A DNA stretch of 64,000 bases, from contig NZ_FQVX01000004.1 in the NCBI RefSeq assembly GCF_900129495.1, positions 124,001 through 188,000 of the forward strand. Direction: 5' to 3'. Below the pieces are notes generated by a model. It was not told the origin of the DNA. It ran no database searches and saw only the letters and a list, made by a program, of their open reading frames with translations. Made by a program: the position numbers and the translations under genes. Every line of letters starts with the position of its first letter. Within the stretch, counting starts at the first letter, position 1. Shown here in pieces: positions 1 to 64,000 of the stretch. Source of the DNA: Geodermatophilus nigrescens (lineage in GTDB: Bacteria; Actinomycetota; Actinomycetes; Mycobacteriales; Geodermatophilaceae).

Positions 1-774
1 CACGCCGGCCGGCACGGCGGCGGCCATGGTGCCGGGCAGCACCGTGACACCGAGCCCGGCGGCCACCAGGCCCAGGCGGGTCGTCCAGTGCCGGACGGAG
101 AAGGCGACCCGCGGCTCGGCCAGGGTGGGCCACGGCCCGAACTGGGGCTCCCCGGGCGCGCCGGTGCCCACGATCCACGGCACGTCCGCCAGGTCGCCCG
201 GCCGGACCACCGGCGTCCGGGCGAGCCGGTGCCCCTCGGGGACGGCGACCAGCAGCCCGAGCGGGACCAGCGGGGAGACCTCCAGTCCCGCGAGGTCCGG
301 ATCGGGCAGCCCGGGGCCGGCGGCGACGACGGCGACGTCCGTGCGCCCGGCGCGCAGCCGGCGCAGCGCCACCGGGCTCGCGGCCTCGTCCAGGACCACC
401 TGCAGGGTGGGGTGCGCCGCCGCGAGGTCCGCGACGGCGCGGGGCACGAGCACCGCGGCCGCGGTCGGGAAGGCGCTCACGGTGAGCCGTCCGGCGAGCC
501 GGTCGTGCAGCCGGGCCAGCTGCTGGCCGGTGGCGTCGAGCTCGGCGAGCGCGCGCCCCGCACCCCGCAGGACGACCTCACCGGCGGCCGTCAGCTGCAC
601 GCCGCGCCGCCCCCGGGTGAACAGCCGCTCGCCGACCGCGGACTCGAGCGCCGCGATCTGGCGGGACACCGCCGACTGCGTGTAGCCGAGCTCGACGGCA
701 GCCGCGGCGAAGGAGCCGCTGGCCGCCACCTGCCGGATCACCCGCAGCCCGAGCACGGTCACCTCGCCGGTCAC
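1..774 (-). CDS. LysR-family transcriptional regulator (C-terminus cut by window edge)
   Basis: The visible 258 codons start with an N-terminal winged helix-turn-helix (roughly residues 5-65, containing GYTQSAVSRQIAALE, the classic LysR recognition helix) and continue into the periplasmic-binding-protein-like effector domain (from about residue 90). The usual length is near 300 residues, so about 40 are missing beyond the left edge. I chose the GTG at 774 because it precedes the first helix by a few residues and no ATG upstream is in frame. It is transcribed divergently from the short-chain dehydrogenase at 861, and a LysR-type palindrome lies between them, so control of that dehydrogenase is the likely job. 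The effector is unknown. Confidence 0.9.
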   Translation of the reverse strand, partial: MTGEVTVLGLRVIRQVAASGSFAAAAVELGYTQSAVSRQIAALESAVGERLFTRGRRGVQLTAAGEVVLRGAGRALAELDATGQQLARLHDRLAGRLTVSAFPTAAAVLVPRAVADLAAAHPTLQVVLDEAASPVALRRLRAGRTDVAVVAAGPGLPDPDLAGLEVSPLVPLGLLVAVPEGHRLARTPVVRPGDLADVPWIVGTGAPGEPQFGPWPTLAEPRVAFSVRHWTTRLGLVAAGLGVTVLPGTMAAAVPAGV

Positions 775-786
775 CGGACCAGCGTG

Positions 787-805
787 CCATGCGTGTCCCG
801 CATGG
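787..805. promoter_or_regulatory. Candidate LysR operator (T-N11-A palindrome)
   Basis: CCATGCG-TGTCC-CGCATGG is a perfect 7-bp inverted repeat with a 5-bp spacer. Inside it T790 and A802 are separated by 11 bases, the T-N11-A layout of LysR boxes. It sits in the 86-bp gap between the divergent LysR and dehydrogenase genes. No binding data; this is inferred from layout. Confidence 0.6.
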
Positions 806-860
806 CTGGGATGCCGATCCCTCGCTACCGCGCAGACCAGATTGGGCGGAGGGTGGAGGC

Positions 861-1691
861 ATGACGACGACGTGGTTCATCACCGGGGCGGGCAGCGGGT
901 TCGGGCGCGAGTGGGCGGAGGCCGCCCTGGAGCGCGGCGACCGGGTGGCGGCGACCGCGCGCTCGGCCGACCGGCTCGGGGAGCTGGCCGACCGGTACGG
1001 CGACGCCGTCGTCCCGCTGGCCCTGGACGTCACCGACCGCGAGCAGGTGCGCGCCGTGGTGGCCGAGGCGCACGACCGGCTGGGGCGCCTCGACGTCGTG
1101 GTGAACAACGCCGGCTTCGGCCACCTCGGCATGGTCGAGGAGCTGGGCGAGGACGAGATCCGGGCGTCGCTGGAGACCAACCTCCTCGGGACGCTCTGGG
1201 TGACCCAGGCCGCCCTGCCGCTCCTGCGGGCGCAGGGCAGCGGCCACCTCGTGCAGGTGACCAGCGAGGGCGGGGTGACCGCCTTCCCCCAGTTCGGCGC
1301 CTACCACGCGGCCAAGTGGGCGGTGGAGGGCCTGTCGCAGTCGCTGCGCCAGGAGGTCGCCGGCTTCGGCATCCGCGTCACCTGCGTGGAGCCCGGGCCC
1401 TACGCCACCGACTTCGCCGCCCGTGGCCTGCGGCGCAGCGACGAGCTCGCCGCCTACGACGACCTCCGCGGCTCGATCGACCGCACCGCCTGGCAGCTCG
1501 GCGACCCCCGGGCCACCCGCGCGGCGATCCTGGCCGTGGTCGACGCGGAGGAGCCGCCCGCGCGGATCGTGTTCGGCCGCGCGCTGGCCGGCATCGAGGC
1601 CGACTACGCGGAGCGGCTGGCCACCTGGCGCCGGTGGGAGCCGGTCTCGCTGGCCGCCTTCGGGGAGGGCGCGGGCACCGCGGCCGTCTGA
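861..1691 (+). CDS. SDR-family NAD(P)-dependent oxidoreductase
   Basis: A 276-residue classical short-chain dehydrogenase. The N-terminus carries the Rossmann nucleotide-binding motif TGAGSGFG, followed by a D-V-T after the fourth strand, NNAG (about residue 84) and the catalytic pair in YHAAK (about residue 150) with a Ser in the preceding strand (VTSEGG). The ATG at 861 has a strong Shine-Dalgarno (GGAGGGTGGAGGC). The C-terminal part resembles the oxidoreductases often annotated as YnfM/retinol dehydrogenase-like SDRs, but the substrate cannot be read from the sequence. The divergent LysR gene suggests it responds to a small-molecule inducer. Its stop codon lies inside the first unit of a 16-bp tandem repeat. 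Confidence 0.9.
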   Translation: MTTTWFITGAGSGFGREWAEAALERGDRVAATARSADRLGELADRYGDAVVPLALDVTDREQVRAVVAEAHDRLGRLDVVVNNAGFGHLGMVEELGEDEIRASLETNLLGTLWVTQAALPLLRAQGSGHLVQVTSEGGVTAFPQFGAYHAAKWAVEGLSQSLRQEVAGFGIRVTCVEPGPYATDFAARGLRRSDELAAYDDLRGSIDRTAWQLGDPRATRAAILAVVDAEEPPARIVFGRALAGIEADYAERLATWRRWEPVSLAAFGEGAGTAAV

Positions 1692-1772
1692 CCGAGCGGC
1701 CGTCTGACCGAGCGGCCGTCCGACCGAGCGGCCGTCCGACCGAGCGGCCGTCCGACCGAGCGGCCGTCCGAG
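1681..1772. repeat. 16-bp tandem repeat, five full units plus a partial
   Basis: The unit CGGCCGTCYGACCGAG repeats head to tail from 1681, 1697, 1713, 1729 and 1745, with a 12-base remnant at 1761. The first two units have T at the variable position and the next three have C. The first unit contains the TGA stop of the upstream dehydrogenase, so the array begins inside coding sequence and fills the gap to the next gene. Confidence 0.9.
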
Positions 1773-1818
1773 CGGGCCGCCGGCCGGCGACCGGGCCGGC
1801 GTGCGGCAGGATCGCGCC

Positions 1819-2694
1819 GTGCCCGACGTCCTGCTCGCCAGCTGTGCCGAGGCCGCCGGGAGGGACGAGGACGAGCCGCTGCTCGTCGCCGCCCTGGCCG
1901 CCGAGGGCCTCACCGCCTCCGCCGCCGACTGGGCCGACCCGACGGTCGACTGGTCCGCCGCGACCGCCGTCGTCGTCCGGTCCACCTGGGACTACGCGCC
2001 GCGGCGCGACGAGTTCCTGGCCTGGGCGCGGCGCGTGGAGGAGGGCACCCGGCTGGCCAACCCGGCCGCGGTGCTGGCCTGGAACACCGACAAGCGGTAC
2101 CTGCGCGAGCTGGCCGGCGCCGGGGTGCCCGTCGTCCCCACCGCCTGGGCGGAGGGGCCCGGCGACGTCGACGGCGCGCTGTCCCGCTGGCCCGGCGACG
2201 TCGTGGTCAAGCCGGTGGTCTCCGCCGGCGCCCGCGACACCGTGCGCTTCCCCCCGGAGCGGCGGGCCGGCGCCCGCGAGCTGGCCGAGGGGATCCTCGC
2301 GAGCGGCCGGGCGGTGATGGTGCAGCCCTACCTCGCGCGGCTCGACGCGGAGGGCGAGACGGGGCTGGTGTACGTCGGCGGCGTGTACAGCCACGCGTTC
2401 GGCAAGGGCGCGCTGCTGGCCGGTGAGGCGCTGGGCCCGGGGCTGTTCGCCGAGGAGACCATCACCGCCCGCACCGCCGGGCCGGAGCAGCGGGCGCTCG
2501 GCGACCGGGTGCTGGCATGGGTGCGCGAGCGGACGGGGGAGACCCCGCTCTACGCGCGCGTCGACCTGGTCCCCGGCGACGACGGCGCGCCGCAGGTGAT
2601 CGAGGTCGAGCTGACCGAGCCGAGCCTGTTCCTCACCACCGACGACGGCGCGGCCGCCCGGTTCGCCGCGGCGATCAGGAGCCGGATCGGCTGA
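1819..2694 (+). CDS. ATP-grasp domain protein
   Basis: About 291 residues with an ATP-grasp fold. An N-terminal pre-ATP-grasp region contains VVVRSTWDY; then a Lys in NTDKRYL and another in DVVVKPVVSAG match the two ATP-binding lysines, and the Mg-binding end has RVDLV followed by IEVELTEP (Glu residues). The pattern resembles stand-alone ATP-grasp ligases related to RimK and the cycloserine-pathway DcsG group, which join a carboxylate to an amine; the substrate here is unknown. I prefer the GTG at 1819, which has GCAGGA 7 bases upstream, over an in-frame GTG at 1801. Its 3' end overlaps the convergent permease gene by 20 bp. Confidence 0.8.
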   Translation: MPDVLLASCAEAAGRDEDEPLLVAALAAEGLTASAADWADPTVDWSAATAVVVRSTWDYAPRRDEFLAWARRVEEGTRLANPAAVLAWNTDKRYLRELAGAGVPVVPTAWAEGPGDVDGALSRWPGDVVVKPVVSAGARDTVRFPPERRAGARELAEGILASGRAVMVQPYLARLDAEGETGLVYVGGVYSHAFGKGALLAGEALGPGLFAEETITARTAGPEQRALGDRVLAWVRERTGETPLYARVDLVPGDDGAPQVIEVELTEPSLFLTTDDGAAARFAAAIRSRIG

Positions 2695-4090
2695 CCCCCG
2701 CGCCCGGCGACCCCGCGTCCTCCCGCGCGGCCGCCCGGCGCCGCGGCAGCGCCGTCACCAGGTACAGCAGCAGCCCGACGGCGACCAGCACCCCGGCGAA
2801 CGCCCAGGTGCGGGCCTCCTGCTGCCAGAGCAGCACCAGGCAGGACGCGACGCCGAGCACCGGCACCACCGCCGGCACCCGGAAGTGCGGCACGTCCACT
2901 CGGTCGCGGCGGAGCACCAGCACCGCGGTGTTCGTGCTGATGAAGACGAACAGCAGCAGGAGCACCACGGTGTTGGCCAGCGTGGCGAGGTCGCCGAGCA
3001 GGCTCAGCCCCATCGCCACCGCGGTGGTGACGGCGATGGCCACCCACGGCGTGCGCCGGCGGGGCAGCACCCGGCCGAGGGCGGCCGGCAGCAGCCGCTG
3101 CTCGGCCATCCCGAACGCCATCCGGCTGGCCATGATCATGGTGAGCAGCGCGCCGTTGGCGACGGCGACGAGCGCGACCACGCTGAAGAGCTGGTCGGGG
3201 ATCCCGGCGTCGGCGGCGCGCACCACCTCCAGCAGCGGCCCGGTGGAGTCGGCGAGCCGCTCGGGCGGCAGCACGACCGCCGCGGCCAGGCCGACCAGCA
3301 CGTAGACGGCGCCGGCGGTGAGCAGCGCGCCGAACAGCGCCCGCGGGTAGACCCGGCGGACGTCGCGGACCTCCTCGGCCACGTTCGCCGACGTCTCGAA
3401 CCCGACGAACGAGTAGTAGGCCAGCAGCGCCGCGGCCAGCACCGCCGTCCCCGCCGACACCCCGGGCGGGAACTCCAGCGCCCGCGCCGGCTCGCCGTCG
3501 CCGCGGAACAGCACCACCGCGCCGAGGACGACGACGAGCACCAGGCCCGACGTCTCGACCAGCGTCATCACGAGGTTGGCGCGCAGCGACTCCTGGATGC
3601 CGCGGGCGTTGAGCAGCGCCACGGCCAGCAGGAACACGATCGCGGCCGGCGCGGCGGGCACGTCGAGGAAGACGCCGAGGTAGTCGCCGGCGAAGGCCAG
3701 CGCCAGCCCGGCGGCGCTGGTGACCCCGGCAGCGAGCATGCAGAAGCCGACGAGGAACGCCACGACGGGGGAGCGGAACGCCCGCTCGGCGAACACCGCG
3801 GAGCCGCCGGCCCGCGGGTACTTGGTGACCAGCTCGGCGTAGGAGGCCGCCGTCAGCAGGGCGAGCAGCAGCGCCACCAGCAGCGGCACCCAGATCGCGC
3901 CGCCCACCTCCCCGGCCACCTCGCCGACCAGCGCGTAGACGCCGGCGCCGAGGACGTCGCCGAGGATGAACAGGTACAGCAGCTTCCCGGTGACGGCGCG
4001 GCGCAGCCTGGTGTCCGGCGCGCCGTCGCCCGGGGAGTCCTGTGCGCCGACCGCCGTCCGGGAGGCGCCCGTGGCGCCGGAGTCCGTCAC
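2675..4090 (-). CDS. APC-family amino-acid permease
   Basis: A 471-residue integral membrane protein with about 12 hydrophobic segments. The first segment holds GDVLGAGVYALVG, matching the broken TM1 helix of the APC superfamily, and TM6 region holds YYSFVGFETSANVAEEV, a signature of amino acid-polyamine-organocation transporters. The C-terminal tail is basic and Ala/Arg-rich. GTG start at 4090. Substrate is not predictable; the family moves amino acids or polyamines by proton symport or exchange. No co-transcribed partner; it converges on the ATP-grasp gene with overlapping 3' ends, so the two transcripts may be antisense to each other at their tails. Confidence 0.88.
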   Translation of the reverse strand: MTDSGATGASRTAVGAQDSPGDGAPDTRLRRAVTGKLLYLFILGDVLGAGVYALVGEVAGEVGGAIWVPLLVALLLALLTAASYAELVTKYPRAGGSAVFAERAFRSPVVAFLVGFCMLAAGVTSAAGLALAFAGDYLGVFLDVPAAPAAIVFLLAVALLNARGIQESLRANLVMTLVETSGLVLVVVLGAVVLFRGDGEPARALEFPPGVSAGTAVLAAALLAYYSFVGFETSANVAEEVRDVRRVYPRALFGALLTAGAVYVLVGLAAAVVLPPERLADSTGPLLEVVRAADAGIPDQLFSVVALVAVANGALLTMIMASRMAFGMAEQRLLPAALGRVLPRRRTPWVAIAVTTAVAMGLSLLGDLATLANTVVLLLLFVFISTNTAVLVLRRDRVDVPHFRVPAVVPVLGVASCLVLLWQQEARTWAFAGVLVAVGLLLYLVTALPRRRAAAREDAGSPGAGVSRSGS

Positions 4091-4425
4091 CGCACGATCG
4101 TGGGCACCCCTCCGGGCACCGGCAACCGGGCGGCACGGACGGGCGACCCCCGCGCCGGGCCCGACACGCCGGGCGCGGCGGGACGTGTCGCGGGGTGACC
4201 GGAGGCCCCCCGGGGCCCTCCCACGCTCAGGGGCGGTCGACGGGTCGACAAGTGCTCGCCGTCAGCACACGGTCACCAACCCGCAGGTCAGAGCGTCACA
4301 ACGGTTGCGTCACGGGGGCTGCGGGACGTGTCCGGAACGGCCGTCCGCGGGGGTGGCGGTCCCTACCTTTCTCCTTGTCCGCGGCACCTTCCCCGGCCGC
4401 GGACACAGACCCCCAGGAGGACGGC
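4091..4425. other. Intergenic region, divergent promoters
   Basis: 335 bp between the leftward permease and the rightward Pro/Ala-rich gene. I see no gene. It contains CGTCAC twice around ACGGTTG (4292-4316), a combination of GGTTGCG and GCGTCAC that also appears, rearranged, near 9738-9760 upstream of the NCS2 permease. A Shine-Dalgarno CCAGGAGG at 4412-4419 serves the gene at 4426. Confidence 0.5.
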
Positions 4426-5265
4426 ATGGCGATCGACCGGGCACCCGCCCCGGCGTCGGCGACCCTGCCCGACGACCTGGTCCCCGCCGGCTGGGTCGAG
4501 CTGCTCGAGCGGGCCGAGGCCCTGCCGCACCGCCGCCGCCCGGCGCGCGCCGCCACCGTGCGCACCAGCGGCACCCGGGTCGCCGGCAGCCGGGCCGCCG
4601 GCGCCGCCCCGGGCCGCGCGCTGCGGCCGCTGCCGGTGACCCGTCCGGTGCCGGTGCCGCGCCCGCGGCCGGTCCCGCCGGCCACCGCCGCCGCGCCGGC
4701 CGCCCCGGTCCGCGCCCAGCAGCCCCCGGCCCCCGGCTCCCGGCTGCGCGCCCGGCTCCGCGCCGGCGTCCGCCGCCTCGCGATGTGGGGCGCCGGCCCC
4801 GACGGGGCGCACGCCGCCTGGCCGACCGCGCCGGTCGCCGTCCCCCCGCGCGGCCCCGGCCTCGTCCGGCGCCTGGCGATGTGGGGTGCCGGCCCCGGCG
4901 GGGAGCACCTCGCCTGGGGTGCACCCCGTCCCGCCGCCCCCGTCCTGCGCCGGCCCGGCGCGGACGGACCCGTGGTGCTCACCGAGATGCCGAGCACCCC
5001 CACGATCACGCCCGCGGTGTCTTCCCCCACCGCGGCGTCTCCTCCGGCCGGCACCGCCCGGCCGGTGCACCCGGTGCCGCGGCCCCGCCCGCCCGGCCCG
5101 GCGCTGGCCCCCGCGGGCTGGCCCGCCCGCCCGTCGGCCGCCCGGCCGACCGCGCGGGCACCCGACCCCCCACCGCCGGCCGACGGCGCGGTGCGCACCC
5201 GGGGCGACCCGGTGCCACCGCCGGCCCGGGGCTCGCCCCGGCCACCGCCACCCGCCCCCGGCTGA
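4426..5265 (+). CDS. Pro/Ala-rich protein with a duplicated RRLAMWGAGP motif, unknown function
   Basis: 279 residues, no recognised family. Residues 15-40 form a likely amphipathic helix (DDLVPAGWVELLERAEAL). The middle contains two copies of VRRLAMWGAGP followed by (D/G)G(A/E)H(A/L)AW, about 32 residues apart; the rest is low-complexity proline, alanine and arginine, and the C-terminal third is disordered. There is no signal peptide or membrane helix. The ATG has a good Shine-Dalgarno (CCAGGAGG, 6 bases upstream), which argues for a real gene. The conserved Trp-containing repeats are the only part likely to be structured. It might be a lineage-specific scaffold or DNA/RNA-associated protein, but no function can be assigned. 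Confidence 0.6.
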   Translation: MAIDRAPAPASATLPDDLVPAGWVELLERAEALPHRRRPARAATVRTSGTRVAGSRAAGAAPGRALRPLPVTRPVPVPRPRPVPPATAAAPAAPVRAQQPPAPGSRLRARLRAGVRRLAMWGAGPDGAHAAWPTAPVAVPPRGPGLVRRLAMWGAGPGGEHLAWGAPRPAAPVLRRPGADGPVVLTEMPSTPTITPAVSSPTAASPPAGTARPVHPVPRPRPPGPALAPAGWPARPSAARPTARAPDPPPPADGAVRTRGDPVPPPARGSPRPPPPAPG

Positions 5266-5423
5266 CCCCCTGCGCGCCTCCTCCCGGAGACCGCGCGTCC
5301 GCTCTCCTCGTCGACGTGCTCGACGGGCCCGGCTCCCGCCCCGGAGCCGGACCGCCGGCCCGCTCCCGCGAGCAGTTCCTCCCCGGCCCCGTGGCCGCCC
5401 CCTGACCCCTCCGCGGCACCCGC

Positions 5424-5530
5424 GCCGCCGGCAGACCCCACCGCACGACGATCCGGCCTCGCCCCTCCCGCCGACTGCCCCGCCCGGGGACAGCGCGCGG
5501 GCCCTCCCGGGAGGCGCGGACGCGACGCGG
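5424..5530. repeat. 107-bp direct repeat, copy 1
   Basis: Copy 1 of a direct duplication with a period of exactly 137 bp. It starts with GCCGCCGGC and ends with GACGCGACGCGG. The two copies differ at only a handful of positions and have no length difference. Confidence 0.9.
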
Positions 5531-5560
5531 CGGGTGGTGCCCGGCGGCAGCGGGACCCCT

Positions 5561-5667
5561 GCCGCCGGCGAACCCCACCGCACGACGATCCGGCCTCGAC
5601 CCTCCCGCCGACTGCCCCGCCCGGGGACAGCGCGCGGGCCCATCCGGGAGGCACGGACGCGACGCGG
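5561..5667. repeat. 107-bp direct repeat, copy 2
   Basis: Second copy, offset 137 bp from the first. A 30-bp spacer separates them. No target-site duplication or transposase is visible nearby, so a local tandem duplication is the simplest origin. Confidence 0.9.
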
Positions 5668-6112
5668 GACGGCGCCGGCAGCAGCCGCCGGCGGAGGCGG
5701 ACCAGGACCTGCCGGTGCCCGGCACGGACGACCCGCCCCGTCGTCCCCCGGGTCTCTGACCGGCACGGCCTGGCAGGACGGCGCCCCGGAGACCGGCGCG
5801 GCCCCGCCGCCCGAGGAGCGCTCCCGGACCCGGCCCGCGGTCCCCGGCCCGGCGCCGCGACAGGAGACCGCAGGACGCCGGCCCGCGAGCCCGCGGCGCA
5901 GGGACACCAGCGGGGACACCAGCGGGGACACGACCTCGACGGGCGCTCCCGGAGCGCCGGACCGGCAGCCCGCCGGCCGGCCTCCCGGGGCGCCCGTCCG
6001 GCGTTCCGGACGGCCCCGGCCCGTTCGAGTTGCGTATCCCCTCCGTGCACGGTTCGTTGCCCTCCGTGGAGTCGCTCACCCGGCGGCTCCTGGCCCACCG
6101 AGGGGACGAGGG

Positions 6113-6988
6113 ATGCACGCACGCACGAAGGCAGTGCTCGCCGGAGCCGCTGCCCTGCTCACCGCCGGCCTGGTCGCGCCGGCACCCGCCGGCGCCGTCA
6201 CCGGCGGCATCGAGGACCGGACGAACATCTACGACAACGTCGGCATGCTCGTCTTCTACGACGGCACGGGCGGGCGCTTCCGCTGCTCCGGGACGCTGGT
6301 GTCCGAGGACGTCGTCCTCACCGCCGCGCACTGCACCGCCGGCACGGTGGGCCGGACCCTGGTCACCTTCGACCCCGTCGTCGACGAGGCCGCGCCCGCC
6401 GACCTGCCGGTCGCCGACCCGGCGGTGGGGTACCTCGGCTCCGAGGAGACCGACGCGGTCGACTGGGTGTCCGGCACCGCGTACACGCACCCGGACTACT
6501 CGGACTTCACCGACACGGACAACTGGAACGACGTCGGCGTCGTCGTGCTCGACGAGCCGGCGCCCGCGGGCGTGGAGCCCGCGCAGCTGGCCGCGCCGAA
6601 CGAGCTGGAGCAGTACCGCCAGCCCGCGCTCAACCGGACGCTGTTCCGCGCCGTCGGCTACGGCACCGAGGTGCGCCAGCCCGACTCCGGCCCGCAGAAG
6701 CCGACGCCGCAGAGCTACCCGATCCTGCGCCGCTACACCGACGTCGTCGGCCAGAAGCTGACCGCCCAGATCCTGCAGGTCAACGGCAACGAGCACGACA
6801 ACCGCGGCGGCGGCGGCACCTGCTTCGGCGACTCCGGCGGCCCGAGCTTCGGGCCCTCGGGCAACGTCGTCACCGTCACCAGCTACGGCTACACCGCCAA
6901 CTGCCGGTACATCGACGGTCTGCAGCGCGTGGACATCCCGGTCGTCCAGGACTGGCTGGCGACCTTCGGGGTCCAGCCGGCCGCCTGA
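6113..6988 (+). CDS. Secreted trypsin-like serine protease (S1 family)
   Basis: 291 residues. A Sec signal peptide (Lys/Arg near the start, hydrophobic core LAGAAALLTAGLVA, cleavage likely after APAGA around residue 29) is followed by an S1 protease domain. The catalytic triad is visible: His in LTAAHC (about residue 75), Asp in NDVGVVVL (about residue 143) and Ser in GDSGGP (about residue 245). It should be exported and cleave extracellular protein. I chose the ATG at 6113 because it has GAGGGGACGAGGG upstream and begins the signal peptide; the frame is open further upstream but that extension is low-complexity. No pro-region of note between signal and the catalytic domain, as GGIEDRT follows directly. 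Confidence 0.92.
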   Translation: MHARTKAVLAGAAALLTAGLVAPAPAGAVTGGIEDRTNIYDNVGMLVFYDGTGGRFRCSGTLVSEDVVLTAAHCTAGTVGRTLVTFDPVVDEAAPADLPVADPAVGYLGSEETDAVDWVSGTAYTHPDYSDFTDTDNWNDVGVVVLDEPAPAGVEPAQLAAPNELEQYRQPALNRTLFRAVGYGTEVRQPDSGPQKPTPQSYPILRRYTDVVGQKLTAQILQVNGNEHDNRGGGGTCFGDSGGPSFGPSGNVVTVTSYGYTANCRYIDGLQRVDIPVVQDWLATFGVQPAA

Positions 6989-6998
6989 CCGCACCCCC

Positions 6999-7032
6999 GG
7001 GGCCCCGGTCCGCCCTCGCGGGCCGGGGCCCC
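6999..7032 (+). terminator. Hairpin terminator after the protease gene
   Basis: Arms 6999-7013 and 7018-7032 (GGGGCCCCGGTCCGC / GCGGGCCGGGGCCCC) pair over 15 positions with a single T-G wobble and a 4-base loop, 10 bp after the protease stop. No T-tract follows, as is usual in actinobacteria. Confidence 0.75.
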
Positions 7033-7077
7033 CGCCGTGTCGTCCCCGGCACCCCGGTTGTCGCGCCCGCGCCGCGC

Positions 7078-9231
7078 ATGGGAGAAAGGACGGCGTACCG
7101 CAGCTCTCCCACTGATTGGACCCGCACCCCCGTGACCGTCCCCGAGCAGCGCCCGGGGCCGCCGGGGAAGGCGTCCCGGCCGCTGTCCCTGCTGCCCGAC
7201 GACCCCGACGTCAGCCGGATCCGCTTCGAGCTGGCCATCGACGCCGCGGGCATCGGCAGCTTCGACTGGGACCTCGTCACCGGCCGGCTGTCCTGGGACG
7301 ACCAGCTGATGGCGATCTTCGGGTACCGGCCCGGGGGCTTCGACGAGTCGATCGACGCCTTCGCCGCGCGGCTGCACCCCGACGACCGCGAGCGCACGCT
7401 GCAGGCGCTGCAGGACGCCATCGACGACGTCGGCGTCTACGACGCGGAGTTCCGGGTGGTGCTGCCCAGCGGGGAGACCCGCTGGGTGCAGGGCCGCGGC
7501 CGGGCGCTGGCCGACGACCGCGGCACGGCGGTGCGGCTGCTCGGCGCCGGCATCGACACCACCCGCCTCCGCGAGGGCGACGCCCGCGTCTCCCGGGTGC
7601 TCGAGACCATGCGGTCGGCGTTCTTCGCCCTCGACCGCAGGTGGCGGTTCACCTACGTCAACGCCGAGGCCGAGCGGGTGCTGCACCGCTCCCGCGAGGA
7701 GCTCCTCGGCGGCGTCGTCTGGACGCTGTTCCCGGCGGCCGTCGGCAGCGCCTTCGAGGTCCACTACCGCGCCGCGATGGAGGGCGGCGAGGAGCGGGTC
7801 TTCGAGGCGTACTACCCGCCGCCGCTGGACTCCTGGTACGAGGTGCGCGCCTGGCCCGGGCCCGACGGCCTGTCGGTGTACTTCCTCGACGTCACCGAGC
7901 GCCGCGCCGCCGAGCAGCGCGCCCGGGACAGCGCGGCCCGGCTGGCCCTGGTCGCCGAGGTCAGCGCGCTCATGTCCGCGACGCTCGGCTCACCGGCGGG
8001 GGAGCGCACCGCGCTGCAGCGCGTGGCCGAGGCCGTCGTCCCGGTGCTCGGCGACTGGGCGATCCTCACCCTCGCCGACGGCGCCGACGGGCGCATGCAC
8101 GACGTCGCGAGCTGGCACGCCGACCCGGCGCTGCGCCCGGTGACGGCGACCTACGCCGCGCTGCGCCTGGCGTCGATCGCCCCCGACGCCCCGGTACTGC
8201 GCGCGCTGGGGTCGGGCCGGCTGCTCACCGTGGCCGACGTGCCGGCCGCGATCCGGCCGACCCTGCCCGAGGGCGAGGTGCTCGACGCCTTCGACGCGCT
8301 GGCCCCGCGGACCGCGGTCACCCTCCCGCTGCTGGCCCGCGGCCGCACCCTCGGCGCGCTGAGCGTCTACCGCGGCGCCGGCCGGCCGGCGGCCACCGAC
8401 GAGGACGTCGCCGCGGCCCGCGAGGTGGCCGACCGCGTCGCGCTGGCGCTGGACAACGCCCGGCTGTTCGACCAGCAGCGGCGTCTCGCCGAGGCGCTGC
8501 AGCGCAGCCTGCTCACCGCCCCGCCGCAGCCCGACGAGGCCGAGATCGTCGTCCGCTACCAGCCCGCGGTGCAGGTCGCCCAGGTCGGCGGCGACTGGTA
8601 CGACGCGTTCCAGCAGCCCGACGGCGCCACCGTGCTCGTCATCGGCGACGTCGTCGGCCACGACACCGAGGCGGCCGCCGCGATGGGCCAGCTGCGCGGG
8701 ATGCTGCGCGGCGTCGCCCACCGCGGCGACACCCCGCCGGACGCCGTCCTCGCCGAGCTCGACGCCGCCGTCGACGCGCTCGGCCTCGACACCATGGCCA
8801 CCGCCGTCGTCGCCCGGGTGGAGCAGACCCCGGAGCAGCGGGCGGCCGGGACGACGACGCTGCGCTGGTCCAACGCCGGGCACCCCCCGCCGCTGCTGCT
8901 CACGCCCGAGGGGGAGGTGCGCCGGCTCGGGGGCGAGCGCGGGGAGCTCATGCTCGGCGTCGACCCCGCCGCCCGCCGCACCTCGCACGAGGTCGAGGTC
9001 CGCCGCGGCTCGACGCTGCTGCTCTACACCGACGGGCTGGTCGAGGGCCGCGACCTGTTGCTCGACGAGGGCATCGAGCGGCTGCGGGACGCGCTGACGG
9101 AGCTGGCCGGGCTGCCGCTGGAGCGGCTGTGCGACGCGCTGGTCCGCCGGCTGCGGCCCGAGGGACTGCAGGACGACGTCGCCCTCGTGGCCATCCGGCT
9201 CCACCCCCAGCCGGAGGGCCCCCGGCCCTAG
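7078..9231 (+). CDS. PAS-PAS-GAF-PP2C (SpoIIE-type) serine phosphatase
   Basis: 717 residues if the ATG at 7078 is used; a GTG at 7132 is an alternative that removes 18 residues. Order of modules: a PAS fold at about 45-165 (FDWDLVTGRLSWDDQLMAIF, the PAS_3 type), a second PAS at about 175-275, a GAF-like sensor at about 285-455 and a PP2C/SpoIIE phosphatase at about 480-710. The phosphatase has the metal-binding acidic residues in GGDWYD, IGDVVGHD, YTDGL and QDDVALV. Such proteins dephosphorylate STAS anti-anti-sigma factors in partner-switching cascades that control stress sigma factors. No histidine-kinase domain or membrane segment is visible, so the sensing is probably cytoplasmic. It ends tail-to-tail on an RsbW-like kinase, and the two genes share a CTAG for their stops. 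Confidence 0.88.
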   Translation: MGERTAYRSSPTDWTRTPVTVPEQRPGPPGKASRPLSLLPDDPDVSRIRFELAIDAAGIGSFDWDLVTGRLSWDDQLMAIFGYRPGGFDESIDAFAARLHPDDRERTLQALQDAIDDVGVYDAEFRVVLPSGETRWVQGRGRALADDRGTAVRLLGAGIDTTRLREGDARVSRVLETMRSAFFALDRRWRFTYVNAEAERVLHRSREELLGGVVWTLFPAAVGSAFEVHYRAAMEGGEERVFEAYYPPPLDSWYEVRAWPGPDGLSVYFLDVTERRAAEQRARDSAARLALVAEVSALMSATLGSPAGERTALQRVAEAVVPVLGDWAILTLADGADGRMHDVASWHADPALRPVTATYAALRLASIAPDAPVLRALGSGRLLTVADVPAAIRPTLPEGEVLDAFDALAPRTAVTLPLLARGRTLGALSVYRGAGRPAATDEDVAAAREVADRVALALDNARLFDQQRRLAEALQRSLLTAPPQPDEAEIVVRYQPAVQVAQVGGDWYDAFQQPDGATVLVIGDVVGHDTEAAAAMGQLRGMLRGVAHRGDTPPDAVLAELDAAVDALGLDTMATAVVARVEQTPEQRAAGTTTLRWSNAGHPPPLLLTPEGEVRRLGGERGELMLGVDPAARRTSHEVEVRRGSTLLLYTDGLVEGRDLLLDEGIERLRDALTELAGLPLERLCDALVRRLRPEGLQDDVALVAIRLHPQPEGPRP

Positions 9232-9650
9232 CGGGGCAGGACCGCCCAGACGGTCTTCGCGTCGCCGTCGACGTACCAGCCGTGCGCCGTGGACAGCTCG
9301 GCGATCAGGTAGAGGCCCAGGCCGCCCTGCGCGGGGTCGCGGTCGACCGCGGGGGTCGGCGCGGTGCGCGTGTCGCCGTCGGTGACCGCCACGAGGAACG
9401 CGTCGCCGGTGCGGCGCACGGCGGCCTCCACCGACCCGCCGCCGTGCCGCAGGGCGTTGGACGCCATCTCGTCGAGGACGAGCAGCAGCCGGTCGCGCAG
9501 GTCCGCCGGGACGCCGACGGTGCGCGACCGCCGCAGCTCCGCGCGCATCCGGGGGAGCTCGGCGACGTCGGACAGCTGCCAGGAGACGCCGTCCCAGGCG
9601 GGGGGTGGGGGAGCCGACGGCCAGCCGAGGCCGGCCGGTCCGCGTCTCAC
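9228..9650 (-). CDS. RsbW-like ATP-binding protein (anti-sigma factor kinase family)
   Basis: About 140 residues from the GTG at 9650, a GHKL/Bergerat ATPase of the RsbW/SpoIIAB type. The N-box is DEMASNALRHG (about residue 70) and the G-box GGLGLYL (about residue 112). These proteins phosphorylate STAS-domain anti-anti-sigma factors and bind sigma factors. The opposing serine phosphatase gene is the natural antagonist, which suggests a switch, but neither a STAS partner nor a sigma factor lies beside it. The frame is open another 90 codons upstream without a recognisable domain, so the start is inferred from the domain boundary. Confidence 0.8.
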   Translation of the reverse strand: MRRGPAGLGWPSAPPPPAWDGVSWQLSDVAELPRMRAELRRSRTVGVPADLRDRLLLVLDEMASNALRHGGGSVEAAVRRTGDAFLVAVTDGDTRTAPTPAVDRDPAQGGLGLYLIAELSTAHGWYVDGDAKTVWAVLPR

Positions 9651-9862
9651 CCGTGTGCTCCCCGTGACTGTCGGGCGCCCGTGCGGGCGCCGTGGTCGAA
9701 CACCTGCGTATGGCTCGCGCGGGGCCCGCTCAAACACGGTTGCGAGGAGCGTCACACCGGCGGGACCGGAACGGACCCGCCACGCGCCCGGAACGTGCCC
9801 GGAACACCGCGCCGGGACGCTGCTGCGGGTACCCGCCCCCCTGCGGCCGAGGAGTCCCCCCG

Positions 9863-11214
9863 ATGGTCCTGTCCTCCGTGCGGTCGCGCGCCGCCGGCAC
9901 CGCGCCCCGCGGCACCGCACCCCGCAGCACCGACCCGGCTGACCCCGACAGCCGCCCGCCGTGGCGGGTCGCGGTGCCGCTCGGGCTGCAGCACGTGCTC
10001 GCGATGTTCACCTCGAACCTGACTCCGGCGATCCTGCTGGCCGGCGTCATCGGTGCCACGACCGGTGAGGCCACCCTGCTGGTGCAGGCCGCGCTGCTGT
10101 GCGCCGGCCTGGCCACCCTGCTGCAGACCGTCGGCATCGGCCCGGTGGGCAGCCGGCTGCCGCTGATGATGGGGTCCGGCTTCGCGTTCATCGCCGTCGC
10201 GGTGCCGCTGGCCGAGGACCACGGGCTGTCGGCGGTGCTCGGCGGCGTGCTGGTCACCGCCGCCGTCCAGGTGGCCATCGCGCTCGGCATCCACCGGGTC
10301 GCCGCGCTGTTCCCGCCGGTGGTGACCGGCACGATCATCCTGGTCATCGGCCTGGGCCTGCTGCCCAGCGGGATCACCCTCGCCGCGGGCGGCGCCAACT
10401 CACCGGACTTCGGCTCGCCGGTGAACCTCGGCATCGCCGCGCTGGTCTGCCTGCTCGCCGTCGCGCTCAACCAGTTCTGCCGCGGCCTGCTGTGCAGCGC
10501 GTCGGTGCTGGTGGCCGTCGTCGTCGGCTACCTGGTGTCCATCCCGTTCGGCCTGCTCGACCTCTCCGGCGTCGGCGACCGGCCGCTGGTCGCCGTGCCG
10601 CTGCCCTTCGAGTTCGGCCTGTCGTTCCCGCTGGTGGCGGTGCTGTCGATGGCCGTGGTCGGTGTGGTCAACATGGTCGACTCCGTGGGCACCGTGCACG
10701 CGGTCACCGAGGGTGGCGCCGGGCGGCCGGCCACGCGTCGGGAGCTGCGCGGCGGCATCCTCGCCGAGGGCGGCAGCGCGGTGCTCGGCGGCGTCTTCGG
10801 CGCCCTGCCGACGACGATGTTCAGCCAGAACATCGGCCTGGTGGCGCTGACGAAGCTGATGAGCCGGCACGTGGTGACCATCGGCGCGCTGGTGCTGGTC
10901 GGCCTCTCGCTGCTGCCGCAGGTCGCCGCGGTGCTCGCCGCCATCCCGCCCGCGGTGCTCGGCGGCGGCGTGCTGGTCCTGTTCGGCATGGTGTGCGCGA
11001 TCGGCGTGCAGATGCTCGCCAAGGACGGCCTGGACACGCGCTCGCTGCTGATCGTGGCGCTGTCGCTGGCCCTCGGCCGGGGCATCGCGTCGGTGCCCGG
11101 GGCGCTGGACCGGGTCACCGGCGAGTGGGGCGCGCTGTTCGACTCGGGGATCGTCGTCGCGGCCGTCGTCGCCGTCGTGCTCAACCTGGTGCTCCCGGGC
11201 CGCCCGGGGGCACG

Positions 11215-11242
<28 letters not shown>
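9863..11242 (+). CDS. NCS2-family uracil/xanthine permease
   Basis: 459 residues with 12-14 hydrophobic segments after a polar, disordered N-terminus of about 30 residues. Family signatures are present: GLQHVLAMF near residue 37, GSGFAFI, a TM8 region with the key acidic/polar run (VVNMVDSVGTVHAV) and QNIGLVALT in the TM10 half-helix, which lines the nucleobase site. Members carry uracil, xanthine or urate by proton symport. The uricase genes at 39.7-41.5 kb would use imported urate or xanthine, but they are far away, so a link is speculative. ATG start with GAGGAG 10 bases upstream. Its stop lies 28 bp inside the convergent tenI gene. Confidence 0.9.
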
Positions 11243-15291
<4,049 letters not shown>

Positions 15292-15294
15292 GGC

Positions 15295-15380
15295 TGCTCC
15301 CTACGCCGGCATTACCCGGTCAGGTTCCAGCGGTCGGCGGCGCGCTCAGCCGCCCTCTCAGCCCGGTTGCCCCGAGCTCC
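15295..15380 (-). promoter_or_regulatory. TPP riboswitch controlling cytX-thiO-thiS-thiG-tenI
   Basis: Read on the minus strand, the conserved THI-box elements appear in order: GGGGCAACCGGG, CUGAGA (15356-15361), a GC-rich variable stem, GAACCUGACCGGG, then UAAUGCCGGCGUAGGGAG just before the AUG. A 4-bp P1 closes with GCUC (15374-15377) and GAGC (15296-15299). The Shine-Dalgarno GGGAG is part of the 3' end of the aptamer, so regulation is probably at translation initiation. Confidence 0.95.
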
Positions 15381-15411
15381 CGCACATGGCGCCGCCACGA
15401 TAACCACCCCG

Positions 15412-15417
15412 TAGGGT
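15412..15417 (+). promoter_or_regulatory. Candidate -10 element of the TenA gene pair
   Basis: TAGGGT at 15412-15417 is followed 8 bases later by the GTG at 15426, a spacing typical of leaderless actinobacterial transcripts. If correct, the TenA transcript starts at its own start codon and carries no riboswitch. Weak evidence: no clear -35. Confidence 0.4.
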
Positions 15418-15425
15418 CGGCCGCC

Positions 15426-16010
15426 GTGCCGGTCGCCGACCTGCTCGCCCGCCACGCCGACGCGTGGGGCCGAGCCACCCGCTCCCCGTTCCTCGACGCC
15501 GTCCGCGACGGCACGCTGCCCGACGCCTCCTTCGACACCTGGCTCGTGCAGGACGCCCACTTCCTCGGTGACCTGCTGCGCTTCCAGGCGCGGCTGCTCG
15601 CCCGCGCGCCGCGCTCCGCGCAGGCCGTCCTCGCCGACGGCTGCGTCGCGCTGGTGCAGGAGCTCGACTGGTTCGGCCGGGTCGCCGCCGAGCGCGACCT
15701 CGACCTCGCCGCGCCGCAGCTGCCGGCCACCATCGCCTACGGCGACCTGCTGTACCGGCTCGACGTCGCCGACGTCGGCACCGCCCTGACCGCGCTGTGG
15801 GCCGTGGAGCGCGCCTACCTCGACGCCTGGTCCGGCGCCCGCCCCGGCGCCGGGCAGTACGGGCCGTTCGTGGAGCACTGGACGACGCCGGGCTTCGCCG
15901 GGTACGTCGCGGCACTGGAGACGGCGGCCGACGCGGCGGGCCCGGGCGACGAGCCCGCCTTCCTGGAGGTCGCCGCCGCGGAGGCGGACTTCTGGGCGAT
16001 GACCGCATGA
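15426..16010 (+). CDS. TenA-family protein, TenA_E-like
   Basis: 194 residues, all-helical TENA/THI-4 fold. Recognisable elements are WLVQDAHFLGDLLRFQARLL near residue 40 and ELDWF. At the position where classical TenA has its nucleophilic Cys, this protein has ALTALWAVERAYLD, with Trp and Glu and no Cys, as in the TenA_E subgroup that salvages base-degraded thiamine or deformylates intermediates. A gene for the Cys-containing form follows 7 bp downstream, so the pair could process thiamine breakdown products in sequence. GTG start, likely leaderless. Confidence 0.85.
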   Translation: MPVADLLARHADAWGRATRSPFLDAVRDGTLPDASFDTWLVQDAHFLGDLLRFQARLLARAPRSAQAVLADGCVALVQELDWFGRVAAERDLDLAAPQLPATIAYGDLLYRLDVADVGTALTALWAVERAYLDAWSGARPGAGQYGPFVEHWTTPGFAGYVAALETAADAAGPGDEPAFLEVAAAEADFWAMTA

Positions 16011-16017
16011 GGACCGC

Positions 16018-16668
16018 GTGAGCCTCTCGGCCGACCTGTGGCGGGGCAGTGCCGCCCTCGCCGCGGCGTCGCTGGACTCGCCGTTCGTCCGCGGGGTCGC
16101 CGACGGCACCCTGCCGCGGGAGCGGTTCGCCGGGTACGTCGCCCAGGACGCGTTCTTCCTCGAGGCGTTCGCCCGCGCCTACGCGCTCGGGGTGGCGCAC
16201 AGCCGCGACCGGGCGACGCTCGACGCCTTCGCCGGCCTGCTGGCCGGGGTCCGCGACGAGCTGCGGCTGCACGACGGGTACGCCGCGCGCTGGGGCATCG
16301 ACCTGGCCGCCGTCGAGCCCGCCCCCGCGACGACGGCCTACACCGACTTCCTGCTGGCCACGGCCGCGCTCGGCGAGCTCGGTGAGGTCTGCGCGGCCAT
16401 GACGCCGTGCATGCGGCTGTACGCCCATCTCGGCCAGGCACTGGTCCCCGTGGCGGTGGGTGCGTACCGGGAGTGGGTCGACACCTACGCCGACCCGGGC
16501 TTCGAGGAGCTGGCGCGCACCCTCGAGGCGCTGCTCGACCGGCTGGCCGCCGACACGCCGGCCGTGCGCCGGGCCTACCGGCGGGCGATGGAGCTGGAGC
16601 TGGCGTTCTTCGACTCGGCCTCCTCCGGCGGGCCCGCACCGGCCGGGGGTACCGTCGCCGGTCAGTGA
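16018..16668 (+). CDS. tenA: Aminopyrimidine aminohydrolase / thiaminase II TenA
   Basis: 216 residues with the TenA helical fold ([17 protein letters not shown] near residue 41). The active-site Cys is present in [14 protein letters not shown] (about residue 128), with downstream [13 protein letters not shown], so it belongs to the TenA_C group that hydrolyses aminomethyl-HMP to HMP. GTG start. The stop codon TGA (16666-16668) lies within the first P1 strand of the TPP riboswitch that precedes thiM, so ribosomes finishing tenA may disturb folding of that aptamer. Confidence 0.9.
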
Positions 16669-16746
16669 CCCGGGGTGTCCGCCGTCCGGCGGGCTGAGAA
16701 CACACCCGTCGAACCTGTCCAGGTCATGCTGGCGAAGGGACGTCAC
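16665..16746 (+). promoter_or_regulatory. TPP riboswitch controlling thiM-thiE-thiD
   Basis: The THI-box is plain: CCGGGGUG, then GGCGGGCUGAGA, ACACCC, GAACCUGUCCAGGUC, AUGCUGGCGAAGGGA. P1 closes with GUGAC (16665-16669) and GUCAC (16742-16746). The AAGGGA of the aptamer (16735-16740) is 7 bases before the GTG start of thiM and must be its Shine-Dalgarno, so TPP binding should block translation directly. Confidence 0.95.
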
Positions 16747-16747
16747 G

Positions 16748-17533
16748 GTGGATGCCGCCGCTCTGACCGCTGCCCGGTCCGCCCTCGCGGGCCGCGCGCC
16801 GCTGGTGCACTGCCTCACCAACACCGTCGTGCAGACGCTGACGGCCAACGCGCTGCTGGCCGTCGGCGCGGCGCCGGCGATGGTCGACGAGCCCGCCGAG
16901 GCCGAGGGCTTCGCTGCCGTCGCCTCGGCGGTGCTGGTCAACGTGGGCACCGTCAACCGGGCCACCGCGGAGGCGATGCGGCTGGCCGCCCGCTCGGCCG
17001 CGGCCGCCGGGACGCCGTGGGTGCTCGACCCGGTCGCCGTCGGGGCGCTGCCGTTCCGCACGGAGCTCGCCGCCGAGCTGCTGGGGTCGCGGCCCGCCGT
17101 CGTCCGCGGGAACGCCTCCGAGGTGCTGGCGCTGGCCGGCGCGGGCTCCGGCGGGCGCGGCGTCGACTCCACGGACAAGACCGACGACGCGCTCGACGCG
17201 GCTGTCGCGCTGGCCGGGCGCACCGGCGGCGTGGTGGCCGTCAGCGGCGAGGTCGACGTCGTCACCGACGGCACCCGCACGGTCCGGGTGGGCGGCGGAT
17301 CGGTGCTGCTCACCCGCACCACCGGTGCCGGGTGCGCCCTCGGCGCGCTGGTCGCGGCCTACCTGGGCGCGGGCGCCGACCCGCTCGCCGGCGCCGTCGC
17401 CGCCCACGCGCACGTGGCGCTGGCCGCCGAGGCCGCGGCCGCCGTCGCCGCCGGGCCGGGAACCTTCGCGCCGCTGTGGCTCGACGCGCTCGACGCGGTG
17501 ACCGACCTGTCCGCCGCCCGGGTCGACGCGTGA
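16748..17533 (+). CDS. thiM: Hydroxyethylthiazole kinase ThiM
   Basis: 261 residues, ribokinase-like fold. Signature strings are [20 protein letters not shown] at the N-terminus, [36 protein letters not shown] and the nucleotide/anion-hole loop [17 protein letters not shown]. It phosphorylates salvaged thiazole alcohol to thiazole phosphate. GTG start immediately after the riboswitch; overlaps thiE by 4 bases. Confidence 0.97.
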
Positions 17534-18165
17534 GGCCCGCCTTCGACCCCACGCTCTACCTCGTCACCGACACGGCGCTGTCCGGTGAGCGCGGCGTGGC
17601 CGAGGTGGTGCGGGCCGCGGTCGCCGGCGGGGTGACCGCGGTGCAGGTGCGCGACAAGACGGCGTCGTGCCGGCAGCTGTACGCGCTCGCGCTGACGGTG
17701 CGGGAGGTCCTCGCCGGCACGGGCGTGGCGCTGTTCGTCAACGACGACGTCGAGGTCGCGCTGATGGCCGGCGCCGACGGCGTGCACGTCGGGCAGGACG
17801 ACACCCCGGCCGCCGAGGTCCGCGAGCGGATCGGCCCCGACCGGCTGCTCGGGCTCTCGACCGGGTCGCCCGACGAGCTCGCCGTCGCGCTGGCGCTGCC
17901 GCCGGGCACGGTCGACGTCGTGGGCATCGGGCCGGTGTGGACCACGCCCACCAAGCCCGACGCCGGCAGCGGCCTCGGGCCCGAGGGGGTCGCGGTCCTG
18001 GCGGCGGAGGCCGCGGCGGGCGGGCTGCGGTCGGTCGCCATCGGCGGCATCGACGTCGAGCGGGCGCCGCTGGTGACCGGGGTGGACGGCATCTGCGTCG
18101 TCTCGGCGATCTGCGCCGCCCCGGACCCGGCGGCCGCCGCGCGCGCCCTGCGGGCTGCCCGGTGA
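17530..18165 (+). CDS. thiE: Thiamine phosphate synthase ThiE
   Basis: 211 residues. TIM-barrel with [20 protein letters not shown] (pyrophosphate-binding Arg/Lys), [34 protein letters not shown] and VAIGGID, all standard for ThiE. It condenses HMP pyrophosphate with thiazole phosphate to thiamine phosphate. GTG start overlaps thiM; ends overlapping thiD by 4 bases. With tenI at 11215 the window encodes two members of this fold. Confidence 0.97.
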
Positions 18166-19007
18166 CCGGGCGGTCGGGGGTGCCGGTCGCGCTCACCGTC
18201 GCGGGCAGCGACCCCAGCGGCGGCGCCGGCGTCCAGGCCGACCTCAAGACCTTCAGCGCGCTCGGCGCCTACGGCACCGCGGTGCTCACCGCGCTGACCG
18301 CGCAGAACACCCGCGGCGTCACCGGCGTGCACCCGGTGCCCGCGGAGTTCGTGGGCGAGCAGATCGCCACCCTGCTCGACGACGTCACGGTGCACGCGGC
18401 CAAGACCGGCATGCTCGGCACCGCCGCGGTGGTGCGCGAGGTCGCCGCCCGGCTGGCCGGCCGCGCCGCCGGGCCGGTCGTCGTCGACCCGGTCATGGTG
18501 GCCACCAGCGGCGACCGGCTCGTCGACGACGACGCGGTCGCCGCCGTCCGCGACGTGCTGCTGCCGGTGGCCGACCTGGTGACGCCGAACGTGCCGGAGG
18601 CGGCCGCGCTGCTCGGCACGGCGCCGGCCACCACGGTGGACGAGCTGCCCGGCCAGGCGCGGGCGCTGCTGGAGCTGGGCCCGCGCGCGGTGCTGCTCAA
18701 GGGCGGCCACCTCGGCGGCGACGTGTCGGTCGACGTGCTCGCCACCGCCACCAGCGTGGTCGAGACCGTGCGCCCGCGGATCGACACCCGGGCCACGCAC
18801 GGCACCGGCTGCACGCTGTCGTCGGCGATCGCGGCGCTGCTGGCCCGCCGGCGCGCGGCCGCCACCGAGGACGCGGAGCCGGACTGGGCGCCGGTGGTCG
18901 AGGGCGCCCGCGACTACCTGCAGGCCGCGCTCGCCGGCGGGGCGGCGCTGGGGATCGGCTCCGGGCACGGCCCGGTGCACCACTTCGCGGGCATCTGGGC
19001 GGTCTGA
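18162..19007 (+). CDS. thiD: HMP / HMP-phosphate kinase ThiD
   Basis: 281 residues, ribokinase-like. [65 protein letters not shown] and the C-terminal [17 protein letters not shown] motif identify the bifunctional hydroxymethylpyrimidine kinase. It closes the riboswitch-controlled salvage operon, giving with ThiM and ThiE a full route from imported HMP and thiazole to thiamine phosphate. Confidence 0.97.
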
Positions 19008-19041
19008 GGAACCGCGTTGCGCCCCGGGCTACAACGGACGG

Positions 19042-20043
19042 GTGCGCATCGTCGAGACCGGCCCGGACGGCGCGCTGTTCGCCGCCTGGTGCGAGGTGTG
19101 GGCCGCCGCGCAGCGCGCCGACCGCCCCGGCGAGCGGCCGCGGCCGGCGCGGGAGCACGTCGCCCTGGGGCGGCGGCTGACCACCCCCGGCGGCGCGCAG
19201 CGGGGCACGCACCGGGCCGCGGTCGACGGCGGCCGCGTCGTCGGCGCCCTGCGCGTGCTGCTGCCGGTCCGGGACAACACGTCCGTGGCGTACCTCGACG
19301 TCGCCGTGCACCCGGGGGCCCGCCGCCGCGGGACCGGCACCGCTCTGCTGACCGAGGGCCTGCGGCTGGCCGCGGCGGCGGGGCGCACGACGGCGGTCGC
19401 CGAGGTCGACGAGCCCGGGCCGGGCACGGCCGGCCGCGCCTTCGCCCGGACCGCCGGGTGGACGTGCGACCTGCAGGAGACCCGCCGCGACCTGCTGCTG
19501 CCCGCCGACGAGGAGCGGCTCGCCGCGCTGGAGGCCGCGGCGGCCGCCGCGAGCGCGGGGTACGAGGTGGTCACCTGGCGGGACCGGACGCCGGACGCGC
19601 TGCTGGAGGACCGCGCCCTGCTCAGCCGGCGGATGTCCACCGACGCCCCGACCGGGGACGTGCCGGTGGACGAGGAGGTCTGGGACGGCGCGCGGGTGCG
19701 GGAGATGGAGGCCCTGGTCCTCGACCGCGGGCGCACCGTGCTGTCGGCCGGCGCGCTGCACCAGGGGCGGCTCGTCGCGTTCACCGACCTGCACGTCCCG
19801 CTGGAGCAGCCGGAACGGGCGAACCAGAGCGGGACGCTGGTGCTGCGCGAGCACCGCGGGCACCGCCTCGGCGCGCGGATCAAGGCCGCCGTCGTCCGCG
19901 AGTTGGCCGCCACGATGCCGCAGGTGCGGCGGATCAGCACCTACAACGCCGACAGCAACCGGCCGATGGTCGTGGTCAACGAGGCCCTCGGCTTCCGGCC
20001 CGCGGGCGGGCTGTCGACCTGGTCGACCCGGATCTCCCCGTGA
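19042..20043 (+). CDS. GNAT-family N-acetyltransferase, two-domain
   Basis: 333 residues containing two GNAT folds. The N-terminal one has VAYLDVAVHPGARRRGTGTA, the acetyl-CoA loop R-R-x-G-x-G/A; the C-terminal one has TLVLREHRGHRLGARIKAA. Double-GNAT proteins of this layout are common in actinobacteria and resemble mycothiol-synthase-like relatives, but acceptor specificity is unknown. GTG start 34 bp after thiD, with GCTACAAC upstream as a possible -10, so likely its own leaderless transcript. Confidence 0.85.
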   Translation: MRIVETGPDGALFAAWCEVWAAAQRADRPGERPRPAREHVALGRRLTTPGGAQRGTHRAAVDGGRVVGALRVLLPVRDNTSVAYLDVAVHPGARRRGTGTALLTEGLRLAAAAGRTTAVAEVDEPGPGTAGRAFARTAGWTCDLQETRRDLLLPADEERLAALEAAAAAASAGYEVVTWRDRTPDALLEDRALLSRRMSTDAPTGDVPVDEEVWDGARVREMEALVLDRGRTVLSAGALHQGRLVAFTDLHVPLEQPERANQSGTLVLREHRGHRLGARIKAAVVRELAATMPQVRRISTYNADSNRPMVVVNEALGFRPAGGLSTWSTRISP

Positions 20044-20120
20044 GGGGTTCTCCCCGGCTGATCGCCGGCCGCTGGTCGGGTCGGCTTGACGGGGTCGTCC
20101 CGCGGCCGGGACCGTGACCC

Positions 20121-20756
20121 ATGGCGACTGACCGCCCGCGCCCCGTCTTCAGCCGCTGCTACGACCGGGTCAGCCGGCGCCTGGAGGACGCCGGCATGGC
20201 CGACCTCCGCCGGGAGCTGCTGGGCGGGCTGGCCGGCGTCGTGGCCGAGGTCGGCTGCGGGAACGGGCTCAACTTCCGGCACTACCCGCCGGCGGTCACC
20301 CGCGTGGTCGCCGTCGAGCCCGAGCCGCGGCTGCGGGCCGCCGCCGAGCGGGAGGCGGGCGCCGCCGGGGTCGCCGTCGAGGTGCACGCCGGCACGGCCG
20401 AGGAACTGCCGCTGCCCGACGGCGCGGCCGACGCCGCCGTGCTGTGCCTGGTCCTGTGCAGCATCCGGGAGCGCGCGCGGGCGCTCGCCGAGGTGCGCCG
20501 GGTGGTCGGGACCGGCGGGGAGCTGCGCTTCCTCGAGCACACGGTGGCCGAGGACCGGCGGCTGCGGCGGGTGCAGCGGTTCGTCGACGTCGCCGGCTGG
20601 CCGCTGCTCGCCGGGGGCTGCCACACCGCCACCGACCAGGTCGCCGACATCGAGCGGGCCGGCTTCACGGTGCGCCGGGCGCGGCGGTTCGACTTCCCGC
20701 CCGCGCGGGTCCGCGTGCCGGCCAGCCCGCACGTGCTGGGCGTCGCGGTCGCCTGA
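20121..20756 (+). CDS. Class I SAM-dependent methyltransferase
   Basis: 211 residues. SAM-binding motif I is VAEVGCGNGLNFRHYPP, motif II VAVEPEP, then AEELPLPDGAADAAVLCLVLCSI (motif IV/post) and the UbiE/PhEMT-like tail with CHTATDQVADIERAGF. It resembles human METTL7-like and phosphatidylethanolamine methyltransferase-like proteins in the spacing CHT..., but the substrate is not certain. ATG start. It converges on the TetR gene with one base between stops. Confidence 0.88.
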   Translation: MATDRPRPVFSRCYDRVSRRLEDAGMADLRRELLGGLAGVVAEVGCGNGLNFRHYPPAVTRVVAVEPEPRLRAAAEREAGAAGVAVEVHAGTAEELPLPDGAADAAVLCLVLCSIRERARALAEVRRVVGTGGELRFLEHTVAEDRRLRRVQRFVDVAGWPLLAGGCHTATDQVADIERAGFTVRRARRFDFPPARVRVPASPHVLGVAVA

Positions 20757-20757
20757 G

Positions 20758-21366
20758 TCAGTCCCCGGCCGCGCCGAAGAGCCGGTCCAGGCGGTAGGCC
20801 ACCACGCGCTGCGCGTCGGCGACGTCGCGCTGCTGCCCCAGCACGCTGCTGACCAGGCCGTTGGTCAGCGCCAGCAGGCCCACCACCTCGATCCGCGGGT
20901 CGACGCCGGCCGGCACCTCACCGGCGTCGACGGCGCGCTGCAGCACCCCGGTGAGCCACCGCTCGAGCGCGTCGGGGGCGTAGCGGCCGTCGACGGCCTC
21001 GGCCGGGTCGGTGAGCCCGGCGGCGTAGTAGGCGGTCCAGGCCAGCTGGTCGGCGCGGCTGGCCTCGTCGGTGGGCAGGATCGCGCCGAGGACCACCTCG
21101 AACACGGTCCGCGGCGGGAGCCCGGTGCCGATCGCCGCCGCCCGCTCGCGCACCCGCCGGTCCAGCCGGGCGGCGAGCTCGGCGATGCCCGAGAGCATCA
21201 GCGTGCGCTTGTCGGTGAAGTAGTACTGCACGACCCGCAGCGAGACGCCGGCCTCGGCGGCGACCTCGCGCATCGACACCGCCTGCAGGCCGCGGGTGCT
21301 GGCGATGCGCAGCAGCGCGGCGGTCAGGTGCCGGCGCCGCTCGTCGTGGTCGACGCGTCTCGGCAC
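20758..21366 (-). CDS. TetR-family transcriptional regulator
   Basis: 202 residues. The N-terminal helix-turn-helix spans about residues 10-55 (EVAAEAGVSLRVVQYYFTDK is the recognition region), with a variable ligand-binding C-terminus. The GTG at 21366 has AAAGG 7 bases upstream and is preferred to the in-frame GTG at 21372. It is divergent from the alpha/beta hydrolase at 21421, whose promoter lies in the 54-bp gap, so repression of that gene is likely. Confidence 0.9.
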   Translation of the reverse strand: MPRRVDHDERRRHLTAALLRIASTRGLQAVSMREVAAEAGVSLRVVQYYFTDKRTLMLSGIAELAARLDRRVRERAAAIGTGLPPRTVFEVVLGAILPTDEASRADQLAWTAYYAAGLTDPAEAVDGRYAPDALERWLTGVLQRAVDAGEVPAGVDPRIEVVGLLALTNGLVSSVLGQQRDVADAQRVVAYRLDRLFGAAGD

Positions 21367-21420
21367 GGGCACCCCTTTCGTGGTACGACTGTATCCCCAT
21401 AGACCGCCCGGGAGGCAGCC

Positions 21421-22341
21421 GTGCCCATCCTGACCGCGCGTTCCGGTGATCCGGACACCCCCGTCGAGATCGCGTACGAGGTCCTCGGCCCCGCGGACGG
21501 CGACCCGCTGCTGCTGGTCATGGGCCTGGGCGCCCAGATGGTCGGCTGGCCCGACGGGTTCTGCGCCGAGCTGACCGCCCGCGGCTTCCGCGTCGTCCGC
21601 TTCGACAACCGCGACGTCGGCCTGTCCACCCACCTGGACACCCCGGTCCCGGCGCAGCCGTGGCGGCGGGTGGCCCCGGCCTACTCGCTGTCGGACATGG
21701 CCGGCGACGCGCTCGCGGTGATGGACGCCGTCGGGTGGCCCGCCGCGCACGTGGTCGGGGCGTCGATGGGCGGGACGATCGCCCAGGTGCTCGCCGTCGA
21801 GCACCCCGCCCGGGTGCTGTCGCTGACCTCGGTCATGTCCACGCCGTCGCCGCGGATCGGCCGGATGCGGCCGCGCACGACGCTGGCCCTGGTCCGCCGG
21901 GCGCGGCGGCTCGCGAGGGAGCGGGGCCCGGCGACGACGCCGGAGGCGATGGCGGACGTCATGGTCGCGATGCAGGAGGTGACCGGGTCGCCCGGCTACC
22001 CGGCCGACCGCGAGGACCACCTGGCGGTGCTGCGGGTGGCCATGGCCCGCGACGCGTCCGGGCTCACCGGCCCCGGTGCCCGCCGGCAGCAGGCCGCGCA
22101 CCGGGCCTCCCGCGACCTGCGCGCGGAGCTCGCCGCCGTCCGGGTGCCGACGCTGGTCGTGCACGGCGACGCCGACGTGATGATCCGGCCCGAGGGCGGG
22201 GAGGCGACGGCGGCCGCGGTGCCGGGCGCCCGGCTCGTCGTCCACCCGGGGATGGGGCACGAGCTGCCGCGGGCGCTGTGGCCGCGGCTGGCCGAGGACG
22301 TCCGCGCCACCGCCGACCTCGCCGCAGCCCACCGGACCTGA
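21421..22341 (+). CDS. Alpha/beta hydrolase
   Basis: 306 residues. The nucleophile elbow is GASMGG (about residue 115), preceded by an oxyanion region LLLVMGLGAQMVGWPDGF; the acid is in VVHGDADVMI (about 252) and the His in HPGMGHELP (about 279). The family includes esterases and haloperoxidase-like hydrolases; the GLGAQMVGWPDGFC string is typical of esterases annotated as carboxylesterase/dihydrolipoamide-like. GTG start with GGGAGG upstream. The divergent TetR gene probably controls it in response to its substrate or a related toxic compound. Confidence 0.88.
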   Translation: MPILTARSGDPDTPVEIAYEVLGPADGDPLLLVMGLGAQMVGWPDGFCAELTARGFRVVRFDNRDVGLSTHLDTPVPAQPWRRVAPAYSLSDMAGDALAVMDAVGWPAAHVVGASMGGTIAQVLAVEHPARVLSLTSVMSTPSPRIGRMRPRTTLALVRRARRLARERGPATTPEAMADVMVAMQEVTGSPGYPADREDHLAVLRVAMARDASGLTGPGARRQQAAHRASRDLRAELAAVRVPTLVVHGDADVMIRPEGGEATAAAVPGARLVVHPGMGHELPRALWPRLAEDVRATADLAAAHRT

Positions 22342-22415
22342 CGCGACGGCCCGACGCGACGGCCCGACGCGAAGGGACCCGACGCGAAGGGGCCCGACGC
22401 GGAGGGGCCCGACGC
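22342..22415. repeat. Degenerate tandem repeat of about 13-15 bp
   Basis: Six imperfect units built on CCCGACGCG followed by (A/G)(C/A)GG(C/G), starting right after the hydrolase stop. The unit length drifts between 13 and 15. Like the array at 1681 it fills the gap behind a gene and is pure GC-rich sequence. Confidence 0.75.
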
Positions 22416-22451
22416 GGTGCGCGCGGCCGGGCGCGCTGGTTGACTCGGCGG

Positions 22452-22622
22452 ATGGTCTCGCCGATCCCAGAACCGGAACCGGTCATCGACCCGACGGAGC
22501 CGGTGCCCGACGACCCGGGTGAGCTCCTGCCCGACGCGCCGGAGCCGCTGCCGCCCCCGCCCGTGGAGCCCACCCCGGGCGACCCGGGCGGCGACCCGGG
22601 CGGGGTACCCGAGCCGGCCTAG
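22452..22622 (+). CDS. Small acidic proline-rich protein, unknown function
   Basis: 56 residues, almost wholly Pro, Glu, Asp and Gly (PEPEPVIDPTEPVPDDPGE...), with no Lys or Arg at all. Predicted to be disordered. No membrane segment. A G-rich GGCGG precedes the ATG. Small acidic proteins of this kind recur in actinobacteria with no known function; the gene at 55913 is of the same size and charge type. It could be a spurious reading of GC-rich DNA, though the hairpin directly behind it is placed like a terminator for it. Confidence 0.5.
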   Translation: MVSPIPEPEPVIDPTEPVPDDPGELLPDAPEPLPPPPVEPTPGDPGGDPGGVPEPA

Positions 22623-22640
22623 ACACGGAGCCGCGACACC

Positions 22641-22687
22641 GTGCGCGGAGGTGCAGTCCGACCGGCGCGGACTGCACCTCGGCGCAC
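22641..22687. terminator. 20-bp hairpin between convergent genes (bidirectional terminator)
   Basis: Arms 22641-22660 and 22668-22687 pair at 19 of 20 positions (one G-G mismatch at the seventh base) around a 7-base loop. It sits between the small acidic gene and the leftward Nramp gene, so it can stop both transcripts. Confidence 0.85.
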
Positions 22688-22706
22688 ACCGTCGAGCCCG
22701 CGCGGC

Positions 22707-23999
22707 CTAGGAGACGAAGCCGATCAGCAGGTGGGCGTTGAGGCCGATGATCAGCGCGGCCACCACCGAGCCCACCACCGTCGTGGTGCGGCGGTTCACC
22801 CAGCCGCCCATGAGGTCGCGGCGGCTGGTCAGCCACAGCAGCGGCACCAGCGCGAACGGGATGCCGAAGCTCAGCACCACCTGCGACCAGACCAGCGCGG
22901 TGGTGGGGTCGCCGCCGAGCACGAGCACCGCGAGGGCCGGGGCGAGGGTGATCAGCCGCCGGGCCAGCACCGGGATGTGCCGCTTGAGGAAGCCGGCCAT
23001 CACGACCTGGCCGGCGTGCGTGCCCACCGACGACGACGCGAAGCCGCTGGCCAGCAGCGCGATCGCGAAGGCGAGGGCGGCGCCGGTGCCGAGCTGGTCG
23101 CCGAGGCCGGCGTGCACGCTCTCCAGCGACGCGATCCCGTCGTCGGCGGTGAACAGCTGCGCGGCGATGATCAGCATGGCCGCGTTGACCAGCCCGGCGA
23201 CGCCCATGGCGACCAGCACGTCGAGGCGCTGCGCCCGCAGCAGCCGGCGCCGTCCCTGCTCGGTCTTCCCGGCGGTGACGACGTCGCCGTAGCGGCCGGG
23301 CGTGAGCGCCGAGTGCACGTAGATGACGTGCGGCATGACCGTCGCGCCGAGGATGCCGGCGGCCAGCACCAGGCTGTCGGGCCCCTCGAAGGTCGGCACC
23401 ATCCCGCCGGCCACCCCGCCGAGGTCGACGCCGGAGCCGACCAGCGTGTAGCCGAAGCCCAGGCCGATGACCAGCAGCAGCCCGGCGATGACCCGCTCGA
23501 AGGGCCGGTGCCCGCGCGACTGGGCGCCGAGCAGGACGAAGGCGACGACGGCGGTGATGATCCCGCCGACCGGCAGCGGCACCCCGAACAGCAGGTTCAG
23601 CGCGACGGCGCCGCCGACGATCTCGGCGAGGTCGGTGGCGATGGCGACGGCCTCGGCCTGCAGCCACAGCCCGCGGGTGACCGGCTTCGGCAGGCGCTCG
23701 CGGCAGTTGGTGGCCAGGTCGCGGCCGGTGGCGAGGCCCAGCTTGGCGGTGAGGCTCTGGATGAGCATCGCCATGAGGTTGGCCGCGACGATCACCCACA
23801 GCAGCGTGTAGCCGAACGAGGCGCCGCCGGAGAAGTTGGTGGCGAAGTTGCCCGGGTCGACGTAGGCGACCGCGGCGACGAACGCGGGGCCGAGCAGCGG
23901 CCAGATGCGGCGGCGGCCGGTCGCGGGGGGCGGCGGGGTCCTCGGGGTGCCGACCAGCGTCGTCGGCAGGACGGCGGCCTCGGTCTTGGACAGGTACAC
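22707..23999 (-). CDS. mntH: Nramp-family divalent metal (Mn2+/Fe2+) transporter
   Basis: 430 residues with about 11 membrane segments. The metal-site motifs are present: DPGNFATN in the unwound TM1 and MPHVIYVHSAL in TM6, the Met being the one that favours Mn/Fe over Ca/Mg. Proton-coupled import of manganese or iron is the expected role. GTG start at 23999. The next gene upstream on the same strand, at 24.2 kb, is a Mn/Fe superoxide dismutase, which needs this metal; a strong terminator between them argues for separate transcripts with a shared theme. Confidence 0.93.
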   Translation of the reverse strand: MYLSKTEAAVLPTTLVGTPRTPPPPATGRRRIWPLLGPAFVAAVAYVDPGNFATNFSGGASFGYTLLWVIVAANLMAMLIQSLTAKLGLATGRDLATNCRERLPKPVTRGLWLQAEAVAIATDLAEIVGGAVALNLLFGVPLPVGGIITAVVAFVLLGAQSRGHRPFERVIAGLLLVIGLGFGYTLVGSGVDLGGVAGGMVPTFEGPDSLVLAAGILGATVMPHVIYVHSALTPGRYGDVVTAGKTEQGRRRLLRAQRLDVLVAMGVAGLVNAAMLIIAAQLFTADDGIASLESVHAGLGDQLGTGAALAFAIALLASGFASSSVGTHAGQVVMAGFLKRHIPVLARRLITLAPALAVLVLGGDPTTALVWSQVVLSFGIPFALVPLLWLTSRRDLMGGWVNRRTTTVVGSVVAALIIGLNAHLLIGFVS

Positions 24000-24117
24000 G
24001 GCGGCCTCACAGGGGCGGGGGCTGGTCGGGCGGGCTCTGTGCCGGTTCTGCCCGCCGGGGGTGTCACGGTCGGGCCAGGAGGTGGCCCGCGCGGGCCGAG
24101 GTGAGCCTTGCCTGCGT

Positions 24118-24150
24118 CCCGGGGCCGCGGACCGCGTCCGCGGCCCCGGG
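24118..24150 (-). terminator. Terminator after the superoxide dismutase gene
   Basis: CCCGGGGCCGCGG (24118-24130) and CCGCGGCCCCGGG (24138-24150) are a perfect 13-bp inverted repeat with a 7-base loop, 6 bp past the dismutase stop on the minus strand. Confidence 0.85.
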
Positions 24151-24156
24151 AGGCGC

Positions 24157-24786
24157 TCAGGCCGCCGGGACGATGAGCCCGGCGGTGGCGGTGCGTGCCC
24201 GGGTGAAGCGGTCGGTGACGTCGGCCCAGTTGACGACGTTCCACCAGGCCTTCACGTAGTCGGCCTTCACGTTCTGGTACTGCAGGTAGAAGGCGTGCTC
24301 CCACATGTCGAGCAGCAGCAGCGGCACCAGGCCGACGGCGAGGTTGCCCTGGTGGTCGTAGAGCTGGCAGATGACCAGCTTCTGGCCCACCGAGTCCCAC
24401 GCGAGGATCGACCAGCCCGAGCCCTGCACGCCGTTGGCGACGGCGGTGAAGTGCGCCTGGAAGCCGTCGAAGGAGCCGAAGTGCTCGTCGATCGCGGCGG
24501 CCAGCTCGCCGTCGGGGCGGTCGCCGCCGTCGGGGCTCATGTTCGGCCAGAACACCGAGTGGTTGACGTGCCCGGCGAGGTTGAACGCCAGGTTCTTCTC
24601 GTGCAGGTTCGCCGTGCCCAGCCCGTCGTTCTCCCGCGCCTCGGCGAGCTTCTCCAGCGCGGTGTTCGCGCCGGTCACGTAGGTCTGGTGGTGCTTGTCG
24701 TGGTGCAGCTCCATGATCCGGCCGGAGATGTGCGGCTCGAGGGCGGCGTAGTCGTAGGGCAGGTCGGGGAGCGAGTACTCGGGCAC
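24157..24786 (-). CDS. Superoxide dismutase, Fe/Mn family
   Basis: 209 residues from a GTG at 24786. All four metal ligands can be seen: His in [11 protein letters not shown], His in [10 protein letters not shown], and Asp/His in [16 protein letters not shown]. The string [10 protein letters not shown] matches the region that tunes Mn versus Fe; actinobacterial members are usually Mn or cambialistic. The start is supported by an excellent Shine-Dalgarno (GGAGGGAACCCC), so the enzyme is probably made as a normal dismutase. The reading frame, however, has no stop upstream and is continuous with the Mut7-C protein (see the 24157-25623 entry). Neighbours suggest metal and oxidative-stress physiology (Nramp transporter). 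Confidence 0.95.
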
Positions 24787-25623
24787 GGGGTTCCCTCCGT
24801 CGGGCTGGGCGGACGCCCGTGCTCCTGCCCGGCGGGGCTGACACGCGCGGGCCGACTCGTGGCCCCCGCGGGCCAGGAAGCGGCGGTCGTAGCGCTGATG
24901 GCCCGTGACGCTCCGGGCGCGGGCGACCAGGGCGTCGATGCGGCGGGCGTGCGCGCCGCGCCAGTAGACGCGCCCGCAGCCCGGGCAGCGGGTGAAGTCG
25001 GTGGCGGTGCGCCGGGTCCCGGGCTCGAGCTCGCCGGCCACCTCCGCCGCGGCCACCGGCACCGGGACGCCGTTGCAGGCCGGGCAGCGGGTGAGCGGCG
25101 CCAGCGGCGGGCGGAACCGGTCGAGGACGTCGTCGAGCTGCGCGTCCGGGCCGCCGCCGCGCACCCACGCCCCGGCGGGCAGCGCGCGGCGCATGAGCAG
25201 GCCGCGGTCCTGGGTGAGCAGCACCCGGTCCTCGGCGACGGCGGCCGCCACCAGCTCGGCGTCGTCAGCGTCCGGGGCGCGGGCCTCCGGCGACCAGGCG
25301 GTGTCGAGGCCCAGCAGCCGCATCCGGCGGGCCAGCGCGCCCAGGCCGACGTCGCACAGGAAGCCGCCGGCGGGGACCGGCTGCGGCCGGGGACGGGCCC
25401 GGACGACGACGACCGCGCCCGGCCGGGCGCCCGGCCCGACCGGGACGCCGTCGGCGAGCAGCTCGCCCACCTCCGTCAGCGGCACCCCGGCGGCCTGGAC
25501 CAGGTGGCCGACGGTCGCGTCGGGGCCGGCGGCGAGCACCCGCCGGCCGGCCGCGCGGTCCCGGGCCGGCAGCAGCGGGCGCAGGGCGTCGTCGACGACG
25601 ACGGCGACGGGGACCGGATCCAC
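24157..25623 (-). CDS. Mut7-C RNase-like protein, frame continuous with the superoxide dismutase (488-residue ORF)
   Basis: From a GTG at 25623 (Shine-Dalgarno TAGGAGGC) the protein begins with a ubiquitin-like N-terminal part (residues 1-85), then a Mut7-C domain: the PIN-like core [32 protein letters not shown], and a zinc ribbon RCPACN ... [14 protein letters not shown] around residues 180-225. Family members end soon after this. Here no stop follows: an unrelated linker of about 40 residues runs into the superoxide dismutase in frame. Either the two are made as one fusion, or the RNase is read through to the dismutase stop while a second start at 24786 makes the dismutase alone. The linker region contains a hairpin repeat (24871-24903) also found elsewhere, which may have removed the original stop. 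Confidence 0.7.
24871..24903. repeat. Hairpin repeat, degenerate copy, inside the Mut7-C/SOD linker
   Basis: GGCC at each end and an internal GCGCTGATGGCCC that nearly equals GCGCTAATGGCCC at 53067-53079. A related core occurs at 27587-27618. Treated as the most diverged of three copies of one intergenic element. Confidence 0.45.
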
Positions 25624-25712
25624 GGGCGCCTCCTACCCGCCGATGCGGGTCGCGGCCGTCCCGGATGGGCATGACCGGGGCGACCGCACCACCTCGATCC
25701 CCGGGAGTCCTC

Positions 25713-26516
25713 GTGACCGTCCCCACCGACCGCCCCCTCGCCCTCGTCACCGGGGCCTCCAGCGGCATCGGCCTGGAGCTGGCCAAGCAGTTCGCCGAGC
25801 ACGGCTTCGACCTGGTGGTGGCCGCCGAGGACGACGAGCTCGACGCCGCGGCCGAGACGCTGCGCGGGATGGGCGCGCACGTCTCCCCGGTGCGCGGCGA
25901 CCTGACCAGCTACGACGACCGGGAGCTGCTCGTGGCCGCCGTCCGCGGCTCCGGCCGCCCGCTGGCCGCCGCGGCGCTGAACGCCGGCGTCGGGGTGGGC
26001 GGCGCCTTCGCCGAGACCGACCTCGACGCGGAGCTCGGCATGGTGGCGCTCAACTGCGGCTCGACGGTGCACCTGGCCAAGCGCGTCGTCGAGGACATGA
26101 GGGCGCGCGACGAGGGCCGGATCCTGTTCACCTCGTCGGTGGCCTCCCAGGCGCCGCAGCCGTTCCAGGCCGTCTACGGGGCGACCAAGGCGTTCGTGCA
26201 GTCCCTGGCCCTGGCGCTGCGCGAGGAGCTGTCCGGCACCGGGGTCAGCGTCACCGCGCTGCTGCCCGGCCCCACCGACACCGAGTTCTTCGACCGCGGC
26301 GACCTCACCGACACCAAGCTCGGCGCCAGCGACGCCAAGGACGACCCGGCGCTGGTGGCCCGCCAGGGCTACGAGGGCCTGATGGAGGGCGAGGCGTCGG
26401 TGTTCGCCGGCTCCCTCACCAGCAAGGCGATGGGCCGCGTGTCGGCGATGACCCCGGACACGGTGGCCGCCAAGACCATGAAGCCGATGTCGGCCCCGGG
26501 GTCCGCCGAGAGCTGA
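25713..26516 (+). CDS. SDR-family short-chain dehydrogenase
   Basis: 267 residues. TGASSGIG near the start binds the nucleotide, AEDDELD after strand 2 suggests NAD(H) or mixed cofactor use, LNAGVG is the NNAG equivalent, and the catalytic Ser and Tyr/Lys are in FTSSVASQ and VYGATKAF. The LLPGPTDTEFF string is common to a large actinobacterial SDR group with unknown substrates. I use the GTG at 25713 with GGGAG 6 bases before it; ATG codons at 25665 and 25671 would add 14-16 residues lacking family character. Confidence 0.9.
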   Translation: MTVPTDRPLALVTGASSGIGLELAKQFAEHGFDLVVAAEDDELDAAAETLRGMGAHVSPVRGDLTSYDDRELLVAAVRGSGRPLAAAALNAGVGVGGAFAETDLDAELGMVALNCGSTVHLAKRVVEDMRARDEGRILFTSSVASQAPQPFQAVYGATKAFVQSLALALREELSGTGVSVTALLPGPTDTEFFDRGDLTDTKLGASDAKDDPALVARQGYEGLMEGEASVFAGSLTSKAMGRVSAMTPDTVAAKTMKPMSAPGSAES

Positions 26517-26538
26517 GCACCCCGGCACGATCGGAGGC

Positions 26539-27102
26539 GTGCGCGCCCCCGACGAGCTGCCCGCCGGCCCGCTGCTGCTGCGCCCGTGGCGGGCCGGCGA
26601 CCTCGACGCCGTCTGGTCGGCGATGCAGGACCCGGCGCTGCGGGCGTGGAGCGCCACGCCGCTCGACGGCAGCCGGGAGACGGCGGAGGAGTGGCTCGCC
26701 CGCCGCCTCGACGTCGACGACCGCCCGTTCGTCCCCTGGGCGGTCGCCGACGCGGCGGACGGCGGCCTGCTCGGCTCGGTCGCGCTGCACTCGGTCGACC
26801 TCGAGCAGGGCGACGCCGAGGTCGGCTACTGGACGGTGCCCGCCGCGCGGGGCCGCGGGCTGGCGGCCCGCGCCGTCGACGCCGCCGTCCGGTGGGGCTT
26901 TGCGGCGCTGCCGGTCGACCGGGTCGAGCTGGTGCACGCCGTGGACAACCCGGCGTCGGGCCGGGTGGCGGCGAAGGCCGGCTTCACGCTGGAGGGCCGG
27001 CTGCGCCGCTCGTTCCGCTACGCCGACGGCGTCAAGCACGACGAGCTGCTGTGGGCCCGCCTCGCCGACGACGACGCGCCCGACCTCAGCACCCGCAGCT
27101 GA
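26539..27102 (+). CDS. GNAT-family N-acetyltransferase (RimJ/RimL type)
   Basis: 187 residues. RPWRAGDLDAVWSAMQDPAL at the N-terminus, VGYWTVPAARGRGLAARAV carrying the acetyl-CoA loop, and NPASGRVAAKAGFTLEGRLR near the C-terminus define the RimJ/RimL branch, which acetylates ribosomal protein N-termini or small amines. GTG start 22 bp after the SDR stop, so probably co-transcribed. Its last 17 bp overlap the convergent rhodanese gene. Confidence 0.88.
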   Translation: MRAPDELPAGPLLLRPWRAGDLDAVWSAMQDPALRAWSATPLDGSRETAEEWLARRLDVDDRPFVPWAVADAADGGLLGSVALHSVDLEQGDAEVGYWTVPAARGRGLAARAVDAAVRWGFAALPVDRVELVHAVDNPASGRVAAKAGFTLEGRLRRSFRYADGVKHDELLWARLADDDAPDLSTRS

Positions 27103-27526
27103 CCGCCCGCGGTGCGGTGAGCGGGTCGACGTCGGGCCGGGTGAGGCCGTCCGCCGTCGCCACCGGCAGCCCCTCGCGGGCCCAGTACTCGAACCCGCCG
27201 ATCATCTCCCGCACCCGGTAGCCGAGTCCCGCCAGCACGAGCGCGGCGCGGGTGGCGCCGTTGCAGCCCGGGCCCCAGCAGTAGGTGACGACCGGGACGG
27301 ACCGGTCCAGCTCGGCCTCCGCGCGGTCGGCGAGCTCCCGGCCGGGCAGGTGCACCGCGCCGGGCACGCGGCCCTGGTCCCACGACTCCCGGCTGCGGCT
27401 GTCCAGCAGCACGAACCCGGGGTCGCCGGTCTCGAGGGCGGCGTGCACGTCGGAGACGTCGGTCTCCACGGCCAGCCGGCGGGCGAAGTGGGCGGCGGTC
27501 TCGGCGGGGTCGGTGCTCCAGTCCAT
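27086..27526 (-). CDS. Rhodanese-domain sulfurtransferase
   Basis: 146 residues, single rhodanese fold. LLDSRSRESWDQGRVPGAVHLPG is the family entry; the catalytic Cys is in TYCWGPGCNGATRAALVLA (about residue 96), the loop type found in proteobacterial and actinobacterial single-domain rhodaneses. EMIGGFEYWAREG follows. The C-terminus ends SCGC, two extra cysteines. ATG at 27526. Likely transfers sulfur from thiosulfate or a persulfide; partner unknown. Confidence 0.88.
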   Translation of the reverse strand: MDWSTDPAETAAHFARRLAVETDVSDVHAALETGDPGFVLLDSRSRESWDQGRVPGAVHLPGRELADRAEAELDRSVPVVTYCWGPGCNGATRAALVLAGLGYRVREMIGGFEYWAREGLPVATADGLTRPDVDPLTAPRAVSCGC

Positions 27527-27586
27527 GCGGCGATCCTGCGGGCGGGCGCCCGGCCCGACGAGGCCCCGGACGGCCAGCAACCGCAA

Positions 27587-27618
27587 GAGAAGGGCCGTTG
27601 TCGCGCTTCTCGCCCTTG
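27587..27618. repeat. Hairpin repeat, second copy
   Basis: GAGAAGGGCCGTTG then TCGCGCTTCTCGCCCTT: arms AAGGGC (27590-27595) and GCCCTT (27612-27617), with core GGGCC(G/A)TTGTCGCGCT shared with 53056-53071. It sits upstream of the GntR promoter, and the right arm runs into the -35 element. Confidence 0.6.
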
Positions 27619-27649
27619 ACGGGCGGACATCTGACATCTGAGATGTCAG
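27616..27649 (+). promoter_or_regulatory. GntR promoter with a perfect 19-bp palindromic operator
   Basis: A -35 TTGACG (27616-27621) and a -10 TGAGAT (27639-27644) are spaced by 17 bp. Lying on the -10 is CTGACATCTGAGATGTCAG (27631-27649), a perfect palindrome of 9-bp arms around one G, with an extra GACATCT half-site just before it. Repressor bound here would block RNA polymerase. Transcription would start about 27651, next to a GTG at 27652. Confidence 0.75.
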
Positions 27650-28311
27650 TTGTGACCGCTCCGCTCGCCCCCGTCGGCCGGGTGCTGCTGCGCGACCAGG
27701 CGCTGACCCGCATCCGCGCCGCGATCGTCACCGGCGAGCTCGCGCCCGGCGCGGTCGTCAAGGACGCCGAGCTGGCCGGCCGCCTCGGCCTCTCGGTGGC
27801 GCCGGTGCGCGCCGCGCTGGCCAAGCTGGTCGACGAGGGGCTGGTCGAGGCCAAGCCGCAGAGCCACACCCGGGTCACCCCGCTGCGCCCGCGGCAGGTG
27901 CGCGACGCCGCCGCCGTCGTCCGGGTGATGCACGAGCTCGCCGCCCGGGAGGCGGCCGGCCGGGTGACCGGGGACGACGTCGCCGCGATGCGCGCGGCCA
28001 ACGCGCGGTTCGCCGCGGCCGTGGACGCCGGCGACCTCGACGCGGCGCTCGCCGCCGACGACGAGCTGCACGGCGTGCTGCTCGCGCGGGCGGGCAACGG
28101 CGCGCTGACCGCGACCGTCGAGCGGCTCACCCCCGCGATCCGCCGGCTGGAGCGGGCCCGGTTCGCCGCGGCGCACGGGCGGGGGTCCGTCGGGCTGCAC
28201 GAGCGCCTGATCGCCGCCTGCGCGGCCGGGGACGTCGACGCCGCCGTCGCCACGACCACCGAGATCTGGACGGCGCTGCTGTCCGAACTGGAGGAGACCC
28301 ATGACCACTGA
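27643..28311 (+). CDS. GntR-family transcriptional regulator of ACC deaminase
   Basis: 222 residues from the ATG at 27643. Winged helix at residues 20-75 ([21 protein letters not shown] is the recognition helix) followed by an FCD-type effector domain (residues 90-215, [13 protein letters not shown] ... [13 protein letters not shown]). A GTG at 27652, three codons in, fits the predicted leaderless transcript better; the difference is trivial for the protein. It overlaps the ACC deaminase gene by 11 bp, so the two are coupled. The palindrome on its own promoter suggests autoregulation with de-repression by an ACC-related ligand; regulators of acdS in proteobacteria are Lrp-type, so a GntR here is different. 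Confidence 0.9.
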
Positions 28312-29359
28312 CCACGCCCCTCCCGCCGCCCCGAGGGCGACGACCCTCGCCGACTTCCCGCGGCACCCGCTGCTCTTCGGCCCCTCGCCGGTGCACCGCC
28401 TCGACCGGCTCACCGCCTCCCTCGGCGGCGCCGCCGTCTGGGCCAAGCGCGAGGACTGCAACTCCGGCATCGCCTACGGCGGCAACAAGACCCGCAAGCT
28501 CGAGTACCTCGTCGCCGACGCCCTCGCGCAGGGCTGCGACACGCTCGTCTCCATCGGCGGCGTGCAGAGCAACCACACCCGCCAGGTGGCCGCCGTCGCC
28601 GCGCACGTCGGGCTGTCGTGCGTGCTGGTGCAGGAGAGCTGGGTCGACTGGCCCGACGCCGTCTACGACAAGGTGGGCAACATCCTCGTCAGCCGGCTCG
28701 CCGGCGCCGACGTGCGGCTGGTGAAGGCCGGATTCGGCATCGGGTTCAAGGAGAGCTGGGAGTCCGCGCTCGCCGAGATCGAGGCCCGCGGCGGCACGCC
28801 CTACGCCATCCCGGCCGGCGCCAGCGACCACCCGCTCGGCGGGCACGGGTTCGCCAACTGGGCGCTGGAGGTGGCGGAGCAGGAGGCCCAGCTCGGCGTC
28901 TTCTTCGACACCGTCGTCGTCTGCTCGGTCACCGGGTCCACCCAGGCCGGGATGGTCGCCGGGTTCGCGCTGCTGGAGGAGCAGGGCGGCCGGCCGCGGC
29001 GGGTGCTCGGGATCGACGCCTCCGCCAAGCCCACCGAGACCCGCGACCAGGTGCTGCGCATCGCCCAGCGGACCGCGCGCGCGATCGGCGTGCAGCGCGA
29101 GCTGACCCTGGACGACGTCGAGCTCGACGAGCGCTACCACGGCGGCGTCTACGGCATCCCCGACGAGGCGACGATCCGCGCCATGGAGACCGCCGCCCGC
29201 ACCGAGGGCATGGTCACCGACCCGGTCTACGAGGGGAAGTCGATGGCCGCGACGATCGACCTCGTGCAGCGGCGCGAGATCGACCCGTCGTCGACCGTGC
29301 TCTACGCCCACCTCGGCGGCCAGCCCGCGCTGAACGGCTACAGCGCGCTGTTCTCCTGA
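28301..29359 (+). CDS. acdS: 1-Aminocyclopropane-1-carboxylate (ACC) deaminase
   Basis: 352 residues, PLP-dependent fold type [25 protein letters not shown] contains the PLP Lys (about residue 65); [15 protein letters not shown], the phosphate-binding VTGSTQAG and the diagnostic DPVYEGKSM with its Glu plus HLGGQPALN fit true ACC deaminase over the D-cysteine desulfhydrase relatives, which lack these Glu and Leu residues. It converts the ethylene precursor ACC to 2-oxobutyrate and ammonia, a trait of plant-associated bacteria. ATG at 28301 with GAGGAGACCC upstream; the N-terminus is about 15 residues longer than typical. The 3' end overlaps the hemerythrin gene. Confidence 0.93.
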
Positions 29360-29838
29360 GCCGGCGGTCCGCCTCCCGCGCGCGGGAGGCGGACCGGGCC
29401 GTCGAGCGCGGGGGCCGCGTCCGGGAGCCGGTCGAGCGCGGCGGTGATCCGCCGCTCCTCGAAGGAGAAGTGCGACTCGGCGATCGCGGCCAGGCCGTCG
29501 AGCTCGCCGGCCAGCCGCGGGGAGCTGCCCGAGGCGGCGAGCTCGCCGGCCAGCTGCTCCACGCGGGCGAGGATGCCGGAGATCATCTCGTGGTCCTCGG
29601 CCATCTTCGCCAGCACCGGCGCGAGCTCCGGGAAGCGCTCGGCGAGCAGCGGGAAGACGGCGGCGTCCTCGCCGGTGTGGTGGGCGGCGAGCGCGGCGCA
29701 GAACGCCAGGCAGTGGGCGGGCAGCGTGCGGCGCGCGTCGGCGGGCGCGCCGCCGGCCGCGGCCGCCTGCAGGGCGCGGAGGTCGGCGCGGAGGGTGTCG
29801 TGCACACGGCGCAGCTGGGCGCCGAGGGGATGGGTCAT
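29338..29838 (-). CDS. Hemerythrin-domain protein
   Basis: 166 residues. A four-helix HHE bundle: His in RRVHDTL (about residue 13), [24 protein letters not shown] (about 42-65, the central HxxxE pair), [14 protein letters not shown] (about 82) and [10 protein letters not shown] (about 118) supply the di-iron ligands. Such proteins bind oxygen or sense it and may guard iron. The C-terminal 25 residues are proline/glycine-rich. ATG at 29838. A perfect inverted repeat upstream could hide its Shine-Dalgarno (see 29844-29883). Confidence 0.85.
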
Positions 29839-29843
29839 GCGGG

Positions 29844-29883
29844 GTCCTGTCCAGGAGGGCGAGCGGGGAGGGGAGGACAGGAC
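29844..29883 (-). promoter_or_regulatory. Inverted repeat in the hemerythrin leader, one arm contains the Shine-Dalgarno
   Basis: GTCCTGTCC (29844-29852) and GGACAGGAC (29875-29883) are perfect 9-bp arms, 22 bp apart. On the mRNA the AGGAC of the arm lies 5 bases before the AUG at 29838, so folding would mask it. Function is inferred. Confidence 0.5.
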
Positions 29884-29990
29884 GACGGGGCGGGCCGCGG
29901 GCCCGCCGCGGGCTCACCCGGCGGCCGGGGACCCGTTCCGTGCGCGGCGCGAGGCCGACCCGGCAGTCACGCGGGGCAGGCTAGCGGGGC

Positions 29991-30689
29991 TCACAGCGGA
30001 ACGGCCAGCCCCTCCGGCGGCGTCGCGGCGAGGGCGCCGCGGACGTCGTCGCGCCACGGCGCCAGGCCCGACCCGGCGAGGACGACGTCGCGCACCAGCC
30101 CGTGCCACCGGCCGACGGCACGGACCATGCCGTGCCCGCCGGGGAGGGTGAACCGCGCGACCCGGACGCCGGCCCGCGAGGCGCGCACCGCGAACTCCGC
30201 GGACAGCCGGGCGGGCACCCACCGGTCGCCCCGGCCGTGCGCGAGCACGACGGTGCGCCCGCGCAGGTGGGCCACCGGCTCGCCCGGCGGCGTCCAGGGC
30301 GCCAGCCCGCAGACGGCGGTCACCGACGGGTCGTCGCCAGCGCGCAGCACCGCCCGGCCGCCCATCGAGTGCCCGACGAGCACCACCGGCACGTCGCCGT
30401 GCCGCTCGCGCACCTGGTCGAGTGCCCAGCGGACGTCGGCGTGCGCGTCGGCGGCGGCCCCGTTCCAACCGGCCACCCGGTAGCGGACGAGGTAGGTCTC
30501 CACCCCCCGCGTGGCCGCCGCCCGCGAGACGGCCTCCTGGATCGCCCGCATCCGCACGAGCGACAGCGCCCGCTCCCGCGGCGGCTCCACGCTGGCCACC
30601 GTGCCGCCGTGGGCGAAGACGGCGACCGCGCGGGTGGGCGCGGTCGCCGCCAGGTGGTCGAGGGCGGGGACGCGGGCGGCGGTCGTCAC
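29991..30689 (-). CDS. Alpha/beta hydrolase
   Basis: 232 residues. Oxyanion region VAVFAHGGT near the start, nucleophile elbow VGHSMGGRAVL (about residue 108), acid in LAHGRGDRWVP (about 172) and His in PGGHGMVRAV (about 202). A small, soluble dienelactone-hydrolase-like enzyme, substrate unknown. Its GTG start overlaps the stop of the upstream small membrane-protein gene by 4 bases, so the two are translated together. Confidence 0.85.
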   Translation of the reverse strand: MTTAARVPALDHLAATAPTRAVAVFAHGGTVASVEPPRERALSLVRMRAIQEAVSRAAATRGVETYLVRYRVAGWNGAAADAHADVRWALDQVRERHGDVPVVLVGHSMGGRAVLRAGDDPSVTAVCGLAPWTPPGEPVAHLRGRTVVLAHGRGDRWVPARLSAEFAVRASRAGVRVARFTLPGGHGMVRAVGRWHGLVRDVVLAGSGLAPWRDDVRGALAATPPEGLAVPL

Positions 30690-30892
30690 CGGCGCCGTCG
30701 GCCGCCGCCGCGCAGCCGGGCCCGAGCCCGGTCGCCGAGGTCACCGGCCTGCAGCAGCGCCCGGCTCAGCGGGGTCGAGCCGCCGCGCCGCTCGAGGGTC
30801 TGCCCGAGGCGACGGAGCAGCCCGGTGGCCAGGGGGACGACGACGGTCACGATCAGCCAGACGCGCAGGCGCCGGGTCAGGAACAGCCACAT
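30686..30892 (-). CDS. Small membrane protein, 68 residues, unknown function
   Basis: A 68-residue protein with one hydrophobic segment (about residues 8-28, LRVWLIVTVVVPLATGLL) flanked by arginines, and a basic Arg/Gly-rich tail ending RRRR. The ATG at 30892 begins MWLFLTRRL; the gene overlaps the hydrolase at its 3' end. Single-pass topology with a cytoplasmic basic tail is likely. Similar short proteins occur in actinobacteria beside hydrolases; nothing is known of their role. Confidence 0.65.
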   Translation of the reverse strand: MWLFLTRRLRVWLIVTVVVPLATGLLRRLGQTLERRGGSTPLSRALLQAGDLGDRARARLRGGGRRRR

Positions 30893-30921
30893 GCCCGGCC
30901 CCTTCCCGGTGCCGGCCCGCC

Positions 30922-31944
30922 TCAATCCGGGTCGGGTGCCAGCCGGACGACCATCTTCCCGGTGTTGGCCCCCTTGAGGAGGTCGAGGAAGGCGGGGACG
31001 GCGTTCTCCAGGCCCTCGTAGACGGTCTCCCGCACGGTCAGCTCGCCGGAGCGGATCCACCCCGACACCGTCTCGGCGAACTCGCGGTAGAGGTCGGGGT
31101 GGTCGCTGACGAGCAGCCCGGAGACGGCGAGCCGCTTGCTGATCATCAGCGAGCTGAAGTTCGCCGGCCCCGGCACGGTCTCCGTGGCGTTGTAGGTGGA
31201 GATCGAGCCGCAGATGACCGCGCGGCCGTGCACGTGCAGGGCGCCGAGCGCGGCGTCGAGGTGCTCGCCGCCGACGTTGTCGAAGAAGACGTCGATGCCG
31301 TCGGGCGCGGCCTGCGCGAGCAGGTCCTTGACGCGCCCGTCGTGGTAGTCGAAGGCGGCGGTGAAGCCGATCTCGCGCAGCCAGGCGACCTTCTCCGGCG
31401 TGCCGGCGCTGCCGACCACGGCCGACGCGCCGCGCAGCCGCGCGAACTGGCCGACGGCGCTGCCCACCGCGCCTGCCGCGCCGGAGACGAACACGACGTC
31501 GCCCTCGCGGAAGGCGCCCACCCGGAACAGGCCGGCGTAGGCCGTGTGCCCGGGCATGCCGAGGATCCCCAGGGAGTAGGTCAGCGGCAGGTCGCCCGTC
31601 GGCGGCAGCTGCCGCACCGAGCGGGCGTCGAGGACGGCGACGTCGCGCCAGGCGGCGTCGGCGAGCACCAGCGCGCCCTCGGGGACGTCGGGGGAGCGGG
31701 ACTCCACGACCCGCCCGACGGCGCCGCCCTTCATCACCTCGCCGACCTCCCACGGCGCGGCGTAGGACGGGCCCAGGCGCATCCGCCCGCGCATGTAGGG
31801 GTCGACCGACATGGCGACCATCCGCACGACCACCTGGCCCTCGGCCGGGTCGGGGTGCTCGACCTCGACCAGCGCGAAGTCGTCGGGCGTCGGCTCGCCG
31901 TGGGGCCGGGCGGCGAGGTGCCACTCGCGGGCGGTGATCGGCAC
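30922..31944 (-). CDS. curA: NADP-dependent oxidoreductase, CurA/PTGR family (MDR superfamily)
   Basis: 340 residues, zinc-free medium-chain dehydrogenase. SVDPYMRGRMR, SLGILGMPGHTAYAGL, the NADPH motif VSGAAGAVGSAVGQFA, and DVFFDNVGGEHLDAAL are hallmarks of the prostaglandin-reductase/curcumin-reductase group, which reduce the C=C bond of enones. Co-directional with the small-membrane/hydrolase pair 30 bp downstream. The dehalogenase gene is divergent across a 123-bp gap. Confidence 0.93.
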   Translation of the reverse strand: MPITAREWHLAARPHGEPTPDDFALVEVEHPDPAEGQVVVRMVAMSVDPYMRGRMRLGPSYAAPWEVGEVMKGGAVGRVVESRSPDVPEGALVLADAAWRDVAVLDARSVRQLPPTGDLPLTYSLGILGMPGHTAYAGLFRVGAFREGDVVFVSGAAGAVGSAVGQFARLRGASAVVGSAGTPEKVAWLREIGFTAAFDYHDGRVKDLLAQAAPDGIDVFFDNVGGEHLDAALGALHVHGRAVICGSISTYNATETVPGPANFSSLMISKRLAVSGLLVSDHPDLYREFAETVSGWIRSGELTVRETVYEGLENAVPAFLDLLKGANTGKMVVRLAPDPD

Positions 31945-32000
31945 GGGCGCTCCCTGCGTCGTCGGATGGGGTGCGGGACCGATCCTGCCCTCATGGCATA

Positions 32001-32047
32001 GGAAGCTCTACGCACGTCCTGGGCGCCAGGACGGAGGAAGAGCTTCC
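32001..32047 (+). promoter_or_regulatory. Nested hairpin in the leader of the dehalogenase gene
   Basis: Outer arms GGAAGCTCT (32001-32009) and AGAGCTTCC (32039-32047); inner arms CGTCCTGG (32015-32022) and CCAGGACG (32026-32033), with symmetric 5-nt internal loops. All 17 pairs are perfect. It ends 20 bp before the ATG at 32068, in the 5' leader if transcription starts near 32000 after the possible -10 CATAGG. It could be an operator or an RNA switch. Confidence 0.55.
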
Positions 32048-32067
32048 ACTGCCTCGGGAGGTCGGGA

Positions 32068-32976
32068 ATGGACGTCGTCCGCACGCCGGAGGAGCGGTTC
32101 GCCGCGCTGCCGGACTTCCCGTACCCGCCGACCTACGTCACCTTCGACGCCGGCGAGGGCACGATGCTGCGGGTCGCCGTGGTCGACGTGGGGCCGGCCG
32201 ACGGCGAGGTCGTCGTCCTGCTGCACGGCGAGCCGTCCTGGTCGTTCCTCTGGCGGCACGTGATCCCCGAGCTCACCGCCGCCGGCCTGCGCGTCGTCGC
32301 GCCCGACCTGGTCGGCTTCGGCCGCTCCGACAAGCCGACCGACCCGGCCGCCTACAGCTACGCGGCGCACGTCGAGTGGATGCGCCAGACGCTGTTCGAG
32401 GGTCTCGGCCTGGTCGGCGTCACGCTGGTCGGCCAGGACTGGGGCGGGCTCGTCGGGCTGCGGCTGGTCGCCGAGCACCCCGACCGGTTCGCCCGCGTCG
32501 TCGTCGCCAACACCGGCCTGCCCACCGGCGACACCCCGATGAGCGAGGCGTTCCTCGCCTGGCAGCGCTTCGCGGCCACCGCGGACGCCTTCGACGTCGG
32601 CCGGGTCGTCGCCAACGGCACCGTCGCCCCGCTGCCGCCCGAGGTGGTCGCCGCCTACGACGCGCCGTTCCCCGACGAGGCGTCGAAGGCCGGCGCACGG
32701 GTGTTCCCGAGCCTGGTGCCCACCGCGCCCGACGACCCCGCCGCGGCCGCCAACCGGGCCGCGTGGGAGGTCCTGTCGCGCTGGGAGAGGCCGTTCCTCA
32801 CCGCGTTCTCCGACGCCGACCCGATCACCGGGGGCGGCGACCGGGTCTTCCAGCGGCTGGTGCCCGGCGCGCAGGGCATGCCGCACACGACCCTGCGCGG
32901 CGGCGGGCACTTCCTGCAGGAGGACGTCGGCCCGGAGCTCGGCCGGGTCGTCGCCTCCTTCGTCGCCGCCACGTGA
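32068..32976 (+). CDS. Haloalkane dehalogenase-like alpha/beta hydrolase
   Basis: 302 residues of the haloalkane dehalogenase subfamily. HGEPSWSFLWRHVIPEL holds the oxyanion hole and the Trp used in halide binding; the nucleophile is the Asp in VGQDWGGLVGLRL (about residue 124) with the neighbouring halide Trp; the acid is in SDADPITGG and His in GGGHFLQED (about 288). Dehalogenases hydrolyse C-halogen bonds to alcohols; non-dehalogenase members of this branch exist, so the substrate is not proven. ATG at 32068 with GGGAGG upstream. The stop overlaps the next gene by 4 bases. Confidence 0.85.
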   Translation: MDVVRTPEERFAALPDFPYPPTYVTFDAGEGTMLRVAVVDVGPADGEVVVLLHGEPSWSFLWRHVIPELTAAGLRVVAPDLVGFGRSDKPTDPAAYSYAAHVEWMRQTLFEGLGLVGVTLVGQDWGGLVGLRLVAEHPDRFARVVVANTGLPTGDTPMSEAFLAWQRFAATADAFDVGRVVANGTVAPLPPEVVAAYDAPFPDEASKAGARVFPSLVPTAPDDPAAAANRAAWEVLSRWERPFLTAFSDADPITGGGDRVFQRLVPGAQGMPHTTLRGGGHFLQEDVGPELGRVVASFVAAT

Positions 32977-34094
32977 CCCCTGACGAGGTGCTCGCGCTGC
33001 TGCGGCGCGAGCCCGACGTCGAGGCGCCCGACCTGGTCGCCGTCGACGCCACCGACCGGCTGCTGCTCGACACCGCCCGCGAGACCGCGCCGGACCTGTC
33101 GCGGCAGCGGGTGGTCGTCGTCGACGACGCGTACGGCGCGCTCACCCTCGGCGCGGTCGCGGCCGGTGCCCGCGACGTCCGCGTGCACCAGGACCTGCTG
33201 GTCGGTGAGCAGGCGCTGGCCCGCAACGCCGCGCGCACCGGGCTGGCCGGCGCGTACGGGTCCGGGCCGCTGACCGCCGAGCTGTTCGACGGCGCCACGC
33301 TGGTGCTGGCCAAGGCGCCCAAGGCCCTCGACGCGCTGCGCGAGCTCACCGAGCTGGCCGCCGCCGCGGCCGACCCCGCCGTCACCGTGCTCGTCGGCGG
33401 GCGGGTCAAGCACATGACGCACGGCATGAACGACGTGCTCGGCGCCGGGTTCACCGAGGTGTCGGCGTCGCTGGCGCGGCAGAAGTCGCGGCTGCTGGTG
33501 GCCCGCGGGCCGCGGCCCGGCGTCCGCTCCTCCTTCCCGCGCTGCCGGCACGACGACGCCCTCGGCCTCGACGTCTGCGCGCACGGCGCGGCCTTCGCCG
33601 GCACCCGGGTCGACGACGGCACGCGCCTGCTGGTCGCCGCGCTGGAGGGCGCCGCGCCGGAGGCCCGCACCGCGCTCGACCTCGGCTGCGGCACCGGCGT
33701 GCTCGCCGCCGTCCTCGCCCGCTCCCGGCCGGACCTGACGGTCACCGCCACCGACCAGTCCGCGGCCGCCGTCGCCTCGGCGCGGGCCACCCTGGCGCGC
33801 GCCGGGCTCGACCGGGTGCGGGTGCTCCGCGACGACGCGGCCGCCACGCTGCCGGACGCGGGCACCGACCTGGTCGTCTGCAACCCGCCGTTCCACCTGG
33901 GCGCCGCGGTGGTCACCGCCGCCGCCGACCGGTTGTTCACCGCCGCCGCGCGGGTGCTGCGCCCCGGCGGGGAGCTGTGGGCGGTCTGGAACAACCGGCT
34001 GCCGCACCGGGCGGCGCTGCGGCGCGTGGTCGGCCCCACACGGACGGCCGCGCACGACCGCCGGTTCACCGTCACGGTGTCCACCCGCCGCTGA
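32973..34094 (+). CDS. RsmC/RlmG-like class I methyltransferase
   Basis: 373 residues with two methyltransferase-like halves, as in RsmC and RlmG: the N-terminal half (1-180) is degenerate and the C-terminal half has the SAM site ALDLGCGTGVLAAVLA (about residue 232) and the base-methylating NPPFHLGAAV (about 307), which marks N-methylation of guanine. Bacterial homologues methylate 16S G1207 or 23S G1835. Translationally coupled to the dehalogenase through GTGA, an odd partner for an RNA enzyme. Confidence 0.85.
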   Translation: MTPDEVLALLRREPDVEAPDLVAVDATDRLLLDTARETAPDLSRQRVVVVDDAYGALTLGAVAAGARDVRVHQDLLVGEQALARNAARTGLAGAYGSGPLTAELFDGATLVLAKAPKALDALRELTELAAAAADPAVTVLVGGRVKHMTHGMNDVLGAGFTEVSASLARQKSRLLVARGPRPGVRSSFPRCRHDDALGLDVCAHGAAFAGTRVDDGTRLLVAALEGAAPEARTALDLGCGTGVLAAVLARSRPDLTVTATDQSAAAVASARATLARAGLDRVRVLRDDAAATLPDAGTDLVVCNPPFHLGAAVVTAAADRLFTAAARVLRPGGELWAVWNNRLPHRAALRRVVGPTRTAAHDRRFTVTVSTRR

Positions 34095-34147
34095 CCGGGG
34101 ACGCGCACGCTGGACCCGCGGCCGCGGGCGGGCCACGGTGCGGGGGC

Positions 34148-35230
34148 ATGACGACGTCCCTCCCCGGTCCCGAGGCGCTGTCCGAGCGGCTCGTCGCCTC
34201 CGTCACCGCAGCCCTCGAGGTCGCCGCGGTCGAGCTCGGCCGCCGGCTCGGCTGGTACCGCGCGCTCGACGGGGCCCCGGCGACCGCCGCGCAGCTGGCC
34301 GAGCGCACCGGCACCGACCCGCGCTACGCCCGCGAGTGGCTCGAGCAGCAGGCCGTCGCGGGCGTCCTCGCCGTCGACGACCCGGCCGCCGCTCCCGAGC
34401 AGCGCTGCTACGCCCTGCCGCCCGGCTACGGCGCCGTGCTGGTCGACGAGCTCGACCCGCTCTACACGGTCCCGCTGGCCTGGGCGGCCATGGCCTTCGT
34501 CCGGAACGTCCCGCGGCTGGAGCGGGTCTACCGCGAGGGCACCGGCCTGGGCTGGGCGGAGATGGGCCGCGACGCCCGGGAGGCGCAGGCCGCTGCCAAC
34601 CGCCCCTTCTTCGCCGGGCCGCTCGGCTCGGAGGTGCTGCCCGCGCTGCCCGACGTCGACGCCGCCCTGCGGGCCGGTGGCCGCGTGGCCGACGTCGGCT
34701 GCGGGCTCGGCTGGTCCTCGATCGGCATCGCGACCGCCTACCCGGCCGCCCGGGTGGACGGGTTCGACGTCGACACCCCCTCGATCGAGCAGGCGCGCGC
34801 GGCGGCCGAGACCGCCGGGGTGGCCGACCGGGTCACCTTCACGGTGGCCGACGTCGCCGCCCTCGGCGAGCGGGACGGCGGCTACGACCTGGTCACGGCG
34901 TTCGAGTGCGTCCACGACCTCGCCGACCCGGTCGGCGTGCTGTCGGCGGTCCGCGGGCTGGTCGCGCCGGAGGGGACGGTCCTGGTGGCCGACGAGAAGG
35001 TCGACGAGACGTTCACCGCGCCGGGCGGGGACGTGGACCGGCTGATGTACGGCTACAGCCTCACCTGCTGCCTGCCCGACGGGCTGTCCACCCGGCCCTC
35101 GGCGGGCACCGGCACCGTCATGCGGCCCGCGACGCTCGCCGCGTACGCCTGGGAGGCGGGGTTCGCGGGCGTCGACGTGCTGCCCGTCGAGCACGACTTC
35201 TTCCGCTTCTACGTGCTGCGGCCGGGCTGA
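34148..35230 (+). CDS. SAM-dependent methyltransferase with N-terminal winged-helix domain
   Basis: 360 residues. An N-terminal dimerisation winged helix (residues 20-90, [24 protein letters not shown]), then a SAM domain ([16 protein letters not shown] around residue 180, [21 protein letters not shown]). The layout matches actinobacterial methyltransferases close to small-molecule O/N-methyltransferases such as those of rhodomycin and mycobacterial pathways. ATG at 34148 preceded by GCGGGGG. 53 bp after the RsmC-like gene, so it could belong to the same unit. Confidence 0.85.
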
Positions 35231-35246
35231 CCTGCGGCGTTTCCGC

Positions 35247-35273
35247 TGTAGTCGCTCCAGCGGATGCCGATGG
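35247..35273 (+). promoter_or_regulatory. Weak sigma-28-type promoter candidate before the first chemoreceptor
   Basis: TGTA (35247-35250), 15 bp, GCCGATGG (35266-35273), against the WhiG/FliA consensus TAAA-N15-GCCGATAA. The -10 matches 6 of 8, the -35 only 2 of 4. It lies 42 bp before the GTG at 35316. Confidence 0.3.
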
Positions 35274-35315
35274 ACCTCGCGACGGCACCGGCCGTCCCCT
35301 CGCGAGGAGGCCCCC

Positions 35316-36896
35316 GTGGTCCGCTCCTGGTCCGACCGCCCGCTGGGCGTCAAGCTCGCCGCGCTCGTCGCCGTCGGGGCGCTGGCCCTGGCCGCCTTCG
35401 CGGTCCTCACCGTCTCCGCGCTGCGCGGCACCGGGGAGCGCACCGACGTCCTGCTGGTCACCACGCGCGCCACCGGGCAGGCGCTGGAGGCGGACATGAT
35501 GCACGACGCCGTCCGCGGCGACGTGCTGCAGGCGCTGCTCACCGGCACCGGCGAGCAGTACGCCGGCGCGGTCGCCGACCTCGCCGCGCACGACGCCACG
35601 TTCCGCGAGGTGCTCGCCGCCGTCGGCTCCTCCGGCCTGGGCGACGACGTCGCGGCCGCCGTCGAGCAGGTCACGCCGGAGGTCGAGGCCTACCTCGCGA
35701 GCGCCGACCGCATCGTCACCCTGGCCGGCCGCGACCCGGCCGCCGCCCGCGCGGCCTACCCGGAGTTCGCCGCCGCGTTCGCCGTGCTCGAGGACGACCT
35801 GCCCGCCGTCGGGGAGGCCGTGCACGCGCGGGCCGACGACGCCGCGCGGGCCAGCGCCGACCAGCGGGACACCGCCGTCACCCTCGCCGTCGTCGTCGCC
35901 CTCGCCGGCGTGCTGGTGCTCGCGGCGCTGGGCTGGGCGGTCACCCGCTCGGTGGTGCGGCCGCTGCGCCGGGTCGCCGCCGTCGTGGCCGGGATGGCCG
36001 ACGGCGACCTGCGCGGCGGCAGCGGCGTGACCAGCGGCGACGAGGTCGGCCGGATGGCGGTCGCGCTGGAGACCGCGCTGGCCGACGTGCGCGGCGTCGT
36101 CGCCGCGATCGGCGACGGGTCGGCCACCCTCGCCGCGGCCACCGAGCAGCTCTCGGCCAGCGCCGCGGACATGGCCCGCCTGGCCGACAGCTCCTCCACC
36201 CGCAGCGGCGTCGTCGCCACCGCCGCCGGGGAGGTGTCCACGACCGTCTCCACCGTCGCCGCGGGCTCGCAGCAGATGGGCGCGAGCATCCGGGAGATCG
36301 CGCAGAACGCCGCCGAGGTGGCCCGGGTGGCCGGGCAGGCCGTCGCGGTCGCCGGCGAGACGACGGCCTCGGTGGAGCGGCTCGGCACGTCCTCGGCCGA
36401 GATCGCCGACGTCGTCCGGGTCATCACCGGCATCGCCGAGCAGACCAACCTGCTCGCGCTCAACGCGACGATCGAGGCGGCGCGGGCCGGCGAGGCGGGC
36501 AAGGGGTTCGCCGTCGTGGCCACCGAGGTGAAGGAGCTGGCGCAGGAGACCGCGCGGGCCACCGAGGACATCGCGCGGCGCGTGCAGGCCATCCAGGCCG
36601 ACACCGACGGTGCGGTCCGGGCGATCGGGGAGATCACCTCGGTCATCTCCGTCATCGACCGCTCGCAGGGGACCATCGCCGCGGCGGTCGAGGAGCAGAC
36701 CGCGACGACGGCGGAGATGGACCGCAACGTGGCCGCCGCGGCCGGGTCCGCCGAGCTGATCGCCGCGAACATCGCCGAGGTCGCGGGCGCGGCCGGCGCG
36801 ACGACGCAGGCGATGGGCGACGCCCGCGCCGCCATCGAGGAGGTGGCCCGCATGGCCGCCGGGCTGGCGTCGTCGGTCGCGCGCTTCCGCTACTAG
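35316..36896 (+). CDS. Methyl-accepting chemotaxis protein (4HB-type sensor)
   Basis: 526 residues. TM1 at about 12-34, an extracytoplasmic mainly helical sensor (35-187) rich in Ala, TM2 at about 188-210, HAMP at 211-263, and a C-terminal coiled-coil signalling domain ending FRY. The hairpin tip [20 protein letters not shown] and flanking [20 protein letters not shown] bind CheA/CheW. Ligand unknown. GTG with GCGAGGAGG upstream. No CheA/CheW genes in this window. Confidence 0.93.
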
Positions 36897-36901
36897 GAGG
36901 A

Positions 36902-36952
36902 CCCTCCTGTCCCCCGCCACTCGCACGCTCGCGGCGGGACCCTGCAGGAGGG
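36902..36952. terminator. Hairpin between convergent genes
   Basis: CCCTCCTG (36902-36909) pairs with CAGGAGGG (36945-36952), and CCCGCC (36913-36918) pairs with GGCGGG (36933-36938), leaving a 14-base loop. It starts 6 bp after the chemoreceptor stop and ends 27 bp before the stop of the opposing acetyltransferase. Confidence 0.75.
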
Positions 36953-36978
36953 CCGACCCGGCACGTCGCAGCCGCGGC

Positions 36979-37413
36979 TCAGAGTCCGAGGGCCAGCACC
37001 GGCTCGTCGTCGGCCATCTCGCCGGTACGCGCGAAGCCGAGCGAGCGGTAGAACGGCTCCGGGCCGCCCTCGCCGTCGACGACGCTGACCCGCAGCTCCC
37101 GCACGCCCTGCGCGCGCACGTACGCGGCCACCTGCCCGACCACCTGCCGGCCGATGCCCCGGCCCTGCGCCGAGGCGTCGACCATCAGCCGCCACAGCAT
37201 GTGCCCGAGCTCCTCGGGGGAGTCCCAGAGCATCACGAAGCCGACCAGCCGCCCGTCGGAGCGCACCGCGCGGCACCAGGCCTGCGGGTACACGTACGCC
37301 TCGGCGATCGAGACGGCGTTGGGCGCCACCAGGTGCTCCTGGCCGGGGGCCACGCGCAGGTCGCACACCGCCCGCACGTTCTCCGGGGTGAGCGGCTCGA
37401 GCTCGACCGCCAT
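36979..37413 (-). CDS. GNAT-family N-acetyltransferase
   Basis: 144 residues. [19 protein letters not shown] contains the acetyl-CoA loop (Q-x-x-G-I/G), and [16 protein letters not shown] is the family's C-terminal beta-bulge. It resembles the spermidine/aminoglycoside-type BltD branch (LWDSPEEL). The ATG at 37413 overlaps the TGA of the upstream phosphoribosyltransferase gene as TGATG, so it is coupled to it. Confidence 0.88.
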
Positions 37414-37907
37414 CAGTGCGGCGGGCGGGCGCTGCGGGTGCGCACCGGGGGCTGCGAGGACCACGGGAAGTCGATCCACGCGTCGGTGCGGCGCCACACG
37501 TAGTCGCACTTGACCAGCGACCGGGACTTCTCGTAGACGACCGCGGTCCGCACGTCGGAGACGTAGCCGGCGCAGAAGTCGCGCACCAGCTCCAGCGTCT
37601 TGCCGGTGTCGGCGACGTCGTCGGCCACGAGCACCCGTGCGCCGGTCAGGTCGACGGCGTCCAGCGTCGGCGGCAGCACCACCGGCAGCTCCAGCCGCTC
37701 GTCGACGCCGGTGTAGAACTCGACGTTCATCACGAACAGGTTCTTGACGTCGAGCGCGTAGCCGAGCGCCCCGCCGAGGAACAGCCCGCCGCGGGCGATC
37801 GACAGGATCAGGTCGGGCTCGAACCCGTCGTCGGCCACCTGCTGCGCCAGCTCGCGGGCCGCGCCGCCGAACAGCTCGTAGGTCAGGACCTCGCGCTCGT
37901 CGCTCAC
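37413..37907 (-). CDS. Phosphoribosyltransferase (hypoxanthine/xanthine-type, COG2236-like)
   Basis: 164 residues from GTG at 37907. The PRPP-binding loop is [19 protein letters not shown] (about residue 95), with a first-loop [17 protein letters not shown] and a C-terminal hood [17 protein letters not shown]. Members of this group salvage purine bases; substrate here is not determined. GTG with GAGG 9 bases upstream. The purine theme matches the uricase cluster 2 kb away, but the strands differ. Confidence 0.88.
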
Positions 37908-38078
37908 GGGTGCCACCTCAGCAGAAGCCGGGCGGCGCCGGCCACACGGACCTGCCCGGGTCGACATGGCGAGCGGCCGGGGACGGGTCACCGCACTTTC
38001 CCGGATCTCCGCTCAACGCCGCTCCGATCCGGGCGAAGTCTCCCCGGACGGACGGCACCGCGGACACGAGGAGCAGGG

Positions 38079-39665
38079 ATGACGGGACGGCTGCGCGGAC
38101 TCCGGGTGAGCACCCGGTTGCTCGCGCTGGTGCTGGCGGCGGTCGTGGGCATGGCCACGGTCGCGGTCATCGGCGCACTGGCCGTGCGCGACACGATCGA
38201 GGAGGAGCAGCGCGCCCAGGCGCGCACGGCGGTGGAGACCGCCCTGGGCACCGTGGCCGCCTACGGCGCGCAGGAGGCCGCCGGGGTGCTCACCCGGGAG
38301 CAGGCGCAGGCCGCGGCGATGGACGCCGTGCGGGAGCTGCGCTACGCCGGCGAGGAGTACTTCTGGATCAACGACATGTCGCCGACGATGGTCATGCACC
38401 CCATCAAGCCCGAGCTCGACGGCACCGACCTGTCCGGGAACCGCGACCCCGACGGCAAGGCGCTGTTCGTGGAGATGGTCGACGTCGTGGCCCGCGACGG
38501 CAGCGGCTTCGTGGACTACATGTGGCCCCGCCCGGGCGAGGAGGACCCGCAGCCCAAGATCTCCTACGTCGCCGGCTACGAGCAGTGGGACTGGGTGGTC
38601 GGCTCGGGTCTCTACGTCGAGGACCTCGACGGCGCGGTCCGCAGCGAGCTCGCCTCGATGGCGCTGTGGTCGGTGCCGGTGCTGGCCGCCATGCTCGGCC
38701 TCTCCCTGCTGGTCTCGCGCAGCATCACCCGCCCGCTGCGGGAGATGACCGAGGTCCTCGGCACCGCGAGCCTCCGCCAGCGCCTGGCGACCGGGGGCAC
38801 CGGCAACGAGTTCGACCGGCTCGGTGCCGCGGTGAACGACACCCTGGACCGGGTCGCGGGGGTCGTCGCCGAGGTCGGTGCGGCCTCGAGCGCGCTCGAG
38901 CGCTCCGCCCGGGAGCTGTCGTCGACCAGCGAGGCCATCGCCGGCACCACCGAGCGCTCGACCGAGCAGGCGGGCAGTGCCACCGCCGCGGCGACCGAGG
39001 TCAGCGCCGGCATCGAGGCGGTCGCCGCCGGAGCCGAGCAGATGGGCGCCTCGATCCGGGAGATCGCGCACAACGCCGCGGAGGCCGCCCGCATCGCCGG
39101 GACCGCCGTCGCGGCCGCGGAGAGCGCCAACGCGACGGTCGCCGAGCTCGGGACGTCCTCGGAGGAGATCGCCACCGTCGTCAAGACCATCACCAGCATC
39201 GCCGAGCAGACCAACCTGCTCGCGCTCAACGCGACCATCGAGGCGGCGCGGGCCGGGGAGGCGGGCAAGGGGTTCGCGGTCGTGGCCAACGAGGTCAAGG
39301 AGCTGGCGCAGGAGACCGCGCGGGCCACCGAGGACATCGCCCGCCGCGTGCAGGCCATCCAGGGGGGCACCCGGGGTGCCGTCCAGGCCATCGGCAGCAT
39401 CGCGGAGGTCATCGCCCAGATCGACGGCATCCAGACGACGATCGCCGCGGCCGTCGAGGAGCAGACCGCCACGACCAACGAGATGAGCCGGTCGATCGGC
39501 GAGGCCGCCCGCAGCGGCCGGGCCGTGGCGGCCTCCGTCGGCGACGTCGCCTCCGCGACCCGGGAGACGGACGCCGGCCTCGGCGGCGTGCGCGCGGCCG
39601 CCGCAGAGCTGGTGGGCACGTCGCGCGAGCTGCAGGAGGCCGTCGCCGCCTTCACCGCGGGCTGA
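38079..39665 (+). CDS. Methyl-accepting chemotaxis protein (single-Cache sensor)
   Basis: 528 residues. TM1 at about 10-33, an extracytoplasmic sCache_2 domain at about 40-185 ([20 protein letters not shown] and [21 protein letters not shown] are its diagnostic runs), TM2 at 187-208, HAMP at 209-262 and a signalling domain to 525. sCache_2 sensors often bind small organic acids such as C2-C4 carboxylates. The tip [20 protein letters not shown] is nearly identical, also in DNA, to that of the chemoreceptor at 35316. ATG at 38079 with GAGGAGCAGGG upstream. Confidence 0.95.
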
Positions 39666-39675
39666 GCGCCGCACC

Positions 39676-39715
39676 TCCCGCCGGGGCGGTCGGGACGACG
39701 ACCGCCCCGGCGGGA
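39676..39715. terminator. Perfect 16-bp hairpin between chemoreceptor and uricase genes
   Basis: TCCCGCCGGGGCGGTC (39676-39691) and its exact complement at 39700-39715, loop of 8 bases, between convergent stops. Bidirectional terminator. Confidence 0.9.
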
Positions 39716-39722
39716 CCGGGGG

Positions 39723-40628
39723 TCAGCAGAAGCCCGGCGTGCCGAGCCAGGCGACCTCCGCCGGCGGCACGTCGTCGCGCAGCACCGTGCCCTCGATGAG
39801 GCCGTAGGGGCGGTCGTCGGCGTGGTAGACGAGCACGTCGTCCTCACCGGGGGTGTTGGTCAGGCCGTAGGCGGAGAGGTCCTGCAGGAAGTGGTGCCGG
39901 TTGGGCATCGACATCCGCACCTCGGCGACGTCGGGGAAGCGCTCGAGCACCGCCTCGCCCATCGCGTACAGCGTCTGCTGCAGGGCGCGGGAGTGGGTGG
40001 CGGCGAAGGTCTCGAGCAGCGTCGTCCGGACGCCGTCGAAGTGCGCGTCCCAGTCCAGCTCGGCAGAGGTGTGGCGCCACCGGGCGGTGACCGCGGTGGC
40101 GAGGACGCGGTCACGGGTCTCGGGCAGCGTCGTGTACCGGTCCCGCGGGTAGCCCCAGAACTCCGAGCCGGTGGTCTTGAGGACGACGAGGTCGGTCAGG
40201 CCGGCGAGCACGTGCGCCTCGTCCCCGTCCACGGTGACCACCGCCGTGCGCACCTCCCCGCCGGGCCGGCGGAGGGCGTGGTCGTGCGGCCGGCCGCCGA
40301 CGGCGATCCGCTCCCAGCCGTAGGACTCGACGGCGACCCGCGCGCCGGTGATCCAGTCGTAGGAGCCGGCGAGGTGCCGGGCCAGCCGCAGGCCGAACGC
40401 CTCCGGCGAGCCGACGCCGTCGCGGGCGAAGGCGAACACGGTGTTCTTCTGCGCGTCGGTGGTCAGGACGTGCGCGTTGTCGCCCTCGGTGTGCGCGGCG
40501 GTGAAGTCGCCGCGCAGGCTCGTGCTGACGTTCAGGTCCGCCACCTCGTGGCGGGGGCCGCTGCGGTCGACCGCGACGACGCGGACCTCCGCCTTCCCGT
40601 ACTGGTTGGGTCCGAGCACGATCGCCAT
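39723..40628 (-). CDS. uox: Urate oxidase (uricase)
   Basis: 301 residues, cofactor-free uricase with duplicated T-fold. The N-terminal YGKAEVRVV has the active-site Lys, LTTDAQKNTVFAFAR contains the Thr partner, and SMPNRHHFLQDLSAYG has the Asn-His active-site end. It oxidises urate to 5-hydroxyisourate. The ATG at 40628 follows the 5-hydroxyisourate hydrolase gene by 55 bp, in the order uraD-HIUase-uricase, the full route to S-allantoin. Confidence 0.96.
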   Translation of the reverse strand: MAIVLGPNQYGKAEVRVVAVDRSGPRHEVADLNVSTSLRGDFTAAHTEGDNAHVLTTDAQKNTVFAFARDGVGSPEAFGLRLARHLAGSYDWITGARVAVESYGWERIAVGGRPHDHALRRPGGEVRTAVVTVDGDEAHVLAGLTDLVVLKTTGSEFWGYPRDRYTTLPETRDRVLATAVTARWRHTSAELDWDAHFDGVRTTLLETFAATHSRALQQTLYAMGEAVLERFPDVAEVRMSMPNRHHFLQDLSAYGLTNTPGEDDVLVYHADDRPYGLIEGTVLRDDVPPAEVAWLGTPGFC

Positions 40629-40683
40629 GCCGCGCAGCCTGCCGCACTCCGGTTGCGCGGGTGTTGCACGTGGAACCGCGCCC

Positions 40684-41001
40684 TCAGCTCCCGCGGTAGG
40701 TCGAGTAGGCGAACGGGGACAGCAGCAGCGGCACGTGGTGGTGGGCGGCGGGCTCGGCGACGGCGAAGGTCAGCGTCACCTCCGGCCAGAACGCCGCCGT
40801 CCCGCGCGCCTCGAACCAGGCGCCGGTGCCGAACACCAGCCGGTGCGGGCCGGCCGCGGTGGCCTCCTCGGTGAGCCGGCACCGGCCGTCGTCGTCGGTG
40901 ACGCCCTCGGCGAGCAGGTCGTCGCCCGCGAACAGCCGGACGGCGACCCCGGCCGCCGGCCGCCCCGCCACCGCGTCCAGGACGTGCGTCGAGACGCTCA
41001 C
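40684..41001 (-). CDS. uraH: 5-Hydroxyisourate hydrolase
   Basis: 105 residues, transthyretin-related. STHVLDAVAGRPAAGVAV, the active-site Arg/His region and the C-terminal YRGS tetrapeptide with HHHVPLLLSPFAYS before it are exact family marks. GTG start overlapping the uraD stop by 4 bases. Confidence 0.97.
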   Translation of the reverse strand: MSVSTHVLDAVAGRPAAGVAVRLFAGDDLLAEGVTDDDGRCRLTEEATAAGPHRLVFGTGAWFEARGTAAFWPEVTLTFAVAEPAAHHHVPLLLSPFAYSTYRGS

Positions 41002-41495
41002 GACACCAGCCCCCGCACCCGCAGCTCGGTGATCTGCGCGAGCTGCTCGACCACCTCGGCGCGCTCGGCGTCCTCGTCGTTGGTCAGCCGGCGGCGCAGC
41101 TCGGCGAGCATCTCGTCGGGGGAACGGCCGGCCGCGCGGATCAGGTAGACGTGGCCGAACCGCTCCTCGTACTCGCGGTTGCCCGCGACGATGGCGGCGC
41201 GGGTGTCGTCGTCGGCGCCGCCCATCGAGCCCTGCTCCCGGCGGGAGGCCTGCGCCTCGGCCGAGGAGCCCTCCACCCGGTCGCCGATCCGCGGGTGCGC
41301 GGCGAGCGCCATCTGCACCTCGTCCCACGGCAGCGCGCGGGCCACCTCGCCGGCGCGGCGGACCAGCGTGTCGGCGTCGGGGAACGGGCGGCCGGCGACC
41401 AGCCCGGCGGCGAAGCGGGGGGCGGCGTTGCAGCCACGGAGCGCCTCGACGGCGGCGTCGGCGGGCTCGCTGTTGAACTCGTCGAGGCGGGACAC
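40998..41495 (-). CDS. uraD: 2-Oxo-4-hydroxy-4-carboxy-5-ureidoimidazoline (OHCU) decarboxylase
   Basis: 165 residues, all-helical. The catalytic His in LAAHPRIGDR (about residue 67), SSAEAQASRREQ and VAGNREYEERFGHVYLIRAAGRS are signature strings of UraD. First gene of the leftward urate-to-allantoin operon. The gap to malate synthase on the other strand is only 44 bp, so divergent promoters overlap. Confidence 0.97.
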   Translation of the reverse strand: MSRLDEFNSEPADAAVEALRGCNAAPRFAAGLVAGRPFPDADTLVRRAGEVARALPWDEVQMALAAHPRIGDRVEGSSAEAQASRREQGSMGGADDDTRAAIVAGNREYEERFGHVYLIRAAGRSPDEMLAELRRRLTNDEDAERAEVVEQLAQITELRVRGLVS

Positions 41496-41539
41496 GGTGA
41501 CAGGATGGCAGCCCGGCCGGCCGAGGAGAGGACGCAGCG

Positions 41540-43111
41540 GTGACGGACGTGCGCGTGGAGGGCCCCGACGTCGATCGGGCCGACGAGGTGCTCACCCCGG
41601 AGGCGCTGGAGTTCGTCGCCGACCTGCAGCGCCGCTTCGGCCCCCAGCGCGACACCCTGCTGGCGGCCCGCGCCACCCGCCGCGCCGAGATCGCCGCCGC
41701 CCGGTGGCTGGACTTCCGCCCCGAGACCGCGGGGATCCGCGACGGCGACTGGCGGGTGCCCCCGCCGCCGCCCGGCCTGGTCGACCGCCGCGTGGAGATC
41801 ACCGGCCCGACCGAGCCGAAGATGGCCGTCAACGCGCTCAACTGCGGCGCCCAGGTGTGGCTCGCCGACCTGGAGGACGCCAACACCCCGCACTGGCGCA
41901 ACGTCGTCACCGGGCAGCTCGTGCTGCGCGACGCCGTCCGCCGGACGCTCGCGTTCACCACCCCGGAGGGCCGGGAGTACCGGCTGCGCGAGGACGGCGA
42001 CCTGCCGACGATCGTGCCCCGCCCCCGCGGCTGGCACCTGCCCGAGCGGCACCTGCTGGTCGACGGGCAGCCCGCCGTGGGCGCACTGGTCGACGCCGGG
42101 CTGTACCTGTTCCACAACGCCGCCGAGCAGCTCGCCCGCGGCAGCGGGCCGTACTTCTACCTGCCCAAGATGGAGGGGCACCTCGAGGCCGGGCTGTGGA
42201 AGCTGGTCTTCGACCACGCCGAGCAGGCCCTCGGGATCCCCGAGGGGTCGATCCGGGCCACGATGCTCGTCGAGACCATCCCGGCGGCGTTCGAGATGGA
42301 GGAGATGCTGCACGCGCTGGGCAGCCACGCCACCGGCCTCAACGCCGGGCGCTGGGACTACCTGTTCAGCGTCATCAAGGTCTTCCGCGAGGCCGGGCCG
42401 GACTTCGTGCTGCCCGACCGGGCCGCGGTCACCATGACCGCGCCGATGATGCGCGCCTACACCGACCAGCTCGTCGCCGTCTGCCACCGCCGCGGCGCCA
42501 TGGCGATCGGCGGCATGGCGGCGGCCATCCCCTCGCGCCGCGACGCCGAGGCCAACGAGCGAGCGCTGGCCAAGGTCCGCGAGGACAAGACGCGCGAGGC
42601 CGGCGACGGCTTCGACGGCTCCTGGGTCGCTCACCCCGACCTGGTGCCCGTCTGCCGGGAGGCCTTCGACGCCGTCCTCGGCGACCGGCCCAACCAGCTC
42701 GACCGGCAGCGCCCCGAGGTGTCGGTCACCGCGGCCCAGCTCCTCGACGTCGCCGGCGTCCCGGGCGGACGCACGATGGCCGGCCTGCGCGCCAACGTCG
42801 AGGTGGCGATCCGCTACCTGGCCGCGTGGCTCGGCGGCAACGGCGCGGTCGGCATCCACGGCCTCATGGAGGACGCCGCCACCGCCGAGATCAGCCGCTC
42901 GCAGGTGTGGCAGTGGGTGCACGCGGGCGTGGAGCTCGACACGGGGGAGACCGTGACCGCGGAGCTGGTGCGCCGCGTCGTCGCCGAGGAGGTCGCGGGG
43001 ATCGGGGAGCTGCCGCGACTGGACGACGCCCGCCGGCTGTTCGAGCAGGTCGCGCTCGCCGACGACTTCCCGGACTTCCTGACGCTGCCGGCCTACGAGC
43101 TCGTCTCCTAG
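41540..43111 (+). CDS. aceB: Malate synthase A
   Basis: 523 residues. RPRGWHLPERHL, PKMEGHLEAGLW, MLVETIPAAFEMEEML (Mg-binding Glu), GRWDYLFSVIK, and the catalytic base Asp in HGLMEDAATAEISRSQVWQW identify the glyoxylate-cycle enzyme joining glyoxylate and acetyl-CoA. Usual length for form A. GTG at 41540. It shares a base with the following gene's start (TAGTG). No isocitrate lyase is nearby; instead uricase genes are divergent, suggesting glyoxylate from ureides as substrate. Confidence 0.97.
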   Translation: MTDVRVEGPDVDRADEVLTPEALEFVADLQRRFGPQRDTLLAARATRRAEIAAARWLDFRPETAGIRDGDWRVPPPPPGLVDRRVEITGPTEPKMAVNALNCGAQVWLADLEDANTPHWRNVVTGQLVLRDAVRRTLAFTTPEGREYRLREDGDLPTIVPRPRGWHLPERHLLVDGQPAVGALVDAGLYLFHNAAEQLARGSGPYFYLPKMEGHLEAGLWKLVFDHAEQALGIPEGSIRATMLVETIPAAFEMEEMLHALGSHATGLNAGRWDYLFSVIKVFREAGPDFVLPDRAAVTMTAPMMRAYTDQLVAVCHRRGAMAIGGMAAAIPSRRDAEANERALAKVREDKTREAGDGFDGSWVAHPDLVPVCREAFDAVLGDRPNQLDRQRPEVSVTAAQLLDVAGVPGGRTMAGLRANVEVAIRYLAAWLGGNGAVGIHGLMEDAATAEISRSQVWQWVHAGVELDTGETVTAELVRRVVAEEVAGIGELPRLDDARRLFEQVALADDFPDFLTLPAYELVS

Positions 43112-44343
43112 TGCTCGACGACCAGGTCCACGCCGAGCTGGACCGCCGCCTCGCCCCGGTCGACGCCGCCCGCGCGGTTGCGTACCGGGGGGAGCGGCCC
43201 GGCCGGCAGCCGGTGCACACCTGCTACGTGCCCGCCGACGCCGTCGTCCCCGGGCTGGCCGCCGCGTGGGGCGCCGCGGCGCTCGCGGCGCTGGATGAGC
43301 ACGGCCTGCCCGACCTCGGGTACGACGGCGCGCTGCTGGACGAGGTGCTGCCCCGGGTGCGCGCCAAGCTCGCCGCCGAGCCGGTGGAGGACCTGCGGGT
43401 CGACGCCGAGGACGGTTACCGCGGGCACCCCGACGCCGAGGACGGCGACGTCGTCCGTGCCGCGCAGGCGGTGGCCGCCGACCTCGCCGCCGGCGCCGCG
43501 CCGCCGTCGGTCGGGATCCGGGCGAAGTCGCTGGAGGGTCCGACCCGCCGCCGCGGCGTCCGCTCCCTCGACCTGTTCCTGGGTTCCCTGGGGGCCGGGA
43601 GCGCCACGAGGGCCACCGTCACCCTGCCCAAGGTGACCGACGTCGAGCAGGTGCGCGCCTTCCTGCCCGTGCTCGACGCGCTGGAGGCCGCGCACGGCGT
43701 CGCCCTCGACCTCGAGCTGCAGGTGGAGACGCCGCAGGCGGTGCTCGGCGGCGACGGCGCGGTGACGCTGGCGCGGATGGTGCACGCCGCCGGCCCGCGG
43801 CTGACCGGCCTGCACCACGGCACCTACGACTACAGCGCGGCGCTGGGCATCGCGGCGGCGCACCAGTCCTCCGACCACCCGGCGCTCGACCTCGCCAAGC
43901 AGCTCATGCAGGTCGCCGTCGCGGGCACCGGCGCCCGGGCCGTCGACGGGTCCACCAACGTCCTGCCCGTCGGCCCGCGGGAGCAGGTGCACGCCGGCTG
44001 GCGGGTGCACGCCGGCCTCGTCCGCCGGGCGCTGGAGCGCGGTCTGTACCAGGGCTGGGACCTGCACCCCGCCCAGCTGGTCACCCGGTACCTCGCCACC
44101 TACGCGTTCTTCCGCGGCGCGCTGCCGGCCGCGGCCGCCCGGCTGTCGGCCTACGTGGAGCGGGCCGACGCCGGCGTGCTCGACGAGCCGGCCACCGCCC
44201 GCGCGCTCGCCGGCGTGGTGCTGCGCGGGCTCGACTGCGGCGCCGTCGACGACGCCGAGGTGGCCGCCGCGACCGGACTGGACCGTCCGGTTCTCGACGG
44301 CCTGGCGGGACGCACCGGAGCACCCGCCCCCGGCAGCGCCTAG
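43111..44343 (+). CDS. CitE-like aldolase-fold protein (DUF6986 type)
   Basis: 410 residues. No exact enzyme known to me; the fold is the CitE/HpcH-like TIM barrel. A Mg-binding Glu is in LELQVETPQAV (about residue 210) and Asp in HHGTYDYSAALGI (about residue 235), as in citrate lyase beta and malyl-CoA lyase; VGIRAKSLEG supplies a basic residue near the barrel's start. GTG immediately at the malate synthase stop makes the pair coupled. A role in handling an acyl-CoA or 2-hydroxy acid around glyoxylate/malate is an inference from position. Confidence 0.75.
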   Translation: MLDDQVHAELDRRLAPVDAARAVAYRGERPGRQPVHTCYVPADAVVPGLAAAWGAAALAALDEHGLPDLGYDGALLDEVLPRVRAKLAAEPVEDLRVDAEDGYRGHPDAEDGDVVRAAQAVAADLAAGAAPPSVGIRAKSLEGPTRRRGVRSLDLFLGSLGAGSATRATVTLPKVTDVEQVRAFLPVLDALEAAHGVALDLELQVETPQAVLGGDGAVTLARMVHAAGPRLTGLHHGTYDYSAALGIAAAHQSSDHPALDLAKQLMQVAVAGTGARAVDGSTNVLPVGPREQVHAGWRVHAGLVRRALERGLYQGWDLHPAQLVTRYLATYAFFRGALPAAAARLSAYVERADAGVLDEPATARALAGVVLRGLDCGAVDDAEVAAATGLDRPVLDGLAGRTGAPAPGSA

Positions 44344-44364
44344 GCTGCCCAGCGTGGTGGCGCG

Positions 44365-47300
44365 GTGACCGGGGACGCGCTCGGTCCCCGCACGTCCCCC
44401 TCCGGAGGCGGAGCGGGGGGCCCCGGCATGGCCGAGCGCGTGGCGGCCCTCGACTGGTCGTCCACCCCGCTCGGTCCGCGGGAGTCCTGGCCGCAGAGCC
44501 TGCGCACCGCGCTCGACATCTGCCTCACCTCGCGCTTCCCCATGCTCGTGTGGTGGGGCCCCGACCTCATCGACTTCTACAACGACGCCTACCTGCCCAC
44601 CCTCGGGGACAAGCACCCGTCGGCGCTGGGCCGGCCGGCCTCGCAGGTGTGGCCCGAGGCCTGGGACGACCTCGGCCCGCTGGCCGACCAGGTGCTCGGC
44701 GGCGGCGGTGCCACCTACAACGAGGACCAGATGCTGCTCCTCGAGCGCCACGGTTACGTGGAGGAGACGTACTGGACGTTCTCCTACAGCCCGATCGCCG
44801 AGGAGAGCGGCGGCGTCGGCGGGGTCTTCGTCGTCGCCACCGACACCACCGACCAGGTGCTCGGCGAGCGCCGGCTGCGCGTGCTCGGCGACCTGGGCGA
44901 GCTGTCGGCCGCGGCCATGACGACCGCCGCGGAGGCCTGCCGGGCCGCCGTCACGGTGCTCGACCGGCACCGGCACACGGTGCCCGCGGCCGTGGCCCTG
45001 CTCCGCGAGGACGACGGCGAGGACCTGCGCCCGGTCGCCGTCTCGGGCGCGGAGCCCGGCACGCCCGCCGCGGACGGGGTGCTCCCGGCCGCCGTGGACG
45101 AGGTCGTCCGGCGGGTGCTGCGCACCGGCGCCGCGGAGGTCTGCGACGGTCTCGCCGCCTCCGACCGGCTGCGGCCCTGCACCGTGGGGCCCGCCGTCCC
45201 CGACCGGGCCGTCGTGCTGCCCGTCTCGGTGTCCGGGGAGGAGGAGACGGCGGGGGTGCTCGTCCTCGCCGTCTGCCCCTACCGCGCGCTCGACGCCACC
45301 CACCGCGGGTTCCTCGACCTCGTGGCCGGGCACGTCTCCACCGCGGTCACCGACGCGCGCGCCTACGAGGCCGAGCGGCGCCGCGCGGAGGCCCTCGCCG
45401 AGCTCGACCGGGCCAAGACCGACTTCTTCAGCAACGTCAGCCACGAGTTCCGGACGCCGCTGACGCTGATCATGGGCCCGGTCGCGGAGCTGCGGTCCTC
45501 GCCCGCGCTCGCCGCCGACGCGCGGGCCGTCCAGGAGCTCGAGGTCGTCGAGCGCAACGCGTTGCGGCTGCAGAAGCTGGTCAACACCCTGCTCGACTTC
45601 TCCCGGCTGCAGGCCGGCCGCATCGACGCCCGCTTCGAGCCGGTCGATCTCGCCGCGGTCACCACCGAGCTCGCCAGCGTCTTCCGCTCGGCCGTGGAGC
45701 GGGCGGGGCTGGCGCTCACCGTCGACTGCCCGCCGCTGTCCGGGCCGGTGCACGTCGACCGGGACATGTGGGAGAAGGTCGTCCTCAACCTGCTCTCCAA
45801 CGCGCTGAAGTTCACCTTCACCGGCGGCATCACCGTCCGGCTGCGCGAGCGCGACGGCGCCGCGGTGCTCACCGTCGCCGACACCGGCACCGGCATCCCC
45901 GCCGCCGAGCTGCCCCGGCTGTTCGAGCGGTTCGCCCGCGTCTCCGGCGCCCGCGCCCGCTCCGGCGAGGGCAGCGGCATCGGCCTGGCGATGGTGCGCG
46001 AGCTGGCCGGGCTGCACGGCGGGACGGTCGACCTCGAGAGCGCGCCCGACGTCGGCACCACGTTCACCGTCACGGTGCCCACCGGCACCGCGCACCTGCC
46101 GGCCGACCGCGTCGTCCCCGGGCGGGCGGAGGCACCGGCGGTGTCCCCGGCGGCCACCCCGTTCGTCACCGAGGCGCTGCGCTGGCTGCCCGGCGACGAC
46201 CCCGACGGCGGGCCGGTCCCCGCCGCGGTGCCCGGCGTGCGCGCCGGCCGGGTGCTGGTCGCCGACGACAACGCCGACATGCGCGACTACGTCGTCCGGC
46301 TGCTCGCGCCCGTGCACGAGGTGCGGGCGGTCTCCGACGGCCGGGCGGCGCTCGAGGCTGCCCTCGCCGACCCGCCGGACCTCGTCGTCAGCGACGTGAT
46401 GATGCCGCGGATGGACGGCATGGAGCTGCTCACCGCGCTGCGCGCCGACCCGCGCACCGCGCGCGTGCCGGTGGTGCTGCTCTCGGCGCGGGCCGGCCAG
46501 GAGGCCGCGGTCGAGGGGCTGGCCGCCGGCGCCGACGACTACCTGGTCAAGCCGTTCTCCGCCCAGGAGCTGCTGGCCCGGGTCGACGCCCACCTGCAGC
46601 TGGGCCGCGCGCGGCGGGAGGCCGAGGAGCGGTTCACCACCATGGCCGACCTCGCCCCGGCGCTGATCTGGGTGGCCGGCCCCGACGGCCGGCGGGTGTT
46701 CCTCAACGCCGGCTGGACCGCCTACACCGGCCGCCCCGACGCGGCCGAGCTCGGCGACGGCTGGCGCGAGGGCCTGCACCCGCAGGACCGGGAGCGCTAC
46801 GACGCCGCCGTCGCCGCGGCCACCGCCCGCGGCGAGGGCTGGGAGGTCGAGTTCCGGCTGCGCCGGGCCGACGGCGCCTGGCACTGGCTGCTGGAGCGGG
46901 CGGTCCCGATCGGCGGCACCGGCGGCCCCGGCGGCTGGGTGGGCAGCTGCACCGACATCAACGCCCGGTACCAGGAGACCGAGCGGCAGACGCTGCTGGC
47001 CGGGGTCGGCACGGCGCTCGACCGCGAGACCGAGGTGGACGGCCAGCTCGCCGAGCTCGCCCGCCTGCTGGTCGAGCGGCGACTGGCCGACGTGTGCTCG
47101 GTCCGGGTGGTGGGGGAGGACGGCCGCCTGCGTTACGCCGGGCGGGCGGGCGTCGACCCCGGCGCACGCGTCGCGCTCGACCACCTGGAGCCGCACGCCG
47201 GGATCGGCCTGGAGGTGCTGGGTACCGGGACCCCGGTGCTGCGCACCCGGCAGTCGGGGGGCGACGACGGCATCCGGCTGGACATGCACTCGGCGCTCGT

Positions 47301-49458
47301 CGTGCCGCTCAGCGTCCGCGGGCGGGTGCGTGCGGTCATGTCCCTGGGCCGGCGGGGGGACGCCGCCGCCTTCCACGAGGACGACCGGGCGCTGGTCGAG
47401 GAGATCGCCGCCCGTGCCGCGCTGGCCCTCGACAACGCCCTGCTGCTGGCCGACGAGCGGGCGACCGCCCGGCGGCTGCGGCTGCTGCAGCGGGTCACCG
47501 CCGAGCTGTCGGCGGCCACCACGCCCGAGGAGGTCGCCCGCGTCGCGGCCGGCCACCTGGTCACGCTGGCCGGGCACGACGCCCGGGCCGGGGTCTTCGA
47601 GCTCGACGACACCGGCCGCGGCCTGCTCCTGCTCTCCCTCACCGGCGACGACCCGGTCGACCGGGCGCGGTGGTCGGCGCTGCCGCTGTCGGCGCCGCTC
47701 GCCGTCACCACGGCGGTCACCGAGCGCCGGCCGCTCTGGATCGACGACATGGCCGACTGGCCGGGTGCCCGCGGCGACCTCGCGCCCGACCAGGCCGAGA
47801 CGCTGCGCTCGTTCCGCCTGGCCGCCACCGTGGCGCTGCCGCTGCTGGTGGCCGGCCGGGTGGTCGGCGTCGTCGGGGTCGGCTTCCCGCAGCCGCGCTC
47901 CTTCTCCCCGGCCGAGCGCGGCATGCTGCTCGCGGTCGCCGAGCAGTGCGCGCAGGCCCTCGACCGCGCCCGCCTCTACCGCGCCGAGCAGGGCATCGCG
48001 CAGACGCTGCAGCTGAGCCTGCTGCCCTCGCAGCTGCCCCGCCTCGAGCGGCTGGCGCTGGCCGCCCAGTACCTGCCCGGCGCGGCCGGCACGTCCGCCG
48101 GCGGCGACTGGTACGACGTCGTCGAGCTCGGCGAGGACCGCGTGGGGATCGCCGTCGGCGACGTCGTCGGCCAGGGCCCGTCGGCCGCGGCGGTCATGGG
48201 CCAGCTGCGCAGCGCGCTGTCCGCGGCCCTGCTGCAGGGCTGCGCGCCGGCCGAGGCGCTGGAGCTGCTCGACCGCTTCGCCGCGCGGCTGCCCGGCTCG
48301 CTCGCCTCGACGGCGGCGTGCCTGGTGCTGGACTGGCGGGCCGGCACGGTGCGCTACGCCCGGGCCGGGCACCCGCCGCCGCTGCTGGTCGCCGACGGCC
48401 GCGCCGGCTTCCTCGAGGACGGTGCCGGCGCGGTGCTGGGCGCCCCGGGCCGCCGGCCCTACGCCGAGGGGTCGGTCGACGTCGCGCCCGGCACTACGCT
48501 GCTGCTCTACACCGACGGCCTCGTCGAGCGCCGCGGCGAGCCCCTGGACACCGGCCTGCAGCGGGTCGCCGACGCCGCCGCCGCGCTCTCCGACGTCGCC
48601 CCCGCCGGGCTGACCCGCGCGCTGCTCGCCGGCGTGCTGGACGAGACGGCGCTGCCCGACGACGTCGCGGTGATCGCCGTGCGCGTCACGCCGCCGCCGC
48701 TGCACGAGACGCTGCCCGCCGACCCCGCCCGGCTGCGCGGCGTCCGGCGCGCGGTGACCGCCTGGGCCCGGGCGGCCGGCCTGTCCGAGGACGGCGTCGA
48801 CGACCTGCAGCTGGCCCTGGGCGAGGCGCTGGCCAACGCCGTCGAGCACGCCTACGCCGGCAACGGCGGCGGGGGGCGCTGCGAGTACCGCCTGGAGCGG
48901 ACCGCCGACGGCAGCGTCGACGTCTGCGTGCGCGACGAGGGCGTGTGGCGTCCCGCGCCGGCCGACCGGGGCCACCGCGGCCGGGGCCTGGAGCTCATCT
49001 CGGCGCTGGCCACCGACGTCGAGGTCGCCCGCACGCCCGACGACGAGGGCACGGACGGCACCGGCACCACCGTGCGCTTCCGCTTCGTCCCGGCCGGCCC
49101 CGGCCCGGACGCGCCGCCGGTCCGGCTGCGGCCTGTCGCGGAGGCGGGGGAGCCCGCCCGGCTGACCGTCTCCCGCGGGCCGGACGGCCTGCGGCTGGCG
49201 GCGTCCGGCGAGGTCGACCTGGCCGCCGCCGCCGCGCTGCGGGCCGAGGCGCTGCGGGCGCTGGAGGATCTGCCGGCCGGCGGGCGGGCGGTGCTCGACC
49301 TGCGGGAGGTCACCTACCTGGCCAGCGCCGGTGTGGGCCTCGCGCTGGAGCTGCGCGCCGCGGCCGCCGCCCGGCGGGGCCGGCTCGACATCGCCACCTC
49401 CGAGGGCAGCGCGCCCCGCCGGGTGCTGGCCCTGGGCGGGGTGCTCGAGAGCGCCTGA
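44365..49458 (+). CDS. 1,697-residue hybrid sensor: histidine kinase, receiver, PAS, GAF, PP2C phosphatase, RsbW-like kinase and STAS
   Basis: Domains in order, roughly: PAS-like sensor (40-160), GAF-like (170-335), HisKA with NVSHEFRTPLTL (His near 359), HATPase (435-575, NLLSNALKF and DTGTGIP), receiver (630-750, acceptor Asp in VVSDVMMPRMDG near 675, Lys in VKPFS), PAS (755-875), two GAF domains (875-1035, 1045-1205), PP2C/SpoIIE phosphatase (1210-1440, GGDWYD, GDVVGQG, LPDDVAVI), RsbW-like ATPase (1455-1580, GEALANAVEHAY and GRGLELI) and a C-terminal STAS domain (1605-1697) with the phosphorylatable Ser in YLASAGVG. One chain thus holds a two-component kinase and all three partners of a partner switch. 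GTG at 44365; an ATG at 44428 is an alternative. No membrane segments. Confidence 0.92.
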   Translation: MTGDALGPRTSPSGGGAGGPGMAERVAALDWSSTPLGPRESWPQSLRTALDICLTSRFPMLVWWGPDLIDFYNDAYLPTLGDKHPSALGRPASQVWPEAWDDLGPLADQVLGGGGATYNEDQMLLLERHGYVEETYWTFSYSPIAEESGGVGGVFVVATDTTDQVLGERRLRVLGDLGELSAAAMTTAAEACRAAVTVLDRHRHTVPAAVALLREDDGEDLRPVAVSGAEPGTPAADGVLPAAVDEVVRRVLRTGAAEVCDGLAASDRLRPCTVGPAVPDRAVVLPVSVSGEEETAGVLVLAVCPYRALDATHRGFLDLVAGHVSTAVTDARAYEAERRRAEALAELDRAKTDFFSNVSHEFRTPLTLIMGPVAELRSSPALAADARAVQELEVVERNALRLQKLVNTLLDFSRLQAGRIDARFEPVDLAAVTTELASVFRSAVERAGLALTVDCPPLSGPVHVDRDMWEKVVLNLLSNALKFTFTGGITVRLRERDGAAVLTVADTGTGIPAAELPRLFERFARVSGARARSGEGSGIGLAMVRELAGLHGGTVDLESAPDVGTTFTVTVPTGTAHLPADRVVPGRAEAPAVSPAATPFVTEALRWLPGDDPDGGPVPAAVPGVRAGRVLVADDNADMRDYVVRLLAPVHEVRAVSDGRAALEAALADPPDLVVSDVMMPRMDGMELLTALRADPRTARVPVVLLSARAGQEAAVEGLAAGADDYLVKPFSAQELLARVDAHLQLGRARREAEERFTTMADLAPALIWVAGPDGRRVFLNAGWTAYTGRPDAAELGDGWREGLHPQDRERYDAAVAAATARGEGWEVEFRLRRADGAWHWLLERAVPIGGTGGPGGWVGSCTDINARYQETERQTLLAGVGTALDRETEVDGQLAELARLLVERRLADVCSVRVVGEDGRLRYAGRAGVDPGARVALDHLEPHAGIGLEVLGTGTPVLRTRQSGGDDGIRLDMHSALVVPLSVRGRVRAVMSLGRRGDAAAFHEDDRALVEEIAARAALALDNALLLADERATARRLRLLQRVTAELSAATTPEEVARVAAGHLVTLAGHDARAGVFELDDTGRGLLLLSLTGDDPVDRARWSALPLSAPLAVTTAVTERRPLWIDDMADWPGARGDLAPDQAETLRSFRLAATVALPLLVAGRVVGVVGVGFPQPRSFSPAERGMLLAVAEQCAQALDRARLYRAEQGIAQTLQLSLLPSQLPRLERLALAAQYLPGAAGTSAGGDWYDVVELGEDRVGIAVGDVVGQGPSAAAVMGQLRSALSAALLQGCAPAEALELLDRFAARLPGSLASTAACLVLDWRAGTVRYARAGHPPPLLVADGRAGFLEDGAGAVLGAPGRRPYAEGSVDVAPGTTLLLYTDGLVERRGEPLDTGLQRVADAAAALSDVAPAGLTRALLAGVLDETALPDDVAVIAVRVTPPPLHETLPADPARLRGVRRAVTAWARAAGLSEDGVDDLQLALGEALANAVEHAYAGNGGGGRCEYRLERTADGSVDVCVRDEGVWRPAPADRGHRGRGLELISALATDVEVARTPDDEGTDGTGTTVRFRFVPAGPGPDAPPVRLRPVAEAGEPARLTVSRGPDGLRLAASGEVDLAAAAALRAEALRALEDLPAGGRAVLDLREVTYLASAGVGLALELRAAAAARRGRLDIATSEGSAPRRVLALGGVLESA

Positions 49459-49459
49459 G

Positions 49460-49502
49460 CCGGGTCCGACGGCGCGCCGCCCGCCCCGTCCGGAGGACCC
49501 GG
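49460..49502 (+). terminator. Hairpin after the hybrid sensor gene
   Basis: CCGGGTCC (49460-49467) pairs with GGACCCGG (49495-49502), and GACGG (49468-49472) with CCGTC (49487-49491) inside. It starts just past the stop, before the next co-directional gene. Confidence 0.6.
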
Positions 49503-49551
49503 AGCCGACCCCGGGAGCGATCACCCGGGGACGTGGCCCACAATCGGGGAG

Positions 49552-50649
49552 ATGGGCCGGAGCAGTCCCGGCCCCGGGGTGGTCGAGGGGCCAGTGGACC
49601 GAGGCACGGGGACGCCGCCGGCGAGGGCCGGAGCGGGATCGGACGCGCCTGCGTCGGACCCCGCCGCGTCCGCGTCCGCCGGTCCGGGCCTGCGGCACAG
49701 CGCCGCGCTCGTGCGCGGCCCCGGCGAGGTCGTCGACGTCGCCGCCGCGTTCCTGGACGAGGGCCTGCGCGCCGGTGACCTGCCGGTGCTCGCCGCCCCG
49801 CCCGAGGCGGCCGACGCCGTCCGCCGGGCACTCGGGGTCCGGGCCGGCGCCGTCGAGGTGGACGGGCGGGTCTGCCTGCTGGGAGCCCGCGCCCCGGACG
49901 CCGTGGGCGTGCTGCGGACCGCGCTCGACCGTGCGGTGGCGAGCGGCTCGGGCCGGCTGCGCGTCCTGGCCGTGACGACGTTCGGCCCCGACCCCCGGCA
50001 CTGGCGTGAGATCCGGCGCTACGAGGCGGCCTCCAACGCACTGGTCGCGGCGCTGCCGGTCACCGCCCTGTGCGTCTACGACCGGTCCGACGTCCCGGAC
50101 GACGCGCTGGACACCGCCCGGGCCACCCACCCCGAGCTGCTGATGGGCGGCCTGCGGGTGAGCAACTCGGAGTACGTGCTGCCCGATCCGTGCCTGCGCG
50201 AGCTGGCCGCCGCCCGGGAGCCGCTCGAGACCGGGACGCCCGTCTTCGCCGTCGACGACGTCCCCACGCTGCCCCGCCTGCGCGGTGCCCTCCGCGAGGT
50301 GCTGGCGGCGGTCGTCCCCGACCCCGACCAGCGCGCCGATCTGCACCTCGCCGCGAGCGAGGTGGCCGCCAACGCCTTCCGGCACGGCCGGCAGCCCGTC
50401 TCGGCGCGGGTGTGGGCCGACGAGCGGAGCGTGGTCTGCACCGTCACCGACTCCGGGCGCGGTCACGACGACCCCTTCGCCGGCTTCGCGCCCGCGCACG
50501 GCGACGACCTCGCGGCCGGAGGGATGGGGCTGTGGCTGGCCCGCAAGCTGTGGGACTCCGTGGACCTGCTCCCGGGCCCGGTCGGCGGGCTGACGGTGCG
50601 GCTGGCCACCACGCTGCACGCCCCGTCGTCCGGCCGCGGGGCGGCTTGA
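49552..50649 (+). CDS. MEDS-domain protein with RsbW-like ATPase
   Basis: 365 residues. After a disordered Pro/Ala-rich start of about 45 residues comes a MEDS domain (about 48-200; HSAALVRGPGEVVDVAAAFLDEGLRAGD and the W-R-E-I-R-R-YE region), a DcmR-like module related to RecA-fold sensory proteins. The C-terminal GHKL ATPase has N-box SEVAANAFRHG (about residue 268) and G-box GMGLWLARKL (about 325). Such proteins are typical of actinobacteria, where the MEDS part senses a signal and the kinase acts on STAS partners. The CACAAT at 49540-49545 ahead of the ATG fits a leaderless start. Confidence 0.85.
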   Translation: MGRSSPGPGVVEGPVDRGTGTPPARAGAGSDAPASDPAASASAGPGLRHSAALVRGPGEVVDVAAAFLDEGLRAGDLPVLAAPPEAADAVRRALGVRAGAVEVDGRVCLLGARAPDAVGVLRTALDRAVASGSGRLRVLAVTTFGPDPRHWREIRRYEAASNALVAALPVTALCVYDRSDVPDDALDTARATHPELLMGGLRVSNSEYVLPDPCLRELAAAREPLETGTPVFAVDDVPTLPRLRGALREVLAAVVPDPDQRADLHLAASEVAANAFRHGRQPVSARVWADERSVVCTVTDSGRGHDDPFAGFAPAHGDDLAAGGMGLWLARKLWDSVDLLPGPVGGLTVRLATTLHAPSSGRGAA

Positions 50650-50681
50650 CGCTGCCGTTGTCTCACTGCTGAGGTACCGGG

Positions 50682-51185
50682 GTGGAGGATGCCGTCGACC
50701 TCATCCTCGAGCAGTGGGCCCGGGAGCGGCCCGACCTCGACTGCTCGCCGATGGGCGTCATCGGCCGGATCACCCAGCTGCAGCGCGAGGTGCACCTCGC
50801 CCAGCGCGCGACCTTCGCCCGGCACGGCCTCGACGCGCCGTCCTTCGACGTCCTCGCCGCCCTGCGCCGGGCGGGGGAGCCCTACCAGCTCACCCCGACC
50901 GCGCTCATGCGCACGGCCCTGGTGACCTCCGGGGCGATCACCCAGCGGCTGGACCGACTGGAGGAGAAGGGGCTGATCACCCGCACCCGCAGCGAGGCCG
51001 ACGGGCGGGCCGTCGTCGTCACCCTGACCCGGGCCGGCCGGGAGGCACTGGACGCCGCGCTGCCCGACCACCTGGAGACCGAGCGCGGCATGCTGGCCGG
51101 GCTGTCGGAGGCCGAGCTCGCGCAGCTGTCCGGGCTGCTGCGCCGGTTCCTGGTGTCGCTCGGGCGGCTGCCCCAGCGCCCGTGA
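50682..51185 (+). CDS. MarR-family transcriptional regulator
   Basis: 167 residues. Winged helix with LTPTALMRTALVTSGAITQRLDRLEEKGLI (recognition helix about residues 75-95) and the wing RTRSEADGRAVVVTLT. DVLAALRRAGEPY marks the first helix pair of the DNA-binding region. GTG start at 50682, 33 bp after the MEDS gene stop. It faces the DNA ligase gene. A palindrome with a MarR-like TTGA/TCAA layout lies 1.2 kb downstream before the FMN reductase (52413-52424), but nothing shows that this protein binds it. Confidence 0.9.
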   Translation: MEDAVDLILEQWARERPDLDCSPMGVIGRITQLQREVHLAQRATFARHGLDAPSFDVLAALRRAGEPYQLTPTALMRTALVTSGAITQRLDRLEEKGLITRTRSEADGRAVVVTLTRAGREALDAALPDHLETERGMLAGLSEAELAQLSGLLRRFLVSLGRLPQRP

Positions 51186-51203
51186 CCGGCAGCGCCCCGG
51201 CCG

Positions 51204-52217
51204 CTAGTCCGCGGGGGGCACGTCCTCGGGCCGCAGGTCGCGGCGGACACGGACGAAGCGCAGCGGGTGGCGGAACACCCCGGCGGTCAGGGCGGCGTCG
51301 GCGCTGACCTCCACGACGGCGGTCGGCTCGACCCGCGTCAGCGCCACCGACAGCCGCCCGCCGCCGAAGCGGCCGGTGCCGATCCGCTCCGGCCAGGGGT
51401 GGTCCTCCCCGGCGGGGGTGAGCACGGCGGCCAGCTCGGCCGACTGGGCGGGCGTGAGCGGGCCCGTGCGGCCGACGACGACGAGCTCGCCGTCGCGGTA
51501 CCGGCCCGCGACCAGCTGGCCCGGCCCGTCGAGGGTGCCGATGACGCCGCCGGCGACCACCTCGGTGGTGTCCCACGTCTTGACCTTGAGCCACTCCCGC
51601 CGGCCGCCGGCGTAGCGGGTGGCCGCGCCCTTGGCGACCACGCCCTCGACGCCGAGCGGGCGCAGGTCGGCGGCCCACTGCCGCGCCTCGGCCGGGTCGG
51701 CGGTGACGGGGGAGAGCTGCAGCGGCGGCACCCACCGGCCGGCGAGCTCCTCGAGCGCGGCGCGGCGGCTGCGCAGAGGGCGGCGGCGCTGGTCGGCCCC
51801 GCCCGCGGCGAGCAGGTCGAAGGCGACGTAGGAGGCCGGGTGCGCGGCGGCCAGGGCGGCCATCCGCGACGGCGGGGTGACCAGGCGCCGCTGGAGCAGG
51901 CCGAAGTCCAGCCGCTCGCCGTTCCAGACGACCACCTCGCCGTCGAGGACCGTGCCGGCCGGCACCTGCGCGAGGGCGGCCGCGGCGACGTCGGGGAAGC
52001 GGTCGGTCAGGTCGCGGCCCTGCTTGGACCACAGCCGGGTGCCGGTGGCGCCGCGGACGACGACCAGCCGGTAGCCGTCCCACTTCGGCTCGTACCGGCA
52101 GCCGCCGGGCAGCGCGTCGCCGGTCGGCAGGTCGCGCACCGGCTTGGCCAGCTGCACCGCGACCGGCCCGGCGAGGTCGGGCGGCAGGCCGGGGAGGCCC
52201 GGGGCGGAGAACGGCAC
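51204..52217 (-). CDS. ATP-dependent DNA ligase
   Basis: 337 residues, nucleotidyltransferase plus OB-fold. Motif I is EPKWDGYRL, with the AMP-accepting Lys (about residue 45); motif III is VLDGEVVVWN; motif IV VEGVVAKG; motif V REWLKVK. The remainder of the OB domain lies at about 225-337 with GTGRFGGGRL. It resembles the stand-alone ligases (LigC type) and the ligase part of LigD in end-joining systems of actinobacteria. No Ku or polymerase gene is adjacent. GTG start at 52217. Confidence 0.92.
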   Translation of the reverse strand: MPFSAPGLPGLPPDLAGPVAVQLAKPVRDLPTGDALPGGCRYEPKWDGYRLVVVRGATGTRLWSKQGRDLTDRFPDVAAAALAQVPAGTVLDGEVVVWNGERLDFGLLQRRLVTPPSRMAALAAAHPASYVAFDLLAAGGADQRRRPLRSRRAALEELAGRWVPPLQLSPVTADPAEARQWAADLRPLGVEGVVAKGAATRYAGGRREWLKVKTWDTTEVVAGGVIGTLDGPGQLVAGRYRDGELVVVGRTGPLTPAQSAELAAVLTPAGEDHPWPERIGTGRFGGGRLSVALTRVEPTAVVEVSADAALTAGVFRHPLRFVRVRRDLRPEDVPPAD

Positions 52218-52412
52218 CCGGCCAGCGTCGGGGGTGCCGGGGCGGTGCGCAGGCCCCTGAGCTGCCGGATCACCCCATCAGGGCATGTCCGCGACGCTGC
52301 GCGACGGCGGCGGAGGCGGGCACGAGCGGTCCGCCGGTGTCCAGGCACGATCGGGTCACGGGCTGCGGGCGGGATCACGCTGCGTCCGGGATGCGGTCCT
52401 CGCCGCCGACGG

Positions 52413-52424
52413 TTGAGCACTCAA
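52413..52424 (+). promoter_or_regulatory. Candidate MarR-type operator before the FMN reductase
   Basis: TTGAGCACTCAA: perfect 5-bp arms around CA, 32 bp before the GTG at 52456, possibly overlapping a -35 (TTGAGC). TTGA...TCAA symmetry is common for MarR-family sites. Confidence 0.45.
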
Positions 52425-52455
52425 CGAAGCGTCCCGTCGTCGTCCGGAGGTCCCG

Positions 52456-53028
52456 GTGTCCCGTCCCGTCCTGCAGGTGGTCGCCGCCAGCACCCGTCCC
52501 GGCCGCCGCGGCATCGCCGTCGCCCGCTGGGTGCAGCGCCTCGCGGAGGCCCACGGCGCCTTCGACGTCGAGCTCGTCGACCTCGCCGAGGTGGGCCTGC
52601 CCGTGTTCGACGAGCCGAACCACCCGCGGCTGCGCCAGTACGTGCACGACCACACCAAGCGGTGGAGCGCGACGGTCGACCGCGCCGACGCGTTCGTCTT
52701 CGTCACCCCGGAGTACAACCACTCCTTCCCGGCGTCGCTCAAGAACGCGCTGGACTACCTGTCGGCCGAGTGGGCGGACAAGGCCGCGGGCCTGGTCACC
52801 TACGGCGGCGTCTCGGCCGGGCTGCGCGCCTCCTCGGCGCTCAAGCCGGTGCTCGGCGCGCTGCGGGTGCACACCGTCCCCGAGGCGGTGTCGGTGCCGT
52901 TCTTCGCGCAGTTCCTCGACGAGGACGACGAGTTCGTGCCCAACGCCGAGCTCGAGGCCGGCGGCAAGGCGATGCTCGACGAGCTCGCCCGGGTCACCGC
53001 GCCCCTGCGCACCCTCCGCGCCGCCTGA
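52456..53028 (+). CDS. NADPH-dependent FMN reductase
   Basis: 190 residues of the flavodoxin-like NAD(P)H:FMN reductase family. ASTRPGRRGIAVARWVQ binds the FMN phosphate, LVDLAEVGLPVFDEP follows, FVTPEYNHSFPASLKNALDYL is the diagnostic flavin loop, and LVTYGGVSAGLRA closes. It transfers electrons from NADPH to flavin or quinone/azo acceptors. GTG at 52456 with GGAGG upstream. The divergent gene is the DNA ligase, and a symmetrical site lies in the 238-bp gap. Confidence 0.92.
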   Translation: MSRPVLQVVAASTRPGRRGIAVARWVQRLAEAHGAFDVELVDLAEVGLPVFDEPNHPRLRQYVHDHTKRWSATVDRADAFVFVTPEYNHSFPASLKNALDYLSAEWADKAAGLVTYGGVSAGLRASSALKPVLGALRVHTVPEAVSVPFFAQFLDEDDEFVPNAELEAGGKAMLDELARVTAPLRTLRAA

Positions 53029-53054
53029 CGAAGGACCCCTCTGCCCCGCGGGAG

Positions 53055-53080
53055 GGGGCCATTGTCGCGCTAATGGCCCC
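53055..53080. terminator. Hairpin repeat copy 3, doubling as a terminator between convergent genes
   Basis: GGGGCCATT (53055-53063) and AATGGCCCC (53072-53080), loop GTCGCGCT: a perfect 9-bp stem. It lies between the FMN reductase stop (53028) and the NUDIX stop (53070-53072), overlapping the latter. The core recurs at 27587 and, more degenerate, at 24871. Confidence 0.8.
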
Positions 53081-53612
53081 TCAGGAGGAGCAGGGCCCAG
53101 GCGGCCAGGGACGGGCCGTCGGTGAACCGGCCGTCGGCGACCATGGCGCGCAGTTCGGTCTCCGTGACGAACGCGCTCACCATGTCGGCCTCGGTCGCCT
53201 CGCGCGCCGTCGGGCCGGGGGTGAGGTCGCCGGCCAGCCAGACGTCGAACTCCTGCGTCGACAGGCCCGGCGCGAGGTCGAGCCGGCCGAGGTGCTCGAG
53301 CCGGCCGGCGCGCAGCCCTGTCTCCTCCGCCAGCTCGGCGCGGGCCAGCTCCTCCGGCGTCCCGCCCTGCCCGGCCGTCAGCGCCTCGACGGACCAGGTG
53401 CCCTGCGGGAACTCCCAGGCGCGGCGCGCGATCGGGTGCCGGAACTGCTCGACCAGCCAGAACCCGCCGCGCTCGACCGCCATGACGATCGCGAAGTGCG
53501 GCTTCTCGACGACGGAGTAGACGCCGGTCGAGCCGTCGGCCCGCTCGACGGTGTCCTCCCGCAGCCGGATCCAGGGGTTGCGGTAGACCTCCCGGCTGCC
53601 CGTGGTGCGCAT
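53070..53612 (-). CDS. NUDIX hydrolase, ADP-ribose-pyrophosphatase-like
   Basis: 180 residues. The NUDIX helix is GGTPEELARAELAEETGL, near consensus (an Ala replaces the usual Arg before ELAEETG), and the preceding REVYRNPWIRLRED and PHFAIVMAVERGGFWLVEQFR match ADP-ribose pyrophosphatases. It hydrolyses nucleoside diphosphate linked to another group. The start ATG (53612) is 35 bp from the divergent DUF1992 gene. The last codons run through the hairpin at 53055-53080. Confidence 0.9.
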   Translation of the reverse strand: MRTTGSREVYRNPWIRLREDTVERADGSTGVYSVVEKPHFAIVMAVERGGFWLVEQFRHPIARRAWEFPQGTWSVEALTAGQGGTPEELARAELAEETGLRAGRLEHLGRLDLAPGLSTQEFDVWLAGDLTPGPTAREATEADMVSAFVTETELRAMVADGRFTDGPSLAAWALLLLRGH

Positions 53613-53646
53613 GCAGGGGAGCCTGGCAGAGGCGGACGATGGGGGC

Positions 53647-54129
53647 GTGACCGACCGCAAGCCGCCCGGGGTGTCCTTCGAGACCTGGGTCGAGCGGCAG
53701 ATCGGCCAGGCGCAGGAGCGCGGTGACTTCACCGGTCTGCGCGGGACCGGCCGGCCGCTGCCGGCCTTCGACCCCGACGAGACGGTGTTCGACTGGGCGG
53801 TCGCCAAGGCCCGCCGGGAGGGCATCGCGCCGGCGGAGATGCTGCCGCCCGGGCTCGCGCTGCGACGCGAACGCGACGACCTGCCCGCCCGGGTGGCCGG
53901 GCTGCCGTCGGAGGACGCCGTCCGGGCCGTCGCCGAGGACTACAACGCCCGCGTCGAGGCCTTCTGGCGCCGGCCGCAGGAGAGCCGCTGGTCGCCGGTG
54001 CCGGGCCTGGCCGACGTCGAGGCGCTGGTCGAGGGCTGGCACCGGGACCGCCCGCCGCCCCCGCCGCCGACCGCCGCGCTCCCGGACACACCACCGCGCC
54101 GCCGCTGGTGGCAGCGGCGGCGCGGCTGA
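53647..54129 (+). CDS. DUF1992 (DnaJ-homologue subfamily C 28-like) protein
   Basis: 160 residues. The DUF1992 domain covers about residues 8-80: VERQIGQAQERGDFTGLRGTGRPL and FDWAVAKARREGIAPAEMLPP. The rest is a basic, proline-rich tail (RRRWWQRRR). These small proteins resemble the conserved domain of DNAJC28 and are of unknown function in bacteria. GTG at 53647, likely leaderless with GACGAT before it. Confidence 0.85.
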   Translation: MTDRKPPGVSFETWVERQIGQAQERGDFTGLRGTGRPLPAFDPDETVFDWAVAKARREGIAPAEMLPPGLALRRERDDLPARVAGLPSEDAVRAVAEDYNARVEAFWRRPQESRWSPVPGLADVEALVEGWHRDRPPPPPPTAALPDTPPRRRWWQRRRG

Positions 54130-54158
54130 GGTCGCGGGACGGGTCCCGCGGGACGGGG

Positions 54159-54521
54159 TCAGGACGGCACGCGGTCGAGGAAGCCGAGCACGGTGGCGAT
54201 GCGGCCGTCCCCGTCGGTGACGGCGACGTCGAACCCGGTCACCGGGGCCTCCGCGCCGTCGGGCCCGAGGTGCCACGTGAAACGCACCTGGTCGTGGTGG
54301 GCGTCGGCGTCCCCGGCGGGCCGGAAGACGAAGCCGGGGAACTGCGCCTGGACGGCGCCGATGAGGCCGGAGAGCTGCTCGCGGCCGGAGACGTCGGCCA
54401 GCGGGTCGGTGTAGCGGACGTCCTCGGTGAACAGGGCGTCCACGAGGGCCCGGCGGGCGGCGGGGTCGGTCTCGTTCCAGGCGGCGAGGTAGCGGTCGGC
54501 GAGGGCGGGGGTGGCGGTCAC
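54159..54521 (-). CDS. SnoaL/NTF2-like protein
   Basis: 120 residues, NTF2-like cone fold: LADRYLAAWNETDPAARRALVDALF, TEDVRYTDPLADVSGREQL, VRFTWHLGPD, VTGFDVAVTDGDGRIATVLGF. The family includes polyketide cyclases and isomerases and many without known activity. GTG at 54521 with GGAGA upstream. Stands behind the small membrane protein in the same orientation, 17 bp after it, so probably one transcript under the XRE operator region. Confidence 0.85.
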   Translation of the reverse strand: MTATPALADRYLAAWNETDPAARRALVDALFTEDVRYTDPLADVSGREQLSGLIGAVQAQFPGFVFRPAGDADAHHDQVRFTWHLGPDGAEAPVTGFDVAVTDGDGRIATVLGFLDRVPS

Positions 54522-54538
54522 GGGGGTTCTCCTTCGGA

Positions 54539-54952
54539 TCAGCGGGTGCGGAGGGTGGCGAGCTGCAGGGCGGCGAACCCCGCGACGACGGCGGCCTGGA
54601 GCAGCACCCAGACGGTGCCGGCGGTCGTGAGGTCGAAGCGGCCGGCGACGACGGCGGCGACGCTGCCCGCCGTCCACAGCAGGTTGCCGCCGACGACGAC
54701 CTCGACGGCGCCGGCGCGGACCGGGCGTCCGGCGGCGACCAGCGCGACGCCCGCGGCGAAGACCAGCAGGAAGCCGCCCAGGCCGCGCAGCGCCCCGGCG
54801 GGGACGCCGAGCAGGTCGGCCAGGAGCGGGGCGGCGGCGAGGTAGGCCAGGCCGTTGGCGCCGGAGACGACGGCGTCGAGGCGCAGCGCGGTGCGCAGCG
54901 GGTCGGCGCCCAGGAGGGACGGGGTGCGGGGGCGGGAGGTGGTCGTTGTCAT
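54539..54952 (-). CDS. Four-helix membrane protein of unknown function
   Basis: 137 residues with four hydrophobic segments (about 25-47, 53-73, 80-100, 110-132) after a Thr/Arg-rich start. Short charged loops. It resembles actinobacterial small integral membrane proteins often found next to SnoaL-like genes and XRE regulators. ATG at 54952. Divergent from the regulator at 55040 with a 29-bp dyad in the gap. Confidence 0.75.
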   Translation of the reverse strand: MTTTTSRPRTPSLLGADPLRTALRLDAVVSGANGLAYLAAAPLLADLLGVPAGALRGLGGFLLVFAAGVALVAAGRPVRAGAVEVVVGGNLLWTAGSVAAVVAGRFDLTTAGTVWVLLQAAVVAGFAALQLATLRTR

Positions 54953-54981
54953 GGCCGAGACCGTGGCCCCGGCGGGGAAGC

Positions 54982-55010
54982 GCGTCGATTACCTGCGAGG
55001 TAGGCGACGC
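54982..55010. promoter_or_regulatory. 29-bp dyad between the membrane-protein and XRE genes
   Basis: Arms 54982-54994 and 54998-55010 around GCG, with 11 of 13 positions paired; the core TACCT-GCG-AGGTA (54990-55002) is perfect. Both divergent genes start within 50 bp of it. Likely operator of the XRE/MmyB regulator, by position only. Confidence 0.7.
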
Positions 55011-55039
55011 CGGCCGCCGTCGTCACTAGCGTCCGCGCC

Positions 55040-55855
55040 GTGACCACCGCCGTCCGCCCACCCGTCGGGGAGCTGCTGCGCGGCTGGCGGCAGCGCCGCC
55101 GGCTGTCCCAGCTCGACCTGGCCTCCGACGCCGAGGTCTCCGCCCGGCACCTGAGCTTCCTGGAGACCGGCCGCGCGCGGCCGAGCCGGGAGATGCTGCT
55201 GCGGCTGGCCGAGCGGCTGGAGGTGCCGCTGCGCGAGCGCAACGAGCTGCTGCTGTCGGCCGGCTTCGCGCCCGCCTACGGCCGCCGGGGGCTCGGCGAC
55301 CCCGACATGGCGGCGGTCACCCGCGCGCTGGACCTGGTGCTCACCGCGCACGAGCCGTTCCCCGCGCTGGTGGTGGACCGCTCGTGGGAGCTGGTGATGG
55401 CCAACCGCGGCGTCGACCTGTTCCTCGAGGGCCTGCCCGCGCACCTGCTGGAGCCGCCGGTCAACGTGCTGCGGCTCAGCCTGTCGCCGGAGGGGCTCGC
55501 GCCGCGGGTGCTCAACCTGCCGCAGTGGCGGGCGCACGTGCTGCACCGGCTGGCCCGCGAGGCCGACCTCACCGGCGACCCCGCGCTGGCCGCCCTGCAC
55601 CGCGAGCTCACCGCGCTGCCCGGCGGCACCGACCGCTCGACGCCGGACGGGATCGCGGTGCCGCTGCGCCTGCGCGCCGGCGACGACGTCCTGTGCTTCC
55701 TCAGCACGGTGACCACCTTCGGCACCGCCGTCGACCTCACCGCCGCGGAGCTCTCGGTGGAGGCGTTCCTGCCCGCCGACGCCGCCACCGCCCGCTGGCT
55801 GGCGGCCCGTTCAGCCGGGGGCGAACCGGGGCCTGTCGCCCGGACCGCGGGGTAG
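55040..55855 (+). CDS. XRE-family regulator with MmyB-type ligand domain
   Basis: 271 residues. The helix-turn-helix is at about 10-70 (LRGWRQRRRLSQLDLASDAEVSARHLSFLETGRARPS), a near-textbook XRE sequence. The C-terminal MmyB-like domain (about 85-265, ALVVDRSWELVMANRGVDLFL and LPQWRAHVLHRLAREA) binds a small molecule, fatty-acid-like in related structures. MmyB regulators usually control the divergently encoded gene, here the membrane-protein/SnoaL pair. GTG start, CACTAG upstream suits a leaderless -10. Confidence 0.92.
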   Translation: MTTAVRPPVGELLRGWRQRRRLSQLDLASDAEVSARHLSFLETGRARPSREMLLRLAERLEVPLRERNELLLSAGFAPAYGRRGLGDPDMAAVTRALDLVLTAHEPFPALVVDRSWELVMANRGVDLFLEGLPAHLLEPPVNVLRLSLSPEGLAPRVLNLPQWRAHVLHRLAREADLTGDPALAALHRELTALPGGTDRSTPDGIAVPLRLRAGDDVLCFLSTVTTFGTAVDLTAAELSVEAFLPADAATARWLAARSAGGEPGPVARTAG

Positions 55856-55912
55856 GGGAGGGGCGACCGACCCCACCCGACCGCCGCGCGACCCCACGAC
55901 AGGGAGGACCCG

Positions 55913-56080
55913 ATGACCGAGGTACCCGGCACCGACCGCGACCAGGCCAGGGAGAACGTGCTCGAGGAGACGCCGCTGCGTCCCGACGGCGTCGAGGAGG
56001 ACACCTCCGCGCAGGGCGACGAGGGCGTCACCGGCGACGACGCCAAGCCCGACCCCGGCACCACCGACCCCGTGACCTGA
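55913..56080 (+). CDS. Small acidic protein, 55 residues, unknown function
   Basis: 55 residues with 16 Asp/Glu and 4 basic residues, disordered, ending GTTDPVT. The ATG has a textbook AGGGAGGACCCG ribosome site and a strong hairpin follows the stop, so it is a real gene. No motif known to me. Comparable in size and charge to 22452-22622. Confidence 0.75.
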   Translation: MTEVPGTDRDQARENVLEETPLRPDGVEEDTSAQGDEGVTGDDAKPDPGTTDPVT

Positions 56081-56098
56081 GTCCCACCGGCTGTCCCC

Positions 56099-56145
56099 GA
56101 CGGCTCGTGCTCCGCCCCGCGCCACGGGGCAGAGCACGAGCCGTC
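56099..56145. terminator. Bidirectional terminator hairpin
   Basis: Arms 56099-56118 and 56126-56145 pair over 19 of 20 positions (one C-A mismatch) with a 7-base loop. It lies between the small acidic gene and the hyuB stop, which it overlaps by 2 bases. Confidence 0.9.
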
Positions 56146-58042
56146 AGAGGACGTCGAACTCGTTCGAGGTCGCGCCGCCGGACAGCAGGGCGTAGCCGGG
56201 GCCGCGGTCGAAGAACGGCTCCTCGCCGGTGCGGCTCGCCCGTATCGACGCGCGCAGCTCCTCGGTGGCCGCCTCGTCGGCGGTCCCGTCCTCGCGGACG
56301 ACGACGCCGTAGTCGTCGCGGGCACCCGCGACCGACACCTTGCGCCAGGCGATGTCCCGCAGCACCTCCTCGACCGGCCGGTCCAGCGGGTCGCCCCAGC
56401 CGCCGCCACCCGTCGTCCGGATGCGGACGACGGTGCCGGCCTTCAGCGGCTCCGCGTCGGCGAGCGCGTCGACCTCGTGCTCGTCCGGGCCGCCCGGGTC
56501 GACGGTGATCTGGAACGGCCGGCCGGCCTTGCCGCCCTTCACGCCCCAGCAGGCGAGGATCGAGCGGTCGGCGATCGACATGAAGTGCGCGTCGCGCAGC
56601 ACACGGATGTGCTTCTCGTAGCCGCAGCCGCCGCGGTAGCGCCCGGCGCCGCCGGAGTCCATCGCCAGGCCCAGCCGCTCGATGCGCAGCGGGAAGCGAC
56701 CCTCGGTGAACTCGGTGGGCAGGTTCCGGGAGTCGGGGACGACGTGGATGGTGTCCTCGCCGTCGGCGTAGTACCGCCCGCCCGAGCCGCCGCCGAGGAC
56801 CTCGCGCATGAGGTAGGGCTCGCCGTCGACGTCGGTGCCGTAGACGCCGGTGTATCGGATCGTCTCCTGGTCGGCCGGCATCCGGCCACCGGTCGCCTTC
56901 GCGAGCACACCGGCCAGGACGCCGAGCAGCCGCAGGATCACGAAGGTCCGGGCGTTGGTGGGTGCCGGGAAGACCGGGGTGAGCAGCGTGCCCTTCTCCG
57001 GGAACCGCATCTCGATCAGCGGGACGACGCCCTCGTTCACGTCCAGCTGGGCCATCCGCTCCGGCGTCTCGGCCAGGTTGCGCAGGATCGGCGCCAGCCA
57101 CTTCTTGAGGAAGTTGCCATCGGCGTAGTCACCGCAGTGGTTGATCGGGCCCTTGGCCTGGGGGCCGGTGCCGGTGAAGTCGATGACCAGCGGGGTCTCC
57201 TGGGTGGAGTCCATGGTGAGCGTGATCCGCTGGCGGTGCAGCTGCGGCTCCTCGACGCCGTCGTGCTCGGCGTAGTCCTCCCAGACGTAGGTGCCGTCGG
57301 GGATCTGGCTGAGGATCTCGCGGCGGTAGACCTCGGTCGAGCTGGCCAGGATCGCGTCGAAGCAGGCCTCGACCGCGGCCACGCCGTACCTGTCGAACAG
57401 CTCGCCGAGCCGGCGGGCGCCGGCCAGGCAGGCGGAGCACTCCGCGTCGAGGTCGGCCGCCAGCGAGTCGGGCATCCGCGAGTTGCGGGTCATGATCTTC
57501 AGCGCGCTCTCGTTGGGCACGCCGCGGTCCCACAGCTTGATCGGGGGGACCATCAGGCCCTCCTCGTACACGCTGGTCGCCGCCGACGGCATCGAGCCGG
57601 GCACCGCGCCGCCGATGTCGTCGTGGTGGCCGAACGCCTGGATGAACGCGACGACGCGCTGCTCACCGGATTCGGCGTCGTGCGCGAACACCGGCACCGT
57701 GACGCACAGGTCGGGCAGGTGCCCGATCCCGCCCTCGGACTGGTAGACGTCGTTGTGGAAGAAGACGTCACCGACGTTCATCGTCTCGATCGGGTAGTCG
57801 CGCACCACGGGGTGCACGAGCGCCGAGTACGAGCGTCCGGTGAGCTTGCGCAGGTTGCGGTCGTGGATGCCGGCGCGGAAGTCGTGCGCGTCGCGGATCA
57901 TCGGCGACCGCGACGTCCGCCCGATGGAGGTCTCGACCTCCTTCTCGATCGCGGCGAGCGTGCCCGCCACGATCTCGACGAGGACCGGGTCGGCGTCGAC
58001 CTTCGTCGCGTTCAGCGGCCCGGTGGGGAACGTGGCGGTCAC
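56144..58042 (-). CDS. hyuB: Hydantoinase B / oxoprolinase family protein
   Basis: 632 residues, beta subunit of the N-methylhydantoinase (5-oxoprolinase-type) family. MIRDAHDFRAGIHDRN, VGDVFFHNDVYQSEGGIGHLPD, HHDDIGGAVPGSM, VIDFTGTGPQ and the C-terminal GGCGYEKHIRVLRD are recognised signatures. With HyuA it performs ATP-dependent ring opening of hydantoin, oxoproline or related amides, or carboxylation in acetone-carboxylase relatives. GTG at 58042 with GAGGAGG upstream. hyuA lies 74 bp upstream in the same operon. Confidence 0.93.
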   Translation of the reverse strand: MTATFPTGPLNATKVDADPVLVEIVAGTLAAIEKEVETSIGRTSRSPMIRDAHDFRAGIHDRNLRKLTGRSYSALVHPVVRDYPIETMNVGDVFFHNDVYQSEGGIGHLPDLCVTVPVFAHDAESGEQRVVAFIQAFGHHDDIGGAVPGSMPSAATSVYEEGLMVPPIKLWDRGVPNESALKIMTRNSRMPDSLAADLDAECSACLAGARRLGELFDRYGVAAVEACFDAILASSTEVYRREILSQIPDGTYVWEDYAEHDGVEEPQLHRQRITLTMDSTQETPLVIDFTGTGPQAKGPINHCGDYADGNFLKKWLAPILRNLAETPERMAQLDVNEGVVPLIEMRFPEKGTLLTPVFPAPTNARTFVILRLLGVLAGVLAKATGGRMPADQETIRYTGVYGTDVDGEPYLMREVLGGGSGGRYYADGEDTIHVVPDSRNLPTEFTEGRFPLRIERLGLAMDSGGAGRYRGGCGYEKHIRVLRDAHFMSIADRSILACWGVKGGKAGRPFQITVDPGGPDEHEVDALADAEPLKAGTVVRIRTTGGGGWGDPLDRPVEEVLRDIAWRKVSVAGARDDYGVVVREDGTADEAATEELRASIRASRTGEEPFFDRGPGYALLSGGATSNEFDVL

Positions 58043-58116
58043 TCTGCCTCCTCGCTGGCGCTCGTCGGCTTCGTGACGAGTGGTGCTCTGCTCGATGGGT
58101 TCGCTCGCGAGCTCGC

Positions 58117-60192
58117 TCACCTGCCCGACTCCTTCGTCAGCAGCAGGTTGCCGTAGGTGTCCACGGTGACGGCGAAGCCGGGGTGCACCGGGACGGTGGA
58201 GCCGAACTCCTCGACGATCGCCGGGCCGGAGACGACGTCGCCGGGGGCGAGGTCGGGCCGGTTGTAGGTCGGGGTGTCCACCCAGTCGTCGAAGAAGACG
58301 CGGCGGGAACCGGTGCGGGCCCGCTCGATGCCGCCGTCCTCCACAGAGAGCGCCACGATGTCGGGACGGCGGATCGGCCCGATGCCGCTGACCCGCAGGT
58401 TCACCCACTCCACCGCCTGCCGGGGGTCGTCGGCGAAGTCGTAGCCGTAGAGCTGCCGGTGCGCGGCGTGGAAGGCCTGCGCGACGTCCTCGGCCGCGGC
58501 GCGGTCGAGCTCCCCGTCGGCGACCGGCACCCGCACCTCGAAGGCCTGGCCCACGTAGCGCAGGTCGGCGGTGCGCTGCATCCGCTGCTCGTCGCGGCCG
58601 AAGCCCTCGCCGTCCAGGGCGGTCCGCGCCTGCGCCTCCAGGTCGGCGAACACCGACTGCACCCGGCCGAGGTCGAGGTCGAGGTGCTTGGAGACGACGG
58701 TCTGGACGTAGTCGTTGCGGACGTCGACGGTGAGCAGCCCGAACGCGCTGACGTTGCCCGGGTTCGGCGGCACCAGCGTGCGCGGCAGCCCGAGGACGTC
58801 CATGAGCCGGCAGGCCAGCAGCGAGCCCGAGCCGCCGAACGTGGTGAGCGTGAAGTCGCGGACGTCGAGGCCGCGGGCCACCGTGACCTGGCGCAGCGCG
58901 TTGGCCTGGTTCCAGGCCGAGATCTCCAGGATGCCGAGCGCCGTGCGCTCCAGCGACAGCCCCAGCTTCCCGCCGAGCGCCTCCAGGCCGGCCCGCGCGG
59001 CGTCGGCCGACAGCGGGATCTCCCCGCCGAGCAGGTGCGGGGGGATCCGGCCGAGGACGACGTGCGCGTCGGTGACGGTCGGCTGGTCGCCCCCGGACGG
59101 GTAGCACATGGGGCCGGGATCGGCGCCGGCCGACTTCGGGCCCACCTTGAGCGTGCCCTCCGGCGAGAGCCAGGCGATCGAGCCGCCGCCGGCCCCCACG
59201 GTGACGACGTCGATCATCGGGATCTTGCTCGGGTAGTCGCCCACCGAGCCCTCGGTGGTGAGCGCCGGCTCGCCGTCGACCACCACGGTGACGTCGGTGG
59301 AGGTGCCGCCGCCGTCGCAGGTGAGCACCCGGTCGAAGCCCGCCGTCCCGGCGATGAGCGCGGCGCCCAGCGCCCCGGCCGCGGGGCCGGACAGCATCGT
59401 GGTGATCGGCTGGTGCACCACCTCGGCCGCCGACAGCACGCCGCCGTTGCTCTTCATCACGTAGAACGGCACGCCGGGCGCGATCTCGTCCAGGCGGGTG
59501 CGGATGTTGGTGACGTAGGCGCCCACCCGCGGCTTGACCGCGGCGTCGACCAGCGTGGTCACCGACCGCTCGTACTCGCGGTACTCGCGCAGCACCTGCG
59601 AGCTGATGCTGACGACGGCGCCCGGGTGCTCCTCGCGCAGCACCTCGAGCATGGCCCGCTCGTGCGCGTCGTCGGCGTAGGCGTGCAGGAAGCAGACGCC
59701 GATCGTGGTGATGCTGGCGTCGCGGAAGAACCGGGCGGCGGCGACGGCGTCGTCGCGGTCGAAGGGGCGCACCTCGGCGCCGGTGTGGTCCAGCCGCCCG
59801 CGCACGGTGCGCACCAGGTCGGCCGGGACGATCCGCGGCGGCTTGACCCAGAAGTAGCTGTTGCCGTAGCCGTCGGGCACCGACTGGCGGGCGATCTCCA
59901 GCACCGACTCGTAGCCCTCGGTGGTGACGAACCCGATCCGGTCGAGCCTGCCCTCGAGCAGCTGGTTGGTGGCCACCGTGGTGCCGTGGCTGACCGCGGT
60001 CACCGCGGAGCCGTCGAGCCCCATCAGGCCGAGCACCTTCCGCACGCCCTCGAGGAAGCCCTCGGCGGGGTCGGCCGGGGTGGACGGGGTCTTCGTGGTC
60101 GTGGTCTGACCGGTCTGCTCGTCGACGGCGACCACGTCGGTGAACGTGCCCCCGGTGTCGATGCCGATCCGGACCCGGCGCGCCGCTGCCAT
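58117..60192 (-). CDS. hyuA: Hydantoinase A / oxoprolinase family protein
   Basis: 691 residues, the ATP-binding subunit with actin/Hsp70-like ATPase fold. IGIDTGGTFTDVVAV is phosphate loop 1, SHGTTVATNQLLEGR and TCDGGGTSTDVTVV follow, VGAGGGSIAWL and FGGSGSLLACRLMDVLGL near the end. Partner of HyuB. ATG at 60192; the leader has TAAGGTAT as a possible -10 close to the start. It cannot be decided whether the substrate is hydantoin, oxoproline or acetone. Confidence 0.93.
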   Translation of the reverse strand: MAAARRVRIGIDTGGTFTDVVAVDEQTGQTTTTKTPSTPADPAEGFLEGVRKVLGLMGLDGSAVTAVSHGTTVATNQLLEGRLDRIGFVTTEGYESVLEIARQSVPDGYGNSYFWVKPPRIVPADLVRTVRGRLDHTGAEVRPFDRDDAVAAARFFRDASITTIGVCFLHAYADDAHERAMLEVLREEHPGAVVSISSQVLREYREYERSVTTLVDAAVKPRVGAYVTNIRTRLDEIAPGVPFYVMKSNGGVLSAAEVVHQPITTMLSGPAAGALGAALIAGTAGFDRVLTCDGGGTSTDVTVVVDGEPALTTEGSVGDYPSKIPMIDVVTVGAGGGSIAWLSPEGTLKVGPKSAGADPGPMCYPSGGDQPTVTDAHVVLGRIPPHLLGGEIPLSADAARAGLEALGGKLGLSLERTALGILEISAWNQANALRQVTVARGLDVRDFTLTTFGGSGSLLACRLMDVLGLPRTLVPPNPGNVSAFGLLTVDVRNDYVQTVVSKHLDLDLGRVQSVFADLEAQARTALDGEGFGRDEQRMQRTADLRYVGQAFEVRVPVADGELDRAAAEDVAQAFHAAHRQLYGYDFADDPRQAVEWVNLRVSGIGPIRRPDIVALSVEDGGIERARTGSRRVFFDDWVDTPTYNRPDLAPGDVVSGPAIVEEFGSTVPVHPGFAVTVDTYGNLLLTKESGR

Positions 60193-60436
60193 GCCCGGAT
60201 ACCTTAGTGCTGAGACATCTCGACCGGAAGGCACGCCGCGCGCGTCGCCCGCGACACGCCGCTGACCTGCGCCGACGGCCGACCTCTCGCCATGTCGACG
60301 CCCCGGGGACGGTCGCCGACCTTTCTGCCGCGACACGACCGCGGCGTCCCCGCGCGCCCCGTCCCGCGCTGTCAGGTTGCGCACCACCGAGTGACCGGTG
60401 GGGTCAGCGGGACCGGAGTGGACGCGGGAGGCGGAC

Positions 60437-63400
60437 GTGCGGCGGACGGTGCGGAGGCGCTCGCTCGCGTGGGGCGCGCTGGCCCTCGCCGGCGGGCTCT
60501 GGGCGGGCGCCGTCGTCGCCGTCGTGCCCGCCGCGCCCGTGACCCCCGTGGACACCGCCGCCCAGGACCCGGTCTCCTGCTCCTCGACGGTGGCGCTGCA
60601 GAACGGCGGCTTCGAGCTGCCGGCCATCCGCGCCAACGACCTAGCCTTCCTCCACCAGGACCAGGTGCCCGGCTGGACCACGACGGCCACCGACAAGCAG
60701 ATCGAGCTGTGGCGCGGCTACCAGGGCGTGCCGGCCGGGTCGGGCGCCCAGTTCGCCGAGCTCAACGCCAACCAGGTGTCCACGCTCTACCAGGACGTGC
60801 CGACCACCCCCGGCCAGACGCTGCGCTGGGAGCTGCAGCACCGCGGCCGCCTGGGCACCGACACGATGGCCGTGCACATCGCCGTCCCGGGCACGCCGCT
60901 GACGCTCGCCACCCGCCAGGGCGCCACCCTCAGCGACGGCAGGACCTGGGGCCGGCACAGCGGCGTCTACACCGTCCCGGCCGGCCAGACGGTCACGCGC
61001 TTCGCCTTCCAGTCGGTCAGCGCGGCCGGCGGCAACACCTCGGTCGGCAACTTCCTGGACGGCATCTCGTTCGGCACCGGACCCTGCCTGGTCACCACCG
61101 AGACGGTGACGACGCAGCGCGGCGGCACGACCGCGCAGGTGGGCGACGTTCTCACCTACACCGTCACCACCCGGAACGACGGCGGGAACCCGGCCCAGGG
61201 CACCGTGGTCTCCGACGAGCTCCCGGCCGGCGTCGCGTTCGTGCCCGGCTCCCTGCGCGTCACCAGCGGCACCGTGACGGCCGCCCGCACCGACGCGGCC
61301 GGCGACGACGCCGCCGAGTACGACGCCGCGACGCGGACCGTGCGGGTGCGGATCGGCGACGGCGCCGGTGCCGGCGCCGGCGGGGCCGTCGCGCCGGGGG
61401 AGGCGCACGGCGTCAGCTGGCAGGTGCGCGTGCAGCCCTCCGCCTCGGCCACCACCGTCTCCGACGACGCCACCGTCGCCTTCACCGACCCGCTCACCGG
61501 CACGACCCGCACGTCGCGGTCGACGACGGTGGCCACGGCCGTCGGCGCGGCCGCCGACCTCGCCGTCACGCTCGCGCAGAGCCCCGCCGCGCTCGTCGCC
61601 GGCACGCCGGTGACCTGGACGGCGACCGTGCGCGGCAACGGCCCGGCGACCGAGGCCGCCCCCGTGGTCACGGTGACCGTGCCGGCGCAGCTGGCGGGCC
61701 TCGCGGCGAGCAGCTCCGGCGGTCCCTGCACGGTCGCCGGCACCACGGTCACCTGCCGGCTGACGGCGCTGGCGCCGGGGGCCTCCCGCACGGTGACGGT
61801 GTCGGGCACCGTGCCGGCCGGCGCTCCCCCGGGCACCCAGTACACGGTGTCGGCGGCGGCCACCGGCGACGCCTTCGACCACGCCGCGGGCAACAACACC
61901 GCCGCGCTCACCGACTCGGTGACCGCCTCCGCCGACGTCTCGGTGGCGCTGGCCGCCGACCGGGCCCAGGGCGTCGCCGGCGGCCCCGTCGTCTACACCG
62001 CCACCGTCCGCGCCGACGGCCCGTCCACCGCCCGCGGCGTCGTGCTGCTCGACGCCCTCCCCGACGGCGCGGTGCTGGTGGCCGCCACCGTCCCGGGCGG
62101 CTCGTGCACGTTGCCCGCCGGGTCGCGGACGCTGCGCTGCGCGCTGCCCGAGCTCGCGCCCGGCGACGCCGCGCAGGTGCGCATCGAGCTGCAGCTGCCG
62201 GCCTCGGGCACCGGCGCGATCGACAACGCCGTGTCGGTCTCGGCCGCCACGCCCGACCCCGACGTCTCCGACCTCACCGCGGAGGTCGCCGGCAGCGGCA
62301 GCCAGTCCGCCGACGTCGGCGTCGACCTGCAGGTGGACCCGCAGCACACGACCGTGCGCCCGGGCGACCGGTTCCCCTTCACCCTGGTCGTCACCAACGC
62401 CGGCCCCTCCGACGCCACGAACGTCGTCGTCCGCGCCACCCTCGCGCCCGGGCTGGTCACCACCGCCATCTCCTACGCCGGCTGCACCCCCGGCGCCGGC
62501 TGCAGCATCCCGCTGCTGCGGGCCGGCGAGCAGCTGGTCATCACCGGCCAGGCGGTCGTCGCTCCCGACGCCGAGGAGGGGCCGGGCGGGGCGAGCGTCA
62601 CCGCCGTCTCCGCGGTGCCCGACGGCGACCGCACCAACGACTCCGACGCCGTCTCCGGCCAGATCGTGCTCGAGGCCGACCTCGCGCTGGCCCAGACCGT
62701 CGAGAACGCCGCGGAGCCCGGGGCGCCGGTGGTCCCCGGCACCGACGTGCGGACCGTGGTCACGGTCGCCAACGCGGGGCCCACCCGCGCCGAGAGCCTG
62801 CTGGTCAGCCAGGCCGTCGGCGCGGGGCAGGCGCCGCCCGCGACCACCGTGAGCGGCGGGAGCTGCACCTTCTCCGGGGAGCTGCGCGACGGCGTCGCCG
62901 TCGACGGCGGGGTGCTGCTGTGCGCGCTGCCCGAGCTCGCCGCCGGAGCCACCTGGCGGCTCACCCACGTCGGCCTGCTGCGCGCGAGCTGGACCGACGC
63001 GACGCTCACCCGCAGCCGGACGGTCACCGCCGCCTCCGCCGACCCGGTGCGCGCCAACGACACCAGCAGCGTGACGGTGCCGGTCGAGCGGCGCGCCGAC
63101 GTCACCGTCGCCAAGACCGCCGACACCCCCGCCGTCGTGCAGAGCGACCCGGTCCGGTTCACCGTCACCGCCACCAACGCCGGCCCCTCCGACGCCCGCG
63201 ACGTGCTCGTGCGCGAGGAGCCCCGGCCCGGCGTCGTGGTGACCGGCGCGTCGCCGTCGGCCGGCACCTACGGCGACGCCGACGGCACCTGGCGCATCCC
63301 GTTCCTCGCCGCCGGCCAGACCGTCACGCTCACCGTCGACGGCACCGCCGAGGCCGCCTCCGACGTCGTCAACGGGGCCGTCGCGCTCGGCTCGGACGCC

Positions 63401-64000
63401 CGCGACCCGCAGCCGGCCAACGACACCGCGACGGCGACCGTCGCCGTCACCCCGGCCGACCGGGACCTGCTGGTGCGCACCGTGGCCGCCGTCGCCCCGC
63501 CCGCCGACGCCGCGGCGCTGCGCACCGGGGACACCGTGACGCTCACCTACGAGGTGGCCAACGACGGCAACGTCGTCATGTCCGGCATCCGGCTCACCGA
63601 CCCGCTCACCGGCGGGGGCGTCACCTGCCCGCGCGACCGGCTCGCGCCCGGCGAGACCATGACCTGCCGAGCCGACGCCGGGCACCGCGTCACCCAGGCC
63701 GAGTTCGACCTCGGCGCGCCGCTGGCGAGCCTGGTCACCGCGTCGGGCCGCTCGCCCGACCGCACCACCGACCTGGTCTTCGACCCGGTCCGCACCGACC
63801 TGCCGCTGGCCGCGACCGCCCCCGCGCTCGAGGTGACCCTCGTGCCTGCCTGGGACGACGCCGACGGTGACGACGCGCTCGACGCCGGCGAGACGGTCGC
63901 GTGGACCGCCGTGGTGGCCAACCGGGGTGACGTCACCCTCCGGGACGTCGCCGTCGCCGCGCCCGGTGCGCCCGCCCTCGTCTGCGCCGCGACGGAGCTC
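60437..64000 (+). CDS. Secreted DUF11-repeat protein (3' end outside window)
   Basis: At least 1,188 residues, frame open to the window edge. Start GTG at 60437 (GGGAGGCGG upstream). A signal peptide (RRTVRRRSLAWGALALAGG, then hydrophobic) precedes a mature start near residue 45. Residues about 55-210 look like a carbohydrate-binding or DUF642-like jelly roll (NGGFELP ... PGWTT ... ELNAN). From about residue 240 come eight or more DUF11 (conserved repeat) modules: each has VGDVLTYTVTTRN-like starts, GPS or DGPSTA, and LP-rich ends with Cys pairs. Such proteins are cell-surface or secreted adhesin-like, often with a C-terminal anchor, which cannot be seen. Confidence 0.85.
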   Translation, partial: MRRTVRRRSLAWGALALAGGLWAGAVVAVVPAAPVTPVDTAAQDPVSCSSTVALQNGGFELPAIRANDLAFLHQDQVPGWTTTATDKQIELWRGYQGVPAGSGAQFAELNANQVSTLYQDVPTTPGQTLRWELQHRGRLGTDTMAVHIAVPGTPLTLATRQGATLSDGRTWGRHSGVYTVPAGQTVTRFAFQSVSAAGGNTSVGNFLDGISFGTGPCLVTTETVTTQRGGTTAQVGDVLTYTVTTRNDGGNPAQGTVVSDELPAGVAFVPGSLRVTSGTVTAARTDAAGDDAAEYDAATRTVRVRIGDGAGAGAGGAVAPGEAHGVSWQVRVQPSASATTVSDDATVAFTDPLTGTTRTSRSTTVATAVGAAADLAVTLAQSPAALVAGTPVTWTATVRGNGPATEAAPVVTVTVPAQLAGLAASSSGGPCTVAGTTVTCRLTALAPGASRTVTVSGTVPAGAPPGTQYTVSAAATGDAFDHAAGNNTAALTDSVTASADVSVALAADRAQGVAGGPVVYTATVRADGPSTARGVVLLDALPDGAVLVAATVPGGSCTLPAGSRTLRCALPELAPGDAAQVRIELQLPASGTGAIDNAVSVSAATPDPDVSDLTAEVAGSGSQSADVGVDLQVDPQHTTVRPGDRFPFTLVVTNAGPSDATNVVVRATLAPGLVTTAISYAGCTPGAGCSIPLLRAGEQLVITGQAVVAPDAEEGPGGASVTAVSAVPDGDRTNDSDAVSGQIVLEADLALAQTVENAAEPGAPVVPGTDVRTVVTVANAGPTRAESLLVSQAVGAGQAPPATTVSGGSCTFSGELRDGVAVDGGVLLCALPELAAGATWRLTHVGLLRASWTDATLTRSRTVTAASADPVRANDTSSVTVPVERRADVTVAKTADTPAVVQSDPVRFTVTATNAGPSDARDVLVREEPRPGVVVTGASPSAGTYGDADGTWRIPFLAAGQTVTLTVDGTAEAASDVVNGAVALGSDARDPQPANDTATATVAVTPADRDLLVRTVAAVAPPADAAALRTGDTVTLTYEVANDGNVVMSGIRLTDPLTGGGVTCPRDRLAPGETMTCRADAGHRVTQAEFDLGAPLASLVTASGRSPDRTTDLVFDPVRTDLPLAATAPALEVTLVPAWDDADGDDALDAGETVAWTAVVANRGDVTLRDVAVAAPGAPALVCAATEL

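Follow-up and report, generated by a model that had tools for sequence, protein, structure and literature searches.

A conserved single-chain protein of Geodermatophilus nigrescens joining a hybrid histidine kinase to the modules of a serine partner switch

The gene described here is a single forward-strand frame of 1,697 open codons in the window, that is, the whole 64,000-nucleotide stretch of Geodermatophilus nigrescens DNA that was analysed. Its base composition was of the coding type (GC of 0.82, 0.54 and 0.99 at the three codon positions), and the 2,503-residue frame on the opposite strand was a low-complexity, Q/R/G-rich reading. The start of the gene is uncertain, either GTG at 44365 or the in-frame ATG at 44428, and orthologue matches began anywhere within residues 1-22. 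A DUF6986 gene, itself located after a malate synthase gene, ended 21 nt upstream; downstream lay a gene for an RsbA-type regulator (NF041045, 220.4 bits vs. a cut-off of 210) and then a MarR gene. Pfam gave the module order PAS-GAF-HisKA-HATPase_c-REC-PAS-GAF-GAF-PP2C(SpoIIE)-HATPase_c_2(RsbW-like)-STAS, the N-terminal PAS_4 and the first GAF being found by a search of the N-terminal part alone. The STAS_2 model scored 35.0 bits (cut-off 29.2), the other STAS model, PF01740, fell below its cut-off, and no membrane domains were detected in the protein. The features are as follows:

44365-49458, + strand: whole gene, 1,697 codons from GTG; alternative start at ATG 44428 (residue 22)
44572-44856, + strand: N-terminal PAS (PAS_4), residues 70-164, Pfam E 5.1e-7
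44956-45348, + strand: first GAF (GAF_2), residues 198-328, Pfam E 5.9e-8
45412-45618, + strand: HisKA, residues 350-418, Pfam E 3.8e-16; predicted phospho-acceptor H360, codon 45442-45444
45757-46083, + strand: HATPase_c of the histidine kinase, residues 465-573, Pfam E 1.9e-36; N, G1 and G2 residues conserved
46252-46584, + strand: receiver (Response_reg), residues 630-740, Pfam E 1.3e-25; predicted phospho-acceptor D677, codon 46393-46395
46651-46971, + strand: second PAS, residues 763-869, Pfam E 4.4e-20
47041-47436, + strand: second GAF, residues about 893-1024, Pfam
47515-47964, + strand: third GAF, residues 1051-1200, Pfam
48133-48687, + strand: SpoIIE-type PP2C phosphatase, residues 1257-1441, Pfam E 1.1e-44
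48712-49083, + strand: RsbW-like kinase/anti-sigma module (HATPase_c_2), residues 1450-1573, Pfam E 3.3e-31
49099-49140, + strand: linker between the RsbW-like and STAS modules, residues about 1579-1592, predicted pLDDT below 50
49195-49443, + strand: STAS_2, residues 1611-1693, Pfam E 1.6e-8; predicted phospho-serine S1654, codon 49324-49326
49552-50649, + strand: RsbA-type regulator (MEDS and HATPase_c_2), downstream neighbour, candidate trans partner

A preliminary description of this DNA had placed HisKA, receiver, PP2C, RsbW-like and STAS modules in one chain, and Pfam recovered all of them, in an order kept in the orthologues. Its further suggestion of an internal phosphorelay held for the His-to-Asp pair, but this pair makes a single step, with no Hpt domain among the Pfam matches. 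PAS and three GAF domains were present in addition to the modules named there. Since the same order was found in orthologues of 48-78% identity, a chance or frameshift product was excluded; the reading that separate genes had been fused by an assembly or frameshift error, for which nothing was found, was likewise rejected as having a negligible probability, the module order being identical in orthologues from many separate, independent assemblies.

The gene was present in all 12 other genomes of the genus that were searched, at full length in 11 and cut by a contig end in one (G011), in which a matching piece lay on another contig; the 8 genomes of other families in the same search gave no full-length match. 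A scan of named genomes (78 loci, from the best 80 of 509 matches) yielded 28 loci (L037-L064) with this architecture, two of them cut (L049 at the 3' end and L063 at the 5' end). Among these best 80 matches the architecture was found in four genera (Geodermatophilus, Blastococcus, Trujillonella and Actinomycetospora). Module labels of the relatives were assigned with orthologue-derived profiles, and Pfam was used to check six representatives. One locus from an other-family genome, possibly Actinomycetospora (L150), showed by Pfam the same order from kinase to STAS but no N-terminal PAS/GAF. The genome of G. nigrescens itself also encoded a GAF-kinase-receiver-HATPase_c_2 protein with neither PP2C nor STAS (L002, Pfam), and two more single-chain PP2C-RsbW-STAS switches without a histidine kinase (L003 and L004). 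PAS and GAF domains were also present in L115, a switch without a histidine kinase.

Residue conservation was read from 29 distinct full-length sequences (the window and 28 orthologues), left from 38 full-length matches after deduplication. All 29 were invariant for the marks of a hybrid histidine kinase (H360, the N, G1 and G2 residues, D677 and K729), for the PP2C aspartates D1248, D1266, D1384, D1432 and D1433 together with the motifs GGDWYD, GDVVGQG, YTDGL and the C-terminal DD, for E1487, N1491 and D1524 of the RsbW-like module, and for the STAS motif LASAG, which includes S1654. D1248 sits just ahead of the Pfam SpoIIE match. Aligned by eye, D1266, D1384 and D1432/D1433 corresponded to the metal-site residues D628, D746 and D795 named for SpoIIE in PMC5468089. 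Gly629 of SpoIIE, which binds metal through its backbone, corresponded to Val1267, and Rv1364c and RssB likewise had Val. The degenerate catalytic residues in the PP2C or RsbW-like module that would have spoken against the preliminary description were thus not found in any of the 29 full-length sequences. Two exceptions lay outside this set: in the contig-cut orthologue L063, from a metagenome assembly, Ala replaced the RsbW Glu, and in L141, a truncated fused protein without the histidine kinase, Ala replaced the STAS Ser; these residues are therefore not needed in every relative.

The RsbW-like module had the HATPase_c_2 fold with the catalytic Glu and Asn, and departed from the canonical G1 box, DxGxG, in that W1528 replaced the third Gly. 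DxGxW was found in 88 of 88 rows, all from one profile search with this family, and also in Rv1364c, so that, Trp being common to the whole subfamily, the canonical box was not taken as a requirement and the Trp was set aside as an uninformative sign of a dead kinase. Given this Trp and the Ala before the phospho-Ser, activity is likely, though not certain.

An AlphaFold2 model of residues 1197-1697 (window and 27 orthologues; mean pLDDT 84, pTM 0.80) had Rv1364c (3ke6) as its best PDB match, and its PP2C fold matched 3ke6, RssB and SpoIIE. A model of the RsbW and STAS modules (window and 14 of the 27 orthologues) reached pTM 0.81 despite the poorly predicted linker, as would be expected if the two modules dock; this value alone does not place Ser1654 at the kinase site. 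In VIA-align comparisons of this second model, the RsbW-like fold matched UsfX, an anti-sigma factor, at Z 17.7 (rmsd 2.9, 123 residues) and RsbW at Z 17.3, with RsbW and SpoIIAB matches at Z 16-17, and the STAS fold, with its conserved loop Ser, matched the anti-sigma antagonist 4qtp at Z 15.3 (rmsd 1.7, 100 residues).

STAS proteins are in general phosphorylated on a Ser (PMC8256260), which in this protein would be S1654. In the alignments it was preceded by Ala1653; SpoIIAA and TM1442 have Asp at this position, 4hyl has Ser and mycobacterial RsfB has Gly, so Asp is absent here and does not define the family. The Ser was kept in 64 of 64 fused STAS rows and the preceding Asp was present in only one. 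The preceding residue was Ala in all 30 rows of the present architecture, and Ser (20), Ala (6), Thr (4), Gly (2), Asp (1) or Cys (1) in the 34 fused rows without a histidine kinase. Of 50 separate STAS rows, having no other module in the frame, 48 kept the Ser, and the residue before it was Asp in 30, Gly in 15, Pro in 3 and Ala in 2. Three proteins with HATPase_c_2 and STAS only (L137, L141 and L148) were counted in neither group; the Ser was present in L137 and L148 and missing from L141. The STAS profile behind these counts, and behind the adjacency counts below, was partly built from separate domains that it had itself recovered. Because of kinship among the rows and the small number of clades into which the types fall, the preceding residue is a lead and not a test, and it is not claimed as proof of cis action.

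Twenty loci encoded kinase-receiver-PP2C proteins without STAS, in Mycobacterium, Streptomyces, Micromonospora, Amycolatopsis and others; HATPase_c_2 was detected in the same frame in 16 and not in the other 4. Four of these loci (L021, L100, L108 and L109) had no downstream sequence, which left 16 testable, and a stand-alone STAS frame was found within 600 bases in 15 of the 16, on the same strand in 13 and on the opposite strand in 2 (L094 and L112). The exception, L104, had no STAS frame nearby. No adjacent STAS frame was found in the 26 testable loci among the 31 kinase-only relatives. With a profile made solely of fused STAS domains, the same adjacent frames were recovered, and none in the kinase-only loci. 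Genes that lie side by side in the split loci are one protein in G. nigrescens and its orthologues, and both arrangements, fused and split, thus indicate one and the same partner.

The two halves of the protein had different neighbours in the trees, both of which were quick searches, with the rows of the present architecture thinned to 12 in each and the kinase-receiver tree made without a mixture model. In the PP2C-RsbW tree (55 rows), these rows fell with the fused switches lacking a histidine kinase (sets of 21 and 22 rows, SH-aLRT 96 and 98), away from the main branch of the split type (14 rows, SH-aLRT 99), and did not form one clade (2 changes, with an unresolved fork). In the kinase-receiver tree (74 rows) they formed one branch together with the contig-cut L020 (99); 11 of the 20 split-type rows were the nearest branch (union 97), 4 lay just outside, and 5 (L094, L098, L104, L109 and L112) were far off, so that the split type is not one lineage. 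This disagreement between the halves, PP2C-RsbW going with the switches that lack a histidine kinase and kinase-receiver with the main split branch, makes simple descent from the split type by gene fusion a less favoured reading. The simplest reading would be that a hybrid kinase half was joined to a pre-existing single-chain switch; since both trees were quick searches, this origin is suggestive only.

The closest known system is Rv1364c of M. tuberculosis (PAS-PP2C-RsbW-STAS), which has the PP2C, RsbW and STAS modules in the same order in one chain, is the best PDB match by sequence (3ke6, E 1.8e-51) as well as by fold, and shares the Trp in the G1 box. The preliminary description had regarded the parts of such a switch as usually separate; the single-chain switch itself is known, from Rv1364c, and the G. 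nigrescens genome has two more in L003 and L004. Rv1364c differs in having 653 residues and one PAS, with no two-component kinase or receiver described (PMC9138534); the Geodermatophilus protein adds a hybrid histidine kinase, a receiver and more PAS/GAF domains ahead of the switch. The kinase and phosphatase of Rv1364c are reported to act on Ser600 of its own STAS (PMC9138534, PMC10950880), which gives action in cis a direct precedent.

Control of a partner switch by a histidine kinase is also known. In RsbK-RsbY of Bacillus cereus and RsfS-RsfR of M. smegmatis, as reported in PMC10950880, a histidine kinase acts on a receiver-PP2C protein and this on an anti-sigma antagonist, but the three are separate proteins; phosphorylating the receiver makes RsbY a more active phosphatase and RsfR a less active one, and in the present protein the receiver effect could accordingly be of either sign. 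In HptB-HsbR-HsbA of Pseudomonas aeruginosa and CrsR-CrsA of Shewanella, HsbR is a receiver-PP2C-RsbW protein in one chain whose phosphorylated receiver is reported to control the phosphatase, but the histidine kinases and the STAS-type substrate are separate and phosphate arrives via HptB (PMC6482189). The kinase-receiver-PP2C-RsbW proteins without STAS described above are alike in that the N-terminal halves of 11 of 20 are nearest to that of the Geodermatophilus protein, and differ in that STAS is a separate adjacent gene and their PP2C-RsbW half sits on another branch. What this protein adds is the presence of both layers in one chain, the single-chain switch and two-component control each being known. 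Titles and abstract openings of the matches listed, in the openly licensed literature, held no description of the full combination, a weak negative, and a word search of the available part of PMC2887360 gave nothing on kinase fusions. By analogy, the protein may work like Rv1364c with a front end resembling RsbK or HsbR, in line with its module order and fold.

In 20 of 20 Geodermatophilaceae loci with flanking sequence the RsbA-type gene lay just downstream, and it was found in none of 7 Actinomycetospora loci; this absence weakens it as a universal target, which it therefore cannot be. Pfam scans of 10 neighbouring proteins gave no STAS match. Elsewhere in the G. nigrescens genome, one sigma factor gene (1 of 10 matches) was above the SigBFG cut-off; it lay beside L003, following a HATPase_c_2 gene whose best NCBIfam match was RsbW, far below cut-off, and a free-standing STAS frame was also found near L003. 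The RsbA-type neighbour and the HATPase_c_2 protein encoded next to the SigBFG-type gene are candidate targets. A protein named RsbA, though perhaps of another family than the neighbour, is reported to regulate SigB in Streptomyces coelicolor (PMC8346170).

Starting from the anatomy, the conserved catalytic positions, the conserved order and the split-gene counterpart, we infer the enzymatic steps, the cis action, the direction of the receiver effect and the target. In the account we find somewhat probable, a single polypeptide would translate a His-Asp signal into a serine partner switch that works on the STAS of the same chain or of the dimer mate. What the N-terminal PAS/GAF domains sense would govern autophosphorylation of H360, from which phosphate would pass to D677; the state of the receiver and of the PAS-GAF-GAF sensors would then be relayed to the PP2C through helical linkers, such as are reported to couple diverse sensors to PP2C dimers (PMC12143880). 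The PP2C would dephosphorylate S1654 of its own STAS or of the dimer mate's, the RsbW-like module would rephosphorylate it, and, depending on the state of S1654, the STAS would either occupy its own RsbW-like module or be free to act on an anti-sigma factor outside the chain; the likeliest candidates would be the RsbA-type neighbour and the anti-sigma factor belonging to the genome's SigF/B-type sigma factor. General-stress transcription would be adjusted as a result.

The PP2C and RsbW-like modules may instead work mainly in trans on a free STAS, the fused STAS controlling access as a docking or pseudo-substrate domain. Sister proteins adjoin a separate STAS gene, HsbR-HsbA works in trans (PMC6482189), the near absence of Asp ahead of the Ser (1 of 64 fused rows) could mean altered use, the fused relative L141 has no Ser, and the genome of G. 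nigrescens has a free-standing STAS frame near L003; even so, we hold trans action to be unlikely, though deserving serious attention, as the Ser does not vary in the 64 fused rows, the scanned neighbours gave no STAS match and the STAS that Rv1364c is reported to modify is its own (PMC9138534). A RsbW-like module that merely binds sigma factor or STAS, leaving phosphorylation to the PP2C and another kinase, appears rather improbable. The site residues Glu, Asn and Asp are invariant in the 29 full-length sequences, the fold resembles those of RsbW and SpoIIAB (Z 16-17), and drift would be expected of an inactive module; this has to be set against W in place of the G1 glycine, Ala at the RsbW Glu in L063, and the disputed kinase activity of Rv1364c itself, for which a 2008 paper, cited in reference lists, reportedly has "Loss of kinase activity" in its title, so that the kinase step is contested even in this precedent. 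Protein kinase D is also reported to play a role for Rv1364c as an outside kinase (PMC9138534). Similarly improbable is a protein of two separate halves, the receiver serving other proteins and the switch heeding only its own PAS-GAF-GAF sensors: the different tree neighbours of the halves and the existence of L115 are in keeping with it, but the fusion has persisted across at least four genera (29 distinct full-length sequences), and there is a second kinase-receiver-PP2C-RsbW type, which suggests a link in use.

The account with action on the own or dimer mate's STAS may be taken a step further, into a version that we consider possible but rather doubtful: a single-chain His-to-Asp-to-Ser converter, in which a hybrid kinase was joined to an existing switch, the receiver flips PP2C against RsbW inside a single molecule or dimer, and the phosphosite, which has no acidic residue ahead of the Ser, was adjusted to the weaker recognition that suffices for a tethered substrate. 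If true, this would be the first protein type with a two-component sensor and a whole partner switch in one chain, and cis switches could be recognised in sequence by Ala, Ser or Thr standing where others have Asp.

The architecture is mostly a recombination of known parts, and it is real and conserved. The handover from two-component to serine partner-switch signalling is usually studied with several proteins of varying levels; here both layers stand at a fixed 1:1 stoichiometry within a single protein of soil bacteria, with natural split counterparts in which the STAS gene is adjacent. This fixed stoichiometry, together with the split counterparts, opens three points to direct testing, namely whether action is in cis or in trans, which sign the receiver effect has and what the residue ahead of the phosphoserine does, and the protein is of moderate interest mainly for this testable coupling of two-component and partner-switch signalling.

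Several genes lie upstream of the fused kinase-switch gene (44365-49458, + strand) in the window:

37416-39665, chemoreceptor (domains: Cache, HAMP, MCP signalling)
39723-41495 (- strand), uricase and OHCU decarboxylase genes, near each other (purine breakdown)
41540-44343, malate synthase and DUF6986 genes, ending 21 nt upstream of the fused gene

The malate synthase and DUF6986 genes were also found near the fused gene in many Geodermatophilaceae loci, and a transcript common to all three is possible. The uricase/OHCU decarboxylase pair adjoins malate synthase.

Relatives of the fused protein included three further arrangements:

L002, 994-3963 (- strand; C4:214447-216564 in the G. nigrescens genome), paralogue, GAF-kinase-receiver-HATPase_c_2 (Pfam)
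L003 and L156, C3:741024-744538 in the same genome, region with a single-chain PP2C-RsbW-STAS switch without histidine kinase
L151, 1250-6343 (- strand), open frame of 1,698 aa

In L002 the receiver was fused directly to the RsbW-like module (HATPase_c_2), with PP2C and STAS absent from a domain search of its frame; the loci found with this architecture (n = 10) were all within the same genus. The L003 switch adjoined a HATPase_c_2 gene and the only sigma gene of the genome above the SigBFG cut-off. L151 ended C-terminally in GAF-PP2C-RsbW-STAS (Pfam), its first ~1,050 residues matched no Pfam family at E 0.001, and part of this stretch may be a non-coding frame.

Two relatives were each missing one conserved site residue and are possibly natural inactive variants: L141, a fused switch without histidine kinase (the predicted phospho-acceptor STAS serine), and L063, a contig-cut protein of the kinase-switch type (the RsbW glutamate).

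Searching the G. nigrescens genome with the fused protein gave 47 matches, many covering the PP2C region (approximately aa 1145-1450) and dispersed genome-wide, suggesting that this organism encodes a large set of putative SpoIIE-type phosphatases.
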